From Lachnospiraceae bacterium (lineage in GTDB: Bacteria; Bacillota; Clostridia; Lachnospirales; Lachnospiraceae), in assembly GCA_015057325.1 (NCBI GenBank), contig SVEQ01000008.1, positions 3,461 through 67,460 of the forward strand: a stretch of 64,000 nucleotides of DNA. Reading direction: 5' to 3'. The notes under the pieces are model-generated. The model was not told the origin of the DNA, did not search any database, and saw nothing but the letters and a program-made list of their open reading frames with translations. How positions within the stretch are numbered: the stretch's first letter is position 1; every line of letters begins with the position of its first letter. Made by a program: the position numbers and the translations under genes. Below are positions 1 through 64,000 of the stretch, in pieces.

Positions 1-60
1 TGCTCCTATAATTCCCCCCGCTCTTGCTCCCGAAATAACATTATCAAATAAATTTGCCAT
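1..60 (-). CDS. Small Gly/Ala-rich hydrophobic protein, second copy, cut by window edge
   Basis: The ATG lies at 60 on the minus strand and the frame runs off the left edge of the window. The 20 visible codons encode the same residues as the N-terminus of the 71-residue protein at 414-629 (MANLFDNVISGARAGG...). The start is two bases beyond the TGA of the 25-codon peptide gene at 62-139, the same arrangement as seen at 629/631, so a peptide-plus-protein module has been duplicated. The function is unknown. The glycine-rich hydrophobic character suggests a membrane-active or bacteriocin-like product, which is inference only. Confidence 0.6.
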   Translation of the reverse strand, partial: MANLFDNVISGARAGGIIGA

Positions 61-61
61 A

Positions 62-139
62 TCAATCACCTTCCTTTCCAGTTTTTGCTGTTATATCTAC
101 CACTACATGTCTCACTATATTTATTAGTCTTTCCGTCAT
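62..139 (-). CDS. 25-residue hydrophobic peptide (family member 5)
   Basis: This ATG-to-TGA reading frame encodes a peptide starting MTERLINIVRHVVVDI. It is too short for ordinary gene finders. An AAGGAG-type ribosome-binding site sits just upstream, around 145-152. It aligns along its length with the peptides at 311-394, 631-714, 799-879 and 967-1047 (MT-x-R-[IL]-I-x-IV-x-[HR]-[AV]-VV). It is followed after one base by the ATG of the partial Gly/Ala-rich gene, so the two are likely translationally coupled. The fold would be a single amphipathic helix. The role is unknown. Confidence 0.55.
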   Translation of the reverse strand: MTERLINIVRHVVVDITAKTGKEGD

Positions 140-230
140 AATGACCACTCCTTTCCAAACTATTCATCAATACTCTCGCCACCCATATTTCAAAATCAAA
201 GCCTTTACCGTTAAACCATTTTGCTATCAT
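66..230 (-). CDS. Doubtful 54-codon small ORF
   Basis: An ATG at 230 has a good ribosome-binding site (ATGGAGGTGATTTAA immediately upstream) and opens a frame beginning MIAKWFNGKGFDFEIW. It runs through the 25-codon peptide gene at 62-139 in another frame. The two cannot both be under ordinary coding constraint over the overlap, so this may be a short peptide gene that has lost its own stop, or only a leader. I list it because the translation start signal is strong. No homologue is recognised. Confidence 0.25.
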   Translation of the reverse strand: MIAKWFNGKGFDFEIWVARVLMNSLERSGHYDGKTNKYSETCSGRYNSKNWKGR

Positions 231-310
231 TTAAATCACCTCCATTTTTTCTCTTAATTTATAGTAGTTCTTATTTTTACAAATTCTTTCCTTCCTAGAC
301 TTATTTTCTT

Positions 311-394
311 CTATTCACCTCCTTTTCCTGCTACTACTGTTACGAGTATATCTACCACTGCATGCCCAACTATACTTATTAGTCTTTCTGTCAT
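311..394 (-). CDS. 27-residue hydrophobic peptide (family member 4)
   Basis: The peptide starts MTERLISIVGHAVVDIL and ends in a Gly/Lys-rich tail, with ATG at 394 and TAG at 311. A strong ribosome-binding site (TAGGAGGTGATTACT) precedes it. It lies 20 bases downstream of the 71-residue Gly/Ala-rich gene on the same strand and is a clear paralogue of the four other short peptides here. Its size and single hydrophobic helix recall phenol-soluble modulins, leaderless bacteriocins and type I toxins, but none of these is a sequence match I can claim. Confidence 0.6.
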   Translation of the reverse strand: MTERLISIVGHAVVDILVTVVAGKGGE

Positions 395-413
395 AGTAAT
401 CACCTCCTATAAA

Positions 414-629
414 TTATAATTTGTTTTCTATGATGGTTTTCACCACCCCGGCTCCTGCTCCAGTTAATGTCCCTATTGCTTCTTTGCTTATAACCAACTC
501 TGTTGCTTCTGCGAAACCTACAGGGCCTGCCACTATCGTTGCGCCGGTAATAAACAATCCATCAATGGCTGCTCCTATAATTCCCCCCGCTCTTGCTCCC
601 GAAATAACATTATCAAATAAATTTGCCAT
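414..629 (-). CDS. 71-residue Gly/Ala-rich hydrophobic protein, bacteriocin-like
   Basis: ATG at 629 is preceded by GGAAGGTGATTGAT and overlaps the termination region of the peptide gene at 631-714. The frame could also open at a GTG nine bases upstream. The protein has alternating hydrophobic and glycine-rich stretches (ARAGGIIGAAIDGLF, GTLTGAGAGVV) and one Lys-rich end. No signal peptide or double-glycine leader with a downstream mature core is obvious. It belongs to a duplicated module, since a second copy starts at position 60. A secreted or membrane-inserting antimicrobial or toxin is a reasonable guess, but I do not recognise the family. Confidence 0.6.
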   Translation of the reverse strand: MANLFDNVISGARAGGIIGAAIDGLFITGATIVAGPVGFAEATELVISKEAIGTLTGAGAGVVKTIIENKL

Positions 630-630
630 A

Positions 631-714
631 TCAATCACCTTCCTTTTCTTTTATTACTGTCACCAGTATTTCTACAACTGCACGTCCAACGATACAAATT
701 ATTCTTCCTGTCAT
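631..714 (-). CDS. 27-residue hydrophobic peptide (family member 3)
   Basis: ATG at 714 follows AAAGGAGGAGGTTATT, an almost ideal Shine-Dalgarno. The peptide starts MTGRIICIVGRAVVEIL. Its TGA at 631-633 is one base from the ATG of the 71-residue protein, so the pair is probably translationally coupled. Compared with members 1 and 2 its tail is changed from AGKEN to KEKEGD. The function is unknown. Confidence 0.65.
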   Translation of the reverse strand: MTGRIICIVGRAVVEILVTVIKEKEGD

Positions 715-798
715 AATAACCTCCTCCTTTTTACCTCTTAATATATAATAGTTCTCATTTTTACAATTTCTTTCCAGTTCTGTGATATTTTTTTCTAA

Positions 799-879
799 TC
801 AATTTTCTTTTCCTGCTATTACTGCCACTAATTTTTCCACAACTGCATGTCCAACGATACAAATTATTCTTCCTGTCAT
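799..879 (-). CDS. 26-residue hydrophobic peptide (family member 2)
   Basis: ATG at 879 follows AAAAAGGAGGAGGTTATT and the stop is at 799. The peptide starts MTGRIICIVGHAVVEKL and ends VIAGKEN. It differs from the copy at 967-1047 only around residues 15-16. The gene with its upstream region repeats with a period of about 165 bases (see the repeat entry). Confidence 0.65.
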   Translation of the reverse strand: MTGRIICIVGHAVVEKLVAVIAGKEN

Positions 880-966
880 AATAACCTCCTCCTTTTTTAT
901 CTCTTAATATATATTAGTTCTCATTTTTACAATTTCTTTCCAGTTCTGTGATATTTTTTTATCTAA

Positions 967-1047
967 TCAATTTTCTTTTCCTGCTATTACTGCCACTAAT
1001 ATTCCTACAACTGCATGTCCAACGATACAAATTATTCTTCCTGTCAT
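967..1047 (-). CDS. 26-residue hydrophobic peptide (family member 1)
   Basis: This is the first member of the array in the direction of transcription. ATG at 1047 follows AGAGGAGGTTATT, and the stop is TGA at 967-969. The peptide starts MTGRIICIVGHAVVGIL. Only one cysteine is present (residue 7), in the hydrophobic core. The preceding ~90 bases contain the same block found upstream of members 2 and 3. Confidence 0.65.
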   Translation of the reverse strand: MTGRIICIVGHAVVGILVAVIAGKEN

Positions 1048-1135
1048 AATAACCTCCTCTTTTTTTATCTCTTAATATATAATAGTTCTCATTTTTACAA
1101 TTTCTTTCCAGTTTGGGTAATATAAATTTTGACAA

Positions 1136-1165
1136 CAAAAAAAACACCGCATAACAGTGTTTTTC
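1136..1165 (-). terminator. Intrinsic terminator after the CRISPR array
   Basis: AAAAACAC and GTGTTTTT flank CGCATAACA and form a hairpin. On the minus strand it is followed by a run of T residues (GTGTTTTTTTTGTTG). It abuts the degenerate last CRISPR repeat, as expected for the end of a leftward array transcript, and separates the array from the peptide genes. It is nearly symmetrical, so it could act in both directions. Confidence 0.55.
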
Positions 1166-1483
1166 TTAATTGGGCTTATTCCATTTCTACGTCAATAAAT
1201 ATCATCACATTAAAAAATATCAGCACGGTGTCAATGCCCTTACTCGGGCTTATTCCATTTCTACGAATACAATATGGTTAGAGCTAAACCTATACCAAGG
1301 TGTCAATGCCCTTACTCGGGCTTATTCCATTTCTACTGTGCGAGAGAAAGAAAAGAGGTAATACAAGATGAAGTGTCAATGCCCTTACTCGGGCTTATTC
1401 CATTTCTACACTGTTATATACATAGAGGGACTAGGTGAAAGAGTAGGTGTCAATGCCCTTACTCGGGCTTATTCCATTTCTAC
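1157..1483 (-). CRISPR. CRISPR array: four perfect 37-bp repeats plus one degenerate, four spacers
   Basis: Perfect repeats lie at 1228-1264, 1300-1336, 1373-1409 and 1447-1483. On the + strand each begins GTGTCAATGCCC and ends ATTCCATTTCTAC. A decayed copy at 1157-1190 keeps only the last 19 bases. Spacers are 37, 35, 36 and 37 bases. Each repeat contains a GCCC/GGGC stem. The decayed copy and the terminator at the left end, and a promoter at the right end, indicate transcription on the minus strand, where the repeat begins GTAGAAATGG. No cas gene is visible in the window, so the type cannot be set. Confidence 0.93.
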
Positions 1484-1611
1484 CCTCGAACCCGCAAAGC
1501 CTTGATTTTCCTAAGCACAATTTAGACACAATACATATAATTGTCTGATAATTCAAAATTCCTGCTTTTTTGAGCTCATTTTTGGGGTTTTTGAAATACT
1601 AACTCTCTGAT
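1484..1611 (-). promoter_or_regulatory. CRISPR leader region
   Basis: This is ~130 bases of AT-rich, gene-free sequence between the promoter at 1612-1640 and the first leader-proximal repeat at 1483. It is placed as the leader because the perfect repeats are at this end and the degenerate repeat is at the other. No other element was seen. Confidence 0.5.
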
Positions 1612-1640
1612 ATTATACTACCCTTCAACAGAAAATGCAA
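1612..1640 (-). promoter_or_regulatory. Leader promoter reading into the CRISPR array
   Basis: On the minus strand TTGCAT (1640-1635) and TATAAT (1617-1612) are separated by exactly 17 bases. Transcription would start near 1605 and run through the leader into the array. The -35 box touches the stop codon of the ORF at 1641. Confidence 0.6.
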
Positions 1641-1898
1641 TCAAACACATCCATTTACAATCTCATCAAGACCATACAGTAACAGCCTCTTATTCTCCTT
1701 TGTTCGTTTCTTTCCACTCTCATCCATCATTAGAGCTTTACCATACCAACGTCCCATAGCGTTGTATCGAATCGGTAATCTGCCATCCATTTGACATTTT
1801 GAAACAAACTCGCGACATATATCTTCAAAAGTAAATGATGCATATTCGTTTAAGTTCGGTTTGACTGCATATTGGTAAACACCTTCCACGTCGCCCAT
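1641..1898 (-). CDS. Unrecognised 85-residue ORF beside the CRISPR leader, probably a truncated gene
   Basis: The frame is open on the minus strand from about 1943 to the stop at 1641-1643, but no start has a convincing ribosome-binding site. ATG at 1898 and TTG at 1904 are the options. The soluble, charged sequence (for example FTFEDICREFVSKCQ and RLPIRYNAMGRWYGKAL) reads like the C-terminal end of a larger protein. I do not recognise the family. It occupies the place where a terminal cas gene usually ends, but it does not look like Cas1, Cas2 or another Cas protein I know. Confidence 0.35.
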   Translation of the reverse strand: MGDVEGVYQYAVKPNLNEYASFTFEDICREFVSKCQMDGRLPIRYNAMGRWYGKALMMDESGKKRTKENKRLLLYGLDEIVNGCV

Positions 1899-1961
1899 TT
1901 CCAACGCAGAGCGATTTTTAAATACAAACGATATATATACTAGTTAAGGAGGTCTATATCT

Positions 1962-2211
1962 ATGAACAACGACACACAAAGAAAACGAAAGAAACGGATA
2001 TGCTTTTTCCGGCTGGTATGCTGATAAGGCAACAAACAGGACAACTTCTGTAGCAAAAGGTTCCCACGGCAACAAGTCATACAAAGCAAAATGGACACCT
2101 AATGCAATTACGGATCCCCAACCGGTATCGAAATCTGATGCTAAGCCGATTACAGAGTCTATCGCACCGGAGGATCTATCATCCGGACGAAGCCTCTTTA
2201 ATTTTCTCTAA
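1962..2211 (+). pseudogene. Remnant of a Listeria-Bacteroides (InlB B) repeat surface protein
   Basis: AAGGAGG at 1946-1952 precedes an ATG at 1962, but that frame stops after about 18 codons. From about 1996 another frame reads GYAFSGWYADKATNRTTSV and continues to a lysine/tryptophan (YKAKW) end of a Listeria-Bacteroides repeat, then a polar tail to TAA at 2209-2211. So a start region is joined out of frame to the last half-repeat and C-terminus of such a protein. The same repeat family builds the giant protein at 53755-61863. It is most likely the debris of a deletion. Confidence 0.65.
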
Positions 2212-2212
2212 T

Positions 2213-2827
2213 TCACTCTATTGTAAGTTCTCCCACTCCCGCCTTGCTTAGTGCAATCGCACCAATTAGGTAGAAGCCTTGAGCGAGCATGTTCACTCCT
2301 TCTGCAATCCAGTTCATGGATGCTGCAGCAAAATCTCTTGAGGACAGATATCCCATTCCAAGCGAGAACACAAACGAAAGTACAAATACGATAATTAGCG
2401 CCGGTTTCTTAAGTTTTACCGCAAGACGACTTAACACGTAGTACATAAGAAAAAGTCCGACAACCGTGCATCCAACGAACAAAAATGTTCCCGAAAACAC
2501 AGGCGGTGCCACAGCATATGCCGCCTTTTGCTTATGAAACATCATCGCCATAAGCCCGATTCCGGCAAGCAAAAATCCAATGGACATTGTCGGGAAGAAC
2601 AGTGTCCTTAACGATTCAAAATCGCACACTCCCGCTGCATATAAAAGCTTATACAATGCCTTCAAAAAACCCGCGCATATGCAGTTAATCGTTCCGGCAG
2701 CAAACAGTGCAAACGCACCCTTGCTCATCATGTGATACAGCTTTCTCTGCAGTATCACAGAGCCTGCCGCAAACATGGCAACGGGTATAAAATCAGCAAG
2801 TGCCATAGATATTGAATACTGATTCAT
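2213..2827 (-). CDS. Polytopic membrane protein of unknown function, 204 residues
   Basis: About six hydrophobic segments are visible (residues roughly 10-28, 36-56, 75-97, 108-133, 140-160, 175-195), with short charged loops and no recognisable catalytic motif. It is the last gene of a leftward group. The gap to the DUF1295 gene is 12 bases, and both follow the SDR gene. The stop is one base from the stop of the repeat-protein remnant on the opposite strand. Association with two lipid- or steroid-type redox enzymes suggests a membrane-linked role, which is inference. Confidence 0.75.
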   Translation of the reverse strand: MNQYSISMALADFIPVAMFAAGSVILQRKLYHMMSKGAFALFAAGTINCICAGFLKALYKLLYAAGVCDFESLRTLFFPTMSIGFLLAGIGLMAMMFHKQKAAYAVAPPVFSGTFLFVGCTVVGLFLMYYVLSRLAVKLKKPALIIVFVLSFVFSLGMGYLSSRDFAAASMNWIAEGVNMLAQGFYLIGAIALSKAGVGELTIE

Positions 2828-2839
2828 ATTATCACCCCA

Positions 2840-3646
2840 TTATCCCTGCTTCTTATTTAAATGATAAAGCGGTATAAGCGGAATGATGATAGGTGTCTTA
2901 TCCGCATACTCATTATACGCTTTGTCATTACCGTAGCGTGCCATCTGGCGTTTCTCAAGACGCATTGCACCGTTGAACATAATAAGCACGATACAAACGT
3001 ATGCGATAATTGCCATGATCCACTGACCTGCTCCTGCATAGGTTGATATTCCCGCAACGAAAACTCCTGTCCAGAATATTATCTCACCAAGGTAGTTAGG
3101 ACATCTTACAATCTTGAAAAGTCCTTTGGTTGCAACCATATTCGGATTTTCCTTTTTCTGTTTTGACTTCTGCATATCAGATAAAGACTCAAGTATAAGA
3201 CCAAGTATTGATATAACGATACCTACAAGCGGCAAAGTTGTATCCTTTGAATCGTTAAAATAACGATAAAACATAGGGCTTACCTGCGCCATATAAAGAA
3301 CAGCAACACTTACCCATATGGAAATGCTTACAAATATAGGAAGCTTCTTACCGTCTCCTGTAACCTCGTTAAGTGTCTTTCTATAAGCAGCATTTTTCAC
3401 TTCTCGAATAACAAGAAAGCCCGAAAGTCTTGCGCCGTATGCTATAAACAAAAGCATCTGTATTGCGGCAAGCCATACAACTCCTTCTGCCCAGCCGTTC
3501 ATCATCGTAAGAATAAATACTGTAATTCCACCACCGGCTATAGCAAAGCCGTATCCTATAGAAAGGAAATACACGTATTTATAAAAACCTACCGCACATA
3601 ATACGGCACACACAATCAATATAATAAGTAAGTAATTCCAACCCAT
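2840..3646 (-). CDS. DUF1295 / steroid 5-alpha-reductase-like membrane protein
   Basis: This 268-residue polytopic protein has its conserved signature in the last third: GLFKIVRCPNYLGEIIFW (about residues 176-193), matching the RHPNYxGE cofactor-site motif of DUF1295 and isoprenylcysteine methyltransferase/5-alpha-reductase-type proteins. RLEKRQMARYG follows, then a short C-terminal tail. About seven membrane segments are predicted by eye. The substrate is unknown. It sits between an SDR (14-base gap) and a small membrane protein, so a three-gene lipid or isoprenoid modification unit is possible. The usual His of the RHPNY motif is Cys here. Confidence 0.8.
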   Translation of the reverse strand: MGWNYLLIILIVCAVLCAVGFYKYVYFLSIGYGFAIAGGGITVFILTMMNGWAEGVVWLAAIQMLLFIAYGARLSGFLVIREVKNAAYRKTLNEVTGDGKKLPIFVSISIWVSVAVLYMAQVSPMFYRYFNDSKDTTLPLVGIVISILGLILESLSDMQKSKQKKENPNMVATKGLFKIVRCPNYLGEIIFWTGVFVAGISTYAGAGQWIMAIIAYVCIVLIMFNGAMRLEKRQMARYGNDKAYNEYADKTPIIIPLIPLYHLNKKQG

Positions 3647-3659
3647 TTTCGATTCTCCT

Positions 3660-4502
3660 TTACTTAAAGTTCTCTTTGATATACTCTTTGAAACTCATGT
3701 CTCCGTACACAGTGCTTCCGACCATCTCCTGCGTAAGAGTCCATTTAGAAAAACGAAGAATCGCTTCCTTGCCGTTACCTTTTAACTTATTAATAAATGC
3801 AAGAACATCAAAAAGCCATGCCGGTGCTCGCTTAATCACAGGCTCCTTACCGGCAGCTTCAAAACACATGTTGGCAATCTCCTCATAAGAATATGTCTCC
3901 TTACCGCCAACCTCATACATCTTGTTCTCGTCCAACATATGCTTAACAATAAACTCACCAAAGTCCTCTGTCGAGATAACATTGGCATGCACAGGCTCTT
4001 TGCCAAGAAGTGTTACCGCACCCTTTTCAATCATCGGCTTAAACACCTTGACGATATCGTAAAAATATCCTGTCGGTCTGTGGATAACATATGTGATGCC
4101 GCTCTTTTTAAGTTCTTCCTCGAAAAGATACTTCGCATGTAACATCGGAACCTTTGGTGCAAGGTCTGCTTTGATAACGGAAATATAAGTGAAGTTCTTA
4201 ACCCCGGCAGCCTTTGCCTCGTTAAGAAGATTAAGATTACCCTGATAGTCAATGTCATAGTTGGTAACCGTAGCCGAGCTCTTGGTAAGACCTACCGTTG
4301 TGATTACCGCATCGGCACCGTCGCACACACCCTTTAATGTGTCCGGATTGGTGACATCAACCTTGATAAATGTGAAATTATCCGTCACTCCTATGTCCCT
4401 CTGCATCATATCAAGAGCAACAACCTCGTGACCTTCCTTATTAAGCGCACGAAATACATCTGCGCCCAGATTACCGTACGCTCCCGCAAGAACAACTTTC
4501 AT
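3660..4502 (-). CDS. Atypical short-chain dehydrogenase (NAD(P)-binding, NmrA-like)
   Basis: The start is the ATG at 4502, preceded by TTAAGGAGGG. A longer frame to 4535 has no such signal. The protein (about 281 residues) begins with a Rossmann strand and the dinucleotide motif AGAYGNLG, and shows VDVTNPDTLKGVCDGADAVI around residues 50-70. Residues 105-125 (FTYISVIKADL) and HAKYLFEEELKKSGI carry the Tyr/Lys-type region of extended/atypical SDRs acting on nucleotide-sugar or quinone-linked substrates. It is first in the leftward group with DUF1295 and the 204-residue protein. The exact substrate is unknown. Confidence 0.8.
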   Translation of the reverse strand: MKVVLAGAYGNLGADVFRALNKEGHEVVALDMMQRDIGVTDNFTFIKVDVTNPDTLKGVCDGADAVITTVGLTKSSATVTNYDIDYQGNLNLLNEAKAAGVKNFTYISVIKADLAPKVPMLHAKYLFEEELKKSGITYVIHRPTGYFYDIVKVFKPMIEKGAVTLLGKEPVHANVISTEDFGEFIVKHMLDENKMYEVGGKETYSYEEIANMCFEAAGKEPVIKRAPAWLFDVLAFINKLKGNGKEAILRFSKWTLTQEMVGSTVYGDMSFKEYIKENFK

Positions 4503-4602
4503 ACTAAAAACCCTCCTTAAACAGTGAACTCTCATTCACTTCTTGCTATCTTTTATTTTCTCACATACTCTATTTAAGTGCAACATTTTTCTCCTATACA
4601 AT

Positions 4603-4632
4603 TTGCCAAATATAACCCCGTTGTGTTATAAT
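4603..4632 (+). promoter_or_regulatory. Promoter for the hybrid histidine kinase gene
   Basis: TTGCCA (4603-4608), an 18-base spacer, then TATAAT (4627-4632). The implied leader is about 120 nt. It contains a small hairpin (ATACC-TTTA-GGTAT, 4682-4695) and repeated ACTTAGTG, but no riboswitch class I can name. Confidence 0.65.
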
Positions 4633-4758
4633 ATGAGCACTTAGTGAATTGGTGCAAAGCGACAATGAACTTAGTGCGAGTAATACCTTTAGGTATAATA
4701 TATGCATATTTTCACTCTGTAACACCAAAACGTATTATGGATGTAAGGATAATGTATT

Positions 4759-7749
4759 ATGGGGAAAAAACAGAATAATTCTATTCAGGATAAATCATTT
4801 CCAATTTTGGAAGTAATCAAACACTATGGATTTTATCGCGCAGTAATTTTCTTAATTCTTGCGCTTTTCTTTACTTCGCTCATTATCGGCTACAACACCC
4901 TTTTAAGTTCATATGCAAGAAAGAGTATTTTACAACAGAGCGAGCTTAACGCTTACAATCTCGCAAAAGAAGTTGAACTTTATCTGTCCACAGGAACAGA
5001 CGTTATCAACTTAAATGCCTCAGCCATTAATTTGATGATTGAGAATAATGCTTCCGATGAAGAACTTCTTGCTTACGTGACTGAACAAACCAATTTAATC
5101 GGTGAGTCAATTCTTCCTGAATCCACAGGATTATACGGATACTTTAACGGTAAGTTCTACGATGGTTCCGGTTGGGTACCTGAACCGGATTACGACCCAA
5201 CAACCCGTCCGTGGTACACAGAAGCGATTGCCGACAGGGATAACTATGTACTAATCAATCCCTATCTTGACATGGATACCGGCGAGATAGTTTTGTCTAT
5301 TGCAAAAGCACTCCCCGACAGCGATGATGTTGTTTCTCTTGATATTACGCTTGGTAGAATGCAGGAAACACTCAATGCTTATTCTGTAGAAGACAAAAAC
5401 ACATCTCGAATGATTGTATCAACTAACGGTGTTGTTGTAGCACATTCCGACAATGAAGAACTTGGTAAGAATTATATGGAAGAAACTGACAGTCTTGGTT
5501 CTTATGTACTGCAATATAGTCAGCGCAACCGAGACAAAACCTTCGACATTTCTTACAAGGGAATGAGTTACAACGTCTGTGCAATACCGATTAACAACAG
5601 CTGGAAAAGTATTTCTATTGTTGAATCCAGAAATATTTATCGACCACTTAAAATAATGGTATTTGTCAGCATATTGTCTATCCTACTGACATTTGCAATT
5701 TTTTCGATTATTACTGTAAAAACCGGAAAAAGAACTTTGGTTGCGGACAACTTAAGCAGCATTTTAAGTTCTTCAGCAGACATTTACATGTCGCTTTGTG
5801 ACCTGGATGTTATCAACAACACTGTTGTCGGCATCAAGAATGTAAACCCGGCAATAGCCAAGGCGGTTGAGTCCTGCGATTATAATATGAAGGAACTGTT
5901 TCTTGGAATAATGATGGGACTTCCCGATAGTCCGACCAAGCAACGCGCTATAGAGTTTACCGACCTTTCAACAATTGACGAAAGAATGAAAGACAATAAT
6001 ATACAAACCGTCGAGTACCTAAGCTACGGCGATATTTGGGTTCGAGCAAGACTTATCGTCTCCGAGCGAACCCCCGACGGCAAGGTTTCACACGTGTTAT
6101 GGATGCTTGAAAACATCAACAACGAGAAGGAAGAGCGCGACAAACTCATTGACATATCAGACCGTGCACTTGCAGCAAGCGAAGCTAAGTCAGCATTTCT
6201 TTCTAACATGTCACACGAGATTAGAACACCGATTAACGCAATCCTTGGCATGAACGAAATGGTGCTTAGAGAGTGCAACGATGAGAGCATAATCGGTTAC
6301 TCGCACAATATACAGTCAGCCGGCAACACTCTTTTAGGATTAGTAAATGATATCCTTGATTTTTCCAAAATCGAGTCCGGCAAAATGGAAATTATTCCTG
6401 TCGATTACGATCTTGCAACCGTGCTTAACGACCTTGTTAATATGATAACTCCAAGACTCGAAGCCAAAGGTCTTGAACTTATACTTGAAATAGACAAAAC
6501 GATGCCTCATCTTTTACACGGTGATGACGTAAGAATAAGACAGGTAATAACAAACATTCTTACCAACGCAGCAAAGTACACAGAAAAAGGAAGCGTCACC
6601 TTAGCTATTTCATATTCCAAAGTAACAAATGACAACGACTTGATTTCTCTTAATGTTTCCGTCAAGGATACCGGTATCGGAATCAAAGACGAGGATATGA
6701 GCAAACTCTTCTCTGAGTTTGAACGTATCGAGGAGAAGCGAAACCGTACTATTGAGGGAACAGGTCTTGGCATGGCAATTACCCAGAGTATACTTGCCAT
6801 GATGGACAGCGAACTTACTGTAAAGAGTGTTTACGGACAAGGCTCAGAGTTTTCATTTGAACTTGTACAACATGTAAGAGATTATGAAGAACTTGGCGAT
6901 TACGAGGAAGCATTTAAACAATCCGTATCTACCAAGGAGAAGTACTACGGCAAGTTCACGGCACCTGATGCGAAAATACTTGTCGTCGATGATACATCAA
7001 TGAATATCCTTGTATTTACAAGTCTTCTTAAACCGACCGACATGACAATTGACACGGCAGAAAGCGGTGATGAAGGAATTGCATATGCGTTAAAGAACAA
7101 ATACGACATCATCTTCTTAGACCACATGATGCCCAAGAAAGACGGTATCGAAACGCTCCACGAACTCATGGAACATGATGATAATCCTAACAAAGACACA
7201 CCTGTTATCTGTCTTACCGCTAATGCGATACAGGGTGCAAAGGAGCAATACCTTGAGGAAGGCTTTACCGATTACCTTACCAAACCAATCGACTCGCAAA
7301 GCCTTGAAGACATGATAATTTCGTATCTTCCTGAAAATCTTGTTATACCTATACCGGAAAAACCTGCCGAGTCGGAAACCCTGGATGATGAAGAAGATGT
7401 AATCCTTCCGGATTTCATTTTCACTATTATCGACTTAAATACTATCAAGGGAATTAAGAACTGTTCCGGTTCCGAAAAGCTTTACATGAAAGCGTTGATT
7501 ACATTTGCCAAGACGATGGAACCAATGATTACATCTACGCTTAATTACAAAGAGACCGGTGATATGGATGACGTACTTATTAACATCAAGACTATCAACC
7601 AGGCAGCAGAAATGATAGGTGCGGACTGGATAAGCAATATTGCATATGATATTGAAGAAAACCCTGAAAGTGAAGAACTTGATGATATGCTTTATGAACT
7701 GTTTGACAGTTGCAGACAACTGTGTAGCCACCTTGCACCATTGTTATAA
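4759..7749 (+). CDS. Membrane hybrid sensor histidine kinase/response regulator with degenerate HPt
   Basis: 996 residues. Order of parts: TM1 (about 28-48), a dCache-type extracellular sensor (about 50-295, with the typical DPTTRPWYTEAI), TM2 (about 298-320), a ~150-residue linker domain, HisKA with H-box SHEIRTPINA (His486), HATPase_c with NILTNAAKYTEKG, DTGIGIKDEDM and GTGLGMAIT, then a receiver domain with VVDD near 742, FLDHMMP (Asp788) and YLTKP. The last ~110 residues resemble an HPt domain, but where HxLK is expected the sequence is KTIN (about residue 944), so the phosphorylatable His is missing. It is expected to sense a small extracellular ligand. No partner regulator is adjacent. 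The gene is monocistronic between its promoter and a terminator. Confidence 0.92.
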   Translation: MGKKQNNSIQDKSFPILEVIKHYGFYRAVIFLILALFFTSLIIGYNTLLSSYARKSILQQSELNAYNLAKEVELYLSTGTDVINLNASAINLMIENNASDEELLAYVTEQTNLIGESILPESTGLYGYFNGKFYDGSGWVPEPDYDPTTRPWYTEAIADRDNYVLINPYLDMDTGEIVLSIAKALPDSDDVVSLDITLGRMQETLNAYSVEDKNTSRMIVSTNGVVVAHSDNEELGKNYMEETDSLGSYVLQYSQRNRDKTFDISYKGMSYNVCAIPINNSWKSISIVESRNIYRPLKIMVFVSILSILLTFAIFSIITVKTGKRTLVADNLSSILSSSADIYMSLCDLDVINNTVVGIKNVNPAIAKAVESCDYNMKELFLGIMMGLPDSPTKQRAIEFTDLSTIDERMKDNNIQTVEYLSYGDIWVRARLIVSERTPDGKVSHVLWMLENINNEKEERDKLIDISDRALAASEAKSAFLSNMSHEIRTPINAILGMNEMVLRECNDESIIGYSHNIQSAGNTLLGLVNDILDFSKIESGKMEIIPVDYDLATVLNDLVNMITPRLEAKGLELILEIDKTMPHLLHGDDVRIRQVITNILTNAAKYTEKGSVTLAISYSKVTNDNDLISLNVSVKDTGIGIKDEDMSKLFSEFERIEEKRNRTIEGTGLGMAITQSILAMMDSELTVKSVYGQGSEFSFELVQHVRDYEELGDYEEAFKQSVSTKEKYYGKFTAPDAKILVVDDTSMNILVFTSLLKPTDMTIDTAESGDEGIAYALKNKYDIIFLDHMMPKKDGIETLHELMEHDDNPNKDTPVICLTANAIQGAKEQYLEEGFTDYLTKPIDSQSLEDMIISYLPENLVIPIPEKPAESETLDDEEDVILPDFIFTIIDLNTIKGIKNCSGSEKLYMKALITFAKTMEPMITSTLNYKETGDMDDVLINIKTINQAAEMIGADWISNIAYDIEENPESEELDDMLYELFDSCRQLCSHLAPLL

Positions 7750-7755
7750 TAAACC

Positions 7756-7802
7756 AAAAGCCCGACGATATCCCATATCGGATACCATCGGGCCTTTCTT
7801 AT
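7756..7802. terminator. Bidirectional terminator between convergent genes
   Basis: GCCCGACGATATCC and GGATACCATCGGGC form a 14-bp stem with one mismatch and a wobble around CATAT, followed by CTTTCTT on the + strand. It serves the kinase gene and, on the other strand, lies just beyond the stop of the synthase at 7816. Confidence 0.8.
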
Positions 7803-7815
7803 TTAACATGAAACA

Positions 7816-9177
7816 TCAAGAGAATTCGTGATACTTAGCTATCATTTCATCATCACTGATTATTGTGATTCGTCCATTGTCATATTCGCTTGTAACCCAT
7901 TCGGATATTTTCTGAATAATCGGTGCAGTCTTAGGAAGCTCTGCTTCACCAAGTTTCTTTCTGTAATCATTAACCCAGAAACCGATTCCCGCAACACCGG
8001 ATGTAGCTGTTATCGACACCTTCGGTGGACGGTTAAGAATTGTCTCCGTATCGAAAATATTGTATATTTCAGGGTCTTTCATCATTCCGTCCGCATGAAT
8101 ACCTGCTCTTGTCAGGTTGAAGTTAGCACCAACAAAAGGTGTCATCGGCGGAAGATTATAATTAGTCTCATTCTGAATATACTCGGCAATCTCAGTTATA
8201 ACCTGTGTATTCATTCCGTTGAGATGTCCTCGAAGTGATGCATACTCAAAGACCATAGCCTCAAGGGGAACATTTCCTGTACGCTCTCCTATTCCGAGCA
8301 ACGAACAGTTAACCGCAGCCGCACCATACATCCAAGCGGTTGTTGCATTGACAACTCCCTTGTAGAAATCGTTATGTCCATGCCACTCTATCATTTCAGA
8401 CGGAACATCTGCATGATGCTGAAGACCATAAATGATTCCGGATACACTTCGCGGAAGCGCAGCACCGGGATATGGTACTCCATAACCCATCGTATCACAG
8501 GCACGAATCTTAATCGGCACACCGCTTTCTCTTGAAAGTTCCATCAACTTGTTGGCAAATGGAACGACGAAACCATAGAAATCAGCACGAGTGATATCCT
8601 CAAAATGACATCTCGGGCGAAGTCCTGCCTCGATACAATCTGATACAATTCCTAAATATTTATCAAGTGCCTGTGCACGTGTAAGTCCCATCTTATGGAA
8701 GATGTGGTAATCCGAACATGACACAAGAACACCGGTCTCTTTCACACCAATCGATTTGACAAGTTCAAAATCTTTCTTATTGGCACGAATCCACGTGGTA
8801 ATCTCAGGGAACTCATAATCAAGTTCCATACACTTCTCAAGAGCTGCTCTGTCCTTCTCAGAATACACAAAGAACTCAGTCTGTCTTATCATACCCTGCT
8901 TGCCGCCTAACTTGTGCAAGAGCTTGTATATGTGAACCATCTGCTCTGTTGTATACGGAGTTCTTGACTGCTGCCCATCACGAAATGATGTGTCGGTTAT
9001 GAAAATGTCCTCCGGCATATTCTCGGGAACTCTACGATAGTTGAACGCAATCTTAGGAGTCTCGGTGTACGGGAACATTTCACGGAAAAGCTCAGGCTCA
9101 TTAACATCCTGCAACTGATAGATGTATGGATCCTGCTCAAGTTTCAGTGTTTTGTCGCTAAGTCTAATGTGTTTCAT
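7816..9177 (-). CDS. Homocitrate/isopropylmalate synthase family enzyme, probable Re-citrate synthase
   Basis: 453 residues with a DRE-TIM metallolyase barrel. ITDTSFRDGQQSRTPY (about 60-75) carries the metal-binding Asp and the catalytic Arg. EWHGHNDFYKGV (about 264-275) carries the HxH metal ligands, and LLGIGERTGNVPLEAM is the conserved catalytic-Glu loop. The family condenses acetyl-CoA with a 2-oxoacid. The length, the FRDGQQSRTPYT variant and the lack of a C-terminal LeuA allosteric domain fit the clostridial Re-citrate synthase group described from Clostridium kluyveri better than LeuA. No leucine genes are nearby. An AGAGGAGA site precedes the ATG. Homocitrate or citramalate synthase remains possible. 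Confidence 0.75.
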   Translation of the reverse strand: MKHIRLSDKTLKLEQDPYIYQLQDVNEPELFREMFPYTETPKIAFNYRRVPENMPEDIFITDTSFRDGQQSRTPYTTEQMVHIYKLLHKLGGKQGMIRQTEFFVYSEKDRAALEKCMELDYEFPEITTWIRANKKDFELVKSIGVKETGVLVSCSDYHIFHKMGLTRAQALDKYLGIVSDCIEAGLRPRCHFEDITRADFYGFVVPFANKLMELSRESGVPIKIRACDTMGYGVPYPGAALPRSVSGIIYGLQHHADVPSEMIEWHGHNDFYKGVVNATTAWMYGAAAVNCSLLGIGERTGNVPLEAMVFEYASLRGHLNGMNTQVITEIAEYIQNETNYNLPPMTPFVGANFNLTRAGIHADGMMKDPEIYNIFDTETILNRPPKVSITATSGVAGIGFWVNDYRKKLGEAELPKTAPIIQKISEWVTSEYDNGRITIISDDEMIAKYHEFS

Positions 9178-9373
9178 GACTATTCTCCTCTGTCATATAA
9201 CATTTTTGCAATGGCGTATATGGATCATTTCATATAACCATAACTTAAATAAGTATATCCCTTAAAAAAAGTATTGTAAAGTGTAAAATGATTTGTGGAA
9301 AAACGTGAAAAGATATGATATCATATTAGTTATTAATGGGGATTACTTTTTATTTGTATTATGGGGGATACCA

Positions 9374-10783
9374 ATGAACGGGAAAAATCTCAAGAAAAAA
9401 ATGAAATCTATATCGTTCAGACTACCACTGCTTGTAATATTAAGCAGTATTCTTATTATGCTTTCCATAATTCCAACCATATATTTTCGAGTCAAAAATG
9501 ATATGATAGAGGACTATTCTAGTCTTGGTCGCGGCATTACCAATTTCATGGCATCCGACGTTGATGGCGATAAGGTTGATGAATATATTTCCAAAAACTT
9601 TGAGATGGATGAATATAATCAAATAATCGATAATTTCCACAGACTCAAAGAGAATTATCCGGATGTTTTATACGTGTACGTGTATCGTTATACCAAAGAC
9701 GGTGCAACCGTTGTTATTGATATAGACAGCGAAAACGGTAAGTTAGACGCCGACCCGCCGGGAACAGTATTACCAATCGACGAGGCTACTCTTCCGTATA
9801 TCGACGATTTCTGTGCCGGCAGACAAACTCCCGCAATCTTGGGGAATACCGCTGACGGATACCTGCTATCATATGAGGCACCGGTCTTTGACAGCAACGG
9901 CAACTATCAATGTCATGTGGGAATCGATTTTTCCATGGCCAAGATTAAGAAACAGAGTCTTAAAATGGTTGCAAGCATTCTTACCGTTATCTATGTAATA
10001 ATGTTTATGATAATGGTTTTTGACGTCCTTATGATTAAAAAACGAATTATCGGACCAATTAACAGTATTGCAAAATGTACCCACAAATTCTCATACACGA
10101 CAGCCAAAGAACGCATGCGCAATATTCAACTTATGGAGAATCTCAACATTAATACAGGGGATGAGATTGAGGAACTCTACTCTGATTTTCTGTCAGTACT
10201 TAAGGAAAGTGTGTACTATATTACCAACTACGGCAAGGCAAAACTTGACATTCAAGATAAGGAGAAGACAATTGGCGAAATAAGACAGGTCGCTTACATG
10301 GATTCTTTAACAGGGCTCGGCAACAAAGCAGGACTTATCAAAGACACAGAACAATTAAAAAGCGATATAGCTTCGGGCAATGCAACATTTGCCGTTGTAA
10401 TGTTCGATGTTAACAATTTGAAATATGTTAATGATACTTTCGGTCACGAAGCCGGCGATGCGTATATTAAGAACTGTAGCGCAATGATGAGTAGCGAATA
10501 TTCCAACAGCCAGGTATATCGTCTCGGCGGTGACGAGTTTGTCGTTGTTCTTACCGGAGACGAATACGTGAAACGTAACGAGCACTATCTGCGAATTACA
10601 AAGGCGTTCATTAAGTCCTACGAGCAACCGGACAAAGAACCTTTCGAGAGATATTCTGCTTCCGTTGGAATGTCGGATTACAGACAGGGCGACGAAAGCT
10701 TTGAACAGGTATTAAAAAGAGCCGACGAAGCCATGTACGAATACAAAGTCAAGTTCAAAGAAAAACATGGCAGTTACAGATAA
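9374..10783 (+). CDS. Membrane-bound diguanylate cyclase (GGDEF)
   Basis: I prefer the ATG at 9374 (preceded by GGGGGAT) over the upstream in-frame start at 9293, because the N-terminus then begins with basic residues and TM1 (about 14-35). An extracellular sensor follows (about 36-195, dCache/sCache-like), then TM2 (about 200-222), a short linker and a GGDEF domain with DSLTGLGNK and the intact active site RLGGDEFVVV. No RxxD inhibitory site is visible five residues upstream of GGDEF. It would make c-di-GMP from GTP in response to an external signal. It is monocistronic, ending at a strong terminator. Confidence 0.92.
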   Translation: MNGKNLKKKMKSISFRLPLLVILSSILIMLSIIPTIYFRVKNDMIEDYSSLGRGITNFMASDVDGDKVDEYISKNFEMDEYNQIIDNFHRLKENYPDVLYVYVYRYTKDGATVVIDIDSENGKLDADPPGTVLPIDEATLPYIDDFCAGRQTPAILGNTADGYLLSYEAPVFDSNGNYQCHVGIDFSMAKIKKQSLKMVASILTVIYVIMFMIMVFDVLMIKKRIIGPINSIAKCTHKFSYTTAKERMRNIQLMENLNINTGDEIEELYSDFLSVLKESVYYITNYGKAKLDIQDKEKTIGEIRQVAYMDSLTGLGNKAGLIKDTEQLKSDIASGNATFAVVMFDVNNLKYVNDTFGHEAGDAYIKNCSAMMSSEYSNSQVYRLGGDEFVVVLTGDEYVKRNEHYLRITKAFIKSYEQPDKEPFERYSASVGMSDYRQGDESFEQVLKRADEAMYEYKVKFKEKHGSYR

Positions 10784-10796
10784 CGGTATAATAATT

Positions 10797-10836
10797 AAGC
10801 GAAGTAAATGATTCCTCATCTACTTCGCTTTTCTTT
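10797..10836 (+). terminator. Terminator of the GGDEF gene
   Basis: AAGCGAAGTA (10797-10806) pairs with TACTTCGCTT (10821-10830), followed by TTCTTT. Confidence 0.85.
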
Positions 10837-10872
10837 ACTGCAATACTTTCTTATATTCTTCAAATATCTTAT

Positions 10873-10995
10873 CTATAGCACCTTATAATCATCTTCTAAA
10901 CTAAACACAAAAGAAGATTCCGGAATTGAGTTATATTCTTCTGGGTAATTACTCTCGTAATACATGAACAACGTCTGATCATAACGCAACCCCAC
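10873..10995 (-). pseudogene. Short gene remnant in a 370-bp intergenic region
   Basis: Between the GGDEF terminator and the terminator at 11045 there is no complete gene. One minus-strand frame is open from 10995 to a TAG at 10873. It gives a soluble, acidic, protein-like sequence (for example FMYYESNYPEEYNS and FVFSLEDDYKVL) with no start site or ribosome-binding site. It may be the tail of a lost gene. The remaining bases show nothing else. Confidence 0.25.
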
Positions 10996-11044
10996 CTAAA
11001 TTCTTAATAAGAGCGGTGACAATTGAACCGCATTATAGTATAAA

Positions 11045-11088
11045 CAAAAAACGAACCTCTCTAGTATATATAACTACAGAGGTTCGCT
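11045..11088 (-). terminator. Terminator of the lipoprotein gene
   Basis: On the minus strand CGAACCTCT (11086-11078) pairs with AGAGGTTCG (11060-11052) and is followed by TTTTTTG. Confidence 0.85.
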
Positions 11089-11153
11089 TATACTCTTTGG
11101 GGGAAATGCTCCCTTTCTTTAATTTACACTAGACTGATAATACAATTTAAGGT

Positions 11154-12107
11154 TCAATATTGTTCTGTCATCTCTAATAAATCGTAATTACTATTTGGTC
11201 CGTTATAATCAAGCATTGATTTTCCTTCCGATTTGTAAAATCCAAGATATTCATTATAACCATCGCAATGCATTACATAAAACTGATCATAATCCGAACC
11301 CGACCAATCGCCTCTGTCCGTACAAATATGTACAGGCTGACTTGAAACAAACTCACCCTCATAGTAGATTTCAGCAACTCCAATTACATCATCTTCTACT
11401 GAAGAATAAGCACTAAATGATATGCTATATCCACCCCATCCTTCATAAGACCCTGCATACGTCATTGCTTCATAATCATATGTTGAGGTAGCATTTTTAT
11501 CTTCTGTAGTTTTTTCTTCAGAGGTGCTACTATCTTTGCTCTCAGAACCTTTCAATACCCATACTGTATTATCAATCTGAACCTCCAACCTTTCTACCGA
11601 ATCTACATTTACTACCGCATATACCTTTCCTGAAGCTTTTCTTCCGCTATCCAACGATGACACAGACATTGAATCTGATTTCAAAGTTGTGTCTACAACA
11701 CAATTGTCAGCATAAACCGAAAAAATATTCGGTGATATTTTTATTGCATTTGATCCGGTATTCTTCATTTCTACTTCGAAATAAATCAAGTCCTTCTCTG
11801 TAAAATCATCCCAACCTACGCCCCAGTTTGAAATGGTTACATCCACAGTTCCACCTTCATCGCCTATCGAAAAAGAAGCAGTATCACCAATCTTCAATTC
11901 ATCTCGTATAGTCTCCTCATCAGACTTTTCCTCATCAAATAATGAAATATCGACACCTGATCTTCCATCCGTAAAAGCATGGTTCTCTTTTGCCCATTCC
12001 ATATCTTTCTTTCCCATTTCTTCAACATCGTCGATAAATTCACAGGCACTTAATGATGACATTGCCAATATGCAAATCAATAATAAAACTTTTTTCTTTA
12101 GTCGCAT
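11154..12107 (-). CDS. Lipoprotein with DUF4352-like Ig domain
   Basis: The start is the ATG at 12107, preceded by GGAGAGGGGGAGAAGTT. A longer frame to 12149 lacks a site. Residues 1-20 are a lipoprotein signal (basic start, LLLICILAMSSLSAC lipobox, Cys about 22). A charged linker leads to a DUF4352-type beta-sandwich (about 70-190: GDTASFSIGDEGGTVDV, YFEVEMKNTGSNAIKI). A Ser/Thr/Glu-rich linker follows, then a ~110-residue C-terminal beta domain of unknown type. The surface role is unknown. It lies 60 bases downstream of the secreted 667-residue protein and may be cotranscribed with it. Confidence 0.8.
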   Translation of the reverse strand: MRLKKKVLLLICILAMSSLSACEFIDDVEEMGKKDMEWAKENHAFTDGRSGVDISLFDEEKSDEETIRDELKIGDTASFSIGDEGGTVDVTISNWGVGWDDFTEKDLIYFEVEMKNTGSNAIKISPNIFSVYADNCVVDTTLKSDSMSVSSLDSGRKASGKVYAVVNVDSVERLEVQIDNTVWVLKGSESKDSSTSEEKTTEDKNATSTYDYEAMTYAGSYEGWGGYSISFSAYSSVEDDVIGVAEIYYEGEFVSSQPVHICTDRGDWSGSDYDQFYVMHCDGYNEYLGFYKSEGKSMLDYNGPNSNYDLLEMTEQY

Positions 12108-12166
12108 AACTTCTCCCCCTCTCCATTGCGCAAATCCAAAACATCCCACAACCCCTTTTAATCGGA

Positions 12167-14167
12167 TTATTTTGCTTTTTTAGTTGCCGTTGTCCAAGGA
12201 CCATCTACAAAAGCCTCTTCACCATAATAATCATAATAAGAATTATAACCTCTAATTTTTATGTAATGCTTTTTCCCTGCTTTAATATTAGGTATTGTAA
12301 TACTCTTCTTACTTGTGTAATATTTCTTCTTTCCCGAAAAATTCTTTTTCGTCGAAACAAATATTTCATATCTTTCAGCGTTCGAAACCTTCTTCCAAGA
12401 AATAACCAATTTACCTTTTTTTGCTTTTATTTTGACACCTTTAACCTTATTCGGTTTTGCAGGTTTTTTTGTCTTTGTATTTTGAATGACAAACACATCA
12501 CATTTTTTCTCTATTCCACTATCAGTATACACTGTAACTACAGCATAACCTCCTGAAATCGCTGTAATCTTACCATCTAGCACTTTTACAGCATTTTCAT
12601 TGCTAGATTTCCATTTCAATTTCTCGGTACAATCCAATGGAATCATTTGAGCTTTCAAAACACTCGTTTCCCCTTTTTCAAGTATAATTTCAGTTGTATT
12701 TAATTCAATTGACGAACACTTGACCCCAACTGTTACCAGACAGGATGATATTTTTCCGTTACTAGAGGTAGCAGTGATCTTTGCAGTACCTGGACTCTTT
12801 GCTTTTATCTCTCCGTTTTCATCTACTGTAACAATATCAGAATTGCTCGTCTCCCATAGTAAAGACTTATCAGTTGCATTTGCAGGGGTAATATCTGCCT
12901 CAAGCTGCTTGGTATCAGTACGGTAAATTAATATTTCCGAAGGAAGACTTACGCTTTCAACAGGAATTTCCTTTACTTCAATATCAAACGTCCTCTTTAT
13001 CCCACCACAGGTAACTGTAACAGTCTGTTTACCAACTTTGGACATATCATAACCACTTAACATATCCCTATTAATTACTGCAGGAAAACTATCATTTCCT
13101 TCATAATATACTGTTATTTTTGAATCAGTTAAATCAAGGTCATCTCCTTGATAGTATACTCTTTTAGAAGGGGCTTTTATATCAATATCTAAAACTCGTA
13201 CTATCCTATTAGTTTTTAACTGTGGATACTTATACGCTTCGCAGCATGGATCAATTTCCCATGTATCTATGAAATCAAAGCCTGTAAAACACCCCTTTTT
13301 AGTCATCATACTATTGGTTAACGAGGTTTGATATTCGTCATTATCTACCGAACCCGAATTAGATTTTACAGATGATGAGAGATAATAATTATTTCGCTTA
13401 CCATCAAATTCGCCATGTAAAGAGCAACCAAAAATCCCGTTACAATACTCTCCTTGAACGCTGCCCCTGTTTATACACTTTTCGACATTTCCATATTCTA
13501 TATAGCCAACTATACCACCCGCTGTAGAAGGGCTCCCCTTTATATCTACTAAACTAACACAATCTTTAACTGTCCCATATGTACGACTTGCTATTCCGCC
13601 TATCACACCATCATTAACAACTATCGTACCGCTAACATAACATTTAACAATAGACTCCTTCGTATAACAGGGGTACACGCTTCCACACAAGCCTCCCACA
13701 TAGTACACACCATCAATTGCTATGTTAATATCCGTTAATCCCAAGTTTTTTACTAAACCTCCGCTTATTTCATCAAACAGTCCCCCAAAACTACCATCAT
13801 AGGAATACGAATCTACATTTCCATATATTGTTAAATTACATATTCTATAACCATTACCATCAAGAGTACCGGAAAAACTCTTTATCGGCGTCCAACCATG
13901 CCCGGTGTCATATTCACCTCCTTTTTTTGTTTCAGACAAATCTATATCATTCATCAAAATGTAATTTCCTGATGGATTATTATTAATTGACAATAAATCA
14001 TCGACAGTTTCTATTTTCGTATAACCGTCCGGACATTCTTTTGCATACGGATTAACATATTTTTCATCAGGCAGTTCCGTAGCCCTAGAAAATAAAGGTG
14101 TGCTCAACATAAATAAATTAATTATTACAATTGCCAATACTATTTTTATATTTTTCGCGTATCTCAT
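12167..14167 (-). CDS. Secreted GLUG/Ig-like/FN3 surface protein
   Basis: The start is ATG at 14167 (TAGGAGGGGTTGTTGT upstream). Upstream in-frame codons to 14284 are basic and lack signals. The 667 residues show: a signal peptide (about 1-30), a GLUG-repeat region of the M26/IgA-protease type (about 60-290; GTLDGNGYRICNLTI, VGGLCGSV, GGIVGYIEYG), a Big_3-like domain (about 310-380), two Big_2 domains (about 383-530; LWETSNSDIVTVDENG, LKWKSSNENAVKV), and one FN3 domain (about 560-660; KGKLVISWKKVSNAERYEIF). There is no LPXTG. It is likely an adhesin or matrix protein. Confidence 0.88.
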   Translation of the reverse strand: MRYAKNIKIVLAIVIINLFMLSTPLFSRATELPDEKYVNPYAKECPDGYTKIETVDDLLSINNNPSGNYILMNDIDLSETKKGGEYDTGHGWTPIKSFSGTLDGNGYRICNLTIYGNVDSYSYDGSFGGLFDEISGGLVKNLGLTDINIAIDGVYYVGGLCGSVYPCYTKESIVKCYVSGTIVVNDGVIGGIASRTYGTVKDCVSLVDIKGSPSTAGGIVGYIEYGNVEKCINRGSVQGEYCNGIFGCSLHGEFDGKRNNYYLSSSVKSNSGSVDNDEYQTSLTNSMMTKKGCFTGFDFIDTWEIDPCCEAYKYPQLKTNRIVRVLDIDIKAPSKRVYYQGDDLDLTDSKITVYYEGNDSFPAVINRDMLSGYDMSKVGKQTVTVTCGGIKRTFDIEVKEIPVESVSLPSEILIYRTDTKQLEADITPANATDKSLLWETSNSDIVTVDENGEIKAKSPGTAKITATSSNGKISSCLVTVGVKCSSIELNTTEIILEKGETSVLKAQMIPLDCTEKLKWKSSNENAVKVLDGKITAISGGYAVVTVYTDSGIEKKCDVFVIQNTKTKKPAKPNKVKGVKIKAKKGKLVISWKKVSNAERYEIFVSTKKNFSGKKKYYTSKKSITIPNIKAGKKHYIKIRGYNSYYDYYGEEAFVDGPWTTATKKAK

Positions 14168-14291
14168 ACAACAACCCCTCCTACTTTTTATTCTTTGTTT
14201 AATTAACCTCTTTTTCTTAAATCTTTGCATCTCATAATGTTTACAGAAATGCTGATTTCTAGACATGTCTCCTTTATAGATCATCTCCTTT

Positions 14292-14546
14292 TCAGCGCTC
14301 TTTTGCTATCTGCCTAACCCTCCTATCGCTGATTCCAAGAACGCTCGCTATCTCTCGTGCTGATTTGCTACCATAATTAGCTCTGATATATTCGCGAACA
14401 TACTCTTTAGAATATAATTTCTGTGGGAATGAAATCGTTTGCCCCTTCAATAGCTCATATATTTTCTCAATATCCTCAGGATTTGTAAGCTCCTGAAAAA
14501 TCTCACCATATACTGATAAATACTTGCTATTGCTGTTTCTACTCAT
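14292..14546 (-). CDS. Mor-type small HTH transcription factor
   Basis: About 84 residues if started at ATG 14546, which follows GATGGGGAGAAT (close spacing). An alternative ATG at 14588 adds 14 residues but has a poor site. The sequence FPQKLYSKEYVREYIRANY, then GSKSAREIASVLGISDRRVRQIA, matches the C-terminal helix-turn-helix of the Mor transcription-activator family as found in Clostridia. It lies upstream of the secreted GLUG protein on the same strand (~125 bases) and may control it. Confidence 0.75.
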   Translation of the reverse strand: MSRNSNSKYLSVYGEIFQELTNPEDIEKIYELLKGQTISFPQKLYSKEYVREYIRANYGSKSAREIASVLGISDRRVRQIAKER

Positions 14547-14800
14547 ATTCTCCCCATCCTCATCTATAAACAATCTTAATTTTATCATTCTTTACCGTTC
14601 ACAAACAAAACGTATAGTTCCTATGTAATCTTCATTGGAATATTACCCAGTCATATTTCCTATTTTTATAATTACTTCATTTCTATATTTGCCTATTCCC
14701 AAAATAACATATATTGATTTCTTAAAAAATACAGATGTAATAATCACGTCCAAGAATGTAATAATTATTTGTTTTCACTTTCCAGACCATGTAACTAACA
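14547..14800. other. Gene-free AT-rich stretch
   Basis: Divergent intergenic region between the HTH gene and the LRR/FHA/kinase operon. Frames here are short and lack ribosome-binding sites. I see no RNA gene. The regulatory elements at its right end are listed separately. Confidence 0.5.
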
Positions 14801-14829
14801 TTGACATTTCACATCATTTAAACTAGACT
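14801..14829 (+). promoter_or_regulatory. Strong promoter of the LRR/LytTR-FHA/FHA/kinase operon
   Basis: A consensus TTGACA (14801-14806), a 17-base spacer and TAGACT (14824-14829). The predicted start near 14836 is directly before the GTTATAAC array. Confidence 0.7.
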
Positions 14830-14839
14830 CAATACAAAA

Positions 14840-14908
14840 GTTATAACCAGTTATAACCGGAACCAAAAAGTTATAACCAGTTATAACTGAAATCATAAAA
14901 GCTATAAC
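14840..14908 (+). promoter_or_regulatory. Helically phased array of the palindrome GTTATAAC (operator)
   Basis: GTTATAAC, which is its own reverse complement, occurs at 14840, 14850, 14870 and 14880, with a one-mismatch copy GCTATAAC at 14901. Start-to-start distances are 10, 20, 10 and 21 bases, so all lie on one face of the helix. The array covers the predicted transcript start and leader and ends 15 bases before the ATG at 14924. This is typical of a cooperative multimeric DNA-binding protein. The LytTR-FHA protein in the same operon is the obvious candidate. Confidence 0.75.
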
Positions 14909-14923
14909 CGGTGGTGACGATTA

Positions 14924-16828
14924 ATGAATAAAATAGTTACATTTTTCAACTCCAGATTACTAAATAATCTTGTGATTTTTGTTATTGCAATTCTATACTT
15001 CAATGTGAATTCTGTTACAGGTCATGCTTATTCGTTGTCAGACGCACCTGTATCCTTTCATGAATTTCCTACAGCAGATAATATGGACACATTACACGTT
15101 CGAGACGATGGCAAACTTCAAGCCAATTGGATTATATATAGTGAAAACGAAGATGGAACCCTCACTGTAATTGGTTATGACAGAGAAATGCATGATTTGC
15201 TTTATGATTCAGAAAAAGATGCACTTAGATATTTGAATAACCCCCAAATTTCCGATCGAAATCTGTACAGTCTGTATATTTTTAATACCGTTGACGGGAA
15301 AAAAGTCACATCTATTGCTGATAATGCGTTTGAAGGTGAGGAGTTTTCAGGTATATATATTGACTCCGGCATCAACATAGGTAAAGGAGCTTTTCGCGAC
15401 ATTGTGATAGAGTTGCCCGCTTGTAATCCCCCAACAGTTGGCAATTGCATATGCATAGGCACCCCTTTGGTAGATGACAAAGGTGCTATAATTTTGTCAC
15501 AAGAAGATACTGGTTGTGCAATTAATGGACCTTTGCCCGTAAGCGGCGAGACGACAATTATTGATTCTTCAGCATTTGAAGGAATGGATATTAACTGTCC
15601 TGTAGTCATATGTTGCGACTGTATAATTAACAATTCGGCCTTCAAAAAAACTGCCATTGGTACTCCAAGCTTTTCTTTTGATATGACATATAATGCTTCT
15701 ATCGTCGGCAAGTTAGGAGCATCTGCATTCGAGAACTTCCGTGAAGCTTCAATGCAGAGTTACATACATTTGAATCTAAACAAAATCACAGATATAGGTT
15801 ATCGTGCCTTTTACAATTCAGGCGTCAGACAAATTACACTCCCCTCATCACTTCAACACTGTGACGATGAATGTTTTGAAGTTGGATCTCTTATTAGTAG
15901 TCGCAAACGCTACGAAAATATAGATATTTTTTTTGATGATCCCAACACCGACATTTCTATACTTAACCTCAAAGAAAATAGCAAGGCAATTCTACACATA
16001 AATAGCGACTCTCCTGCCATGGAATATTGCAATTCTCACGGCATAACATGGATTGATAATGTAACCGGCGAAAAACATATTCCTAGTGTTACCACTACTA
16101 ACCCCGACGATAACAACAACCCTTCCGGCGGCACCACTACTAACCCAGAGGATAACAACGACACTCCTTCCGGCGGCACCACTACTAACCCAGAGGATAA
16201 CAACGACACTCCTTCCGGCGGCGCTACAACCAACCCTGACGATGATGAAGAAACACCCACAACCGGCAGCAACAATTCTGGTAACAGCACGGACAAACAA
16301 CAAGAGAATAACTCTCCAAGTACTAACCAGACGAACAACAACAACAATAAGACTATCGTTGATAGTAATACCGAATACCTTATCAATCATGCATATTACA
16401 GAATAACCGGCAAAAATACTGTCACGTTCTTAAGGCCTGACAAAACTACATACAAAACAATTACCATTCCGGATTCTGTACGCATCAACAAAAAGACATA
16501 TAAGGTTACAAAAGTAGCAGACAGAGCGTGCTACAAAAACAAGAAATTAACCACAGTTAATATAGGTAATAACGTATCTGATATCGGCAATCATGCGTTT
16601 GCTAATTGTTCTTCTTTAACAGGTATACGTTTTGGAAAAAAAGCCAAAACATTGGGACTCAAAGTTCTGTATAACGACAGAAAACTAAAACGCATAACTT
16701 TCAAAGGAACAAAAATCAAATCGATTGGCAAATGCACTTTCAAAAACGTGCCATACTCCGTTAGCATCGTAGTTCCAAACAGCAAGGTCAAAAAGTATTC
16801 AAAGCTGATTAATTCTGCAAGCAAATAA
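14924..16828 (+). CDS. Secreted LRR_5 (BspA-type) surface protein with repeat linker
   Basis: 634 residues. A signal peptide/anchor (about 10-36) is followed by an LRR_5-like region with ITSIADNAFEGEEF and IGKGAFRDI-type units (about 110-340). A low-complexity Pro/Asn/Asp/Thr linker follows (about 385-480), built from 15-residue units. A C-terminal LRR_5 module (about 510-634: KVTKVADRACYKNKKLTTVNIG, cut short here) ends in a Lys-rich tail. No sortase motif is present. It is first in a tight operon with LytTR-FHA (12-base gap), zinc-ribbon-FHA and kinase genes, so its production is presumably linked to that phospho-signalling unit. Confidence 0.88.
   Translation: MNKIVTFFNSRLLNNLVIFVIAILYFNVNSVTGHAYSLSDAPVSFHEFPTADNMDTLHVRDDGKLQANWIIYSENEDGTLTVIGYDREMHDLLYDSEKDALRYLNNPQISDRNLYSLYIFNTVDGKKVTSIADNAFEGEEFSGIYIDSGINIGKGAFRDIVIELPACNPPTVGNCICIGTPLVDDKGAIILSQEDTGCAINGPLPVSGETTIIDSSAFEGMDINCPVVICCDCIINNSAFKKTAIGTPSFSFDMTYNASIVGKLGASAFENFREASMQSYIHLNLNKITDIGYRAFYNSGVRQITLPSSLQHCDDECFEVGSLISSRKRYENIDIFFDDPNTDISILNLKENSKAILHINSDSPAMEYCNSHGITWIDNVTGEKHIPSVTTTNPDDNNNPSGGTTTNPEDNNDTPSGGTTTNPEDNNDTPSGGATTNPDDDEETPTTGSNNSGNSTDKQQENNSPSTNQTNNNNNKTIVDSNTEYLINHAYYRITGKNTVTFLRPDKTTYKTITIPDSVRINKKTYKVTKVADRACYKNKKLTTVNIGNNVSDIGNHAFANCSSLTGIRFGKKAKTLGLKVLYNDRKLKRITFKGTKIKSIGKCTFKNVPYSVSIVVPNSKVKKYSKLINSASK
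16091..16267 (+). repeat. 45-bp tandem repeats encoding the Thr/Asn/Pro linker
   Basis: Four units begin at 16091, 16133, 16178 and 16223. Units two and three are identical over 45 bases, the first is 42 bases, and the fourth is diverged. Each encodes TTTNPEDNNDTPSGG or a variant. The number of units is likely to vary by slippage. Confidence 0.9.
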
Positions 16829-16839
16829 AAGGTGACGTA

Positions 16840-17553
16840 ATGAACGGTAACATTTACACAAACGATAAAAATGAAATAATGTTTGGTTTCTCTTGTTGTG
16901 GACATTACTATCATATTCTTCTTAAGGACATTCTCTACTTTGAAAGTGCAGGGCGCAAATGCATCCTTCACACATCGGAGAGCATAACCACCTACAGCTT
17001 CTACGGAAAATTAGGCGATGTCGCAGATACACTTTCAGATTACGGTTTTATCAGATGCCATCAGAGTTACCTTGTATCGGTTGCTCACGCGACAGATTAT
17101 CACAAAGGATATATCACCGTAGGCGGGCATCCAATATCTGTCAGCGAAAAATATCGCAGGAACATTATTGACCTTTTTTGTGATAATCAATCAACCGAAT
17201 ATCTCACAGACAAAAAAAATAAAACCACTGGAAACAATCCAATCGGTGTTTTGGTGTGTATTAGCGGCCAATATAAAGGCTCAATAATAAGAATATATTC
17301 TGATATTACATACGAGATTGGAAGAGACGAAAAAGAATGTGAAATAGTAATCCGTCTCCCATATGTGAGCAGAAAACATTTATCCCTTACATATCGCAAC
17401 GATGGAACTTATGAAATAAACGACCACTCACATAACGGAACATACCTTATCCATGATGATGACCGTGCAGAGAAATTAACTGCAGATAATATCGTGCCAT
17501 CTGGTTCTGTCATATGCTTCGGAGACCGTTCGCTGCAATATCGTCTTATTTAA
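16840..17553 (+). CDS. LytTR DNA-binding domain fused to an FHA domain
   Basis: 237 residues. Residues about 8-112 are a LytTR domain (LKDILYFESAGRKCILHT, YGKLGDVADTL, FIRCHQSYLVSV). No receiver domain precedes it. Residues about 135-237 are an FHA domain with the phosphothreonine-binding set: YEIGRDE, VSRKH and HNGTY. So phosphopeptide recognition is joined directly to DNA binding. The gene lies 11 bases before the zinc-ribbon-FHA gene and is in the same operon as a Ser/Thr kinase, the likely source of the phosphothreonine. Self-regulation through the GTTATAAC array is inferred. LytTR plus FHA is an unusual pairing. Confidence 0.9.
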   Translation: MNGNIYTNDKNEIMFGFSCCGHYYHILLKDILYFESAGRKCILHTSESITTYSFYGKLGDVADTLSDYGFIRCHQSYLVSVAHATDYHKGYITVGGHPISVSEKYRRNIIDLFCDNQSTEYLTDKKNKTTGNNPIGVLVCISGQYKGSIIRIYSDITYEIGRDEKECEIVIRLPYVSRKHLSLTYRNDGTYEINDHSHNGTYLIHDDDRAEKLTADNIVPSGSVICFGDRSLQYRLI

Positions 17554-17563
17554 GGAGAAACAT

Positions 17564-18085
17564 ATGAATCTTATCAAATGCCCTAACAACCATTTTTATA
17601 ATGCTGATCATTTTCCTTCCTGCCCTCATTGTGCCAACACTGATTCTTCAGACAGCACTAATTACAATACAAACGAATCTGATATAAACACCTCTCCTGT
17701 AGAACGTAACATCGAAGAAATGCAGTCGCAGAATAAACATATGTTAGCCGGCTGGCTCGTGTGTATAGACGGAGCAGAATACGGCAAATACTATCCTCTT
17801 TTCTGCGGAAGTAACGCTATAGGACGTGGTGCAAATATGGATGTACAAATAACATCAGACGTAGAAATCAGCAGACAAACACATGCAGAAATTATATATG
17901 ATGCTGACCGCATCACCTATTCTATAGTAGTTAACCGAAGTTCCAATCCGGTATATGTTAACGGGGCAATAATTACCACTGATACAGACAAACCATTTCC
18001 ACTTCAGGACAGAGACCGCATTCGAATCGGCTCTCATACATTTATATTAGCAACATTTTGCAACAACGATTTCTCATGGAGGTAA
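17564..18085 (+). CDS. Zinc-ribbon protein with FHA domain
   Basis: 173 residues. The N-terminus (about 5-24) has Cys6 and the pair CPHC, a small ribbon that may use His as an extra ligand. After a Ser/Asn/Thr-rich linker (about 26-55) comes an FHA domain (about 62-165) with GRG, ISRQTH and VYVNG at the expected phosphothreonine-binding positions. GGAGAAACAT precedes the ATG. It is a soluble adaptor likely to bind phosphorylated partners of the kinase encoded six bases downstream. A threonine-rich linker could itself be the kinase target. Confidence 0.88.
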   Translation: MNLIKCPNNHFYNADHFPSCPHCANTDSSDSTNYNTNESDINTSPVERNIEEMQSQNKHMLAGWLVCIDGAEYGKYYPLFCGSNAIGRGANMDVQITSDVEISRQTHAEIIYDADRITYSIVVNRSSNPVYVNGAIITTDTDKPFPLQDRDRIRIGSHTFILATFCNNDFSWR

Positions 18086-18090
18086 TTAGC

Positions 18091-19638
18091 ATGTCACAGG
18101 ACAAGCTGTCACACACACTTCCAACCGGATATATTCTTCATGACATTTTCGAAATCGAAAGCGTAATCGGCGAAGGAGGTTTCGGAATTACTTATCGTGC
18201 AAAAAATCTTGCAGCAAAACCACAAGACAAATCCAAAACTTCCGATATATCGCAAGTAGCTATCAAAGAGTATTATCCCCTTGGCGTTGCCACCAGAGAT
18301 AATCACAATAACAATCCCTATGCGGTTACTCATTACAAAGGCGAGCTGGAAATCGCATTTAATAAAGGTCTAGATCGCTTCAGACAAGAAGCCTACCTCC
18401 TCAAGGAATTTGAGGATTTGGACAGTATCGTAACAGTTCTGGATATCTTTGAGGAAAACAATACAACTTATATTGTAATGGAATACATAGAAGGACTTAC
18501 TATAAAGAAGCTTGTCGAGCAGGAGGGACGCCTGCCTTATCCCGAGTTTATGGAACTTATCACCCCATTACTCCACGACATGAGCCACATTCACAGCAAA
18601 GGGCTTATCCACAGGGATATTAGTCCCGACAATCTGTTGATTGGAACAGATAATCGGTTACATCTTATAGATTTTGGTTCTGCTAATCACAATAACCTAA
18701 AGAGCACAAAAACATTTACCGTTATATTAAAAGCCGGCTACGCTCCACCCGAGCAATACTCGCCGAAAGGCAAAATCGGTCCCTGGACAGATGTTTACGG
18801 TCTGTGTGCGGTTTTTTATTTTGCACTTACCGGTCACACACCAACCGATTCTCTCCAAAGAATGCAGATAAAGGAATCGGAAACTCACGATAATGATATT
18901 GAAAATGATCTTAAACATGCCATTGACCTACCTCCACATGCAGCACACGTTATTGCGCAGGGATTAAGTCTTTCCTACAAAGAGCGCTATCCTTCCGTGC
19001 AAATGCTATATAACGCATTGACAACGCCGCCCGTAACAAACGACAATGTCACGGCAATTCATATCCACGAAGACAAGCCAAAAGTCAAACGTACGTACAA
19101 AACACCCGTATTGTTTGCATGCATTTTCGCTCTTTTCACTATTGTATTACTTGTGAATTATTATCACGCGTATGATTTGTCAAAATTAAAAGCAGAAAGC
19201 AATCTTACTTTTACCAATGAAAATCTGATTCCAACATCGGGACATTTAACATCGTTACATAATTATATAGAAGATTATTCAAAAGAAATCGAAGAACAAT
19301 ATAAAATATTAAATATGATTGGAGTGGTTGGAACAAACCTTACAGATGCCAAAAGTAATCTAAACGAATTGGATTCAAACATTGAAGTCAATACGACAAG
19401 TGATTACAGCGATGCATATCCCAAAGATACCGTTATTGCACAAAGTATTGCTCCCAATACACCATTTACCAAAGGTAATATTTCAAGTATTACCTTAACC
19501 ATAAGTCTTGGCACAAAGCCTGTTAACAAAACCGCCCAAAGCAGCAACGGCAAATCAAGTAAAAGCAATAAGAAATCCTATAACGTTACAGGCACCAAAA
19601 AGGATGATGGATACACCACCATCCATATCGGTGATTGA
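18091..19638 (+). CDS. Transmembrane Ser/Thr protein kinase with PASTA-like ectodomain
   Basis: The start is ATG at 18091 after TGGAGGTAATTAGC. 515 residues. The kinase domain (about 13-310) has the glycine loop GEGGFG (27-32), catalytic Lys59 (VAIK), HRDISPDN (174-181, Asp176), DFG (194-196) and GYAPPEQ in the activation segment. The usual LKP after HRD is ISP, seen in many clostridial kinases, and key residues are intact. A single TM (about 340-362) leads to an extracellular tail with one PASTA-like domain (about 405-480). It is last in the operon, before a terminator. No PP2C phosphatase is adjacent. Confidence 0.93.
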   Translation: MSQDKLSHTLPTGYILHDIFEIESVIGEGGFGITYRAKNLAAKPQDKSKTSDISQVAIKEYYPLGVATRDNHNNNPYAVTHYKGELEIAFNKGLDRFRQEAYLLKEFEDLDSIVTVLDIFEENNTTYIVMEYIEGLTIKKLVEQEGRLPYPEFMELITPLLHDMSHIHSKGLIHRDISPDNLLIGTDNRLHLIDFGSANHNNLKSTKTFTVILKAGYAPPEQYSPKGKIGPWTDVYGLCAVFYFALTGHTPTDSLQRMQIKESETHDNDIENDLKHAIDLPPHAAHVIAQGLSLSYKERYPSVQMLYNALTTPPVTNDNVTAIHIHEDKPKVKRTYKTPVLFACIFALFTIVLLVNYYHAYDLSKLKAESNLTFTNENLIPTSGHLTSLHNYIEDYSKEIEEQYKILNMIGVVGTNLTDAKSNLNELDSNIEVNTTSDYSDAYPKDTVIAQSIAPNTPFTKGNISSITLTISLGTKPVNKTAQSSNGKSSKSNKKSYNVTGTKKDDGYTTIHIGD

Positions 19639-19709
19639 GCTCATTTTCACTATTTGTGCCTATCATTTACACCGACAACTACATGTTGTGTTCGGAGGGC
19701 AAGTTCAAG

Positions 19710-19721
19710 ATTGTATACAAT
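19710..19721. promoter_or_regulatory. 12-bp palindrome ATTGTATACAAT upstream of pfl
   Basis: A perfect palindrome, itself flanked by GGGCAA (19697-19702) and TTGCCC (19723-19728). The core TGTATACAAT recurs at 19834-19843, inside the spacer of the pfl promoter. This looks like a two-site operator for a dimeric repressor, but I cannot name the regulator. Confidence 0.5.
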
Positions 19722-19779
19722 TTTGCCCATTGCAGAATTATTGATTTTTCTAGGTTTTTGAGATTTTTTCGATTTTTAG

Positions 19780-19826
19780 ACCGCATTTTTTGTACTTGAA
19801 AAAATACAATAAATGCGGTTTTTTCC
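19780..19826 (+). terminator. Terminator of the FHA/kinase operon
   Basis: ACCGCATTT...TTGTA pairs with TACAA...AAATGCGGT around CTTGAAAAAA, and is followed by TTTTTT. It ends only two bases before the -35 box of the pfl promoter. Confidence 0.85.
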
Positions 19827-19827
19827 G

Positions 19828-19856
19828 TTGACGTGTATACAATTTGAAACTATAAT
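19828..19856 (+). promoter_or_regulatory. Promoter of the pyruvate formate-lyase operon
   Basis: TTGACG (19828-19833), 17 bases, TATAAT (19851-19856). The spacer contains TGTATACAAT, a 10-of-12 match to the palindrome at 19710, so regulator binding would block polymerase. Confidence 0.85.
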
Positions 19857-19869
19857 GAAAGCATGAAGA

Positions 19870-19897
19870 GACTACCGACCGGAAACTCTTGGTAGTC
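19870..19897 (+). promoter_or_regulatory. 5' leader hairpin of pflB mRNA
   Basis: GACTACC (19870-19876) pairs with GGTAGTC (19891-19897). It lies about 10 nt from the predicted start site and may protect the 5' end of a highly expressed mRNA. AAAGGAGG follows about 20 bases on. Confidence 0.5.
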
Positions 19898-19934
19898 ATC
19901 ATAATTTTATATTTCAAAGGAGGATTTTTAAATC

Positions 19935-21980
19935 ATGATGAAATCGGAAGCATGGAATGGTTTCAATGGCGGAAACTGGGAGAGGTTCGTCGACGTACGT
20001 GACTTTATTCAGAAGAACTACACTCCATATGAAGGTGATGACACTTTCTTAACAGGCCCTACACAGAACACAAAGGATCTTTGGGCACAGGTTATGGATC
20101 TTACAAAGAAGGAAAGAGAAGCAGGCGGTGTGCTTGATATGGATACAAAGGTTGTTTCTACTTTAACTTCTCACGGTGCAGGATATCTTGATAAGGACAA
20201 AGAGACAATCGTTGGTTTCCAGACAGATGCTCCTTTCAAGAGAGGAATGAACGTATACGGTGGACTTCGTATGGCTATGAAGGCTTGCGAGGATAACGGA
20301 TACAAAGTAGACGATGAAATCGTAGAGTTCTTCTCTAAGCATAGAAAGACACATAACGAAGGTGTATTCGACGTTTACGATGCTGAGATCAGAAAATGCC
20401 GTACAAACCATATCGTAACAGGACTTCCGGATGCTTACGGACGTGGACGTATCATCGGCGACTACAGAAGAGTTGCTCTTTATGGTACAGATTATCTTAT
20501 TGAAGATAAGATGGCACAGAAGGAATCATTTGGTACAGTTTACACTGATGATGTAATCAGAGGTAAAGAAGAGATTGCAGAGCAGATCAAGGCTCTTAAG
20601 GAATTAACAAAGATGGCAAGCTTCTACGGCTTCGATATTTCTAAGCCTGCTACAAACGTACAGGAAGCTATCCAGTGGACATACTTCGGTTATCTCGGAG
20701 CAGTTAAGGAGCAGAACGGTGCTGCAATGTCACTTGGACGTACAGCTACATTCTTAGACTGCTACGCTGAGAGAGACTTGAAGGCTGGTAAGTTTACTGA
20801 GGAGCAGATTCAGGAGTTCGTTGATCATTTCGTAATGAAGCTTCGTTGCGTTAAGTTTGCTCGTACACCTGAGTACAACCAGATCTTCGCTGGTGACCCG
20901 GTTTGGGTAACTGAGTCATTAGGTGGTATGGGTGTTGACGGACGTACACTTGTTTCTAAGATGAGCTTCCGTTACCTTAACACTCTTAACAACTTAGGTA
21001 CAGCACCGGAGCCGAACTTAACAGTTCTCTGGTCAACACGTCTTCCTCTTGGATGGAAGCAGTTCTGTGCTAAGATGTCAATCAAGTCATCTTCTATCCA
21101 GTACGAGAATGATGATATGATGAGACCTATCCACGGTGATGACTACGGTATCGCTTGTTGCGTATCTTCAATGGTTATCGGTAAAGAGATGCAGTTCTTC
21201 GGAGCTCGTGCAAACCTTGCAAAATGTCTCCTTTACGCTATCAACGGTGGTGTTGATGAGTGTACAGGCGTACAGGTAGGTCCTAAGTACCGTCCTGTAG
21301 AGGGTGACGTTCTTGATTATGATGATGTAATGGCTAAGTTCGACGACATGATGGAATGGCTTGCTAAAGTTTACGTTAGCGCACTTAACATCATCCACTA
21401 TATGCATGACAAGTATGCTTATGAGAGAATCCAGATGGCTTTACATGATAGAGACGTTAAGAGATACTTCGCAACAGGTGTTGCAGGTCTTTCAATCGTT
21501 GCTGACTCATTATCAGCAATCAAATACGCTAAGGTTAAGCCGGTTCGTAACGAGCAGGGTATCGTAGTAAGCTACGAGACAGAGGGAGATTTCCCTAAAT
21601 ATGGTAACAACGATGATCGTGTTGACGAGATTGCTACTTACATTGTTACAACATTTATGGATAAGATCAGAAAACAGCACGTTTACAGAAATGGTGTTCC
21701 TACACAGTCAATTCTTACAATTACTTCTAACGTAACATATGGTAAGAATACTGGTGACACACCTTGTGGACGTAAGCATGGTGCACCATTCGCACCTGGT
21801 GCTAACCCACTTCACAAGAGAGATACTCACGGTGCAGTAGCTTCACTTGCATCAGTTGCTAAGATTCCTTTCAAGGATGCTCAGGATGGTATTTCTAATA
21901 CATTCTCAATCATCCCTGGAGCTCTTGGTAAAGAGGATCAGGTATTTGCAGGAGATATCGATATCGACCTTAGCAAATAA
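19935..21980 (+). CDS. pflB: Pyruvate formate-lyase core lacking the glycyl-radical domain
   Basis: 681 residues, against about 740-760 for ordinary PFL. It contains the family's barrel and the active-site pair Cys408-Cys409 (YGIACCVSS). It ends after [12 protein letters not shown] and DIDIDLSK, so the C-terminal segment with RVSGYAV is absent. That segment is encoded separately at 22290-22535. PFL cleaves pyruvate plus CoA to acetyl-CoA and formate in the cytoplasm, using a glycyl radical. I choose the first of two adjacent ATGs because it is closer to AAAGGAGG. Codon use is that of a highly expressed gene. No pflA activase gene is in the window. The function must depend on assembly with the small protein. 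Confidence 0.93.
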
Positions 21981-22024
21981 TTAACAGGTAAACGCATACA
22001 GAAACAGTTCGTGGAGGTATTGTT

Positions 22025-22240
22025 ATGGAAGATAAGAATCAGGTAGATGACATTGTAGCTATGTTAGATAACATGATGGGCAGCGGTCACGGACATGTAA
22101 ATGTTTCTGTGGATGATACCGTTGCAGCAGGCGAGAAATCCGAGGTTACACTCGGTTGTACCGATTGTGCCAAGGGTGACCTCGCATGCAGCGTTCCTAC
22201 TCTCATGGAGGGTATGGATGAAGAACTTCATCAGGATTAA
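22025..22240 (+). CDS. 71-residue Cys-bearing paralogue of the glycyl-radical domain N-terminus
   Basis: A strong site (GTGGAGGTATTGTT) precedes the ATG. Residues 6-28 (QVDDIVAMLDNMMGSGHGHVN...) align with residues 8-30 of the 81-residue radical protein ([21 protein letters not shown]...). After that the glycine-loop half is replaced by LGCTDCAKGDLACSVP, giving Cys45, Cys48 and Cys55 (CxxC-x6-C). So it is a homologue with no radical glycine, possibly a metal/FeS or redox module, a placeholder protecting the core, or an assembly factor. Its position between the core and the radical-domain gene in one operon argues for a role in PFL. Confidence 0.8.
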   Translation: MEDKNQVDDIVAMLDNMMGSGHGHVNVSVDDTVAAGEKSEVTLGCTDCAKGDLACSVPTLMEGMDEELHQD

Positions 22241-22289
22241 TCCTGTTGTAACAAATATCGTATAATTATAATTAAAGGAGGACGATGTA

Positions 22290-22535
22290 ATGGCAGCAAC
22301 CAATACACAGCAGATCGATAACTTAGTTAACATGTTAGACGGATATGTAGCAGAAGGTGGATATCACCTTAATGTTAACGTACTTAACCGTGAGACATTA
22401 TTAGACGCTCAGGCTCATCCTGAGAACTACCCACAGCTTACAATCCGTGTTTCAGGATACGCTGTTAACTTCATCAAGTTAACACCTGAACAGCAGGCAG
22501 ACGTTATCTCAAGAACATTCCATGAGTCTATGTAA
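22290..22535 (+). CDS. Autonomous glycyl-radical domain of PFL (GrcA/YfiD-like)
   Basis: 81 residues after AAAGGAGGACGATGTA. The sequence matches the last ~80 residues of standard [41 protein letters not shown], then RVSGYAVNF with radical Gly56, and a conserved end ([13 protein letters not shown]). In Escherichia coli YfiD/GrcA is a stand-alone spare domain that rescues oxygen-cleaved PFL. Here the core enzyme has no such domain of its own, so this protein should be obligatory. It is the last gene before a strong terminator. Confidence 0.93.
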
Positions 22536-22562
22536 TTAACTTCGAGATAAACTATATTTCAT

Positions 22563-22595
22563 ACAGGCAAGGACGTCGTCCTTGCCTGTTCTTTT
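22563..22595 (+). terminator. Terminator of the pfl operon
   Basis: ACAGGCAAGGAC and GTCCTTGCCTGT form a perfect 12-bp stem with a three-base loop, followed by TCTTTTCT. Confidence 0.93.
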
Positions 22596-22626
22596 CTAAA
22601 TTGCTATTTAATGCACTTTTATTCTT

Positions 22627-23223
22627 AACGGACGCGTATAGATTATCAGATATATGCATATCCTGTGTCAGAATGTCCGGTGCTAAGAGGTTGTAGGTAT
22701 GCCGATTACACTTTCATATAATACGCGACCGGCTATCAATTCGCCATCGTGGCTCAATGATGCCTTGCTCGCCATCCATGGCTCGCATCGCTATGTTAAT
22801 CACGGCATACCAACAACCTCTAAACACCTACCATATTCCACAGGATATTGCACACACAGATAATCTCACGCTGTTTCGTTATGTACGAAAGTGCATCAAA
22901 GCAGCCAACACGTAACGTTCGCGATGATGCGAGTCGCGTGCGTCAGCTGTTTGGGTACATTTTGAACCAACAGACAGCATAATGAATTGTTGTGTATTAC
23001 ATTCTGGGTGACATTCAGGAGGATATTAGAGTTTCTTGGTATTACGTTGAATATACAGCGGATGCCGAACATGGATGTTCGGCATGTTCCATTGAGACAG
23101 GATGTCGAATTGGAACAGTGCCGCGTAATATAAGAAAACTGTTCCGTAATACCTAGAAACTCTTATGTCCGTATGTCTCGTCACACAGAATGTAATATAT
23201 CGACAATTTGTTATGCGTCCGTT
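22627..23223 (+). ncRNA. Candidate large structured non-coding RNA, about 600 nt
   Basis: No gene fits this stretch, but it is full of nested helices. AACGGACGCGTA (22627-22638) pairs with TATGCGTCCGTT (23212-23223) and closes the region. Domain 1: 22640-22647 with 22859-22866 (8 bp), 22658-22666 with 22840-22848 (9 bp), 22679-22704 with 22803-22828 (23 of 26). Domain 2: hairpins at 22874-22890, 22902-22949 and 22947-22973. Domain 3: 22977-22992 with 23201-23216 (16 bp including three G-U), 22995-23006 with 23186-23197 (12 bp), 23008-23012 with 23180-23184, 23028-23046 with 23145-23163 (18 of 19), then a three-way junction with hairpins at 23062-23085 and 23085-23117. The G-U pairs exist only if the + strand is transcribed. 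The size is like ROOL/OLE-class RNAs, but I cannot assign a family. No convincing promoter was found. Confidence 0.8.
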
Positions 23224-23245
23224 TTAAAATGTAACTAAACAGCAA

Positions 23246-23677
23246 TCACACAAATGCCTTCATCTCGCACATCAGGTCCTCTTCCGTTTTGATGAGTTTC
23301 TTTGCAAGATGCACACTCTCCGGCGACGCATCATCATATTTGTTGAGGTATTCCGATACGGACTGGATTCCCATGTTGCAGCCGTCCATAATAATCTTGG
23401 CAATCTGACTGGCGTCATCTTTGATGAGAAGCTTTGCCTCCGTGCTTATCCAAGACATTGCAGATGCCATAATGTTGGGCCTGTCCTCGGTTTTTCCGTA
23501 GCGTGCCAACTGGTCTCCTGTATCCTTCTCAAGTCTTTCGTGCTCTAAGGTGTAGCTTTTTAATATGTTATCAAGCTTATCGTCTTCCACAAACTCCTTG
23601 ACCTGCTTCATGCTGTTTATCGCCATTTTGCAGCCTTCATTTACTTTATCAAGTAGATTTAATGTCTGTTCTGTCAT
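23246..23677 (-). CDS. Ferritin-like four-helix protein (DUF2383-like)
   Basis: The start is ATG at 23677 after AAGAAGGATTATATT. A longer frame to 23728 lacks a site. 143 residues, all helical, with repeated amphipathic segments: NLLDKVNEGCKMAINSMKQV, LDNILKSYTLEHERLEKD, then SWISTEAKLLIKDDASQIAKIIMDGCNMGI and a final helix LAKKLIKTEEDLMCEMKAF (each quoted in part). Glu and His residues (EHERLE, TEEDLM) are placed as in ferritin-like superfamily members of unknown function. It may be involved in stress or metal handling. It is single-gene, divergent from the coiled-coil membrane protein. Confidence 0.65.
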   Translation of the reverse strand: MTEQTLNLLDKVNEGCKMAINSMKQVKEFVEDDKLDNILKSYTLEHERLEKDTGDQLARYGKTEDRPNIMASAMSWISTEAKLLIKDDASQIAKIIMDGCNMGIQSVSEYLNKYDDASPESVHLAKKLIKTEEDLMCEMKAFV

Positions 23678-23736
23678 AATATAATCCTTCTTTCTTATTT
23701 TTTCTCTATTATGCCCATTATCAAACAATTTATTCC

Positions 23737-23765
23737 TTTACGAAATCTTAATTTTCATGTATAAT
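23737..23765 (+). promoter_or_regulatory. Promoter of the coiled-coil membrane protein
   Basis: TTTACG (23737-23742), 17 bases, TATAAT (23760-23765). The mRNA leader would be about 75 nt. Confidence 0.6.
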
Positions 23766-23844
23766 ATAGGTACTGTTTTTGATTATATTTACTGCGTTTT
23801 AGCAGGCATTTATACATCAGTTAATAGCAAAGGGGGCTTTACAC

Positions 23845-25371
23845 ATGAACAGATCTAACGATAACAGGATTGCACTTTCCGTGGTGGCAACGCTAACCTC
23901 AGGAATTGCGTTAATCTATACTCTTATTACATTTCATAAGCAGATATTCCCGGTTGCGGGAGTAAGCATTATCTTCTTAATATGTGCTTACCTGCTCACC
24001 CAGAACATTGTCGCGTTCGTTAACATGAAGAACAAGTCTTTAAATGTTCAGATTAAGAACGGCATGGATGACCTCTCAACACAGATTGAGGGCATGAGCA
24101 GCTCGCAGGCACAGCTTGGCAAAGCAACTTATCTTTACACACGTCAGGCTGCCGAGAATCTTGCAAGTCTTCGAGGCAATTATGCTGACGGACAAGAAAC
24201 TCTTGTCAAGAACCTCTCCGTTATTGCCAACGCACAGAATAAGTCAACTAAGCTCCTTATCAAATACGACCAGAACAATACAACCAAGTTGATTTCCACA
24301 ATGAAGGATTTGAGGAATCATTTAAATGAAACTATGACGCAGGGCTTTGACCAGATTCAGCCTAACAACGCAGACGTTGTTTCGATGTTAGAGAATCTCG
24401 TTGAATATCTTAAGTCTCAGCCCGCAGGAATGGATCAGAACCTAAGTATGCAGATTAACAATGTAGCTCACGAGTTACAGAATATATCAAGCAACATTGC
24501 AAGAGTTCAGGCAATGCCAATGCCTAACATGATGCAGGGCATGCCTGCACAACCTGTATATCAAGAAGCTCCTGTTATGGCGAGCGCTCCGATTGCTGAG
24601 GACGCTCCGGTTATGGAGGAAGCTCCTATCGCAGAGGAAGCTCCGGTTATGGAGGAAGCTCCTATCGCAGAGGAAGCTCCGGTTATGGAAGAGGCTCCTA
24701 TTGCTGAGGACGCTCCGATTATGGAGGAGGCTCCTATTGCTGAAGAAGTTCCGGTTATGGAAGAAGCTTCAGTCGCTTCAGACGAACCTGTTGTTATGCA
24801 GGGTGAGATTCCAGTAGGACCTGAAGAAGCAGCTATGGACGAGGCAATTGCTGAAATGAATGCAGAGATTGCCGCTGAACCTGTTGTAGAAGAAGCTCCT
24901 GTTATGGAAGAGGCTCCTGCAGAGGAAGAACCTTTCACACCTACCTTTACGGTTGTCGGCAAAGAAGATCCGGTTGAGGAAGAAGCAGCCCCTGAACCGG
25001 AAGTCGCAGAAGCAACTCCTGAACCTGAGGCTCCAACCATTGGTGATGTAAGTGATCCAAACAAGCAATTATCAGCAGACGAGATTGCAGCACTTTTTGC
25101 AGCAGCAGATCCCGCACCTAAGAAAGAAGAACCTGCTCCTGAACCTGTTGCAGAGGCTCCAGCTCCTGCCGCTGTTTCTGATGATCCCAACAAGCAGTTA
25201 TCAGCAGACGAGATTGCAGCTTTATTTGCAGCAGCTGATCCTGCTCCTAAGAAGGAAGAACCTGCTCCCGAACCTGTCGCAGCAGCTCCTGTTGTTGAGC
25301 CGGTTTCTGATGACCCTAACAAGCAGTTATCTCCAGATGAGATTGCAGCACTCTTCGCTTCAATCGGATAA
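23845..25371 (+). CDS. Membrane coiled-coil protein with repetitive linker and three FliM-N-like motifs
   Basis: 508 residues. Two TM helices (about 10-30 and 36-57) form a hairpin. They are followed by a ~165-residue helical coiled-coil region (about 60-230), then an Ala/Pro/Glu/Met linker with a 12-residue period (EEAPVMEEAPIA, about 245-310) and more acidic Pro-rich sequence. The C-terminus has three copies of DPNKQLS[AP]DEIAALFA (about 400, 447 and 492), separated by PAPKKEEPAPEP linkers. The motif resembles the LSQ-x-EIDALL peptide at the N-terminus of FliM/FliN, which in FliM binds phospho-CheY. No flagellar gene is present here. The function is unknown; a scaffold that docks a partner by repeated short motifs is inferred. 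Confidence 0.85.
   Translation: MNRSNDNRIALSVVATLTSGIALIYTLITFHKQIFPVAGVSIIFLICAYLLTQNIVAFVNMKNKSLNVQIKNGMDDLSTQIEGMSSSQAQLGKATYLYTRQAAENLASLRGNYADGQETLVKNLSVIANAQNKSTKLLIKYDQNNTTKLISTMKDLRNHLNETMTQGFDQIQPNNADVVSMLENLVEYLKSQPAGMDQNLSMQINNVAHELQNISSNIARVQAMPMPNMMQGMPAQPVYQEAPVMASAPIAEDAPVMEEAPIAEEAPVMEEAPIAEEAPVMEEAPIAEDAPIMEEAPIAEEVPVMEEASVASDEPVVMQGEIPVGPEEAAMDEAIAEMNAEIAAEPVVEEAPVMEEAPAEEEPFTPTFTVVGKEDPVEEEAAPEPEVAEATPEPEAPTIGDVSDPNKQLSADEIAALFAAADPAPKKEEPAPEPVAEAPAPAAVSDDPNKQLSADEIAALFAAADPAPKKEEPAPEPVAAAPVVEPVSDDPNKQLSPDEIAALFASIG
24577..24768 (+). repeat. 36-bp coding tandem repeats
   Basis: About five units of 36 bases encode a 12-residue period with APVMEE and APIAEE halves. Adjacent copies are nearly identical at DNA level (GAGGAAGCTCCGGTTATGGA recurs), implying recent expansion. 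The bias also creates a long antisense open frame that is not a gene. Confidence 0.85.
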
Positions 25372-25386
25372 TTACAACAATACACA

Positions 25387-25418
25387 AAGCGAGGTGATAT
25401 ATACCACCTCGCTTTTTT
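25387..25418. terminator. Terminator between convergent genes
   Basis: AAGCGAGGTG (25387-25396) pairs with CACCTCGCTT (25405-25414), followed by TTTT. It serves the coiled-coil protein gene and possibly the CAP gene. Confidence 0.88.
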
Positions 25419-25427
25419 CATGCCTTA

Positions 25428-26330
25428 TTATTTTGTCTTTTTGCTTGCTTTCTTCCAGCTACCATATACTATCTCATCATCTGTATAAACAAAAGCTCTA
25501 ATCCTTACATAATACTTCTTTTTTGATTTAAGCTTTTTGTTCTTATATTTCTTTAACACAACCTTCTTGCCTGATGAAGATATCTGATAGGTGTCTGCCT
25601 TTTTGAAACTCTTCTTATCTGATATCTGGAATTGATATCCATTAACTCCGGATAATTTCTTCCACACAAGAGTAAGCTTTTTCTTTCCCGAAACAACTTT
25701 TAATCCGCTAACTTTTGACGGGACATTATCATTTGAGGTTTCTGTCTTATCACTTGAGTCCCCACCGGAAGAATCAACTCCCTGCAATAATTTTGTCTCT
25801 CCCGACTTATTGATTGCAACCTGATACTTTACTTTTCCGCTTGCAGGCTCCTTAACCGAATCCGCTTTTTCATATCCAAAACACTGCACCCAATAAAATC
25901 CGCCATCAATCTCCATACAACCAATACCGATTGACTTAAAACCCTTAGTAAGAATATTTGCTTTATGCCCCTCCGAGTTCATCCACGAATTCATGACATC
26001 TGAAGGATTCCTCTGTCCCCAAGCTATATTCTCGCCATACATCTTATTGTCAATGCTAAAGCAAATCTCTCCATTAGGTCTTGTATGGCTAAATGATACC
26101 TTTATTTCAGCTGCTCTGGCCATTGCCGATTCTAACAGACTTGCATCCATTTCAATTGTTGGAACACCTGCTGCTTTTCTCTCTTTATTAACAATTTCCA
26201 ACACCTTAAATGCATAATCATATCTGGCCTTACCACTTACTTCCTTATTACTTGCTGCATTTACTTTAACCACCGGCGACAAGACTACAATCATGGCTAA
26301 TGCCATAATTACCCTTAACATTTTCTTCAT
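25428..26330 (-). CDS. Secreted CAP (SCP/PR1) domain protein with FN3-like C-terminus
   Basis: The start is ATG at 26330 after AAAGGAGGAGAGAGA. 300 residues: a signal peptide (about 1-26), a CAP domain (about 40-165) with ERKAAGVPTIEMDASLLESA, SFSHTRPNGE, YGENIAWG and SWMNSEGHKANIL, which carry the conserved His/Glu cavity residues. A Ser/Thr-rich linker follows, then one FN3-type domain (about 210-300: KKKLTLVWKKLSGVNGYQFQI) with a Lys-rich end. Bacterial CAP proteins are secreted or spore-associated; their activity is mostly unknown. No LPXTG motif. Confidence 0.9.
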   Translation of the reverse strand: MKKMLRVIMALAMIVVLSPVVKVNAASNKEVSGKARYDYAFKVLEIVNKERKAAGVPTIEMDASLLESAMARAAEIKVSFSHTRPNGEICFSIDNKMYGENIAWGQRNPSDVMNSWMNSEGHKANILTKGFKSIGIGCMEIDGGFYWVQCFGYEKADSVKEPASGKVKYQVAINKSGETKLLQGVDSSGGDSSDKTETSNDNVPSKVSGLKVVSGKKKLTLVWKKLSGVNGYQFQISDKKSFKKADTYQISSSGKKVVLKKYKNKKLKSKKKYYVRIRAFVYTDDEIVYGSWKKASKKTK

Positions 26331-26449
26331 TCTCTCTCCTCCTTTAATAGTCTTCATAAAAGCATTCATGTACTTATATTCTGTAACTTAAATCCCTTTA
26401 AAAATAACATAAAACGCCATATTTTACAATGTTTTCAACTAAAAACACC

Positions 26450-26478
26450 TTGCCAATATGAACCATTTTCATTATAAT
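26450..26478 (+). promoter_or_regulatory. Promoter of the beta-lactamase-like gene
   Basis: TTGCCA (26450-26455), 17 bases, TATAAT (26473-26478), 33 bases before the ATG. Confidence 0.75.
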
Positions 26479-26510
26479 TATCACAACTTTTGTAAGGGAG
26501 ACACTCACGT

Positions 26511-27632
26511 ATGGATAAACCAAAAAGAAACAATCTTCTTCCCTCAGACACAAAAATAATCGTACTTGGCTCGTTAGCGGTAATACTTATTGTACTTGTG
26601 TTATCGATACTCTTTCCGAATGCTGCAAAAAACGGAAAAGAGACCACAACTGAAGCAACAACACAGGAAACTACCGTTTCGCAAAAGGAAAAACTTCCTA
26701 TGGGTTGGCAGGAAATTGACGGTGCTACAAGATACGTTCGTGCCGATGGAAAGATTGCAAAAAGTCAGTGGGTTGGCGACTACTATGTAGGTTCAACAGG
26801 CGCAATGTACACTTGCGCCATAACCCCCGACGGCAAATATGTGGGTTACGATGGTCTCGTTAATGACTCCGCAGGAATTACAAATAGCCATTCGGGACTT
26901 GAAAGCCTTAAGAAAGAACTCGAAGATACTATTTCCAATTATTACGGTACATGGTCTGTCTATGTCAAGGACATAGGTCACAACGAATATCTTCTTATCA
27001 ATAATGAACAACATTTTTCTGCAAGTTTAATAAAACTTTATTGTGCAGGTGCGGCATTGGAACTTATAGATGAGGGCAAACTTGAAAGAACCGACAACAT
27101 TGACAATCTTATGTACCAGATGATTTCCATAAGCGATAATGACGCATTCAATCTTATGGTCAGACAATGCGACGAAAACCACAATGCGGTAAATGGCTGC
27201 AAAGTCATCCAGGATTTTATAGACAGACAAGGATGTACCGATACAACTATTACCACTATGCTGGTTCCTACCAAGTATCCATTTCCTTCATCACCGGGAC
27301 GAAACTATACTACGGTTGCGGATTGCGGTAAAATTCTCGAAAAAATATATAAGAAACAACTTGTAAGTCGCAAAGCATCCGATGAACTTCTTGATCTTTT
27401 ACTTAACCAACAGCACATCAATAAAATACCTGCAGGACTTCCTGAGGGAACAAAATGCGCCAATAAAACAGGCGACACCGATGATACACAACACGATGCC
27501 GCCATTGTCTATTCTCCCGGAGGAGACTATATAATTGTCGTTATGAGCAGCAACTGTGGCGCTGCTATCCCAAACATCCAAAACATTTCGTCTATTGTAT
27601 ATGACTACTTCAACAAAACTACTTCACAGTAA
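26511..27632 (+). CDS. Membrane-anchored class A beta-lactamase-like serine hydrolase
   Basis: 373 residues. TM anchor (about 20-40), a Thr/Glu-rich linker (about 45-62), a cell-wall-binding-type repeat (about 63-115: GWQEIDGATRYVRADGKIA, SQWVGDYYVGSTG), then a serine beta-lactamase/PBP-like domain (about 125-373). The three catalytic elements are present: SLIK (Ser172, Lys175), SDN (208-210) and KTG (319-321). It could be a beta-lactamase, a DD-peptidase-like or an esterase. An omega-loop Glu typical of class A is not obvious. Its 3' end overlaps the convergent LRR gene by 14 bases. Confidence 0.88.
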   Translation: MDKPKRNNLLPSDTKIIVLGSLAVILIVLVLSILFPNAAKNGKETTTEATTQETTVSQKEKLPMGWQEIDGATRYVRADGKIAKSQWVGDYYVGSTGAMYTCAITPDGKYVGYDGLVNDSAGITNSHSGLESLKKELEDTISNYYGTWSVYVKDIGHNEYLLINNEQHFSASLIKLYCAGAALELIDEGKLERTDNIDNLMYQMISISDNDAFNLMVRQCDENHNAVNGCKVIQDFIDRQGCTDTTITTMLVPTKYPFPSSPGRNYTTVADCGKILEKIYKKQLVSRKASDELLDLLLNQQHINKIPAGLPEGTKCANKTGDTDDTQHDAAIVYSPGGDYIIVVMSSNCGAAIPNIQNISSIVYDYFNKTTSQ

Positions 27633-28866
27633 GTTTTGTTTTCTTCTTTGCTTTCGCAGCTCTTGATTTATCGATGAGCTTATTAACCTTGTCCTTGTAA
27701 CTCTTGCTTCCTGCAAGTTTGATAGTCAACTTCTTTGAATTAGTATCAAACGCATTCTTACCTATCTTAGAAATCTTCTTTGACTTAAAGTTAATAGTCT
27801 TAAGCTTCTTAGAACCTGCAAATGCCTTCTTACCGATTGTTGTTATATCACCTTTAATTACAACCGTTTCCAACTTCTTGTTATTGGCAAATGCAGAAGC
27901 TGCAATCTCCTTAACCGGATAGTTCTTGCCAAGAATCTTAATGTTCTTTTCAACCGTTGCCTTCTTTGTTGACGCACACTTTGTAACTACAATATACGCT
28001 TTTTTCTTCTTACCCTTCCCCTTATATACAACCTTGTAACTAACAGGACCATTAGATGATGGTGTTACATATCCATCCTCAAGTATAGCGTCCTTAATAG
28101 CTTCCTTCGGAATCTCAAGTGAAAGTCCTTCTTCTCCCGGAGCAGGATATGCGATATCAACATCTATAATCAAACCTTCTCTACTTTCTGCATGAACCCA
28201 TACTCCGGTATCTTTTGTTACATAATAGTATACAATAGCTGTTTCGGGTGTATCTTCCTCCTCATCAGCATCATCCTCATCTTCTTCGTCGTCATCTTCC
28301 TCTTCGTCTTCACCATCATCAGTAATAACAATAGGAACTTCAGCCTTGAATATATAGCAGTCAAACTCTGTATCCGCACCCGTATGACAATTAGTTACGA
28401 AAATCTTATCCTCTCCATCATATGTGTAGACACCGCCTGTAACAATCTTGGTCTCAACACCATTCTCTGTAAGTGTTTTGCCAAGTCCTTGAAGGTCCTC
28501 TTCTTCCGTCGGATACTTATACCAGTCCTTACCGTCTTTGTAGTAAGTAATCTTCTCCTTCAAATCAGTATAATACGGAACCCATTCCCCACTGTCCGTA
28601 TCTTCTGAAGATAAATTTTTAATATTGTTCTTTCTGTCAAGCTCAGCCTTCTCGTAAAGAATTGTTTCACTCTCTGCGCTTACCGAATATTCCACAAACA
28701 ACAACGGGCTTGCATCAAAGGTATTAAATGCTGCCTGAAGTGTTGCCGTCGGATCCGGCGCAGCCGCCTTAACAACAGATGTGCATGGCTTTGTAGAAAG
28801 CACAAGTACTGACACTAACACAAGCGACAGTACAGTTCTAAAAACTTTTGAAATATCTCTCCTCAT
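27619..28866 (-). CDS. Secreted LRR_5 surface protein with acidic tract
   Basis: The start is ATG at 28866 after AGAGGAGGGTTACAAACT. 415 residues: a signal peptide (about 1-33), an N-terminal domain (about 35-215) resembling cell-surface beta domains that measure a Tyr/Lys-rich face (KEKITYYKDGKDWYKYP), an acidic Asp/Glu tract (about 190-215), another ~75-residue domain, and a C-terminal LRR_5 block (about 310-415: ASAFANNKKLETVVIKG, KKAFAGSKKLKTINF). It has the same Lys-rich C-terminal end as other secreted proteins in this window. The gene converges on, and overlaps, the serine hydrolase. Confidence 0.85.
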   Translation of the reverse strand: MRRDISKVFRTVLSLVLVSVLVLSTKPCTSVVKAAAPDPTATLQAAFNTFDASPLLFVEYSVSAESETILYEKAELDRKNNIKNLSSEDTDSGEWVPYYTDLKEKITYYKDGKDWYKYPTEEEDLQGLGKTLTENGVETKIVTGGVYTYDGEDKIFVTNCHTGADTEFDCYIFKAEVPIVITDDGEDEEEDDDEEDEDDADEEEDTPETAIVYYYVTKDTGVWVHAESREGLIIDVDIAYPAPGEEGLSLEIPKEAIKDAILEDGYVTPSSNGPVSYKVVYKGKGKKKKAYIVVTKCASTKKATVEKNIKILGKNYPVKEIAASAFANNKKLETVVIKGDITTIGKKAFAGSKKLKTINFKSKKISKIGKNAFDTNSKKLTIKLAGSKSYKDKVNKLIDKSRAAKAKKKTKLTVK

Positions 28867-28968
28867 AGTTTGTAACCCTCCTCTTCTCAGATACTTAATT
28901 TTACCACATTTTACTGATTTTATCAATACAAATAAAGCTGTAACACCCTATCATTTCACCTGCAAAAG

Positions 28969-28977
28969 TGGTATAAT
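28969..28977 (+). promoter_or_regulatory. Extended -10 promoter of the ADP-ribose pyrophosphatase gene
   Basis: TGG-TATAAT at 28969-28977, 37 bases before the ATG. No good -35 box is visible, as is usual with an extended -10. Confidence 0.5.
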
Positions 28978-29014
28978 TATCCTTTGAAAAGTTCATCAAA
29001 TGAGGAGGTAACTA

Positions 29015-29551
29015 ATGGAACCTGTTAAACGTCTTAAAAGAGAGTTACGTGCCGAAGGTACGGTTATAAAATTATACAAAGATACGGTAGAAGTCGGTGG
29101 CAAAACTGCCGAATGGGACTACATTCATCATGACGGCGCTGCAGCAGTTGTTGCGGTAAATGATTCCGGAAAACTACTAATGGTTAAGCAATACCGAAAC
29201 GCTCTTGACCGCTTCACCTTAGAACTTCCTGCAGGCAAGCTTGATAGTCCTGATGAGCCAACCCTTGAATGTGCAATGCGAGAGCTTGAAGAAGAAACAG
29301 GATACAAAGCAGGAAAATCCGAGTATCTGCTTACCGTGAATACAACAGTAGCATTTTGTAACGAGAAGATCGACATTTATCTTGCCACAGACCTTATAAA
29401 GACTGAGCAGCATCTCGATCCTGACGAAGAGATTAATGTTGAAGAATGGGAAGTTTCAGATCTTAAGAAACTTATTTATGAAGGTAAGATAACCGACGGC
29501 AAGACTGTCGCCGGCATCATGACATACGCTGAGAAATTCAATATTATTTAA
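29015..29551 (+). CDS. nudF: ADP-ribose pyrophosphatase (Nudix hydrolase)
   Basis: 178 residues after ATGAGGAGGTAACTA. The Nudix box spans about residues 73-95: GKLDSPDEPTLECAMRELEE followed by ETGY, with one extra residue before the first Glu. Upstream VVAVNDSGKLLMVKQYRNAL and the substrate-recognition RFTLELPAG match ADPRase-type Nudix enzymes (YqkG/NudF), which hydrolyse ADP-ribose to AMP and ribose-5-phosphate. It ends in an eight-base overlap with the convergent uppP gene. Confidence 0.93.
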   Translation: MEPVKRLKRELRAEGTVIKLYKDTVEVGGKTAEWDYIHHDGAAAVVAVNDSGKLLMVKQYRNALDRFTLELPAGKLDSPDEPTLECAMRELEEETGYKAGKSEYLLTVNTTVAFCNEKIDIYLATDLIKTEQHLDPDEEINVEEWEVSDLKKLIYEGKITDGKTVAGIMTYAEKFNII

Positions 29552-30440
29552 TGAAAAAGAAGTAGATAAGCACGAGCACACCAAGGGCGATTCGGTACCA
29601 GCCGAACACCTTGAAATCGTGCTTTTTTATATATCCCATAAGGAACTTAAGAGAGAAATATGAAACGCCGAAAGCCACTGCCATTCCAAGCAGCAACACG
29701 AAAAGTTCCGAACCTGTAAATACAAATCCAAACTTAATTAACTTCACAAGACTTGCGCCAAACATAATAGGAATGCCGAGGAAGAAAGTAAACTCCGCTG
29801 CAACCTCTCTTGACGCACCAAGCAGTATTCCGCCGATAATCGTCGAACCGGAACGTGATGTTCCCGGAATCAATGCAAGGATTTGAAATACTCCGATTAA
29901 GATTGCAGTCTTAAATGTCATATCTTCAAGACTTGTTATCTTCGGACGACGTCTTGCATTAAATGTTTCAAGAACGATAAAAATCACACCGTATACAATA
30001 AGAGCAATCGCAACCACCGTTGGGTTGTAAAAATGCTCATCCATATAATCATCAAACTTGATACCCATAATCGCAGCAGGAAGACAAGCAACAACAATCT
30101 TAACCCACAAAGCAATTATATCCATGTGGCAATATTTGTTGCAAAAGTTCTGGAAGCCCTTCATGAAACCATTTTTTGCCTCGTACACAAACCATCCACC
30201 CTCAGGTGCTTTCTTCGCGCTATGAAACGGCCATAATTTGCCCCAGAAAAGAACAACTACCGCCATGATTGCACCGAGCTGAATGACAACATCAAACATC
30301 TCCATGAACGCATCACTCTGCTCCATCTTAAGAAACTCATTTACCAAAATAAGATGTCCTGTACTGCTTATCGGCAGCCATTCCGTAATTCCCTCAACTA
30401 CACCGAGTATTATAACTTTAAACCATTCCACCAATGACAT
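29544..30440 (-). CDS. uppP: Undecaprenyl-diphosphate phosphatase (UppP/BacA)
   Basis: 298 residues, polytopic. Both family signatures are present: GVVEGITEWLPISSTGHLIL (about 13-32) and PGTSRSGSTIIGG (about 190-202), which carry the catalytic Glu, Ser and Arg. It recycles undecaprenyl diphosphate for peptidoglycan synthesis and can confer bacitracin resistance. AAGGAAGGTAACAGACT precedes the ATG. It is a single gene, converging on nudF. Confidence 0.95.
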   Translation of the reverse strand: MSLVEWFKVIILGVVEGITEWLPISSTGHLILVNEFLKMEQSDAFMEMFDVVIQLGAIMAVVVLFWGKLWPFHSAKKAPEGGWFVYEAKNGFMKGFQNFCNKYCHMDIIALWVKIVVACLPAAIMGIKFDDYMDEHFYNPTVVAIALIVYGVIFIVLETFNARRRPKITSLEDMTFKTAILIGVFQILALIPGTSRSGSTIIGGILLGASREVAAEFTFFLGIPIMFGASLVKLIKFGFVFTGSELFVLLLGMAVAFGVSYFSLKFLMGYIKKHDFKVFGWYRIALGVLVLIYFFFIK

Positions 30441-30527
30441 AGTCTGTTACCTTCCTTAAAATTTCATTTACAAAAATATCCTTTTCGATTTCTCATAGTA
30501 GCACATGCACACCAAAAAATCAAACCG

Positions 30528-33044
30528 TCACTTGCGCTTAACTCGCTCTAGCTTTTCAAGCATTGGCTTTGCCCCAATCATTAAGAAAATAAATGTTGCC
30601 ACCGCGTGAATTATATCAATCGGAATGCCCGGCGCATATGATGCAAGCAGCATTTGCCACGTTACATTTTCCTGATACATAAGGACGGATGCCGGGTTCA
30701 TTATTCCTCCGTAGATGATAAGAACTGACAGCAGCCCGTAAATGCTAAGCTTAATGCTTATGTCTTTATTCTTATTGACACTTCTATGAAAGATTAGTCC
30801 TGCCACGAGGCCTAACAATCCCATAGCAAACATCTGCCACGGTGTCCAAGGGCCCTGACCGAAGAATATATCCGAAACAAGCATGGATAACGCACCTACT
30901 ATAAATCCATCCGTTCCACCAAGTGCCGTTCCCGATATTATCGTAAATGCAGCCATTGGTTTTACCGCCGGCACCATGTAAAACGCCGCTCTTGATAATG
31001 CAGTTATTGCCGCCATGACGGCTACTGTTATTATCTCTTTAAGTTTTGGTTTGCCATGTTCAAAACCTGCAAGAAATGCTCCAACACCCTCCACAATAAG
31101 AAGCATCGAAATAAAGTAGTATTTGCGCTGATGAAGTACTCTGTCGCCAAAATATATTGTAAGTGGCATAAGCACCAAGAAGGTTAGGAGCGGTATTATT
31201 GTCATGCGAAGGTGCGAGAAGTTTTTCGATTGCTCATCTTCAAGCACTGTGTCACTTAACCTGTCATGTACTGTCTCGTTGTCATCTGATGCGTTCTCAT
31301 TATCGTTTGTACACGCATCTATAATTTCCGAACCATCACATGAAGCACTATCTGATTCATCATTATTATGATGTTCCGACATTTCCTCGTCCTTAGTTTT
31401 TCCACCACACAAGGCCAATACATCCTCATATAGAATGGCATCATCAATTATCCCTTTGCACATTCTTCTAACTGCAGTAGTGTAGAGTGAATTGTCTTTG
31501 AAAAACTCTCTTGTACTTACAAGCGACACGATATGTCCGTCAAAAAACATACCACAATAGTCCGCGTAGGATGCACACATTTCCAAATCATGACTTACCA
31601 TAAGGATTGTTTTGCCCGAAGCGGTGAGCTCTTTTAAGTATATTCCAAGTTTCTCCTTAAATGCATAATCCATTCCTTTTCCCGGTTCATCAAGAAGGAG
31701 TACATCATACCCTTGCGATACAAGTTTTGCAAGCGCAAGCTTCTCCATCTGTCCACCCGACAAATCAAAGGGATGCATATCAAGACAGTCCTCAAGGTCA
31801 AAATATTTGACTATATCCGGATAATCTCCAATCTCTTTAGAAACCGTATCGTATAAGAACATCGCCTGCGGATCCTGTGGCAGCACTCCTACCGAAACGT
31901 CGCCTTTCTTGACTTTACCGATATATGCTGAAAGGTTTCCGGCAAGCACATGAAGAAGTGTTGATTTGCCTGCTCCGTTGCCGCCCATCAATGCGGTAAT
32001 CTTACCTTCAGGAAGTTTGATATCACAATTCTTCAAAACATCACTTGTATTCTTGTCATAACGAAACCAGAGTTCTTTTCCGTCTATAACTGTTTTGTGT
32101 TTTCTTTGCTCTTTTTTTTCTTGTTTATTTTCTGCGTGTTTATGCGCTTCCTTGTCAGAGCATTCTCTATTGGTATTATCGAATTTTTCTCCGTTCTCGT
32201 CCACAAAACGCGCAAGGAATTGTCTGCCCTCATTTACGTTATGCGGAACCTTCTCGTCAGTTTTCTCGCCTAACGTTATGTCGTAGTACAACCTTGTCGC
32301 AGCAGGAAGGCTTCTAAATAACGGCAATTTTTTCTCATAAAGAAACGCACTCACCTCGTCAGCCGTTCCATTCACAAGCACCTTGCCACTATCAAGTACC
32401 ATAACTTTATCTGCCATTGCATAGACTTCTTCAAGTCTATGTTCTGTCATAACTATTGTTGTTCCGAGTTCGTCATGTATGCGTCTTACCATACGGAAAA
32501 ACTCTGCCGCCGCCATCGGATCTAACTGGCTTGTCGGTTCATCAAGAATTAAGATTTCCGGCTCTGTCACCATTACAGACGCAAGATTAATCAACTGCTT
32601 CTGACCGCCTGATAAATGAGCCAATTTCTCATGGAACACTTTTTCCAGTCCAAAAAATGCTGCTATCTCGGATATCCTTCTTGACATGACATCCTGCGAA
32701 CAACCCATGCTTTCAAGTCCAAAAGAAAGTTCATGCCACACCTTATCTGTCACCTGACACGCATCCGCGCGCTGTCCGACATAACCTATCATAAATGCTT
32801 TCTGCTCATCTGTAAGCTCGTCTATCGATGTACCCGCAACATGGATTCGTGAGTCTTTTCCCATAGTTCCAACCGGTGCATACGCAGACTTTAGATGTCG
32901 AAGCAAGGTCGTCTTGCCACTTCCGGACTCTCCGATTACAAGTAACATTTCTCCCTTGTTAACCGAAAAAGAAATGTCCTTCAGTGCATAAGTCTTTGTT
33001 CCACTATATGAAAATGTCAAATTGCAGACATTGATTTCTTCCAT
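30528..33044 (-). CDS. ECF transporter fusion: two ATPase domains plus S-component
   Basis: 838 residues. ATPase 1 (about 1-235): GESGSGKTTLL, LSGGQKQL, LILDEPTSQLD. ATPase 2 (about 320-520): GGNGAGKSTLL, LSGGQMEKL, LLLDEPGKGMD. After an acidic, Asn-rich linker (about 550-610) a membrane part (about 615-838, six helices) resembles an ECF S-component of the cobalamin type (TIISGTALGGTDGFIVGAL, GPWTPWQM). So EcfA, EcfA' and the substrate binder are one polypeptide. The first 28 bases overlap the end of the EcfT gene. It is last in the riboswitch operon. Corrinoid import is inferred from the riboswitch and neighbours. Confidence 0.88.
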   Translation of the reverse strand: MEEINVCNLTFSYSGTKTYALKDISFSVNKGEMLLVIGESGSGKTTLLRHLKSAYAPVGTMGKDSRIHVAGTSIDELTDEQKAFMIGYVGQRADACQVTDKVWHELSFGLESMGCSQDVMSRRISEIAAFFGLEKVFHEKLAHLSGGQKQLINLASVMVTEPEILILDEPTSQLDPMAAAEFFRMVRRIHDELGTTIVMTEHRLEEVYAMADKVMVLDSGKVLVNGTADEVSAFLYEKKLPLFRSLPAATRLYYDITLGEKTDEKVPHNVNEGRQFLARFVDENGEKFDNTNRECSDKEAHKHAENKQEKKEQRKHKTVIDGKELWFRYDKNTSDVLKNCDIKLPEGKITALMGGNGAGKSTLLHVLAGNLSAYIGKVKKGDVSVGVLPQDPQAMFLYDTVSKEIGDYPDIVKYFDLEDCLDMHPFDLSGGQMEKLALAKLVSQGYDVLLLDEPGKGMDYAFKEKLGIYLKELTASGKTILMVSHDLEMCASYADYCGMFFDGHIVSLVSTREFFKDNSLYTTAVRRMCKGIIDDAILYEDVLALCGGKTKDEEMSEHHNNDESDSASCDGSEIIDACTNDNENASDDNETVHDRLSDTVLEDEQSKNFSHLRMTIIPLLTFLVLMPLTIYFGDRVLHQRKYYFISMLLIVEGVGAFLAGFEHGKPKLKEIITVAVMAAITALSRAAFYMVPAVKPMAAFTIISGTALGGTDGFIVGALSMLVSDIFFGQGPWTPWQMFAMGLLGLVAGLIFHRSVNKNKDISIKLSIYGLLSVLIIYGGIMNPASVLMYQENVTWQMLLASYAPGIPIDIIHAVATFIFLMIGAKPMLEKLERVKRK

Positions 33045-33880
33045 ACGATATCCTTCCTAATTTCCTCAAAAACTGCGCACATACAAAGAACAAAATAAGC
33101 CACATATACGGATAAACCGTACGCGCTAAGTTTTGCTCCTTCGGTAATCGGATAATATGACCAGTATAACACACCGCTTACTTTTCCTATTATTACATAA
33201 CTTGCAAGTGCAATAATTATAATAAGCATCACACCATCTCTTGCTGCGAATCTGTATATCGAATAGTTTATTCTTCCTTCTATGCCGTAGCCTCGACCAC
33301 GCATGCTCTTGCCCATTTCTACAGAATCTTCAAGCATCCATGTAACAAGCAATGACAGTTGTTTTATCTTATGCTTTATGCCTGCAAGCCCTGACAACTT
33401 AACACCGTTACCGCACAATTTGATTTGTTCGTATTTGTATTTTAACTTTGGAATAAACCCAAGAATCATGGAAAGCAGCAAACCTAAAATAGGAAATGTT
33501 TTTCCAAACAAATAAATAATTTTATCTGCGGTTAATATTTCGCCCATTGTTCGAAACCAAACAAGACTTGCCCCGAGCATAAATGCTGCCCCTATTCCAA
33601 ACCATATGGACTCAAGCGTTAACATGTTACCACTTGGAAGCATGTATAGTTCCGTTACGCCCTGGTGCGAAAAAGTCGGATTGATGAGTGCCGTTAAAAG
33701 CATAAGAATAAATACGGTTACAAAGCCCCTCTTTACCTTGTCCGCTCCAAAGACAAACAATGCATATGCCACCGCACCCGTGATACTTATAATCAGGCAT
33801 ATAGGATGAAGGAAGCTCATTGAAAGCCCAATTACAACAGCAAAATATATGAAATTGACTATCGGATGATACTGCTCCAT
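33017..33880 (-). CDS. ecfT: EcfT: transmembrane coupling subunit of the ECF transporter
   Basis: 287 residues. TM helices at the N-terminus (about 8-60) and C-terminus flank a cytoplasmic coupling region with SVEMGKSMRGRGYGIEGR (about 185-202), containing the R-G-R-type motif that contacts the ATPases. AGGTGACAAATGG precedes the start. The gene overlaps the fused ATPase/S-component gene and follows the DUF4430 protein by 16 bases. Confidence 0.9.
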   Translation of the reverse strand: MEQYHPIVNFIYFAVVIGLSMSFLHPICLIISITGAVAYALFVFGADKVKRGFVTVFILMLLTALINPTFSHQGVTELYMLPSGNMLTLESIWFGIGAAFMLGASLVWFRTMGEILTADKIIYLFGKTFPILGLLLSMILGFIPKLKYKYEQIKLCGNGVKLSGLAGIKHKIKQLSLLVTWMLEDSVEMGKSMRGRGYGIEGRINYSIYRFAARDGVMLIIIIALASYVIIGKVSGVLYWSYYPITEGAKLSAYGLSVYVAYFVLCMCAVFEEIRKDIVWKKSMSAI

Positions 33881-33896
33881 TTGTCACCTCATAATA

Positions 33897-35006
33897 TTAA
33901 TCAAAAGAAGAACCTACGTCCTTACCAAAGTTACATGTGTATAAAAACTTAATTACGTCGCCATCTTTTACCTCATATCCCGAACAACCCACTCCCGGAA
34001 ACTCGTCATTTACACTATACATCCAGCCCGACAAATTGCCGGCATCGAACTCATATAAGTTGCCAACACCCTCTATGTAATAGGTCTTGTAGGCGGGTGT
34101 GTAGTTGTACTCAAGGTGGAGTTTGTTCTTTCGTGCAGCCTTATTTAACACATCAAATACGGTCGAGCCAGGCTTAACCTTTACCTCGTATGTGTCCAAC
34201 ATCAGGCCATCCTCAGGTATTACTTTCTTTGTCGCATCACTTAACTTGTCCATGTTGTTAAGGACACTGGCGCAACTTATATAAATGGTACAGGTTATTG
34301 TGCCGGATTCATCCTCGTCCTCTTCCGGCTCCTGTTCTGTTTTACCATTTTTTTCTGTGGTTTTATTTGATGACTTGTCGGTTTGTGAAGTCTCTTTATC
34401 TGTCGACTTGTTGTTATTAGTGTCTGATGTTTTCGTGGAAGCATTATCTTGTGTATCATCATTCTTCTTATTATCGGATTTGCTATTGTCCGAATCATTT
34501 GTTTTACTATCAGACGTTTTATCTATATTATCGTTTTGAACGTTATTATCATTGTTACTTGCAATCTTTTTGCTTTTGTGATTTTTTTTATTAGTTGTTT
34601 TTGTTCCGGTTCTGCCGGCCTTTTTGACCGCCTTGTTAGCATTCTTCTGCGCCCTTTTATTAAGCTGTGGCGCTTTTTTCTTTTTAGACGAACCAAGTCG
34701 TCTTACTTTCATTATAATTTTTCCAAAGAAACCTTTGCTGTCTTTTTCGTCTTTTGAGACTTCTTTTTTCTTGGATGTTTCCTGATTAGTTTGTTTTGAA
34801 TTTGAAGTGGAGGTTTGCTTGTCATTTACCGTGTCATCACCTGCGGTATGATTATCAACTACCATTTCCGTTGTATAATTACTGTCTTTGTCATTAAAAG
34901 AAAAGCCTTGTAGTCCGGGTGCGTTACCTCCGTACCAAAAGGCAAAAATAAGCGCCCCTACTACCAGAATTATGCCTAATAATTTCTTCCATTTAACTCT
35001 GTTCAT
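33897..35006 (-). CDS. Membrane-anchored DUF4430 protein, likely corrinoid-binding
   Basis: 369 residues: an N-terminal TM anchor (about 10-27), a ~190-residue low-complexity Lys/Asn/Asp/Ser/Thr spacer (about 50-240), and a C-terminal DUF4430 domain (about 245-369) with DTYEVKVKPGSTVFDVLNKA, YIEGVGNLYEFD, LSGWMYSVND and DGDVIKFLYTC (cut short). DUF4430 is the bacterial relative of the beta domain of intrinsic factor/transcobalamin. The layout is that of a wall-spanning tether presenting a ligand-binding domain, placed between a second such protein and EcfT in a cobalamin-riboswitch operon. Confidence 0.85.
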   Translation of the reverse strand: MNRVKWKKLLGIILVVGALIFAFWYGGNAPGLQGFSFNDKDSNYTTEMVVDNHTAGDDTVNDKQTSTSNSKQTNQETSKKKEVSKDEKDSKGFFGKIIMKVRRLGSSKKKKAPQLNKRAQKNANKAVKKAGRTGTKTTNKKNHKSKKIASNNDNNVQNDNIDKTSDSKTNDSDNSKSDNKKNDDTQDNASTKTSDTNNNKSTDKETSQTDKSSNKTTEKNGKTEQEPEEDEDESGTITCTIYISCASVLNNMDKLSDATKKVIPEDGLMLDTYEVKVKPGSTVFDVLNKAARKNKLHLEYNYTPAYKTYYIEGVGNLYEFDAGNLSGWMYSVNDEFPGVGCSGYEVKDGDVIKFLYTCNFGKDVGSSFD

Positions 35007-35029
35007 AGGAGCGCCTCCATTACATTAAA

Positions 35030-37450
35030 TTATTTCTTTTTTGTTGTTGCTTTCTTTTTTGATTTTTTAACGAACTTAAACTTCACGTTCTTGATGCCTG
35101 ATTTTTTGAACATCTTAACAACTTTCTTATACTGCTTCTTGCTTGATGCCGTAATTATAATTGTAGCATTTTTCTTAATGCCCTTAAATGCATCCTTTTC
35201 GATTGTCTTTAATGTGTCTCCGTCAACCTTAATGACACTTAACTTAGAACAACCGGCAAATGCTTTCGCACCAATCTTGGTAACATTCTTACCAACAGTT
35301 ACTGTTGTCACTTTTTTGTTATTCTTACATGCAGCTTCAGCAACCTCTGTTACTTTATAAGTTGTCTTTGTTTCAGAATCCTTAACTGTAGCTGATATTG
35401 TAATCTTCTTAGCTGAAGACTTAGCGTTACCTGTGTATGCAACTGTCTGCTTCTTATCATCAGAAGTACTTGTTACTGTATAAGTTTTGTTAACAGTTTT
35501 TGGTGCCTCTGTTGTTTCCTGTTTCTTACCTGTTGCAGGAATATCCTTAGGCTCCTCAATGATAGCACCACATACTGAACACTTCTTACCTGCTGTCTTA
35601 CCAGGTGTTGTTTCAGTAGCCGGTATTGCTGGGATTTCTACAGGTGTGTGACCCTTTGCTGCAATTTCACTACTCTTTTCAACTACTTCACCACAAACAA
35701 TACATACCTTATCTCCTGTATGACCTCCTTCGGTACAAGTAGCTGCTTTTGCATTTTGTACTGCACATGTATGTTGATGATCCTTAGACATATAAAGTCT
35801 ATCCCCTGATGTCTTCATAAGATTAAATGCAGCCATCGAATATAAAACCTGCTGTGTCGCCATTGCATTTGCTTTTTGATTTATTTTAGAATTCTTAAAT
35901 CCGTGATTTTCAGCATCATAATACGATAACATTGCATCAAGAACAGAGTTTCCATTCTTAACGAATCGCTTATCTGTATCACAATTAATTCCCAATGAAG
36001 ATAATGCACATACCACTTGAGCACAACTACAACTATTTGCGCTACCCCAACTTGAGAAGTCTCCTTCAGCATTTTGGGCTTCTGCAAGAAGATCAATTAC
36101 TTTATCAACTTCCTTTTTGACCTTACTATTACTTTTGTAATAAGGTGCTAGAGCGCAGATAGCCATAGAAGAAAGATCAGGGTCCAAATTTTTCGAGCTA
36201 GTAGTATAATTCCAACCACCATTCTCTATCTGTGCATCCAAAATCCCTTCAATAAGCATTTTTCTTGTCGTTTGTGTTCCTTCACCCTTTAAAACAGGAA
36301 CATCATAATTGCCGCTATCAAGTGCAATTAATGCATATATTATTCCGTTTGCCCCTTGTTTTTTCACAAAGTCATAATCCGCAAGCGGCTCTATAAGATT
36401 GTATCCCGAAACATTTTTAGGATCTGCTCCAACAGAATTGAGTACTATTATTATTTTAGAATTCTCTGTTGACTGATTGCTTTTGAGAACATTGGTTCCC
36501 AATTGTTCTACCTTTTCTTCAACACTTTTTATGTACTTGTTTTTCCATTCTTCATCACCTTTGCCGGCTCTGGCAATTGAGAAAACCGCCCATTCGCTTC
36601 CATATTTAGGAGAATCTGTTTTGTTAATCAAACTCTGTAATGCATCATTATATATATTCTGTGTCGATAGTGATTTTTGGGCTGCTTTAACTTCTGCTTC
36701 TGTAGCGTCCCAATCTTCTAATGTCTTAATTGCATTTTTGTAAGTTGTACTATCTTTATCGCCTTTGTAATCGACAATTGCTCGAATCAAGTCATCTTTG
36801 TCAGGATATTTATCAGCCTCTTGTATAGGATTATTATACTCATTTTTTTCGGCCTTTAAATCATTTCCCGAATCGATACTATATTGAAGTCGCAGCACCG
36901 AACCGTTATGGAAGCTTGACGAATCACTATTATCCTTATATGTTATATTAGACAATCCCGCTGTTGCAGCTACATCATCTATACATATTGACCAATAAGA
37001 ATTCCATCCACCTGAATAATCTCCACCTAGCAACACTGTTGCGTCTTTTCGTCTTTCATCTGCATTTGCAGAAATAACAATACTTTGTAATGCAAGATCA
37101 TCCGTTATCATTTTCGGGATAGAAGATGTGCTCCATCCTGTAGGTTCACCACCATCTTTAAAGCCCTCAACAAACAATCCATACCCGGAATCATTAGTTA
37201 TTAAAGCATCCCCAAATGCACTCTTAAGAATGTTTGCCATGTTTTCATCTTCATAATAACCAATTTTCTGAGGCTCTGCGGCAAGTCCCTGTCCAAGAGT
37301 GAATCTCTCAACAGTAACATACACATAACCATCATAATCTTCTGCCTTAACTACTGTCGCACTGCCCGGCGTAATGATACCTATCATCATTACCAACACA
37401 AGCATTAACGAGAAGAACTGTTTCATTTTACGTATTGTTTTTTGTGTCAT
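35030..37450 (-). CDS. Secreted intrinsic-factor-like protein: beta domain, alpha6 toroid and LRR_5
   Basis: 806 residues. Start at ATG 37450 (GAAAGGAAAGGATACTA upstream), so the 5' end overlaps the previous gene by 23 bases. Signal peptide (about 1-36); a DUF4430-like beta domain (about 40-195: MANILKSAFGDALI, YGLFVEGFKDG); a helical toroid of the prenyltransferase/terpene-cyclase type (about 260-560: WAVFSIARAGKG, ILDAQIENGGWNYTT, DPDLSSMAICALAPYY, DAMLSYYDAENHGFK), as in the alpha domain of intrinsic factor. Two CxxC modules follow (CIVCGEVVE, CSVCGAIIE), then an LRR_5 end with a Lys-rich tail. It is inferred to capture corrinoids outside the cell for the ECF transporter. Confidence 0.82.
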   Translation of the reverse strand: MTQKTIRKMKQFFSLMLVLVMMIGIITPGSATVVKAEDYDGYVYVTVERFTLGQGLAAEPQKIGYYEDENMANILKSAFGDALITNDSGYGLFVEGFKDGGEPTGWSTSSIPKMITDDLALQSIVISANADERRKDATVLLGGDYSGGWNSYWSICIDDVAATAGLSNITYKDNSDSSSFHNGSVLRLQYSIDSGNDLKAEKNEYNNPIQEADKYPDKDDLIRAIVDYKGDKDSTTYKNAIKTLEDWDATEAEVKAAQKSLSTQNIYNDALQSLINKTDSPKYGSEWAVFSIARAGKGDEEWKNKYIKSVEEKVEQLGTNVLKSNQSTENSKIIIVLNSVGADPKNVSGYNLIEPLADYDFVKKQGANGIIYALIALDSGNYDVPVLKGEGTQTTRKMLIEGILDAQIENGGWNYTTSSKNLDPDLSSMAICALAPYYKSNSKVKKEVDKVIDLLAEAQNAEGDFSSWGSANSCSCAQVVCALSSLGINCDTDKRFVKNGNSVLDAMLSYYDAENHGFKNSKINQKANAMATQQVLYSMAAFNLMKTSGDRLYMSKDHQHTCAVQNAKAATCTEGGHTGDKVCIVCGEVVEKSSEIAAKGHTPVEIPAIPATETTPGKTAGKKCSVCGAIIEEPKDIPATGKKQETTEAPKTVNKTYTVTSTSDDKKQTVAYTGNAKSSAKKITISATVKDSETKTTYKVTEVAEAACKNNKKVTTVTVGKNVTKIGAKAFAGCSKLSVIKVDGDTLKTIEKDAFKGIKKNATIIITASSKKQYKKVVKMFKKSGIKNVKFKFVKKSKKKATTKKK

Positions 37451-37733
37451 TAGTATCCTTTCCTTTCTTCTCCGCCAATCTTTTCTTGATTATTTTTCGT
37501 TCAGCATTTCTTGCTCTTTTCTGCAATATGCGCTTTTCCTCTCGGAGCTGCTTTTTTGTGACAGGCTTCGGTTCCTTAATTCCCGCTGCTTCAAGCGCGC
37601 GCGGCCATGGACCAAAATGTGATTTGATTGCTGCAACCTCTTCTGCAGAAAAATCGGATTTGGTAGGATATCTTCCAAGCGTATTGTATTTATGCGTGAT
37701 TAACTCAATACATTTACCACTTGTAAGTCCCAT
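37428..37733 (-). CDS. Small protein with homing-endonuclease-associated (HNH) repeat
   Basis: The start is ATG at 37733 after ATAAGGAGGCGACT. 101 residues: one repeat of the type found with homing endonucleases (about 10-50: TLGRYPTKSDFSAEEVAAIK, FGPWPRALEAAGI), then a long basic helix rich in Lys/Arg (about 55-95). There is no nuclease motif. It is probably a DNA- or RNA-binding protein. As the first gene after the cobalamin riboswitch it is coregulated with the uptake genes, though its link to corrinoids is unclear. Confidence 0.75.
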   Translation of the reverse strand: MGLTSGKCIELITHKYNTLGRYPTKSDFSAEEVAAIKSHFGPWPRALEAAGIKEPKPVTKKQLREEKRILQKRARNAERKIIKKRLAEKKGKDTNDTKNNT

Positions 37734-37818
37734 AGTCGCCTCCTTATTCTTGCAAATGAGTACAAACACCTGTCTTTTATTAGCATAATGGGAGATAAAA
37801 AAGAATTACATACGAAAA

Positions 37819-37839
37819 GAAACTTCGCATCCATGCGAA
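37819..37839 (-). terminator. Possible expression-platform hairpin of the cobalamin riboswitch
   Basis: On the minus strand TTCGCAT-GG-ATGCGAA (37839-37824) is followed by GTTTCTTTTC. The position between the aptamer and the first gene suits a regulated terminator. The loop geometry is tight, so the two innermost pairs probably do not form. Confidence 0.5.
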
Positions 37840-37874
37840 ATGAACAACTCGCTTTTCCTTAACCCAAAAGCTAA

Positions 37875-38000
37875 AATGCCGGAATATGCGGGTAATCTGG
37901 CTTAGAGGAATCATTTATCCTCAATACAGTAATGGCGGTTGCACCGGATTCTCACCGGGTTTCCCCCTAATCTGACTTTTGTCAGAGCTATATTCCTATG
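37875..38000 (-). promoter_or_regulatory. Cobalamin riboswitch
   Basis: Reading the minus strand: GGAATATAGC (P1 5'), a GACAAAAGTC hairpin, GGGGGAAACCCGGTGAGAAT, CCGG, then GCAACCGCCATTACTGTA, and finally GCCAGATTACCCGCATATTCC closing P1. These are the conserved B12-box elements of cobalamin aptamers (GCCACTG-like core and GGTGxxAATC-type loop). It controls the leftward operon 37733-30528, which should be shut off when cobalamin is plentiful. Confidence 0.93.
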
Positions 38001-38013
38001 AAATTACGAGGTA

Positions 38014-38042
38014 ATTGTAATTGTTACCGGGCAAAAAGTCAA
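38014..38042 (-). promoter_or_regulatory. Promoter of the cobalamin-riboswitch operon
   Basis: On the minus strand TTGACT (38042-38037), 17 bases, TACAAT (38019-38014), starting a few bases before the aptamer. Confidence 0.75.
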
Positions 38043-38139
38043 TATGAATCGGCGGAAATTCTGCTTAAAAACTCTGCATTTTTCTTATCACTTGCGAATA
38101 GAATCTATCAAGAGATTATCGTTACTTTGGGAGAAAAAT

Positions 38140-38760
38140 ATGCTCGACAAACTGTGGTCGTTTCTCATACTAATTGGCATAGCTTTAGCAGCAATTACAG
38201 GTAATATTGAAGCCGTAAGTTCAAGCATTCTCTCTTCGGCAAAAGATGCCATAGAGCTGCTTATTGCTATGGCAGGTGTTGTCAGCATGTGGAACGGCTT
38301 TTTATATATTGCGGACGGTTCAGGCCTTACAAAAGTTCTTGCACGCAAAATGAAACCGCTTCTTAGTTTCCTCTTTCCAAACCTCCCAAAAGACCACATT
38401 GCAGGTGATTATATATGTGCCAATTTCATTGCCAATATTCTCGGTTTGGGGTGGGCATGTACGCCAACCGGGCTTGCCGCAATGAAAGAATTGAAAAACT
38501 TGGAACAAGAACGCCTTTGCGGTAAAAACATTCCCCAAGCAAAGCACGGTTTATATCCCGACACCGCCAGCAACGAAATGTGTACCTTTCTAATTCTCAA
38601 CATTTCCTCCTTACAGCTTATCCCAATGAATCTGATTGCTTATCGTGCTCAATACGGAAGCCCCAATCCTATGGCTGTTATTGTTCCGGGACTTATTACA
38701 ACAACACTTACGACGGTTGTAGCTATTATTATATGTAAGTTCATGTGTCATCAGCAATAA
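38140..38760 (+). CDS. spmA: Spore maturation protein A
   Basis: The start is ATG at 38140 (TTTGGGAGAAAAAT). The frame is open from 38044, but that part would overlap the divergent promoter. About 206 residues, polytopic, with the nucleoside-recognition-domain pattern GVVSMWNGFLYIADGSGL, LFPNLPKDH, NFIANILGLGWACTPTGLAA and SNEMCTFLILNISSLQLIP (each in part), typical of SpmA. In Bacillus SpmA/SpmB act in spore core dehydration. It is followed by spmB after 58 bases. Confidence 0.93.
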   Translation: MLDKLWSFLILIGIALAAITGNIEAVSSSILSSAKDAIELLIAMAGVVSMWNGFLYIADGSGLTKVLARKMKPLLSFLFPNLPKDHIAGDYICANFIANILGLGWACTPTGLAAMKELKNLEQERLCGKNIPQAKHGLYPDTASNEMCTFLILNISSLQLIPMNLIAYRAQYGSPNPMAVIVPGLITTTLTTVVAIIICKFMCHQQ

Positions 38761-38818
38761 TACATGCCACAAAACAACATGTAAAAAACAAATTCCCAGC
38801 AAGACGAAAGGAAACCGC

Positions 38819-39367
38819 ATGAGACTCATCTCCTATATATCCGTTATGATTATCCCGCTTGTCATATTCTATATAACTCTTCATGCTCTGCTACTAAGAA
38901 AACCGGTATTTGACCTCTTCCTTAAGGGTGCAAAGCAGGGACTTCTTACCGTTTTTGAGATATCGCCCTCTTTAATCGGACTACTTGTTGCGGTTGGAAT
39001 CTTCCGTAATTCAGGTGCACTTGAGCTTATTTGCAACTTTTTAACTACGGTTAAAAAATTGTTGCCGTTCTCTACTTCACTAATACCGTCAGAGATCCTT
39101 CCACTTTCTTTCCTTAAAATGTTTTCCGCCTCCGGAGCAAACGCACTTTTATTTGATATATTCAAAACATACGGTACCGACTCATATATAGGCTTTACAG
39201 CCTCCATATTGCTTTGTTGCACTGAGACACTTTTCTACACGATTTCCATTTACTTTTCGAGCATTCAAATCAAAAAGACAAGGTGGGTTGTTCCTGCCGG
39301 AATCTTCCTATCCTTTGTATCTCTAATACTAAGTGCGTGGGTCGCAAGGTTTTTCGTCTGTTTTTAG
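38819..39367 (+). CDS. spmB: Spore maturation protein B
   Basis: 182 residues, polytopic. PVFDLFLKGAKQGL, IGLLVAVGIFRNSGAL, SEILPLSFLKMFSASGANAL and CCTETLFYTISIYFSS match SpmB. GACGAAAGGAAACCGC precedes the ATG. The protein acts with SpmA in the membrane during sporulation. Confidence 0.93.
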   Translation: MRLISYISVMIIPLVIFYITLHALLLRKPVFDLFLKGAKQGLLTVFEISPSLIGLLVAVGIFRNSGALELICNFLTTVKKLLPFSTSLIPSEILPLSFLKMFSASGANALLFDIFKTYGTDSYIGFTASILLCCTETLFYTISIYFSSIQIKKTRWVVPAGIFLSFVSLILSAWVARFFVCF

Positions 39368-39467
39368 AAAAAATAGTGATTTTGTTTTTAAATATGATAT
39401 ACTTTTTAAATAAAAGTGTGATTACATACCGTAAAATAATGTCTAAACAGAAAGGTAACTTCCTTAT

Positions 39468-40196
39468 ATGATTAACCCTGACGAACGAATCGATGACCTT
39501 CAATGCAAGGGATACAATATAATACAAAAGCCTGACGGCTTCTGCTTTGGTATTGACGCAGTACTTTTATCTGATTTTGTAAATGTTAAACCGGATCAGA
39601 AAGTACTTGATTTGTGCACCGGAAGCGGCGTTATTCCGATATTGTTAGAAGCAAAGACAAAGGGGCAGCATTTTACGGGATTAGAACTTCAGGAAGAATA
39701 TGCCGATATGGCAGCAAGAAGTGTTAAGCTTAATAAGCTTGAAGACAAAATCGATATAATATGCGGCGATGTAAGAAAAGGTAAAGAACTTTTTAAGCAA
39801 AACTCATATCAGGTTGTAACGGTTAATCCGCCATATATGACTGATAATCATGGTCTGAAAAACTTGTACGAGCCCAAGACCATAGCCCGCCACGAGGTGG
39901 CACTTAATCTTGAAGACGTGATTTCTCTTGCAAGCTATGTGCTTCCTGTAAACGGCAACTTCTTCATGATTCACAAGCCATTTCGTTTGGCGGAGATATT
40001 CGATGTAATGAAGAAGTACCACTTAGAGCCAAAAAGAATGCGTCTCGTTCAACCATACATCGACAAAGAACCGACAATGGTTATGATACAAGGTACGAAG
40101 GGCGGCAAATCTCGAATCACAATAGAGCCGTCGCTTATCGTGTACAAGGAACCCAATGTATATACTGATGAGATTCATCAAATCTACGGGAACTAA
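39468..40196 (+). CDS. tRNA1(Val) A37 N6-methyltransferase-like (TrmN6/YabB)
   Basis: 242 residues. SAM-binding VLDLCTGSGVIPILLEAKT (about 45-63) and the N6-adenine motif NPPYM (about 120-124), with the N-terminal RIDDLQCKGYNIIQKPDGF of the YabB group. It is upstream of rsmI (57-base gap), the same pairing as yabB-yabC in Bacillus subtilis. The target base is inferred from the family. Confidence 0.88.
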   Translation: MINPDERIDDLQCKGYNIIQKPDGFCFGIDAVLLSDFVNVKPDQKVLDLCTGSGVIPILLEAKTKGQHFTGLELQEEYADMAARSVKLNKLEDKIDIICGDVRKGKELFKQNSYQVVTVNPPYMTDNHGLKNLYEPKTIARHEVALNLEDVISLASYVLPVNGNFFMIHKPFRLAEIFDVMKKYHLEPKRMRLVQPYIDKEPTMVMIQGTKGGKSRITIEPSLIVYKEPNVYTDEIHQIYGN

Positions 40197-40253
40197 CAAT
40201 CACGCACATTAACATACACAACCACTACACAATACAAATAGGGAGAGTAAGTT

Positions 40254-41114
40254 ATGCAGGGAACTTTATATATTTGTGCAACACCTATCGGCAATCTTGA
40301 AGACATAACATTCCGCGTTTTGCGAGTACTGAAAGAGGTTGATTTGATTGCCGCAGAGGATACAAGAAACAGTATCAAACTGTTAAATCATTTTGAGATT
40401 AAGACTCCAATGACGAGTTATCACGAGTACAACAAATACGACAAAGCGAAAGTGCTTGTCGAAAAAATGTTGTCGGGACAAAACATAGCAATCATTACCG
40501 ACGCAGGAACGCCTGCAATCTCAGATCCCGGACAGGAACTCGTAAGACAATGCCACGAAGCAGGAATAACCGTAACTTCTCTTCCGGGTGCAACAGCATT
40601 TGTTACCGCTCTTACAATATCAGGACAAGACACAAGAAGATTCTGCTTTGAAGCATTTCTTCCAACCGAGAAGGATAACAAGAAGGAGCGACGTGCAATC
40701 CTTGAGGAACTATCCAAAGAAACGAGGACAATCATATTATACGAAGCACCTCACAAGCTTGTAGGAACACTAAATGATTTATATAAAGCTTTGGGCAACC
40801 GAAAGATATCACTTTGCCGAGAGCTTACCAAGAAGCATGAGGAAAACTTCAGAACTACAATTGCCGATGCACTCAAATACTATGAGGACAACGAGCCACG
40901 AGGAGAATACGTGCTTGTAATTGAAGGTCTCTCCAGAGAGGAAGTCAAGGCAGAAGAAATAAAGGATCTGCTGGATATGACAATACCCGAACATGTTACA
41001 TATTACATGGAACAAGGTATGGACAAAAAAGAGTCTATGAAGAAAGTCGCCTCCGACAGGGGTGTTGGAAAACGCGATATATACCAGGCATTACTTGATG
41101 ATCAAGAGGAATAG
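40254..41114 (+). CDS. rsmI: 16S rRNA (cytidine1402-2'-O)-methyltransferase
   Basis: 286 residues. GTLYICATPIGNLEDITFRV (about 2-21), AEDTRNSIKLLNHF, ITDAGTPAISDPGQELVR and SLPGATAFVTALTISG are the tetrapyrrole-methylase-like signatures of RsmI. AGGGAGAGTAAGTT precedes the ATG. It modifies the decoding site of the small ribosomal subunit. Confidence 0.95.
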   Translation: MQGTLYICATPIGNLEDITFRVLRVLKEVDLIAAEDTRNSIKLLNHFEIKTPMTSYHEYNKYDKAKVLVEKMLSGQNIAIITDAGTPAISDPGQELVRQCHEAGITVTSLPGATAFVTALTISGQDTRRFCFEAFLPTEKDNKKERRAILEELSKETRTIILYEAPHKLVGTLNDLYKALGNRKISLCRELTKKHEENFRTTIADALKYYEDNEPRGEYVLVIEGLSREEVKAEEIKDLLDMTIPEHVTYYMEQGMDKKESMKKVASDRGVGKRDIYQALLDDQEE

Positions 41115-41116
41115 AA

Positions 41117-41155
41117 AAGAGGTTACCGCACTTTCGTGCAGTAACCTCTTCGTTA
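41117..41155. terminator. Bidirectional terminator after rsmI and the first FN3 gene
   Basis: AAGAGGTTACCGCAC and GTGCAGTAACCTCTT form a 15-bp stem with one mismatch around TTTC. The sequence is nearly the same as the terminator at 44497-44532, which lies at the same place relative to the second FN3 gene, so the terminator was duplicated with the gene. Confidence 0.88.
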
Positions 41156-41180
41156 TTTAGCAAGTTCAAACAATCAATAA

Positions 41181-44100
41181 TCATTTTGCTTTAACTTTCT
41201 TAACAGCAGATGCTGATGACTCAACATCACCATTTGCCTCATTTCTCACAACCGATACAACCTTGTAAAAGTATTTCTTACCCTTGACAGTACTCTTATC
41301 CACAAACTTCGTTGTCTTTGCGTTACTTGTAACACCTACAGAATGGTACTTACCCTTCTTTCTGGTTGCACGATATATCTTATAATAATCAGCCCCTGCA
41401 ACCTTCTTTTTAATTGTTATAGTAACCTTACCTTTAGATGCCTTAACACTCTTAAGTGTAGGTTGCTTAGCCGGCGTCACATTTGAGTATGACGCTGTTG
41501 CATATGTCTGAACGCCTGCAGTAGCGGTAGTCCATTTATAATCTTCGTCATCTAAGTAAATGATTGGCTCAGTATATGCATGCTGTGCTTTCTTTTTGGT
41601 TATCGGATCAATAAATGTTCCAACTGTAGCCATATCAAGTGCTATATAACTTCTATTGCCTCTGATGATTGATTCATCTGTGAGCGGTGCTTTAGTGCTT
41701 TCTTTGGCAGCACCCTTGTAAGTAACCTTTTTAGGCACTTTGGTTTTAACACCATTCTTGGTTTCTGTTGTGTAAGCATAGGTACCATCGGTATAGTCCT
41801 GTGCCTGCCTTTCTGTACCCATATATGCTACTACATAATAATCATAGTTAACACCTAACATCGGACGATCGTATTCTCCAAGTTTGGTAGTCATTTTGTC
41901 CTCTGATATAGTGCTGCAATATGGTCTAAATCTGACGGTAACTTTTCCGTCTTCACCGAGAATATTATTGCTAACAGATCCCCATTCATAATCATAGGCA
42001 TTATGGTAAATCTCTGATGTCGAATTCTTATATTCTTTATCAATAGTTGTTTTCAATTCAGTTGACCCTGTAAAAAGAGTCGTTTCGCCATGATATATTA
42101 CATCACCATAATAATCTAATATACTCGTTGTATTGGCATCAAAAACATTTCTGTAGTATGAGTAATTCTGATAATAATACTCTTTATCGGTTTTTAGCTT
42201 ATCGCTCTTCTTCATATAATCACCAGGATTTGTCTTGAAGAAATCAGCAGGATTAACAGCGTACTCGCCAAGCTTTGGTGCTTTTTTTCTAATACCGTCA
42301 GTATACTCTTTTCTTGCCTTAAGATATTCTTCTTCCTTTTTGTCGCATTCCGCTTGATAGGCATCATATTCTTGACTATGCAGTGCTTCATACTCCGCAA
42401 TGCTTTCATCTACGGCAGCATTATACGCAGCCACATCAACCTTAACAGGATCTGTCACGCCTACATATTCATAAACCTGAGTACCACCGCTAATAGCATA
42501 ACCACCAAGGTCTTTATCATTAACATGTGTATCGGACATTACACGGTATACTTTGTAAAAAGAAGCTCCCGGTACCTTCTCCCAACTAACCCTGATTCCT
42601 TTTGCGTTTTTATCAACCTTAGCCGTTACTTTTTTAACTATTCCGGCTTTGTAATTAACCGTATACTCCTTCGATTCGCCTAGCACACCGGCACTCTTAT
42701 ACGGTGTAATTCTATATTTAACCGATGATTTAAATGACTTATTATCAGCAGCCTGTGCGTCTGCATCCTTATAATAGTTATATGCAAACGCTTTGAAAGT
42801 GTATTTTGTAGTATTTTTTCCAAGAGTTGCAATAGGAGTCCAATCCCATGTTTTTGTTGTCATGTTATAGTCCTGACGCTCAATCTTATATCCTGCCGCA
42901 CCATACATTTTTTCCCATGTAATAGTCTTATCTCCATTAGCATTTACATAATCGGTTTTTTCCGTGATGGCTCCAAAACACAAAGATACATCCGATGTTT
43001 CCGAAATCTGCAACCGGGAATCACCCTTGGCTTTTCCCTTTTTAAGAACCGCAACAATCATGTACTTATAACTGTGATTAGCTTTAACACTCTTGTCAGT
43101 CCATGTCTTTTTGCTCTTTTTAAGTTTCTTTATCTTCTTAAATGATTCATATCCGTCACCTAATCCTTTAGAACTAGTCGCCTCTTTTGAATCCGTGTCT
43201 CTTCTGTATATTTCGTAATAAGATACACCGTTTGCTTTTGACCAGGTAAGTTTAACTTTATTCTTGTTATTTACCGTTGCCAGAAACTTAAGTGCACTTC
43301 CCTTCGTTGTTGCCTGTATTTCATTGTACTTGCCATAGGTTGTTACCTTCGATATCGGATTAATATAATATGGTCTTACTCTGTATGTATATGTCATTTT
43401 AGAAACAAGACCTTTGTCGGTATATGTTTTTGATGAAACTGACGCAATCTTAACAAACTTCTTTCCGACTTTACGCTCTAATTCATATCCGGATGCCTTA
43501 CCTGAAGAATCGAAACGGAACTTGACTGAATTAGATGTAACGGTTGTATTTGCATAACCCTCTGATTCTACCTTAATTGTAACAGGCACTGATGCAATAT
43601 CATAATCACTTCTGCGAAGAGCTTGCACATTGGCAGTATAGTCCTCTCGTTTCGGATAATCGGTTAAATTTTGCCGTTGTGGTTCAGTACCACCCATTCC
43701 ACTATTAAGCCATGCATTATATTCCGCCCTATATTTTTCTTCGTTTTTATTTGATGCCGCAACAAAAGCTTCACCATATGCTTTATCATCTGCCTCTTCG
43801 GCTTTTGCAAGAGCAATCTGATAACCCGGTCTATCATAATAGTATGCAATAACTTCTTTTTCTCCCGGCGTTAATTTGTTAGCATCGATTGTAAACTCAT
43901 ATTTGTATCCGGGATTCTTTTCAGGATCAACATAACTTTCACTAATACCACCATTAATAACGTAGTATGTACCTGCAGTTTCCTCAAGAAGAGTCATACC
44001 CATTTCAGGTTTTTCATGTTTGACATCGCCTTTATCAAATACGAGTACTTCCATAGTTGGCTGGTATGTTCTCTCATCACTTTCGGTATCAAATTCATAT

Positions 44101-44414
44101 TCTGTTAATTCACATACTTCTCTGCCAAGTTCATAACTAAAATAACTATATGTGCCATACCTCTTTTTTGCCGGAATTGTATACTTTATTTCTCCGGGCA
44201 AAGGTGAATAAGTAAACTTCCATGACACACTTGATTGTCCCTCCACTGTTGTCTGCACAAGACTGATGGAAGGGGCTGATGGCAATGCTCCATAACTGTT
44301 TTGCTCTGATACATGCAATGTCGATGCTTTTGTCGGTATTACCGGAAATACGGTTATTGCCATTACAGCCGCAAGTGTCAACGCCGCAAAGTTCTTTCTG
44401 ATACGCTTAATCAT
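41181..44414 (-). CDS. Large secreted FN3-repeat surface protein, copy 1
   Basis: 1077 residues. Signal peptide (about 1-31, ending PTKAST). N-terminal domain (about 32-270) with WKFTYSPLPGEIKYTIP and EVLVFDKGDVKHEKPE. Several fibronectin-III-type domains follow (about 290-590: SGYELERKVGKKFVKIASVS, VSYYEIYRRDTDS, AAGYKIERQDYNMTTKTWDW), a Tyr/Lys-rich region with long charged helices (about 640-760), and a final FN3 with GADYYKIYRATRKKGKYHSV. The end is Lys/Val-rich with no sortase motif. It is paralogous along its whole length to the next gene. Probably an adhesin or cell-wall-associated scaffold. Confidence 0.88.
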   Translation of the reverse strand: MIKRIRKNFAALTLAAVMAITVFPVIPTKASTLHVSEQNSYGALPSAPSISLVQTTVEGQSSVSWKFTYSPLPGEIKYTIPAKKRYGTYSYFSYELGREVCELTEYEFDTESDERTYQPTMEVLVFDKGDVKHEKPEMGMTLLEETAGTYYVINGGISESYVDPEKNPGYKYEFTIDANKLTPGEKEVIAYYYDRPGYQIALAKAEEADDKAYGEAFVAASNKNEEKYRAEYNAWLNSGMGGTEPQRQNLTDYPKREDYTANVQALRRSDYDIASVPVTIKVESEGYANTTVTSNSVKFRFDSSGKASGYELERKVGKKFVKIASVSSKTYTDKGLVSKMTYTYRVRPYYINPISKVTTYGKYNEIQATTKGSALKFLATVNNKNKVKLTWSKANGVSYYEIYRRDTDSKEATSSKGLGDGYESFKKIKKLKKSKKTWTDKSVKANHSYKYMIVAVLKKGKAKGDSRLQISETSDVSLCFGAITEKTDYVNANGDKTITWEKMYGAAGYKIERQDYNMTTKTWDWTPIATLGKNTTKYTFKAFAYNYYKDADAQAADNKSFKSSVKYRITPYKSAGVLGESKEYTVNYKAGIVKKVTAKVDKNAKGIRVSWEKVPGASFYKVYRVMSDTHVNDKDLGGYAISGGTQVYEYVGVTDPVKVDVAAYNAAVDESIAEYEALHSQEYDAYQAECDKKEEEYLKARKEYTDGIRKKAPKLGEYAVNPADFFKTNPGDYMKKSDKLKTDKEYYYQNYSYYRNVFDANTTSILDYYGDVIYHGETTLFTGSTELKTTIDKEYKNSTSEIYHNAYDYEWGSVSNNILGEDGKVTVRFRPYCSTISEDKMTTKLGEYDRPMLGVNYDYYVVAYMGTERQAQDYTDGTYAYTTETKNGVKTKVPKKVTYKGAAKESTKAPLTDESIIRGNRSYIALDMATVGTFIDPITKKKAQHAYTEPIIYLDDEDYKWTTATAGVQTYATASYSNVTPAKQPTLKSVKASKGKVTITIKKKVAGADYYKIYRATRKKGKYHSVGVTSNAKTTKFVDKSTVKGKKYFYKVVSVVRNEANGDVESSASAVKKVKAK

Positions 44415-44461
44415 GTCGTCCCTCCGTTTTTAATTTTATGCGCAATTATAGTCCAAGAGGT

Positions 44462-44489
44462 ATTATAACATATTTCTTTCTTTATTCAA
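44462..44489 (-). promoter_or_regulatory. Promoter of FN3 protein copy 1
   Basis: On the minus strand TTGAAT (44489-44484), 16 bases, TATAAT (44467-44462). It lies directly after the terminator of copy 2. Confidence 0.7.
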
Positions 44490-44496
44490 CAACACA

Positions 44497-44532
44497 AAAG
44501 AGGTTGCTGCACTTTCATGCAGTAACCTCTTT
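44497..44532 (-). terminator. Terminator of FN3 protein copy 2
   Basis: AAAGAGGTT...CTGCA and TGCAG...AACCTCTTT form a long hairpin around CTTTCA, followed on the minus strand by TTTTGTG. It is a close copy of the terminator at 41117-41155. Confidence 0.85.
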
Positions 44533-44562
44533 CATTATTCTTAACTTCAAAAAAGTCAAATA

Positions 44563-47500
44563 TTATTTTGCTTTAACTTTCTTAACAGCAGATGCTGTAG
44601 ACTCAACATCACCGTATGCCTCGTTTCTTACAACAGTTACAACCTTGTAGAAGTATGTCTTACCCTTAACGGCACTCTTGTCCACAAACTTAGTTGTCTT
44701 GCCGTTGCTTGTAACACCTACTGAATGGTATTTACCTTTCTTCTTGGTTGCACGATAAATCTTGTAATAACTTGCACCTGCAACCTTCTTCTTAATTGTA
44801 ATTGTAACTTTACCCTTAGTTGCCTTAACACTCTTGAGTGTAGGTTTCTTAGCAGGGGTTACTGTAGAATATGAAGCTGTTCCGTATGACTTAACACCAT
44901 ATGTTTTGGTAGTCCACTTAAAGTCAACATCATCGATAACAATAACCTGTTCAGCCTGTGCATATTGTGTTTTCTTCTTAGTCGTAGAATCAATATTTGT
45001 TCCTGCAGTAGCCGTATTAAATGCTACCACGCCTCTTTGTCCTTTGATAATTGAATCATCGCTAATTGGAGCTTTAGTATTCTCGTCAGGTGCACCCTTA
45101 TAAGTGAACATGCTCGGCTCTTTTGTTGTTACACCGTCTTTGGTTGTTGTAACATATCCATAACTTTCACTGCCATATGCTTCATAATCTGTGGCAACTT
45201 TCTCTGTTCCTATATAAGCAACTACATAATAATCATAGCTAACTCCCGCCATAGGACGATTTTGCTCTCCAAGTTTTACACCTTTATCAGCAACGACAAT
45301 AGGATTATATGAAGTAGTAAATCCAACCGTTACCTTTCCATCAGCACCAAGAGTATTATTAGTAACATCATCCCAATAACCACTATATGCGTTTTCGTAA
45401 TATGGATATGTCTTATCTTTGTAATAATCTCTTAAAGTTGCAACATATTCACGTGATGTCGTTTTTCCACTCGGCGTTCCACTGTATATTACATCACCAT
45501 AATAATCTATAATGCTGGTTGTATTAGCATCAAATACATCTCTGGCATAAGAATAATTTTGATAGTAATACTCATTGTAGGTCTTTAACTTATCATACTT
45601 TGTATAGTAATCATTACTATCTGTCTTGAAATAATCCGCAGGATTAACTGCAAACTCGCCAAGTGTTGGCTGAGTTGCTCTTTTACCATCAGTATAATCT
45701 TGTCTTGCCTGAAGATATTCTTTTGCTTTTTGGTTATAAGCATCCTGATATTTTTTCTGCTCATCCTTAGAGGCATCTTCGTAAGCAGCAATACTTGCAT
45801 CAATATTAGCGTTATATGCCGCAACATCTACCTTAACAGGATCAGTAGCACCTACATATTCAACAACTTCAGTTCCTCCATCAAGTCCATAACCGCCAAT
45901 GTCCTTATTATTAACATGTGTGTTGGACATTTCACGATATACTTTGTAATATGAAGCATTTGGAACTTTGTCCCAACTAACCTTGATACCTTTGGCTGTC
46001 TTATCAACCTTAGCCGTGACCTTTTTAACTATTCCTGCTTTGTAAGAAACTTCATATTCTTTGCTTTCACCAAGCACACTGGCACTCTTATAAGGTGTAA
46101 TTCGATATGTGACATCTTTTTTAAATGTCTTTTTATCAGCTGCCTGGGCTTCTGCATCTGTATAATAGAAGTATGCTGATGCTTTAAAAGTGTATTTGGT
46201 AGCATTTTTTCCAAGAGTAGCAACAGGGGTCCAATCCCATGTTTTTGTTGTCATGTTGTAATCATAACGCTCAATCTTATATCCTGCTGCGCCATACATT
46301 TTTTCCCATGTAATTGTCTTATCACCATTAGCATTGACATAACTGGTTTTTTCATCAATAGAACCAAATGTCAAAGCAGCATATGATGAATCGGTAATCT
46401 GTAACGGAGAATCCCCTTTTGTTTTTCCTTTTTTAAGAACTGCTACAATCATGTATTCATAAGCGTGATTAGCCTTAACACTCTTGTCAGTCCATGTCTT
46501 TTTACCCTTTTTAAGAGTTTTTATCTTCTTAAATGATGCATAAGCATCACCCAATCCTTTTGATGTTGTAGCCACTTGTGAAGCAGTGTCACTTCTGTAT
46601 ATTTCATAATAAGATACGCCGTTAACTTTTGACCAGGTAAGTTTAACTTTGTTCTTGCTGGTTACCGTTGCCTGGAACTTAAGCGCACTTCCCTTCGTTG
46701 TTGCCTGCATCTCATTATACTTACCATAGGTTGTTACCTTTGTTGTCGGATTAATATAATATGGTCTTACTCGGTAAGTATAAGTCATGCTGGAAACAAG
46801 ACCTTTATCGGTATATGTGCCTGATGAAACCGATGCAATTTTAACAAACTTCTTTCCAACCTTACGCTCTAATTCAAATCCTGTTGCTCTACTTGTTGAT
46901 CGGAAACTGAACTTGACTGAATTAGATGTAACAGTTGTAAGGGCATATCCTTCAGAATCAACCTTAATTGCAACAGGTGCTGAAGCAACATCAAAGTCAC
47001 CTCTATTTAACGCATCAACGTTGGCTGTAAAATCGCTTTTTACCGGTCCACCGTTGTATACGTCCTTAACCGGTCCTTCACCAACGCTTCCTCCGGCTAT
47101 CCAAGCATCGTACGCAGCCTTATATTCGTCTTCGCGCTGATTACGATAAGCAACTAACGCTTCATTGTGTGCTTTATCATCGGCAACCTCTGCAATTTTT
47201 TTGGCAACCTGATAACCCGGCTCATCAAAATAATATGCTATAACCTGTTTGTCTCCGGGAGATAAGTTGTCAGAATCAATAGTAAACTCGTATTTGTAAT
47301 TCGGGTTCTTTTCCGGATCAACATAATATTTACTGGTTCCACCACTTGTTACATAATACTTACCGGTAGAAGCCTGTTTCGCTGTTGTACCATATTCCGG
47401 CTTTTCATGATTGACATCATTTTTATCAAACACAAGCACTTCCATGTCTGGTGAATACTTCTTCTCTGCGCTTTCTGCAACATCTTTTTCTGTTACACTC

Positions 47501-47802
47501 CAAACGTATTTGCCAAGGTCGTTATTATATTCGCTTTTGCAATCATAATCCTTATATGCCGGTATTTTATACGTCGTTTCCCCTATTACCGGCGAATAAT
47601 TAAACTTCCACGAAATACTTGACTGCGCACCTACAGTAGTCTCTGCAAGACTGATGGAAGGTGCTGATGCTAATGCACCATAACTGCTTTGCTCTGATAC
47701 CTGCACAGTCGACGCACTTGCCGGAATAGCAGGCAATACGCTTGCTGCCATTACTGCTGCAAGAGCAAAAGCAGCAAAACTTTTCTTGTTACTTTTTCTC
47801 AT
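44563..47802 (-). CDS. Large secreted FN3-repeat surface protein, copy 2
   Basis: 1079 residues after ATAGGAGGATAAGAT. The architecture is that of copy 1 throughout: a signal peptide ending PASAST, an N-terminal domain with WKFNYSPVIGETTYKIP, FN3 domains (TGFELERKVGKKFVKIAS, VSYYEIYRSDTAS, GYKIERYDYNMTTKTWDW), a charged middle region, and a final FN3 with GASYYKIYRATKKKGKYHSV. The divergence is greatest in the N-terminal domain and in the region around residues 640-860, and least in the last 90 residues. The two copies may serve different ligands. Confidence 0.88.
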   Translation of the reverse strand: MRKSNKKSFAAFALAAVMAASVLPAIPASASTVQVSEQSSYGALASAPSISLAETTVGAQSSISWKFNYSPVIGETTYKIPAYKDYDCKSEYNNDLGKYVWSVTEKDVAESAEKKYSPDMEVLVFDKNDVNHEKPEYGTTAKQASTGKYYVTSGGTSKYYVDPEKNPNYKYEFTIDSDNLSPGDKQVIAYYFDEPGYQVAKKIAEVADDKAHNEALVAYRNQREDEYKAAYDAWIAGGSVGEGPVKDVYNGGPVKSDFTANVDALNRGDFDVASAPVAIKVDSEGYALTTVTSNSVKFSFRSTSRATGFELERKVGKKFVKIASVSSGTYTDKGLVSSMTYTYRVRPYYINPTTKVTTYGKYNEMQATTKGSALKFQATVTSKNKVKLTWSKVNGVSYYEIYRSDTASQVATTSKGLGDAYASFKKIKTLKKGKKTWTDKSVKANHAYEYMIVAVLKKGKTKGDSPLQITDSSYAALTFGSIDEKTSYVNANGDKTITWEKMYGAAGYKIERYDYNMTTKTWDWTPVATLGKNATKYTFKASAYFYYTDAEAQAADKKTFKKDVTYRITPYKSASVLGESKEYEVSYKAGIVKKVTAKVDKTAKGIKVSWDKVPNASYYKVYREMSNTHVNNKDIGGYGLDGGTEVVEYVGATDPVKVDVAAYNANIDASIAAYEDASKDEQKKYQDAYNQKAKEYLQARQDYTDGKRATQPTLGEFAVNPADYFKTDSNDYYTKYDKLKTYNEYYYQNYSYARDVFDANTTSIIDYYGDVIYSGTPSGKTTSREYVATLRDYYKDKTYPYYENAYSGYWDDVTNNTLGADGKVTVGFTTSYNPIVVADKGVKLGEQNRPMAGVSYDYYVVAYIGTEKVATDYEAYGSESYGYVTTTKDGVTTKEPSMFTYKGAPDENTKAPISDDSIIKGQRGVVAFNTATAGTNIDSTTKKKTQYAQAEQVIVIDDVDFKWTTKTYGVKSYGTASYSTVTPAKKPTLKSVKATKGKVTITIKKKVAGASYYKIYRATKKKGKYHSVGVTSNGKTTKFVDKSAVKGKTYFYKVVTVVRNEAYGDVESTASAVKKVKAK

Positions 47803-47900
47803 ATCTTATCCTCCTATTTGATATAAAATCCGATTGGATAAAACATCCAATACCCTCTTGTGTGTCCGGATGTCCTTCAAATAAAAACACCCATAAAGCT

Positions 47901-47928
47901 ATTATACCACTCTCACAAAATTTATCAA
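47901..47928 (-). promoter_or_regulatory. Promoter of FN3 protein copy 2
   Basis: On the minus strand TTGATA (47928-47923), 16 bases, TGG-TATAAT (47906-47901). The ~95-nt leader contains ATTGGAT-GTTTT-ATCCAAT, a hairpin close to the ribosome-binding site. Confidence 0.7.
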
Positions 47929-47968
47929 TGTTTACCACAAAAAATAGTGATGTTTGTTGATATATTAC

Positions 47969-48001
47969 AAAAACCGCAGCCACTATATAAGCAACTGCGG
48001 T
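47969..48001 (-). terminator. Terminator of the tmk-ricT operon
   Basis: On the minus strand ACCGCAG (48001-47995) and CTGCGGT (47979-47973) pair, followed by TTTTTG, 23 bases after the ricT stop. Confidence 0.88.
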
Positions 48002-48023
48002 CTCCATCATTATAAATTATATT

Positions 48024-48926
48024 TTAATCAATTCTTGATCCGGTCTCTTTCTTTTCAAGAGCCTCCAATGCCTTAAGCTCGGCATCAACCTTCTCGGTAT
48101 TTCTACGTTTCTTAGGCTTGAACTTAAGCTCTTCCGTATGGTACTCGCGAATCTCTTTCTCGCCGTCATCAAGTTCAACAATAACCTTAACCTTCTGTCT
48201 TATAACACTGACAGAACTTACTTCTCCACGAAGTCCATCTACTGTCTTAACATGGTCACCGACATTCGGAAGACGGTCATTTAAGTACTCATAGGTCTCC
48301 TGCTCATTCTTAAGACAACACATAAGTCGTCCGCAAACTCCTGATATCTTAGTTGGGTTAAGCGAAAGATTCTGCTCCTTTGCCATCTTGATTGATACAG
48401 GAACAAAATCTGAAAGGTGCTTGTTACAGCAAAGTTCTCTACCGCATATTCCTATACCACCCAAAATCTTGGTCTCATCTCTTACACCAATCTGTCTAAG
48501 TTCGATTCTTGTCTTAAATACCGCCGCCAAATCCTTAACAAGCTCACGAAAGTCGATTCTTCCGTCAGCAGTAAAGTAGAAAAGAATCTTGTTATTGTCA
48601 AATGTGTACTCAACGTCTATAAGCTTCATTTCAAGACCATGCTTCTTGATTTTTTCAAGACATATATCAAATGCCTTCTTGCATTTTTCCTTATTCTCTT
48701 CATGTTTCTTGTCATCTGCCACTGTTGCTTTGCGGATTACAGGCTTAAGCTCGCTGTTCATTTTCTCCTCGTCAATCTCGCGACGACCAAGAACTACTTT
48801 GCCGTACTCAACGCCTCTTATTGTCTCAACAATAGCCGCTTCTCCGACTTCTATCTCAATATCGCCCGGTGCAAAAAAGTATATCTTGCCATTAGGACGA
48901 AAACGTACTCCTATAACTTCTGTCAT
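48024..48926 (-). CDS. ricT: PSP1-domain protein RicT (YaaT)
   Basis: 300 residues. A PSP1 domain (about 1-160: VGEAAIVETIRGVEYGKVV), then two cysteine clusters GICGRELCC and GVCGRLMCC (about 160-205) that bind an iron-sulfur cluster in the Bacillus RicA-RicF-RicT complex, then a KOW-like segment (PNVGDHVKTVDGLRGEVSSV) and a basic C-terminus. The Ric complex promotes RNase Y maturation cuts and affects sporulation. It follows holB, as in Bacillus. Confidence 0.93.
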   Translation of the reverse strand: MTEVIGVRFRPNGKIYFFAPGDIEIEVGEAAIVETIRGVEYGKVVLGRREIDEEKMNSELKPVIRKATVADDKKHEENKEKCKKAFDICLEKIKKHGLEMKLIDVEYTFDNNKILFYFTADGRIDFRELVKDLAAVFKTRIELRQIGVRDETKILGGIGICGRELCCNKHLSDFVPVSIKMAKEQNLSLNPTKISGVCGRLMCCLKNEQETYEYLNDRLPNVGDHVKTVDGLRGEVSSVSVIRQKVKVIVELDDGEKEIREYHTEELKFKPKKRRNTEKVDAELKALEALEKKETGSRID

Positions 48927-48981
48927 TTCTATAAATCTCCTTAAAATGCTATGAGTATTATAATCAATCTATCGCATTGTA

Positions 48982-49974
48982 TTACATATTGTCCTTAATA
49001 GTCAACAACAACAATTCCATAGCGATATCAAAATTAACGTTAGCCTCTAATCTTATCTTAACCTTGTTAAGCGAACGGATAACTTCCTCGACACCCTCAT
49101 AAGACATCATGCTTGCCTGCTTCTTAAGCACAGAATACTCGTCCTTAAAAAGAAGTTTGTTAGGTGAATTGGAAATCTTAACCATAAGAATATCTCTGAA
49201 CCAAACCATCATAATATCCATGTAGTCGGTCACATCAAGCTTGTACTTACCAAGATTCTTAACTGCTGCAATAATATCTTCCATATCCATATCCTGAAGA
49301 CGCTTCAACAATCTGACGCTGTCCTCAAGAAGTTCATTATATTCCGGCGATATTGCAAGTCTTATTGCCTTACCGAGATTACCCTGTGCAAACTCCGCAC
49401 AAAATCTTGCTTTAGACTGGTCAACACTTAAATTGTTGGTAAGATACTCAACAACATGAAGCGGCTCAACCGGCTTAAAGTTAAGTATCGTACAACGGCT
49501 AAGTACCGTCGGAAGAAACTTACCGATACTGTTAGCAAGAAGCAAAATGATTGCGTACTCGGGTGGTTCTTCCAAAGTCTTTAATAGTGCATTCTGTGCC
49601 TGCGGATTCATAAGCTGTGCATCCGGAACAATATATATTTTGTACCTGCTGCTATAAGGTTTCAAATCCACGTCATTAACAATCTGCTCTCTTATCTCGT
49701 CAACGGAAATAAGATTGGGTTTCTCGTGTTTCACCCAAATAATATCCGGCTGGTTGTTGGAATCTGCCTGAATGCAGGAGTGACATTTACCGCATGGGTC
49801 CGGTTCACCCTCCTCACACTGCAATGACTTTGCAACAACCGCAGCAAGCGTTCTCTTACCTGCACCTTTCTCACCGTTAAGAATGTACGCATGAGATACC
49901 TTGCCTAGTTCTATACTGTTCTTAAAATGTTTGACTATGTCCTCATGTCCAATAATATCACTATAGTTTGCCAT
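48982..49974 (-). CDS. holB: DNA polymerase III delta-prime subunit
   Basis: 330 residues. Walker A variant GEKGAGKRTLAA (about 34-45), a zinc module CEEGEPDPCGKCHSC (about 53-67), QNALLKTLEEPPEY (sensor region) and SRCTILNF. It is a clamp-loader subunit of the replisome. GGTGAGAAGGT precedes the ATG. It lies 21 bases after yaaR. Confidence 0.94.
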   Translation of the reverse strand: MANYSDIIGHEDIVKHFKNSIELGKVSHAYILNGEKGAGKRTLAAVVAKSLQCEEGEPDPCGKCHSCIQADSNNQPDIIWVKHEKPNLISVDEIREQIVNDVDLKPYSSRYKIYIVPDAQLMNPQAQNALLKTLEEPPEYAIILLLANSIGKFLPTVLSRCTILNFKPVEPLHVVEYLTNNLSVDQSKARFCAEFAQGNLGKAIRLAISPEYNELLEDSVRLLKRLQDMDMEDIIAAVKNLGKYKLDVTDYMDIMMVWFRDILMVKISNSPNKLLFKDEYSVLKKQASMMSYEGVEEVIRSLNKVKIRLEANVNFDIAMELLLLTIKDNM

Positions 49975-49995
49975 ACCTTCTCACCCTCTCTTGTA

Positions 49996-50436
49996 TCAAG
50001 TCGATATATCCATAAGCATTCCCCGAATATCGTCTATCTTTCCAAGGATTGCCAAATTATCTTTCTCATCTTTAAGAAGCTCCTCTGCCAATTCATCAAG
50101 AGACTTATCAACCTCTTTGACAATGCCATACACCCTGTGTCTTCCCCTTCTGTCAAGGAAGTTCTCCCTTGAGAACTCATGGGAATTGGCCGCCACCTCA
50201 TTCATGAACTCTTTGACCAAAGTTCTGTATCTCTTCATGTCTTTGATGTCCATGTGCTTGGCAATCTTGGCACCCTGCTCCTCAATGTCTTTCATTAGGC
50301 CGGAGAGTTTCTCTTTCAATTCATTATTCTCGATGTGGCTGACAAGCGTAAATCTAAAGCTGTCATCATCTTTAGGTGCCTGCGTCTGCTGCTCTATCTG
50401 CGCCTGCGGTGTCAACTGACTAATTCTCATATCCAT
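49996..50436 (-). CDS. yaaR: YaaR family protein (DUF327)
   Basis: 146 residues, helical. A Gln-rich start ([12 protein letters not shown]) is followed by a conserved DUF327 body ([59 protein letters not shown]). It is always found between tmk and holB in Firmicutes; the function is not established. GGGAAGGAGAGATTACT precedes the start. Confidence 0.9.
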
Positions 50437-50476
50437 AGTAATCTCTCCTTCCCGTCATAATCTTATCATTTATCAA

Positions 50477-51097
50477 TTAGAAAAATCTCTTCTCAACTTC
50501 CGCAACAATTCGCGAATGAATATCTTCAACCGACATAAGTGCATCGATTGTCACTATACGCTCAGGATAGAGTTGTGCAAGTTTGCGATATCCCTCAACG
50601 ACTCTCATGTGGAATGCCAAATCCTCCTGCTCCATACGGTCAAGCGAAGTCTGGTTCTTCTTTCTTTTGAGACCATCCTCGGCATCAAGATCCATGAAAA
50701 TTGTAAGCTTCGGCTTAACATCTCCCAAAGCGTAATTATTAACTTCATAAACAGTATCTACTCCAAGTCCTCTTCCTATTCCCTGGTATACTGCTGACGA
50801 CTCGACAAAACGATCACAGATAACAGCTTTACCCTCGTCAAGTGCCGGACGAATTATCTGATTAACCAACTGTGCACGCGCTGCCGCATACAACAAAAGT
50901 TCTGTCATGTGGCTCATTTCTTTGTATTCCGGATCTAAAATAATCTTACGAATCGCCTCACTTATAGCTGTTCCGCCGGGCTCTCTTGTCACTACACTGT
51001 CATAGCCTTTATCCTCAAGATAAGTCTTAAGAAGTTCTATCTGTGTTGATTTGCCGGATCCGTCCGGTCCCTCTATTGTTATGAAAATGCCTTCCAT
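50477..51097 (-). CDS. tmk: Thymidylate kinase
   Basis: 206 residues. P-loop GPDGSGKSTQIELL (about 9-22), TREPGGTAISEAIR (about 38-51) and DRFVESSAVYQG (about 93-104) are diagnostic. It phosphorylates dTMP to dTDP. First part of the tmk-yaaR-holB-ricT operon, preceded by the decarboxylase gene after 27 bases. Confidence 0.95.
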   Translation of the reverse strand: MEGIFITIEGPDGSGKSTQIELLKTYLEDKGYDSVVTREPGGTAISEAIRKIILDPEYKEMSHMTELLLYAAARAQLVNQIIRPALDEGKAVICDRFVESSAVYQGIGRGLGVDTVYEVNNYALGDVKPKLTIFMDLDAEDGLKRKKNQTSLDRMEQEDLAFHMRVVEGYRKLAQLYPERIVTIDALMSVEDIHSRIVAEVEKRFF

Positions 51098-51124
51098 CGT
51101 TATTATCCTTTCTACTTGATATTA

Positions 51125-52666
51125 TCAGATTCTCTTTTTTCTTCTCGGAAGCCAGACATTTCTTGCCTCTTTGACAACATGGACATATCTGCCTGACGCT
51201 GATTCATTGTCGATTCCCTTGATATTTCTACCATTATCAAGAGCACGTTTAATTGTCTTAATGGTCTCTGACGAAATCACTTCACCCGGTGCGACCATAG
51301 GAATCCCGGGCGGATAAACATATATGAAGTCACTGCTGACTCTTCCTACCGCATCATACAGAGGCATTCTAATTTCCTGCTTACTCTTTGCCTCAGCTAT
51401 CTCCATTCGTTTCTCAGGAGCAGTCTTATTAACTATTATATCGGCTTCTTGCTCATACTTTGTTAACTGCTTATCAATAGTAGTCATGGCAAGGTAAAGC
51501 GCTTCAAATGCTTCCTTCGTATCGGCAATGGTCGATATGGCAACAACATAATTGCCTCCTGCCATCTCCATTGTCTGTCCGTATTCTTTCTCCAAAATCT
51601 CTGAAAGCATCTGTCCTCGAAGCGGAATAATATTGCCTTCTTTCTCTATTCCGCAATCCTTAACGGAAAATACCAATCGAGAATAATCATAACTTATATT
51701 ACCAAGACCTTTAAAATCCTCTGCTTCAACCAAATGAATATGTTCAAGTTCAGAGAACTTCTTACGGTATTCATTAACCAACTGTTTGAAAACAAGGAAC
51801 AAACCATCGCGTTCGAAGTCCATTTTCTCGATGCAAGCCTCCATGGACGCCATGAAAACATAAGACGGCGATGTCGTCTGATACAAAGAAACAAACTCAT
51901 CCAGACGCTTTTGCGAAACCAATCCCTTCTTGTAGTGAAGAATCGCGCATTGCGTCATTGCCGGCAAAGTCTTGTGAAGACTCTCTATTACAATATCTGC
52001 ACCAAGCCTTATTGCAGGACTTGGAACATTCTTATAATTAATCGAAGAAATGGTTTCATTGACATTGGACAGAAACTCAAAATGTGCTCCGTGTGCTTCA
52101 TCAACAATAAGCGGAATCTTGTGCTTATGTGCCGTCTTGGCAATCTTTTCCACATCGCTTACTACACCTTCATAAGTCGGTGATACTATAACTACCGCCT
52201 TCGCATGAGAGTGCTCCTTAAGCGCCTTGCTAACCGCATCATGCGACAAACCGCCAAACATGCAAAGTTCATCATTCCACTCAGGCATAACGTATACTGT
52301 TTTAAGTCCGAGAAGTCTTGCCGCGTTATATACAGACTTGTGACAATTCCTTGCAAGAATTATGGTGTCCCCGGCTTCACAAACAGAAGAAATCGCTGCC
52401 AGTATTCCGCAAGTTGCACCATTGACAAGATAGTAACTCTTGTCAGAGCCGTACACCTGCGCCGCTCTTTCCTGTGCCTTAAGGATTATTCCATCAGGGT
52501 CGTGAAGTTCATCTAAATCTCCAACTTCCGTAACATCTATTGAAAACGGATTGTCAACAATGTCAGGGAATATTGTATTATATCTGCGCTTATGTCCCGG
52601 CATGTGCCAAGGATAAGAACCCTCATTATTATATTGTATAAGGCCGTTAAGTATCGGTTGTTCCAT
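51125..52666 (-). CDS. Lysine/ornithine/arginine decarboxylase, YaaO-type, PLP-dependent
   Basis: 513 residues. YPWHMPGHKRRYN (about 19-31), NGATCGILAAISSVC, DEAHGAHFEFL (about 190-200) and SLHKTLPAMTQCA (PLP Lys about 229), with C-terminal YPPGIPMVAPGE. These are signatures of group III Orn/Lys/Arg decarboxylases. The upstream position relative to tmk matches Bacillus yaaO. The amino-acid preference cannot be read from sequence; arginine (agmatine for polyamine synthesis) is common in the group. Confidence 0.9.
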   Translation of the reverse strand: MEQPILNGLIQYNNEGSYPWHMPGHKRRYNTIFPDIVDNPFSIDVTEVGDLDELHDPDGIILKAQERAAQVYGSDKSYYLVNGATCGILAAISSVCEAGDTIILARNCHKSVYNAARLLGLKTVYVMPEWNDELCMFGGLSHDAVSKALKEHSHAKAVVIVSPTYEGVVSDVEKIAKTAHKHKIPLIVDEAHGAHFEFLSNVNETISSINYKNVPSPAIRLGADIVIESLHKTLPAMTQCAILHYKKGLVSQKRLDEFVSLYQTTSPSYVFMASMEACIEKMDFERDGLFLVFKQLVNEYRKKFSELEHIHLVEAEDFKGLGNISYDYSRLVFSVKDCGIEKEGNIIPLRGQMLSEILEKEYGQTMEMAGGNYVVAISTIADTKEAFEALYLAMTTIDKQLTKYEQEADIIVNKTAPEKRMEIAEAKSKQEIRMPLYDAVGRVSSDFIYVYPPGIPMVAPGEVISSETIKTIKRALDNGRNIKGIDNESASGRYVHVVKEARNVWLPRRKKRI

Positions 52667-52721
52667 ATTATCGGTCTCACTTTTCTTTTATGCATAATTA
52701 TATCAGTTTACAATCTGTATT

Positions 52722-52750
52722 ATTATATCAAAACTCAAGCAAAAATGCAA
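52722..52750 (-). promoter_or_regulatory. Promoter of the decarboxylase-tmk operon
   Basis: On the minus strand TTGCAT (52750-52745), 17 bases, TATAAT (52727-52722). A second TATAAT-like box nearer the gene lacks a spaced -35. Confidence 0.7.
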
Positions 52751-52806
52751 AAAAAAGTATAAATGCTGCAGGTCTGTCAATACTTCAAAAAAGGAGGATT
52801 TCCATT

Positions 52807-53685
52807 ATGGTTTTTCATGGGATTTATAATCGGATAAAGACAGAATTATCAAAACTTATTTTAATACTTATCGGTTCTTTACTGTATTCGGCAGGCATAG
52901 GTCTTTTTCTTGAACCCAACTCTCTCACATCCGGCGGTGTTATGGGTATTTCAATAATATTAAGCCATACTGTCGGATACTCAACGGGAAGTTGGTATTT
53001 GGTGCTTAACATTCCTCTTATTATCATTGGCTTTTATAAGTTTGGTGCAGGGTTTATATCCCATACTTTTATCGCAATTTTGCTAAACTCTTTTTTCACC
53101 GATTTTTTTCGCTCGTTTGGTATTTCAGGTTTAGAAATGATTCCAACCGTTGTTGTTGGAAGCTTACTCGTAGGTGCCGGCCTTGGCACAGTAATTCGTG
53201 CAGGTGCAACTACCGGAGGAATGGATATTGTAGTAAAGCTTTTGCGAAACAAATATCCTTCTATGAAAACAAGCACCTTATTCATACTGGTTGACTTGCT
53301 CGTTGTTGCAACTTCAGGTGTTGTTTTTGGAAGTTATAATTTGGCAATTTATTCATTTATTACAATATTACTAAACGGTCGGGTTATGGATTTTATTCTC
53401 TACGGAACTGACGAAGCAAGACTTGTGTATATCGTTTCAACATGCCCTGAAGAACTGCTCTCCCATATTCTTAAGGACGTGGCAATCGGTGCAACAATCC
53501 TTTCAGGTACAGGCGCTTACAGCAACCACCACAAGGATATTATTATGTGTGTCGTAAGAAAAAGGAAAGCCCCAAAACTTCAGGCATTGGTTAAAACTAT
53601 CGATTCGCATGCATTTATGATTATAACAAGCGCCAATGAAATCTATGGTGAGGGATACAAGAATATACAGGTTGATAGCATATAA
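52807..53685 (+). CDS. YitT family membrane protein (DUF161/DUF2179)
   Basis: The start is ATG at 52807 after AAAGGAGGATTTCC. The in-frame stretch back to 52690 would overlap the divergent promoter. 292 residues: five or six TM helices with the YitT pattern GIGLFLEPNSLTSGGVMGIS, GAGLGTVIRAGATTGGMDIV, then a soluble DUF2179 domain (about 210-290: GATILSGTGAYSNHHKDIIM). The transport role is unknown. It is a single gene with its own terminator. Confidence 0.92.
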   Translation: MVFHGIYNRIKTELSKLILILIGSLLYSAGIGLFLEPNSLTSGGVMGISIILSHTVGYSTGSWYLVLNIPLIIIGFYKFGAGFISHTFIAILLNSFFTDFFRSFGISGLEMIPTVVVGSLLVGAGLGTVIRAGATTGGMDIVVKLLRNKYPSMKTSTLFILVDLLVVATSGVVFGSYNLAIYSFITILLNGRVMDFILYGTDEARLVYIVSTCPEELLSHILKDVAIGATILSGTGAYSNHHKDIIMCVVRKRKAPKLQALVKTIDSHAFMIITSANEIYGEGYKNIQVDSI

Positions 53686-53711
53686 GCTTTATGCATCATT
53701 CATTCCCCACA

Positions 53712-53748
53712 AAAAATCGACATGCGGATAAGCCACATGCCGATTTTG
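53712..53748. terminator. Bidirectional terminator between the YitT gene and the giant repeat protein
   Basis: AAAATCGACATG and CATGCCGATTTT form an extended stem around CGGATAAGCCA, with A/T runs on both sides. It is seven bases beyond the stop of the giant gene on the minus strand. Confidence 0.8.
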
Positions 53749-53754
53749 GAATAA

Positions 53755-56700
53755 TTAATATTTCTTTACTTTAACTTTTGAAGATAAGCCTTTACTCTTA
53801 AATAACTTCTTGTATTCCTTAACTTTGCTCTTGTGTACCTTGATTGTTGTACCTTTCTTAAGTCCCTTAAAGGCTTTCTTGTGAATGTTCTTCTTGTTAA
53901 GTTTCTTACTCTTGATAATAATCGTCTTTAACTTAGAACATCCATTAAATGCATTAGCACCGATTTTTGTAATGCTTCCGCCAATCGTAATCTTTGAAAG
54001 TTTCTTAGCACCGGCAAATGCATTATCTCCAATCTCTGTAATATTGTTACCTATGGTAATTTCCGTAACGACTTTATTATTCTTAAATGCACCTTTTTCA
54101 ATCTTGGTCACTTTGTAGGTAACACCATTGTCTGATATGGTATCAGGAATCTTTACCTTCTTTGACGATGTATCTACAGGAGCTACATAAGCAACTGTGG
54201 GATTAGCTCCATCGTCACTTGTTACGACAAACTTGCTTGCGTATGCATCTATTTGATCTCCTTTTCCTGCAACTGTTGCAAGTACCGGAGCCGGAGTATC
54301 CGGTGCTGTCTGCTGTTGCCCCTGATTATTCGTAGGATTTTGTTTTTGAGGAACTTCTGTCCAATGAGCATACAATGTATGATCTACATACATTTTTACA
54401 ACGGAATTTTCAGTTACCTGTTCTCCACCTTCCGGTTTTGTGAACCATCCGTCAAATGTATAACCATCTCTGCTTGGTTTTGAAAGTTCTCCGTAAGCAC
54501 TATTATAAGTTACTACTTTAACATCCTTTTCTCCGGTGCCATAATTGTAATCACAATCTAAATACACTAAGAATGTTTCTCCTTCAGGCAACCATCGTGC
54601 ATATAATGTATGTGACTCTTCTATCTCTACAATTTTGTTGTATACGCAATTTTCGTAGGTTGGTTCTGTATACCATCCGATGAAATCATAGCCTTCTCTT
54701 TCCGGTTCAGGCAATTGTCCGTATGACTCACCGACTACGACATTTACTTCACCGTCATCAACATTTTCTGCATTTGCATCAAGAGTTACTGATATTTGTT
54801 TCTGTATCTTTTTCCAATGTGCATACAATGTGTGCTCTGATGCTGTGACAATCATTGTTGAAGATATTATTTCTGCCCCGTCTTGTGTGAACCATCCGTC
54901 AAAATCATAACCGTTTCTTGTAGGTGTTGGAAGCCAGCCATAATTGCTTCCATAAGCTCGATTCACATATTCCGTATCAATTTCACCGCCCTTAGCATCA
55001 AATGATACTTTGACACTCTTTTCAGTCCAGTGTGCGTACAGATTGTGAGCAACTTTGCTTGTTACCTGTGTTGATGGGGTAATTTCTGTTCCGCCTTCCA
55101 AGTCTGTAAACCAGCCCTCAAAAGCATATCCGATTCTTGTAGGTGTTGGAAGTGTACCGTATTGCTCACCGCTAACCACGCTGATTGATGTACTTGAAAC
55201 CTCTCCACCGTTAGCATCAAGTGTTACCGTCAACGCCTGTGTCTGCGAAGTCCAATGTGCATACAATTCATGACCGACCTCTCTCTGCATCGGGTCAAGA
55301 TTAGATACTCTTACTCCTCCAACTTCTTCTGTATACCAGCCCGCAAAAACATAATCATCTCTGGTAACATTCGGCATATAATCGCCATATTGCTCGTTGT
55401 ATTTAATAGTTTTCTTTGTATTAACGGCAGTTCCGTCATTATTATAAAATGTTACTTCAACTTCTACTGCAGTCCAATGTGCATACAGAACATGAGAAAC
55501 TTCTGTTTCAACATTACTGTCCTCTGTTATCTTTGTGCCTTCTTCAATTTCTGTATACCATCCATCAAAAGTATAACCTGTTCTTGTAGGTGTCGGAAGC
55601 CAGCCATATTTTCCACCAACCTGAACATTATCCTTGCCCCAAACGGAAACTTCACCGAGATTAGGACTGTATGTTAGCGTAATATACTTTTTATTCTCTG
55701 TCCAATGTGCATATAATGTCATGGATCTGTTGACGATATCACTCTTATTAATCTTTGTTCCGCCATCTTTTGAATCAAACCATCCGTCAAAGGTATATCC
55801 GTCCCTTACAACATCCGGCAGATTACTAAATGTCCCGCCATCGGCAACACTTAAAACATCCGAAATATTGATTCCGTTTCCGTCAAGAGTGATTGTGTGA
55901 ATTGTTATCGACTCTTCCTGTTTAATCCAGTGTGCATATAAAGTAAATGCCTGAAGCGAAGTAATCTTGGTTTCTGAAAGAACACGTGTACCACCGGTCT
56001 TTTCTGTAAACCAACCCTCAAATATATATCCTGCATATGTCGGGGACTCAAGTTCACGGTATGTTTCTCCGGCATTAAAATATTTATTCTTCTTACTTCC
56101 CGTTCCGTCATTATAATCAAATGTGACATCTACCTGTATCGGTTCCCAATGAGCCACAAGCGTATGGGCTGCCTGTGTGGAAACAGTCATTTCTCCCGTT
56201 ACCAAGGTCTCACCCAAAAACCAACCTTTGAATGTGCAATACTCTTTTGTAGGAACAGGCATACTTGCGTACTTGTCACCGTACTTATAAGTCTTTTCTC
56301 TCGAACCGCTGATTGTTCCACCGTCTGCCATAAATGTTACTACAACATCTACCGCTTCCCAATGAGCATACAAATCATGGTCACTTGATTTTGATACGAT
56401 GGTGTGTTCATCAATTCTTTCTCCACCATTTTCTTGTGTATACCAACCAACAAATCTATATCCCATTCTTTCAGGGGTTGGAATATTTCCATATACACTG
56501 TCGTATGTCACGGGTTGAGTGTCATCTGACACTTCACCACCACACGCATGCAATGTTAATGTGTATTCGTTCGGTGTCCAATATGCATATAAAATGTGTG
56601 ATTTTGCAAGCGTTACTATTGTTTCGGATTTTACTTCTGTTCCATCAACTGCTTTATCATACCATCCATTAAAGTTATATCCGGTTCTTTCAGGTTCAGG

Positions 56701-59700
56701 CAATTGACCATAAGCCTTATCATAAGTAACACTTATACTTTCCGGATATACCGTTCCATTGTTAGGATTAAGTGTTACCGTATATTCTAAGGTTCTCCAA
56801 TGTGCATATAAGGTCTGATTACCAGCAACTCTATAATAATCAGTATCCTTGACATAAGTTCCCGCTGTTTGATCTGTGTACCAACCGATAAACTCTGCTC
56901 CTACTTTTGCTGCAGTAGGTAATTGTCCGTATTTTCCATATGTTCCGTCATAATCAACATTTTGTGTCTCTAAAAGAACCTCACCGCCATTTGCATCAAA
57001 TGTCAAATTATATGTTTTTGCTTTCCAGTGTGCATACAACGTCTGAGTAGATGTAATCTCCACTGTTGATGCGGGTGTAATCAAATCTCCACCTGAAACT
57101 TGTGTGTACCAACCCAAAAGTTCATATCCAACACGAGACGCATCAGGTAAATTTCCGTATTTCTGTCCAAAAGTTACCGTTTTGGAATCCACAGTTACAT
57201 CTCCACCATTAACATTGAAGTTTACTTTGTATGATGCCGCCTTCCAGTGTGCAACCACTTTGATATCTGACGTTATATTAACAGGATCATTTTCTTTAAT
57301 TTCTTTCTCCTGCGAATCATTAATGAACCAACCGACAAAATTGTATCCCGGAAGAGTAGGCGTTGGTAACGACGTATAGGTTGCTCCATACGTATATTTC
57401 TTGGATGTAACTTGTGTCTGTCCTCCGTTGGAATCAAACGTTACGGTGTATGAAGCTGCTGTCCAATGTGCATATAATGTTTGCGGACCTGTGAGATTGA
57501 CAACTGTATCACTTTCGATGAGTGTTCCTCCAACTTCTTCTGTGTACCATCCGGCAAAGTCATAACCCGCACGAACAGGATTAGGCAACTCTCCATATAC
57601 ACCTTCATTTGTAACTCCTGTACTGGTTGTCGTTACAGTTCCACCATTTGCATTAAATGAAACCGTATATGTGTTGGTTGACCATCTGGCATACAAAGTC
57701 TGTGTAGCAGTTATTGTAACAATCGTGTCGGCATTAATCTTGGTGCCTTCCGTTCTTGCTGTAAACCAGCCAAGGAATCCGTATCCGTCTCTTGTAGGCT
57801 CCGGAAGACTACCATATTGTTGTCCGTATGTCACATCTATGCTTGTACTTGTTGTACCTAGTGAGCCTCCTTCACTTTCAAATTTCACGGTATACTTCTT
57901 TGCCGTAAATCGTGCGTATAATGTATGGTTAGATTTTGTAGTTACGGTTGTGTCCTTTGTTACTTTTGAATTAGAACTGCTATACCATCCATTGAATGTA
58001 TATCCGGCTATATTCATACTCGGCAAATCGCCATATGCCTTATTATATGTCACTTCTTTATTTTCAGGATTGTCTACACCTTCTAATCCGGTTTCAAATG
58101 ATACAACATAAGTTGCCTCTGTCCAATGAGCATATAATGTTTTGTTAGTAGTAATTTGAACCAAATCATTTGACGATACTGGTGTTGTATCGCTATCTGA
58201 ATAGTACCAACCCAAAAATCTGTATCCATCTTTTGTAGGCGTTGGAAGCAAACCATATTTTTGACCGTAGGTTACGGTTTTTGTACCTTGAGATACCGAG
58301 CCACCGTTTGGATTAAACGTTACAGTATAGTCATTTGCTGTCCAATATGCATACAGAGTCTGATCCTTTGTAATATTAACAACAGTAGTATCTACAATCT
58401 GCGTTGTTCCATTGGTTTGTGTTGAGTACCAACCTACAAATGTATAACCTTCCCTTACAGGAGTCGGCAAATCTCCATATGTTTCACCATATTGTACTCT
58501 CTTAGATGTCGTCGAAACATTTCCACCCTGTGGGTCAAATGTTACTTTGTATGTAGGAATCCAATGTGCATATATATAATGGTTTTCCGCCTTTTTAACC
58601 GTGGTAGACGCTGTTACAACAGTTCCACCGTTTTTTTCTGTATACCATCCGTCGAAGACATAATTACTTCGATTTGGCGTTAACAAAGTTCCATATGTAG
58701 AATCATATGTTACTGGTTTTGTGGTTGATGAAACCGTTCCACCATTTGCATCATATGTTACATCATACTGATTTGCTGTCCAATGTGCGTATATTGTATG
58801 ACTTAATGCATTTGTTACTTTGGTGTTACTTGCAACAACAGTTCCGCCGGTTTTTGCTGTATACCATCCACCAAAAGTATATCCTGTTCTTGTCGGTGTT
58901 GGCAAAGTATCATACGCGCTGTCGTATGTTACTGTTTTATTATTTTGTTCTACTGTACCTCCGTTTGCATCAAAAGTTACAATATACTCTTTTGCTGTCC
59001 AATGTGCATATATTGTATGGTTATTTGCATTGCTAACCGTTGTACTTGAGTTGATAACGGTTCCGCCGTTTTCAGTTGTATACCAGTCGGCAAATGTATA
59101 TCCTGTTCGACTAGGTGTTGGTAAAACACCATATGTACTTCCAAACGTTACGTTCTTTGTCGATGTTGTGAGCGTATTTCCTCCATTCACATTATATGTA
59201 ACAACTAATCCTTTTGCTGTCCAATGTGCATATATTGTATGGCTTGATGTTACTGTACTACTTGTGGAAATTTTTGTTCCATCTGTTGGGTCTGTATACC
59301 AACCGGCAAATGTATATCCAGTTCTTGTCGGTGTTGGCAAAGTACCATATGTGCTTCCATGCGTTACTGTTACGAATGTCGACGATACCGACCCCTCGTT
59401 TGCATCTAACGTTACAGTATAACTATTAATCGTCCAGTGTGCATATATTGTATGGCTTGATGTTACTGTGCTACTTGTGGAAACTTTTGTTCCCCCTGTT
59501 CGAGCCGTATACCAGCCATCAAAAGTATATCCAGTTCTTGTAGGAACAGCTAATTCACCATATGTACTTCCGTATGCAACAGACTTAGAAGCCGGCGATA
59601 CTGTTCCCTCGTTCGCATCATATGTTATCGTCAATTGATTGGCTGTCCAATGTGCATAAATCGTATGGCTTGATGTAACCAACTGGTTTTCCTCAACAAG

Positions 59701-61863
59701 CGTGCCTCCTGTTTGAGTCGTATACCAACCGTCAAATGTGTAACCTGTTTTTGTAGGTGTTGGCAAAGTACCATATGTATTTCCATGGTTTACTGTTTTG
59801 GAGGTTGGTGACACTGAGCCTCCGTTTGCATTTAACGTTACGGTATAACTTTTGGCCGTCCAGTGTGCATATATTGTATGGCTTGATGTTACCTCAGTGG
59901 ATTCTTCAACTTTTTTTCCTCCTGTTTGAGCTGTAAACCAACCATCAAATTTGTAACCCGTTCTTGTAGGTGTTGGCAAAGTACCGTATGTACTTCCATG
60001 ATTTACTGTAAGTGAAGTCGACGATACTGAGCCTCCGTTTGCATTTAATGTTACGGTATAACTATTAATCGTCCAATGTGCATATATTGTATGGCTTGAT
60101 GTTACCTCAGTGGATTCTTCAACTTTTTTTCCTCCTGTTTGAGCCGTATACCAACCATCAAATTTGTAACCCGTTCTTGTCGGTATTGGCAAAGTACCGT
60201 ATTTATCTCCTGAATTAACAGTTATACTTGATACGCTTCCAGAACCTCCATTGTAATCAAATGTTACTGTAAAAGTTTCCGGTTCAGGTCCGGGTTGGGA
60301 ATTATAGTTGTATACCATTGTATAACCTGTTGTAGTGTTATTTAGAGCTTTCCATTCTGTCGACGAACCGGCATAATATATTTTTTCAAGGTAAGACAAA
60401 CTCTGATTTCTAAAATCGTAACTTCTTACGCCTGTTTTCGACAAATAAATGTTCATTACGGCTGAAGCCCCATTAAAAATACCGGTAAAGTTTGTGACAT
60501 TCGATGTGTCAAAATCACTGATATCTATAGTTTCAAGTGCACCACACTTATAAAACATACTATTCATCATAAGCGTATTTGACGTATTCACCCCGGTTAA
60601 TGTAAGTGATGTCAAATATTTAAGTTCACCAAACATATACTGTGAATTCTGTGAAAACTCTGCACCAGGTTCAATTACAAGGGTTTTGAGACTTGAAGCT
60701 ACACTCTGCCAAATCGATGCACCATTTCGTCCCGATACATTTTTAGAAGGATCCAGTACGGTAATATATGTAGTTCCATTAATTTTTGTATATGCCGGAA
60801 CCGTAAGGCTTGTCACGCCGGTACTGCCAATATATTTTGCTATCTTAAGTCTTTTAGTCTTTTTATTAATAGAGTATGTATAGTCTTTATACCATTGTGT
60901 AGTAACTCCCTGGATGTCGTCAGGAGAAGCTTTGCTCATACCGGACTGATTATAGTATACGGCTGCTCCGGAGGGTTTGTTAACATTTTTACTATTCCAT
61001 TCAGACTCCGAACCCGCATAATAAATTCTTTTAAGGTTTGACGCACCGGAAATATCCCAATTATCCGGAATATTTTTTGGAAGATATAAATCATATATAT
61101 ATGACGAATTAAACATTTCAATAGAATCCGATGCAGGATCTACCGTAATCGGAAATGAAAATCCGGAAAGATCCAATTCTTGAACATTCTTTCCAAGCGA
61201 TCTACACATATTATTTATATTGGTATATTTTTTTGAGGTAAATGCAGATAAATCCAGGTCTATCAAACTTGTACACCCTTTGAACATACCTGTAAGAAGC
61301 TCTACATTATTAAGATTAATGCTGCCAAAATCTATACTCAATAACGAAGTATCACCATGAAACATATTAGACATTGTTTTTAATCCTGAAGTGTCCGCAC
61401 CACTTAAGTCAACTCTTTCAAGTGCAGTCATAAACGAAAATAAACTATTACAACTACCATTACTATAATCACTAGCCTCATACAGGATAACTCCGGGACT
61501 GATAATTATCTCTTTAATCGTTTCTCTATCTTTGTACCAAAGCGATTTACCACTATAATTGTCAGAAATATCTTCCCTAATGGACGAAGCGTTCTTATTC
61601 TTCAACGCGACCTTATACTGCTTCCCATTTATTGTTACTTTAGCAGGAACAGTAACTGTTGACGACGATATTGTTCCCAATGATTCCGTAATATAAATGG
61701 TATCGACGCCCGTAAGATTCTTCGGCTCATAATCATAGTCGTCTATCCACTCCTTAGCCGACACCTTACCCATTGAACCGGTTGATGACATCATCAGACC
61801 GCCAAACAATGTTATCAGCATAAGAACAACGTATAAACATCCTCTCTTTGCATATTTTTTCAT
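53755..61863 (-). CDS. Giant secreted adhesin-like protein with 27 Listeria-Bacteroides repeats
   Basis: About 2702 residues from ATG 61863 (AAAGGAG lies ~11 bases upstream; a TTG seven codons earlier is an alternative). Signal peptide (about 1-33). DUF285/BspA-type leucine-rich region (about 95-520: NMFHGDTSLLSIDFG, GMFKGCTSLIDLDLS). Then 27 tandem InlB-B/Listeria-Bacteroides repeats (about 528-2500), each ~70-75 residues with GYxFxGWYT and TLYAHWT. After a Gln/Pro/Thr linker there is a C-terminal LRR_5 module (about 2560-2700: GNNITEIGDNAFAGAKKLSK) and Lys-rich tail. No sortase motif. A long fibrous surface stalk is inferred. Confidence 0.93.
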   Translation of the reverse strand: MKKYAKRGCLYVVLMLITLFGGLMMSSTGSMGKVSAKEWIDDYDYEPKNLTGVDTIYITESLGTISSSTVTVPAKVTINGKQYKVALKNKNASSIREDISDNYSGKSLWYKDRETIKEIIISPGVILYEASDYSNGSCNSLFSFMTALERVDLSGADTSGLKTMSNMFHGDTSLLSIDFGSINLNNVELLTGMFKGCTSLIDLDLSAFTSKKYTNINNMCRSLGKNVQELDLSGFSFPITVDPASDSIEMFNSSYIYDLYLPKNIPDNWDISGASNLKRIYYAGSESEWNSKNVNKPSGAAVYYNQSGMSKASPDDIQGVTTQWYKDYTYSINKKTKRLKIAKYIGSTGVTSLTVPAYTKINGTTYITVLDPSKNVSGRNGASIWQSVASSLKTLVIEPGAEFSQNSQYMFGELKYLTSLTLTGVNTSNTLMMNSMFYKCGALETIDISDFDTSNVTNFTGIFNGASAVMNIYLSKTGVRSYDFRNQSLSYLEKIYYAGSSTEWKALNNTTTGYTMVYNYNSQPGPEPETFTVTFDYNGGSGSVSSITVNSGDKYGTLPIPTRTGYKFDGWYTAQTGGKKVEESTEVTSSHTIYAHWTINSYTVTLNANGGSVSSTSLTVNHGSTYGTLPTPTRTGYKFDGWFTAQTGGKKVEESTEVTSSHTIYAHWTAKSYTVTLNANGGSVSPTSKTVNHGNTYGTLPTPTKTGYTFDGWYTTQTGGTLVEENQLVTSSHTIYAHWTANQLTITYDANEGTVSPASKSVAYGSTYGELAVPTRTGYTFDGWYTARTGGTKVSTSSTVTSSHTIYAHWTINSYTVTLDANEGSVSSTFVTVTHGSTYGTLPTPTRTGYTFAGWYTDPTDGTKISTSSTVTSSHTIYAHWTAKGLVVTYNVNGGNTLTTSTKNVTFGSTYGVLPTPSRTGYTFADWYTTENGGTVINSSTTVSNANNHTIYAHWTAKEYIVTFDANGGTVEQNNKTVTYDSAYDTLPTPTRTGYTFGGWYTAKTGGTVVASNTKVTNALSHTIYAHWTANQYDVTYDANGGTVSSTTKPVTYDSTYGTLLTPNRSNYVFDGWYTEKNGGTVVTASTTVKKAENHYIYAHWIPTYKVTFDPQGGNVSTTSKRVQYGETYGDLPTPVREGYTFVGWYSTQTNGTTQIVDTTVVNITKDQTLYAYWTANDYTVTFNPNGGSVSQGTKTVTYGQKYGLLPTPTKDGYRFLGWYYSDSDTTPVSSNDLVQITTNKTLYAHWTEATYVVSFETGLEGVDNPENKEVTYNKAYGDLPSMNIAGYTFNGWYSSSNSKVTKDTTVTTKSNHTLYARFTAKKYTVKFESEGGSLGTTSTSIDVTYGQQYGSLPEPTRDGYGFLGWFTARTEGTKINADTIVTITATQTLYARWSTNTYTVSFNANGGTVTTTSTGVTNEGVYGELPNPVRAGYDFAGWYTEEVGGTLIESDTVVNLTGPQTLYAHWTAASYTVTFDSNGGQTQVTSKKYTYGATYTSLPTPTLPGYNFVGWFINDSQEKEIKENDPVNITSDIKVVAHWKAASYKVNFNVNGGDVTVDSKTVTFGQKYGNLPDASRVGYELLGWYTQVSGGDLITPASTVEITSTQTLYAHWKAKTYNLTFDANGGEVLLETQNVDYDGTYGKYGQLPTAAKVGAEFIGWYTDQTAGTYVKDTDYYRVAGNQTLYAHWRTLEYTVTLNPNNGTVYPESISVTYDKAYGQLPEPERTGYNFNGWYDKAVDGTEVKSETIVTLAKSHILYAYWTPNEYTLTLHACGGEVSDDTQPVTYDSVYGNIPTPERMGYRFVGWYTQENGGERIDEHTIVSKSSDHDLYAHWEAVDVVVTFMADGGTISGSREKTYKYGDKYASMPVPTKEYCTFKGWFLGETLVTGEMTVSTQAAHTLVAHWEPIQVDVTFDYNDGTGSKKNKYFNAGETYRELESPTYAGYIFEGWFTEKTGGTRVLSETKITSLQAFTLYAHWIKQEESITIHTITLDGNGINISDVLSVADGGTFSNLPDVVRDGYTFDGWFDSKDGGTKINKSDIVNRSMTLYAHWTENKKYITLTYSPNLGEVSVWGKDNVQVGGKYGWLPTPTRTGYTFDGWYTEIEEGTKITEDSNVETEVSHVLYAHWTAVEVEVTFYNNDGTAVNTKKTIKYNEQYGDYMPNVTRDDYVFAGWYTEEVGGVRVSNLDPMQREVGHELYAHWTSQTQALTVTLDANGGEVSSTSISVVSGEQYGTLPTPTRIGYAFEGWFTDLEGGTEITPSTQVTSKVAHNLYAHWTEKSVKVSFDAKGGEIDTEYVNRAYGSNYGWLPTPTRNGYDFDGWFTQDGAEIISSTMIVTASEHTLYAHWKKIQKQISVTLDANAENVDDGEVNVVVGESYGQLPEPEREGYDFIGWYTEPTYENCVYNKIVEIEESHTLYARWLPEGETFLVYLDCDYNYGTGEKDVKVVTYNSAYGELSKPSRDGYTFDGWFTKPEGGEQVTENSVVKMYVDHTLYAHWTEVPQKQNPTNNQGQQQTAPDTPAPVLATVAGKGDQIDAYASKFVVTSDDGANPTVAYVAPVDTSSKKVKIPDTISDNGVTYKVTKIEKGAFKNNKVVTEITIGNNITEIGDNAFAGAKKLSKITIGGSITKIGANAFNGCSKLKTIIIKSKKLNKKNIHKKAFKGLKKGTTIKVHKSKVKEYKKLFKSKGLSSKVKVKKY
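54361..60280 (-). repeat. 27 tandem ~220-bp coding repeats
   Basis: Each unit encodes one Listeria-Bacteroides (beta-grasp, InlB B-repeat) domain ending in HW-x. The five copies nearest the N-terminus (about 59160-60280) are almost identical to each other, including TCACATACTAT-like synonymous stretches, whereas copies towards the C-terminus are diverged in sequence and length. This polarity suggests recent expansion at the N-terminal side. Confidence 0.92.
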
Positions 61864-61987
61864 ATATCCCTGTTCTCCTTTCAATACTTGTCATAAACAT
61901 CGCTAATCCCGCAATATACCGTGTTCTGCAGGAAGTATCAATTACCAATTAAAACAACTCCTATGTGATAGACTCACAGTTATAAAT

Positions 61988-62016
61988 ATTATATAGCAAA
62001 ATGACCATTTTTTCAA
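61988..62016 (-). promoter_or_regulatory. Promoter of the giant repeat protein gene
   Basis: On the minus strand TTGAAA (62016-62011), 17 bases, TATAAT (61993-61988). The leader is about 120 nt, with no recognised element. Confidence 0.75.
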
Positions 62017-62130
62017 TAAAAAGCGGCTTTTGTTTGTATAATTTCAACATCAGAATTTATGCAAATTTACCTTGGCAAAATGTCCACAACATATCGTTAA
62101 ATCAATCATTTAAATGCGTATATATAGTAA

Positions 62131-62162
62131 AAGAGACGCCGTTTCATCACAGCGTCTCTTCT
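62131..62162 (-). terminator. Terminator of the DUF1858 gene
   Basis: On the minus strand AAGAGACGC (62160-62152) pairs with GCGTCTCTT (62139-62131), followed by TTACT. Confidence 0.75.
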
Positions 62163-62189
62163 TACCAAGCATTATATGCTAATTTTTAA

Positions 62190-62402
62190 TTAAGCTTCCT
62201 TACCTGCAAGGTAGTTGTTGATGTCCTTTATGAGCTCATCAACGTCCATACCATGAACCTGTGCAGCCTCCTCAAGAGTCTCACCCTGAGCTGAAGGACA
62301 ACCTACGCAGTGCATTCCGCTTGCCATAAGAATTGCAGCATTTCCCGGATCAACCTGAATAATCTCGCCGATTAACATATCTTTATTAACTGTCTGTGCC
62401 AT
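62190..62402 (-). CDS. DUF1858 redox-disulfide protein
   Basis: 70 residues after TAGGAGGAAAAATTA. VNKDMLIGEIIQVDPGNAAI, then MASGMHCVGCPSAQGETLEE with a CxxC pair (Cys32 and Cys35 approximately). This is the hybrid-cluster-protein-associated disulfide domain (TIGR03980/DUF1858) found in anaerobes. It is small, cytoplasmic and probably involved in redox or iron-sulfur chemistry; the partner is unknown. It has its own terminator. Confidence 0.92.
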   Translation of the reverse strand: MAQTVNKDMLIGEIIQVDPGNAAILMASGMHCVGCPSAQGETLEEAAQVHGMDVDELIKDINNYLAGKEA

Positions 62403-62504
62403 TAATTTTTCCTCCTAAAATATAATATTTATACAAAAGTCTTCGTACCATAGAATGACGATATTGCGCTCATATTATAACATGATTATTTAAAAACACA
62501 ACCT

Positions 62505-63488
62505 TTATTTTACAAAATGAAGCCCCTGCCTGCACGAAAGCGTCACGTCACTTACGCGGCATGGAGTCTCGCCGTCTGTGTGAATCCATTGCGGTTCATC
62601 CGTCACTATTCGCACGGTTTTGCTTCTGTACTGACCGATGTTGGAAAACAAAATATGCCTGCCCCTATACACCATCGCAACTTCTAAAAGCAGCTTTGGA
62701 ATTGATACCGCACTTGCAAGACAAATGTCCAAATATCCGTCTGTCGGATCTGCATTTGGACAAAACGGCACGCCGCCGCCCTCCATTTTGTGTATCATTC
62801 CAACCGAAAAGAAAAGCTTGTCCACACTAACCTTGTTATCATCCATATACAGCGTTACTTTAGTTGTCTTCCTTGAAAATATCTGCTTAATTCCAACCGC
62901 AACATACACAAGCTTGCCCATATAAAGCTTGTTAAGCTTCTTTTTGAGCTTGCTTTTGGACACCTCTTCGCAAATGTCGGCGTCGTAGCCAATACCACTA
63001 CTTATGATAAACCGCTTAGTCACACTTGCGCCATCCTCCGATTCGTATGTCGCCTCACCGTAATCAAGAATCAACTCCTGCGGCTTATCAAGTAAATTAA
63101 CCAACGCCTTTTCAGGTTTCTTGTCAACTCCTGTGTTCCTTGCAAAGTCGTTGCCGGAACCTATTCGTATACAAGATAGTTTTGTATTCTTGATATCAAC
63201 AATCGCATTGAGCACAAGGTTAAGCGTTCCGTCGCCCCCAAGTACAACGATGTGAATTGAGGAAGCATTTTGCAAAATGTTAAGCGACTTTTTGCCGAGT
63301 GTCTTTTTTGTTTCTTCTGTAATTTCCCCTCCGGTTGCAGCATTTACAAACGAAATCAGTTTCTCTATTTTATTGAAAACAAGCAGTTTGTATTCAACAT
63401 TTCTCTCATCAAGAACAGGTCTTAATTTCTTCCAAACTCTGCGACCCATTCCAGACGAAGCAGTTGGATTCATTATGAAACAATACAT
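62505..63488 (-). CDS. Diacylglycerol/lipid kinase family protein (DagK/YegS-like)
   Basis: 327 residues. DAGK catalytic motif VVLGGDGTLNLVLNAI (about 81-96), RIGSGNDFARNTG (about 107-119) and the later GGGVPFCPNADPTDGYLDIC, typical of bacterial DgkB/YegS-type kinases that phosphorylate diacylglycerol or related lipids. Its ribosome-binding site (TTGGAGGATAATCA) overlaps the end of the preceding asparaginase-like gene, whose stop is three bases upstream, so the two are cotranscribed. Confidence 0.9.
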   Translation of the reverse strand: MYCFIMNPTASSGMGRRVWKKLRPVLDERNVEYKLLVFNKIEKLISFVNAATGGEITEETKKTLGKKSLNILQNASSIHIVVLGGDGTLNLVLNAIVDIKNTKLSCIRIGSGNDFARNTGVDKKPEKALVNLLDKPQELILDYGEATYESEDGASVTKRFIISSGIGYDADICEEVSKSKLKKKLNKLYMGKLVYVAVGIKQIFSRKTTKVTLYMDDNKVSVDKLFFSVGMIHKMEGGGVPFCPNADPTDGYLDICLASAVSIPKLLLEVAMVYRGRHILFSNIGQYRSKTVRIVTDEPQWIHTDGETPCRVSDVTLSCRQGLHFVK

Positions 63489-63491
63489 TGA

Positions 63492-64000
63492 TTATCCTCC
63501 AAAGAATCCTAGTACTTTCTCTGTTGTTATATGTTTTTCCTGCGTAGCAAGTATCCATAACTTCATATACACCGCAACAGGCGACACACCATAAATCGGT
63601 GATATACCAAGTTCGTCATAGACACTTGTACTTTCGTAGGAAATTCCTTTATTAACTCCGGCGAGAAATATAGGAATATTTCTCTTTTTCATTTCGTCAG
63701 AAAATGAACGATATCCCGGGTACTCTGTATTAATGGTTCCGGAATGATAGCCTTCTATTAATACACACTTTGTGCCTTTGGAAACAGCTGGCAATTTTAA
63801 CCCCGGATAAAATTTGATTCTGGTAATATCATTACACTCATCATTAAGACTTACATTATCAACTTGTAATATATTAAGGTCATTAAAAGTATCATTTATA
63901 CAAAGTCTGTCATCCTTAATATGTCCAAAGTACTCATTATTTATGCTGAAATATTCATCGGAACACGTAAGCGTTTCAAGAAGTTTTGTAGGTCTGTGAA
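63492..64000 (-). CDS. L-asparaginase-like protein, C-terminal part (runs off the window)
   Basis: The frame is open from the right edge to the stop at 63492-63494, about 168 codons. ITRIKFYPGLKLP, then VLIEGYHSGTINTE and RNIPIFLAGVNKG with ELGISPIYGVSPVAVYMKLW follow the C-terminal half of asparaginase/glutaminase family enzymes (the YxxG-S-G-T and A-x-x-K-L-W elements). The N-terminal catalytic Thr region lies outside the window. The sequence is rather diverged from EcAI/AnsA, so the substrate should be left open. Confidence 0.75.
   Translation of the reverse strand, partial: HRPTKLLETLTCSDEYFSINNEYFGHIKDDRLCINDTFNDLNILQVDNVSLNDECNDITRIKFYPGLKLPAVSKGTKCVLIEGYHSGTINTEYPGYRSFSDEMKKRNIPIFLAGVNKGISYESTSVYDELGISPIYGVSPVAVYMKLWILATQEKHITTEKVLGFFGG

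Follow-up and report, generated by a model that had tools for sequence, protein, structure and literature searches.

A mosaic palindromic repeat of Lachnospiraceae with inverted TwoAYGGAY motifs and predicted CsrA-binding hairpins

The window (the whole stretch of 64,000 nucleotides analysed here) very likely holds a dispersed repeat in which two copies of the RNA family RF01731 (TwoAYGGAY) are paired in inverted orientation. The explanation that we put foremost, at just short of an even chance, is that of a high-copy, mosaic, palindromic REP/BIME-like repeat which places predicted CsrA-binding hairpins at the ends of transcripts.

Identification and folding of the element

One structured RNA of about 600 nt had been proposed for this region by the first-pass annotation. 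The helices that it described were present, and three were checked base by base: 22627-22638/23212-23223 (11 Watson-Crick pairs and one G-T among 12), 22679-22704/22803-22828 (23 of 26 pairs matching) and 22977-22992/23201-23216 (13 Watson-Crick pairs and three G-T among 16). The region was also without a gene, as had been said, with no open reading frame (ORF) of 60 aa or more inside 22600-23250. The proposed extent, 22627-23223, was indeed structured, but its coordinates cut a longer unit, delimited in Table 1. In place of a single molecule with a closing stem, two adjacent hairpin units of opposite orientation were found, and the 12-bp "closing stem" is read as similarity between the bases of these two inverted units. 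The copy in the window consists of one A unit and one B unit.

Table 1. Features of the element in the window, with the unit types distinguished among its copies
Feature	Position	Strand	Sequence or basis
Whole interspersed element, 645 bp	22601..23245		Between TTGCTATTTA and TAAACAGCAA; ends set by 17 complete own-genome copies
Left terminal inverted repeat, 10 bp	22601..22610	+	TTGCTATTTA; copy comparison
Right terminal inverted repeat, 10 bp	23236..23245	-	TTGCTGTTTA on - strand; copy comparison
Hairpin unit type A	22601..22905	-	Outer end ..TTTAATGCACTTTT, inner end ..AAAGTGCATCAAAGCAGC; inner limit by eye; fold -112.9 kcal/mol
RF01731 TwoAYGGAY copy 1	22672..22835	-	Rfam, 106.4 bits
GGA-loop hairpin in RF01731 copy 1	22771..22782	-	GCCATGGATGGC; sequence
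Spacer separating the two hairpin units	22906..22943		Limits by eye
Hairpin unit type B	22944..23245	+	Outer end ..TTTAGTTACATTTTAAAACGGACGC read on -; inner limit by eye
RF01731 TwoAYGGAY copy 2	23014..23177	+	Rfam, 101.5 bits
First GGA loop of RF01731 copy 2, CsrA-type core	23069..23079	+	ACATGGATGTT; sequence
Second GGA loop of RF01731 copy 2	23097..23105	+	ACAGGATGT; sequence
Small-protein gene, stop codon touches element	23246..23683	-	145 aa from this ATG; 160 aa from upstream TTG
Intrinsic terminator-like site behind preceding pfl-linked genes, just left of element	22563..22597	+	Scan: 1 found vs shuffle mean 0.7
Unit A in copies			..TTTAATGCACTTTT..ACGGACGCG; RF01731 in typical units
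Unit B in copies			..TTTAGTTACATTTTAAAACGGACGCATA; RF01731 in typical units
Unit C in copies			..TTTAGTTACATTTTAAAACGAAACTTT; no RF01731 in loci tried

Both halves of the element matched RF01731 over its full length (positions 1-168 of 168; cut-off 43, scores in Table 1), and Rfam prints clan CL00106 for this family. In copy 1 the second loop reads CGA instead of GGA. The earlier proposal of a structured RNA was thus upheld for the core, with its RF01731 match in both halves, its covarying stems and its conserved GGA loops, but not as one molecule of about 600 nt. In the present genome the family forms one building block of a dispersed repeat made of inverted pairs. TwoAYGGAY was listed as a probable RNA, not cis-regulatory, in a table of 2010 (Weinberg et al. 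2010, PMC2864571), and the passages of that paper available to us make no mention of repeats or mobility in connection with it.

A stand-alone giant RNA of the ROOL/OLE/GOLLD kind had also been suggested, and the folding energy is extreme enough to speak for one: on the + strand, 22600-23250 (651 nt) folded at -267.9 kcal/mol, against a mean of -164.6 (sd 5.7) for 20 shuffles (z -18.1). The - strand, however, was nearly as stable (-266.5 kcal/mol, z -14.0), a known Rfam family occurs twice in inverted orientation, other copies hold other modules in either half, and promoter-like matches were at chance level (4 vs a shuffle mean of 3.4). An Rfam check for ROOL, OLE, GOLLD, HEARO and raiA returned none of these families, neither at the gathering threshold in the whole window nor at E ≤ 10 in 22500-23400. 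Because the family is already in Rfam, where the earlier annotation had thought it possibly new, and because the unit is dispersed in many copies and its modules are inverted, we consider a new giant RNA extremely improbable. A segment with the type B unit (22935-23245) folded at -141.3 kcal/mol, and the RF01731 sense strand gave the more stable fold in 39 of 44 motifs, with five against. Elsewhere in the window, a Cobalamin riboswitch was matched at 37871-38007 on the - strand (38.9 bits, cut-off 31.5).

Copies and mosaic composition

The host genome (G000; 3.05 Mb in 24 contigs, 99.3% complete) contained 25 RF01731 matches. Comparison of the copies gave sharp common ends, TTGCTRTTTA on one side and TAAACAGCAA on the other, and a search of this genome with extended ends recovered 62 of them (54 exact and 8 with one mismatch); allowing two mismatches added 7 more, probably mostly by chance. 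Complete elements within contigs numbered 17 and measured 385-829 bp, leaving out a decayed copy around L016 (C7:276.9-277.4 kb) and a lone end at C2:19920, which is the single unpaired end not close to the end of a contig and is itself a lone decayed C unit. Another 27 ends are close to the ends of contigs, so that the total may be about 30 elements. Internal ORFs of the copies reached 155 aa among those listed, at most four per copy, with flanking genes that run into the element set aside.

Each element follows the same plan, two inverted units of about 300 bp separated by a short spacer; L129 and L130 each have one truncated unit. Three unit types that share the 10-bp termini were told apart by reading the copy sequences (A, B and C; Table 1), and in some copies, such as L115, the apex of the A unit has been swapped for a nested B unit. 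The C halves of L126, L121, L112 and L114 matched no Rfam family at E ≤ 0.1, and we regard the C unit as a second structured module, distinct from the RF01731 units. Several individual copies had features of their own. The C-type hairpin of L126, L121, L114 and L128 in the own genome was about 290 bp long with the same termini and folded at -101.9 kcal/mol; B units of L112 and L127 carried an insertion of about 100 nt inside the RF01731 motif, which in L127 was seen as a 280-nt match (L003 1043-1322); and positions 120-246 of L126 (G000:C7) resembled a TPP riboswitch just under the cut-off (53.9 vs 54.3 bits).

The order within close RF01731 pairs was - then + in all 14 found among the 13 carrier genomes of the first RF01731 survey. 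Among the matches listed in a draw of 200 genomes, at least three further pairs, of which G135 had two and G086 one, showed this order, and a pair at G215:C36 was exceptional in being tandem; a class-level draw added one more - then + pair (G422:C47) and a second tandem exception, below the cut-off (G465:C1).

Placement relative to genes

Flanks were readable at 56 element ends, 34 from complete elements and 22 from cut ones. A facing stop codon lay 0-5 bp away at 17 of the 56 ends and at 10 of the 17 complete elements, as compared with 1.6% and 3.3%, respectively, of window intergenic positions (a background of 5856 positions, using ORFs of at least 90 aa). The stop fell inside the terminal repeat at three more ends, belonging to three more elements, which brings the stop-abutting elements to 13 of 17. 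Two complete elements touch stops on both sides. Seven of the 13 had their opposite end 19-31 bp ahead of a start codon, and thus many copies fit short intercistronic gaps; the abutment pattern may come in part from counter-selection elsewhere in tight operons. By tabulation, the sense RF01731 copy faced the abutting gene in 9 of the 13, not in all. In L112, L124 and L131 of the own genome, the genes seem to use a stop supplied by the repeat (frame TT GCT GTT TAG/TAA).

The gene at 23246-23683 (-) in the window has its closest orthologue at L148 (94% protein identity), where a C-type end lies at the same stop codon; no such element end was present at the stop of the other 11 orthologues. Same-gene matches led to rumen Lachnospiraceae MAGs. 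For copies that mostly have a single motif, the motif in the own genome was on the same strand as the upstream gene in 8 of 12 cases and on the opposite strand in 4, and L002 among them is half of a pair. In relatives other than G029, the upstream gene was on the same strand in 12 cases and opposite in 11, and the downstream gene was opposite in 18 of 26. In G029, of another genus (g5; loci L236-L246), RF01731 stood ahead of a same-strand gene in 10 of 13 cases, as a 5' leader would, so that placement is not uniform across genomes.

Such positions would suit a REP/BIME-like 3'-end element in which the hairpins act by structure (protection from 3' exonucleases, ribosome stalling at stops, or the setting of operon expression) and the GGA loops are incidental. 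The elements abut stop codons, seven of the 13 stop-abutting ones are intercistronic, and C modules without RF01731 take the same kind of place. The likeness to REPs and BIMEs lies in dispersed, intergenic, palindromic units of opposite orientation, some of them close to stops; the inverted arrangement is that of BIMEs (excerpts of PMC2817692), and ribosome stalling has been reported for E. coli REPs situated within 15 nt of a stop (excerpts of PMC12306157). REP units measure 20-40 bp according to a published abstract, however, against about 300 bp here. Of the 4,072 REPs counted for E. coli in the same excerpts of PMC12306157, only 446 come that close to a stop (within 15 nt), and abutment is therefore not general among REPs.

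The element could also be a mobile bidirectional transcription terminator, with a GC-rich stem followed by TTTT at the unit ends, whose copies replace native terminators. In many copies the B and C units end in ..GCGTCCGTTTT or ..GTTTCGTTTT after complementary bases, and the two copies with stops on both sides would fit this role. Several copies nevertheless separate two genes of the same strand, the second of which would be silenced by termination, and the terminator scan found none at the ends of the window element itself (short loops only), so that we hold this explanation to be very unlikely.

Orthologous sites and mobility

For 10 own elements, the flanking sequences were looked up in 25 genomes of the same genus. 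Seven of the 10 loci had an element at the orthologous junction in the sister genome G004; at the L129 locus the right flank was found without an element, and L122 and L126 gave no flank match in that genome. The unit type differed at 7 of 12 comparable ends between G000 and G004 (by eye). Two more distant genomes had element-like ends with other termini at the same stop codons: L205 as compared with L128, with RF01731 present, and L219 as compared with L134, L219 being cut by a contig end. Empty orthologous sites were found for L114 (in L196 and L197) and for L124 (in L190 and L191). Site L262 of G004 holds an element that is missing from the corresponding site of G000 (C6:68013), and the G004 site L257 was filled in both genomes (L121 in G000). 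In G004 a presumed leuC, an element and leuD are adjacent (L207); in G000 leuC and leuD each border element ends on different contigs (L134 and L291), which suggests either a rearrangement between copies or an assembly error at repeats.

These observations bear on the possibility of a selfish, non-autonomous MITE-like transposon, whose structure and loops would be recognised by a transposase supplied in trans and whose position at stops would result from counter-selection elsewhere in tight operons. ERIC, BOX and RUP are small repeats similar to MITEs. The element resembles all of these in being non-coding, with terminal inverted repeats and a high copy number (the 27 ends near contig ends included), and the sites of L114 and L124 that are unoccupied in relatives, together with the one occupied in G004 but not in G000, are what a transposon would leave. 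It departs from them in its conserved RNA core with GGA loops and in the lack of a target duplication of constant length: among the 17 elements, duplications were seen in 3 for k = 2, none for k = 3, one for k = 4 and none for k = 5-9. Against such a transposon stand also the absence of any long internal ORF among those seen and the sites mostly common to sister genomes, G004 being occupied at 7 of the 10 loci queried. Phages, plasmids and viral contigs were searched and gave no match. No autonomous partner with the same ends was found among the 17 complete copies or at the lone end C2:19920, the contig-end copies being unreadable. A match to a mobile element had been named beforehand as grounds for giving up the RNA reading; a multi-copy element with inverted termini was indeed found, but no transposase. 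We judge the MITE-like explanation improbable.

A RAYT/Y1 transposase would be expected from the comparison with REPs and BIMEs, but a search for Y1_Tnp (PF01797) gave no match in G000 or in G004. Mobilisation of the IS200/RAYT type is therefore unsupported here, PF01797 being the sole transposase family searched. Among the 13 carriers, this family was absent from six (G000, G003, G004, G010, G018 and G024) and present in seven (G002, G006, G007, G012, G013, G029 and G033).

Stem covariation and GGA loops

A covariance model (R1) was built from 25 sequences and used to search 95 loci, which gave 118 matches, 95 of them distinct; at 85% identity these 95 rows count as about 40. The check for compensatory changes in homologues that had been asked of the proposed helices came out in favour of the stems, with changes on both sides in 49 of 54 pairs and a covariation score of 0.434, as compared with 0.137 after shuffling and 0.064-0.111 for the slid controls. 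The model misplaced the second hairpin (helix 6, 38% paired), and the covariation of that hairpin is therefore understated. Template switching could also keep the arms of palindromic DNA matching, and for this reason covariation is by itself no proof of RNA.

The G-U pairs that had been taken as a sign of RNA rather than of a DNA palindrome proved a weak argument for the strand, because A-C cells were nearly as frequent: over the 54 pairs in the 95 distinct motifs there were 226 G-U and 188 A-C cells, and one conserved G-U pair by itself supplied 80 of the former. In the well-aligned helices P1 and P2, G-U cells numbered 147 vs 56 for A-C, or 67 vs 56 without the conserved pair.

The pattern CA(N)GGA(N)G was found on the sense strand at least once in 91 of the 95 motifs and at least twice in 85, and on the antisense strand in none (mononucleotide-shuffle mean 0.15 per motif); this comparison is not independent of how the motifs were collected, as the consensus of the family model holds these loops and sets the sense strand. 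The first loop was GGA in 90 of the 95 motifs and the second in 64, the latter being an undercount, as the simple finder used overlooks some. The CA(N)GGA(N)G pattern is that of a CsrA site, and judging from the letters, GGA hairpin loops with ACA..GU-like flanks would fit a CsrA-binding RNA. The same pattern had led others to propose TwoAYGGAY as a CsrA-binding RNA (PMC4333381, 2014/2015, in the part of that paper available). Retention of the pattern in 91 of 95 motifs is left unexplained by hairpins that act through structure, as is a core that spans many genera while the termini differ. With these points set against the placement at stops described above, we consider a REP/BIME-like element with incidental loops possible but rather unlikely.

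Counting any GGA hairpin on both strands, the 17 elements had 2.3 per kb and the rest of the window 1.6 per kb, a slight excess, by a generic scan that fails to register the A-type hairpin and three-base loops. The C-bearing copy L121 yielded no GGA hairpin. Because the C halves tried lack RF01731 and no such hairpin was seen in L121, the whole element is not built only for CsrA.

Proposed function

CsrA-binding RNA placed by a mosaic repeat is the best-supported function for the element, as a prediction to which we give slightly less than an even chance. If transcription of a gene runs on into the element, the sense unit would fold into a long hairpin topped by CsrA-type GGA loops. The host's CsrA, encoded beside a fliW-like gene, would bind these loops, so that the 3' end or the intercistronic part of the mRNA would be tied to CsrA; alternatively, the mRNA may join a dispersed CsrA sink. 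Owing to the inverted pairing, one sense copy would be presented whichever way the element is transcribed. The copies would have been spread in the past by a mobiliser and may now swap modules or recombine with each other.

The element is like CsrA decoy RNAs of the CsrB/RsmZ kind in having two CsrA-type GGA hairpin loops (binding being predicted) and unlike them in that those decoys come from one sRNA gene, as compared with 25 dispersed copies here. In the titles, abstract openings and passages that made up our view of the literature, no description of a repeat like this in Lachnospiraceae or of a transposable CsrA sponge was found; the parts are already known, and it is for their combination that this material held no earlier description. 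In eukaryotes, repeats that scatter the binding sites of one regulator can rewire gene control. If the prediction is true, a bacterial repeat with a two-site CsrA-type core, frequently paired in inverted orientation and next to stop codons, would make the repeat-borne spread of post-transcriptional networks testable, and the orphan family TwoAYGGAY would gain a place and a function.

Host range

The csrA gene of G000 lies at C7:307509-307667, after a gene that we take to be fliW-like. RF01731, CsrA and flagellin were surveyed in an even draw of 200 Lachnospiraceae genomes. RF01731 was carried by 35 of about 200 genomes, spanning many genera; at most 13 candidates per genome were scored under strict filters, and carriers may be missed. 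CsrA was above the cut-off in 108 of the 200 genomes and flagellin was present in 110. With kinship ignored, CsrA was found in 34 of 35 carriers vs 74 of 165 non-carriers (Fisher 1.8e-9) and flagellin in 35 of 35 vs 75 of 165 (Fisher 6e-11); G217 was the carrier without a CsrA match. Because the presence of CsrA and that of flagellin differ in only four genomes, the link to CsrA is inseparable from motility.

A wider version of the preferred reading, which we put forward tentatively and regard as rather unlikely as a whole, is that RF01731 pairs are retained in inverted orientation because CsrA loops are then available on both strands; dispersed across the genome, they would together act as a sink for CsrA and would secondarily bring mRNA 3' ends (5' leaders in another genus) under the CsrA-FliW circuit of motile Lachnospiraceae. 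At the level of the class, RF01731 was matched in 36 of 391 evenly drawn genomes (27 with a match over the cut-off), and 30 of the 36 lay outside the family.
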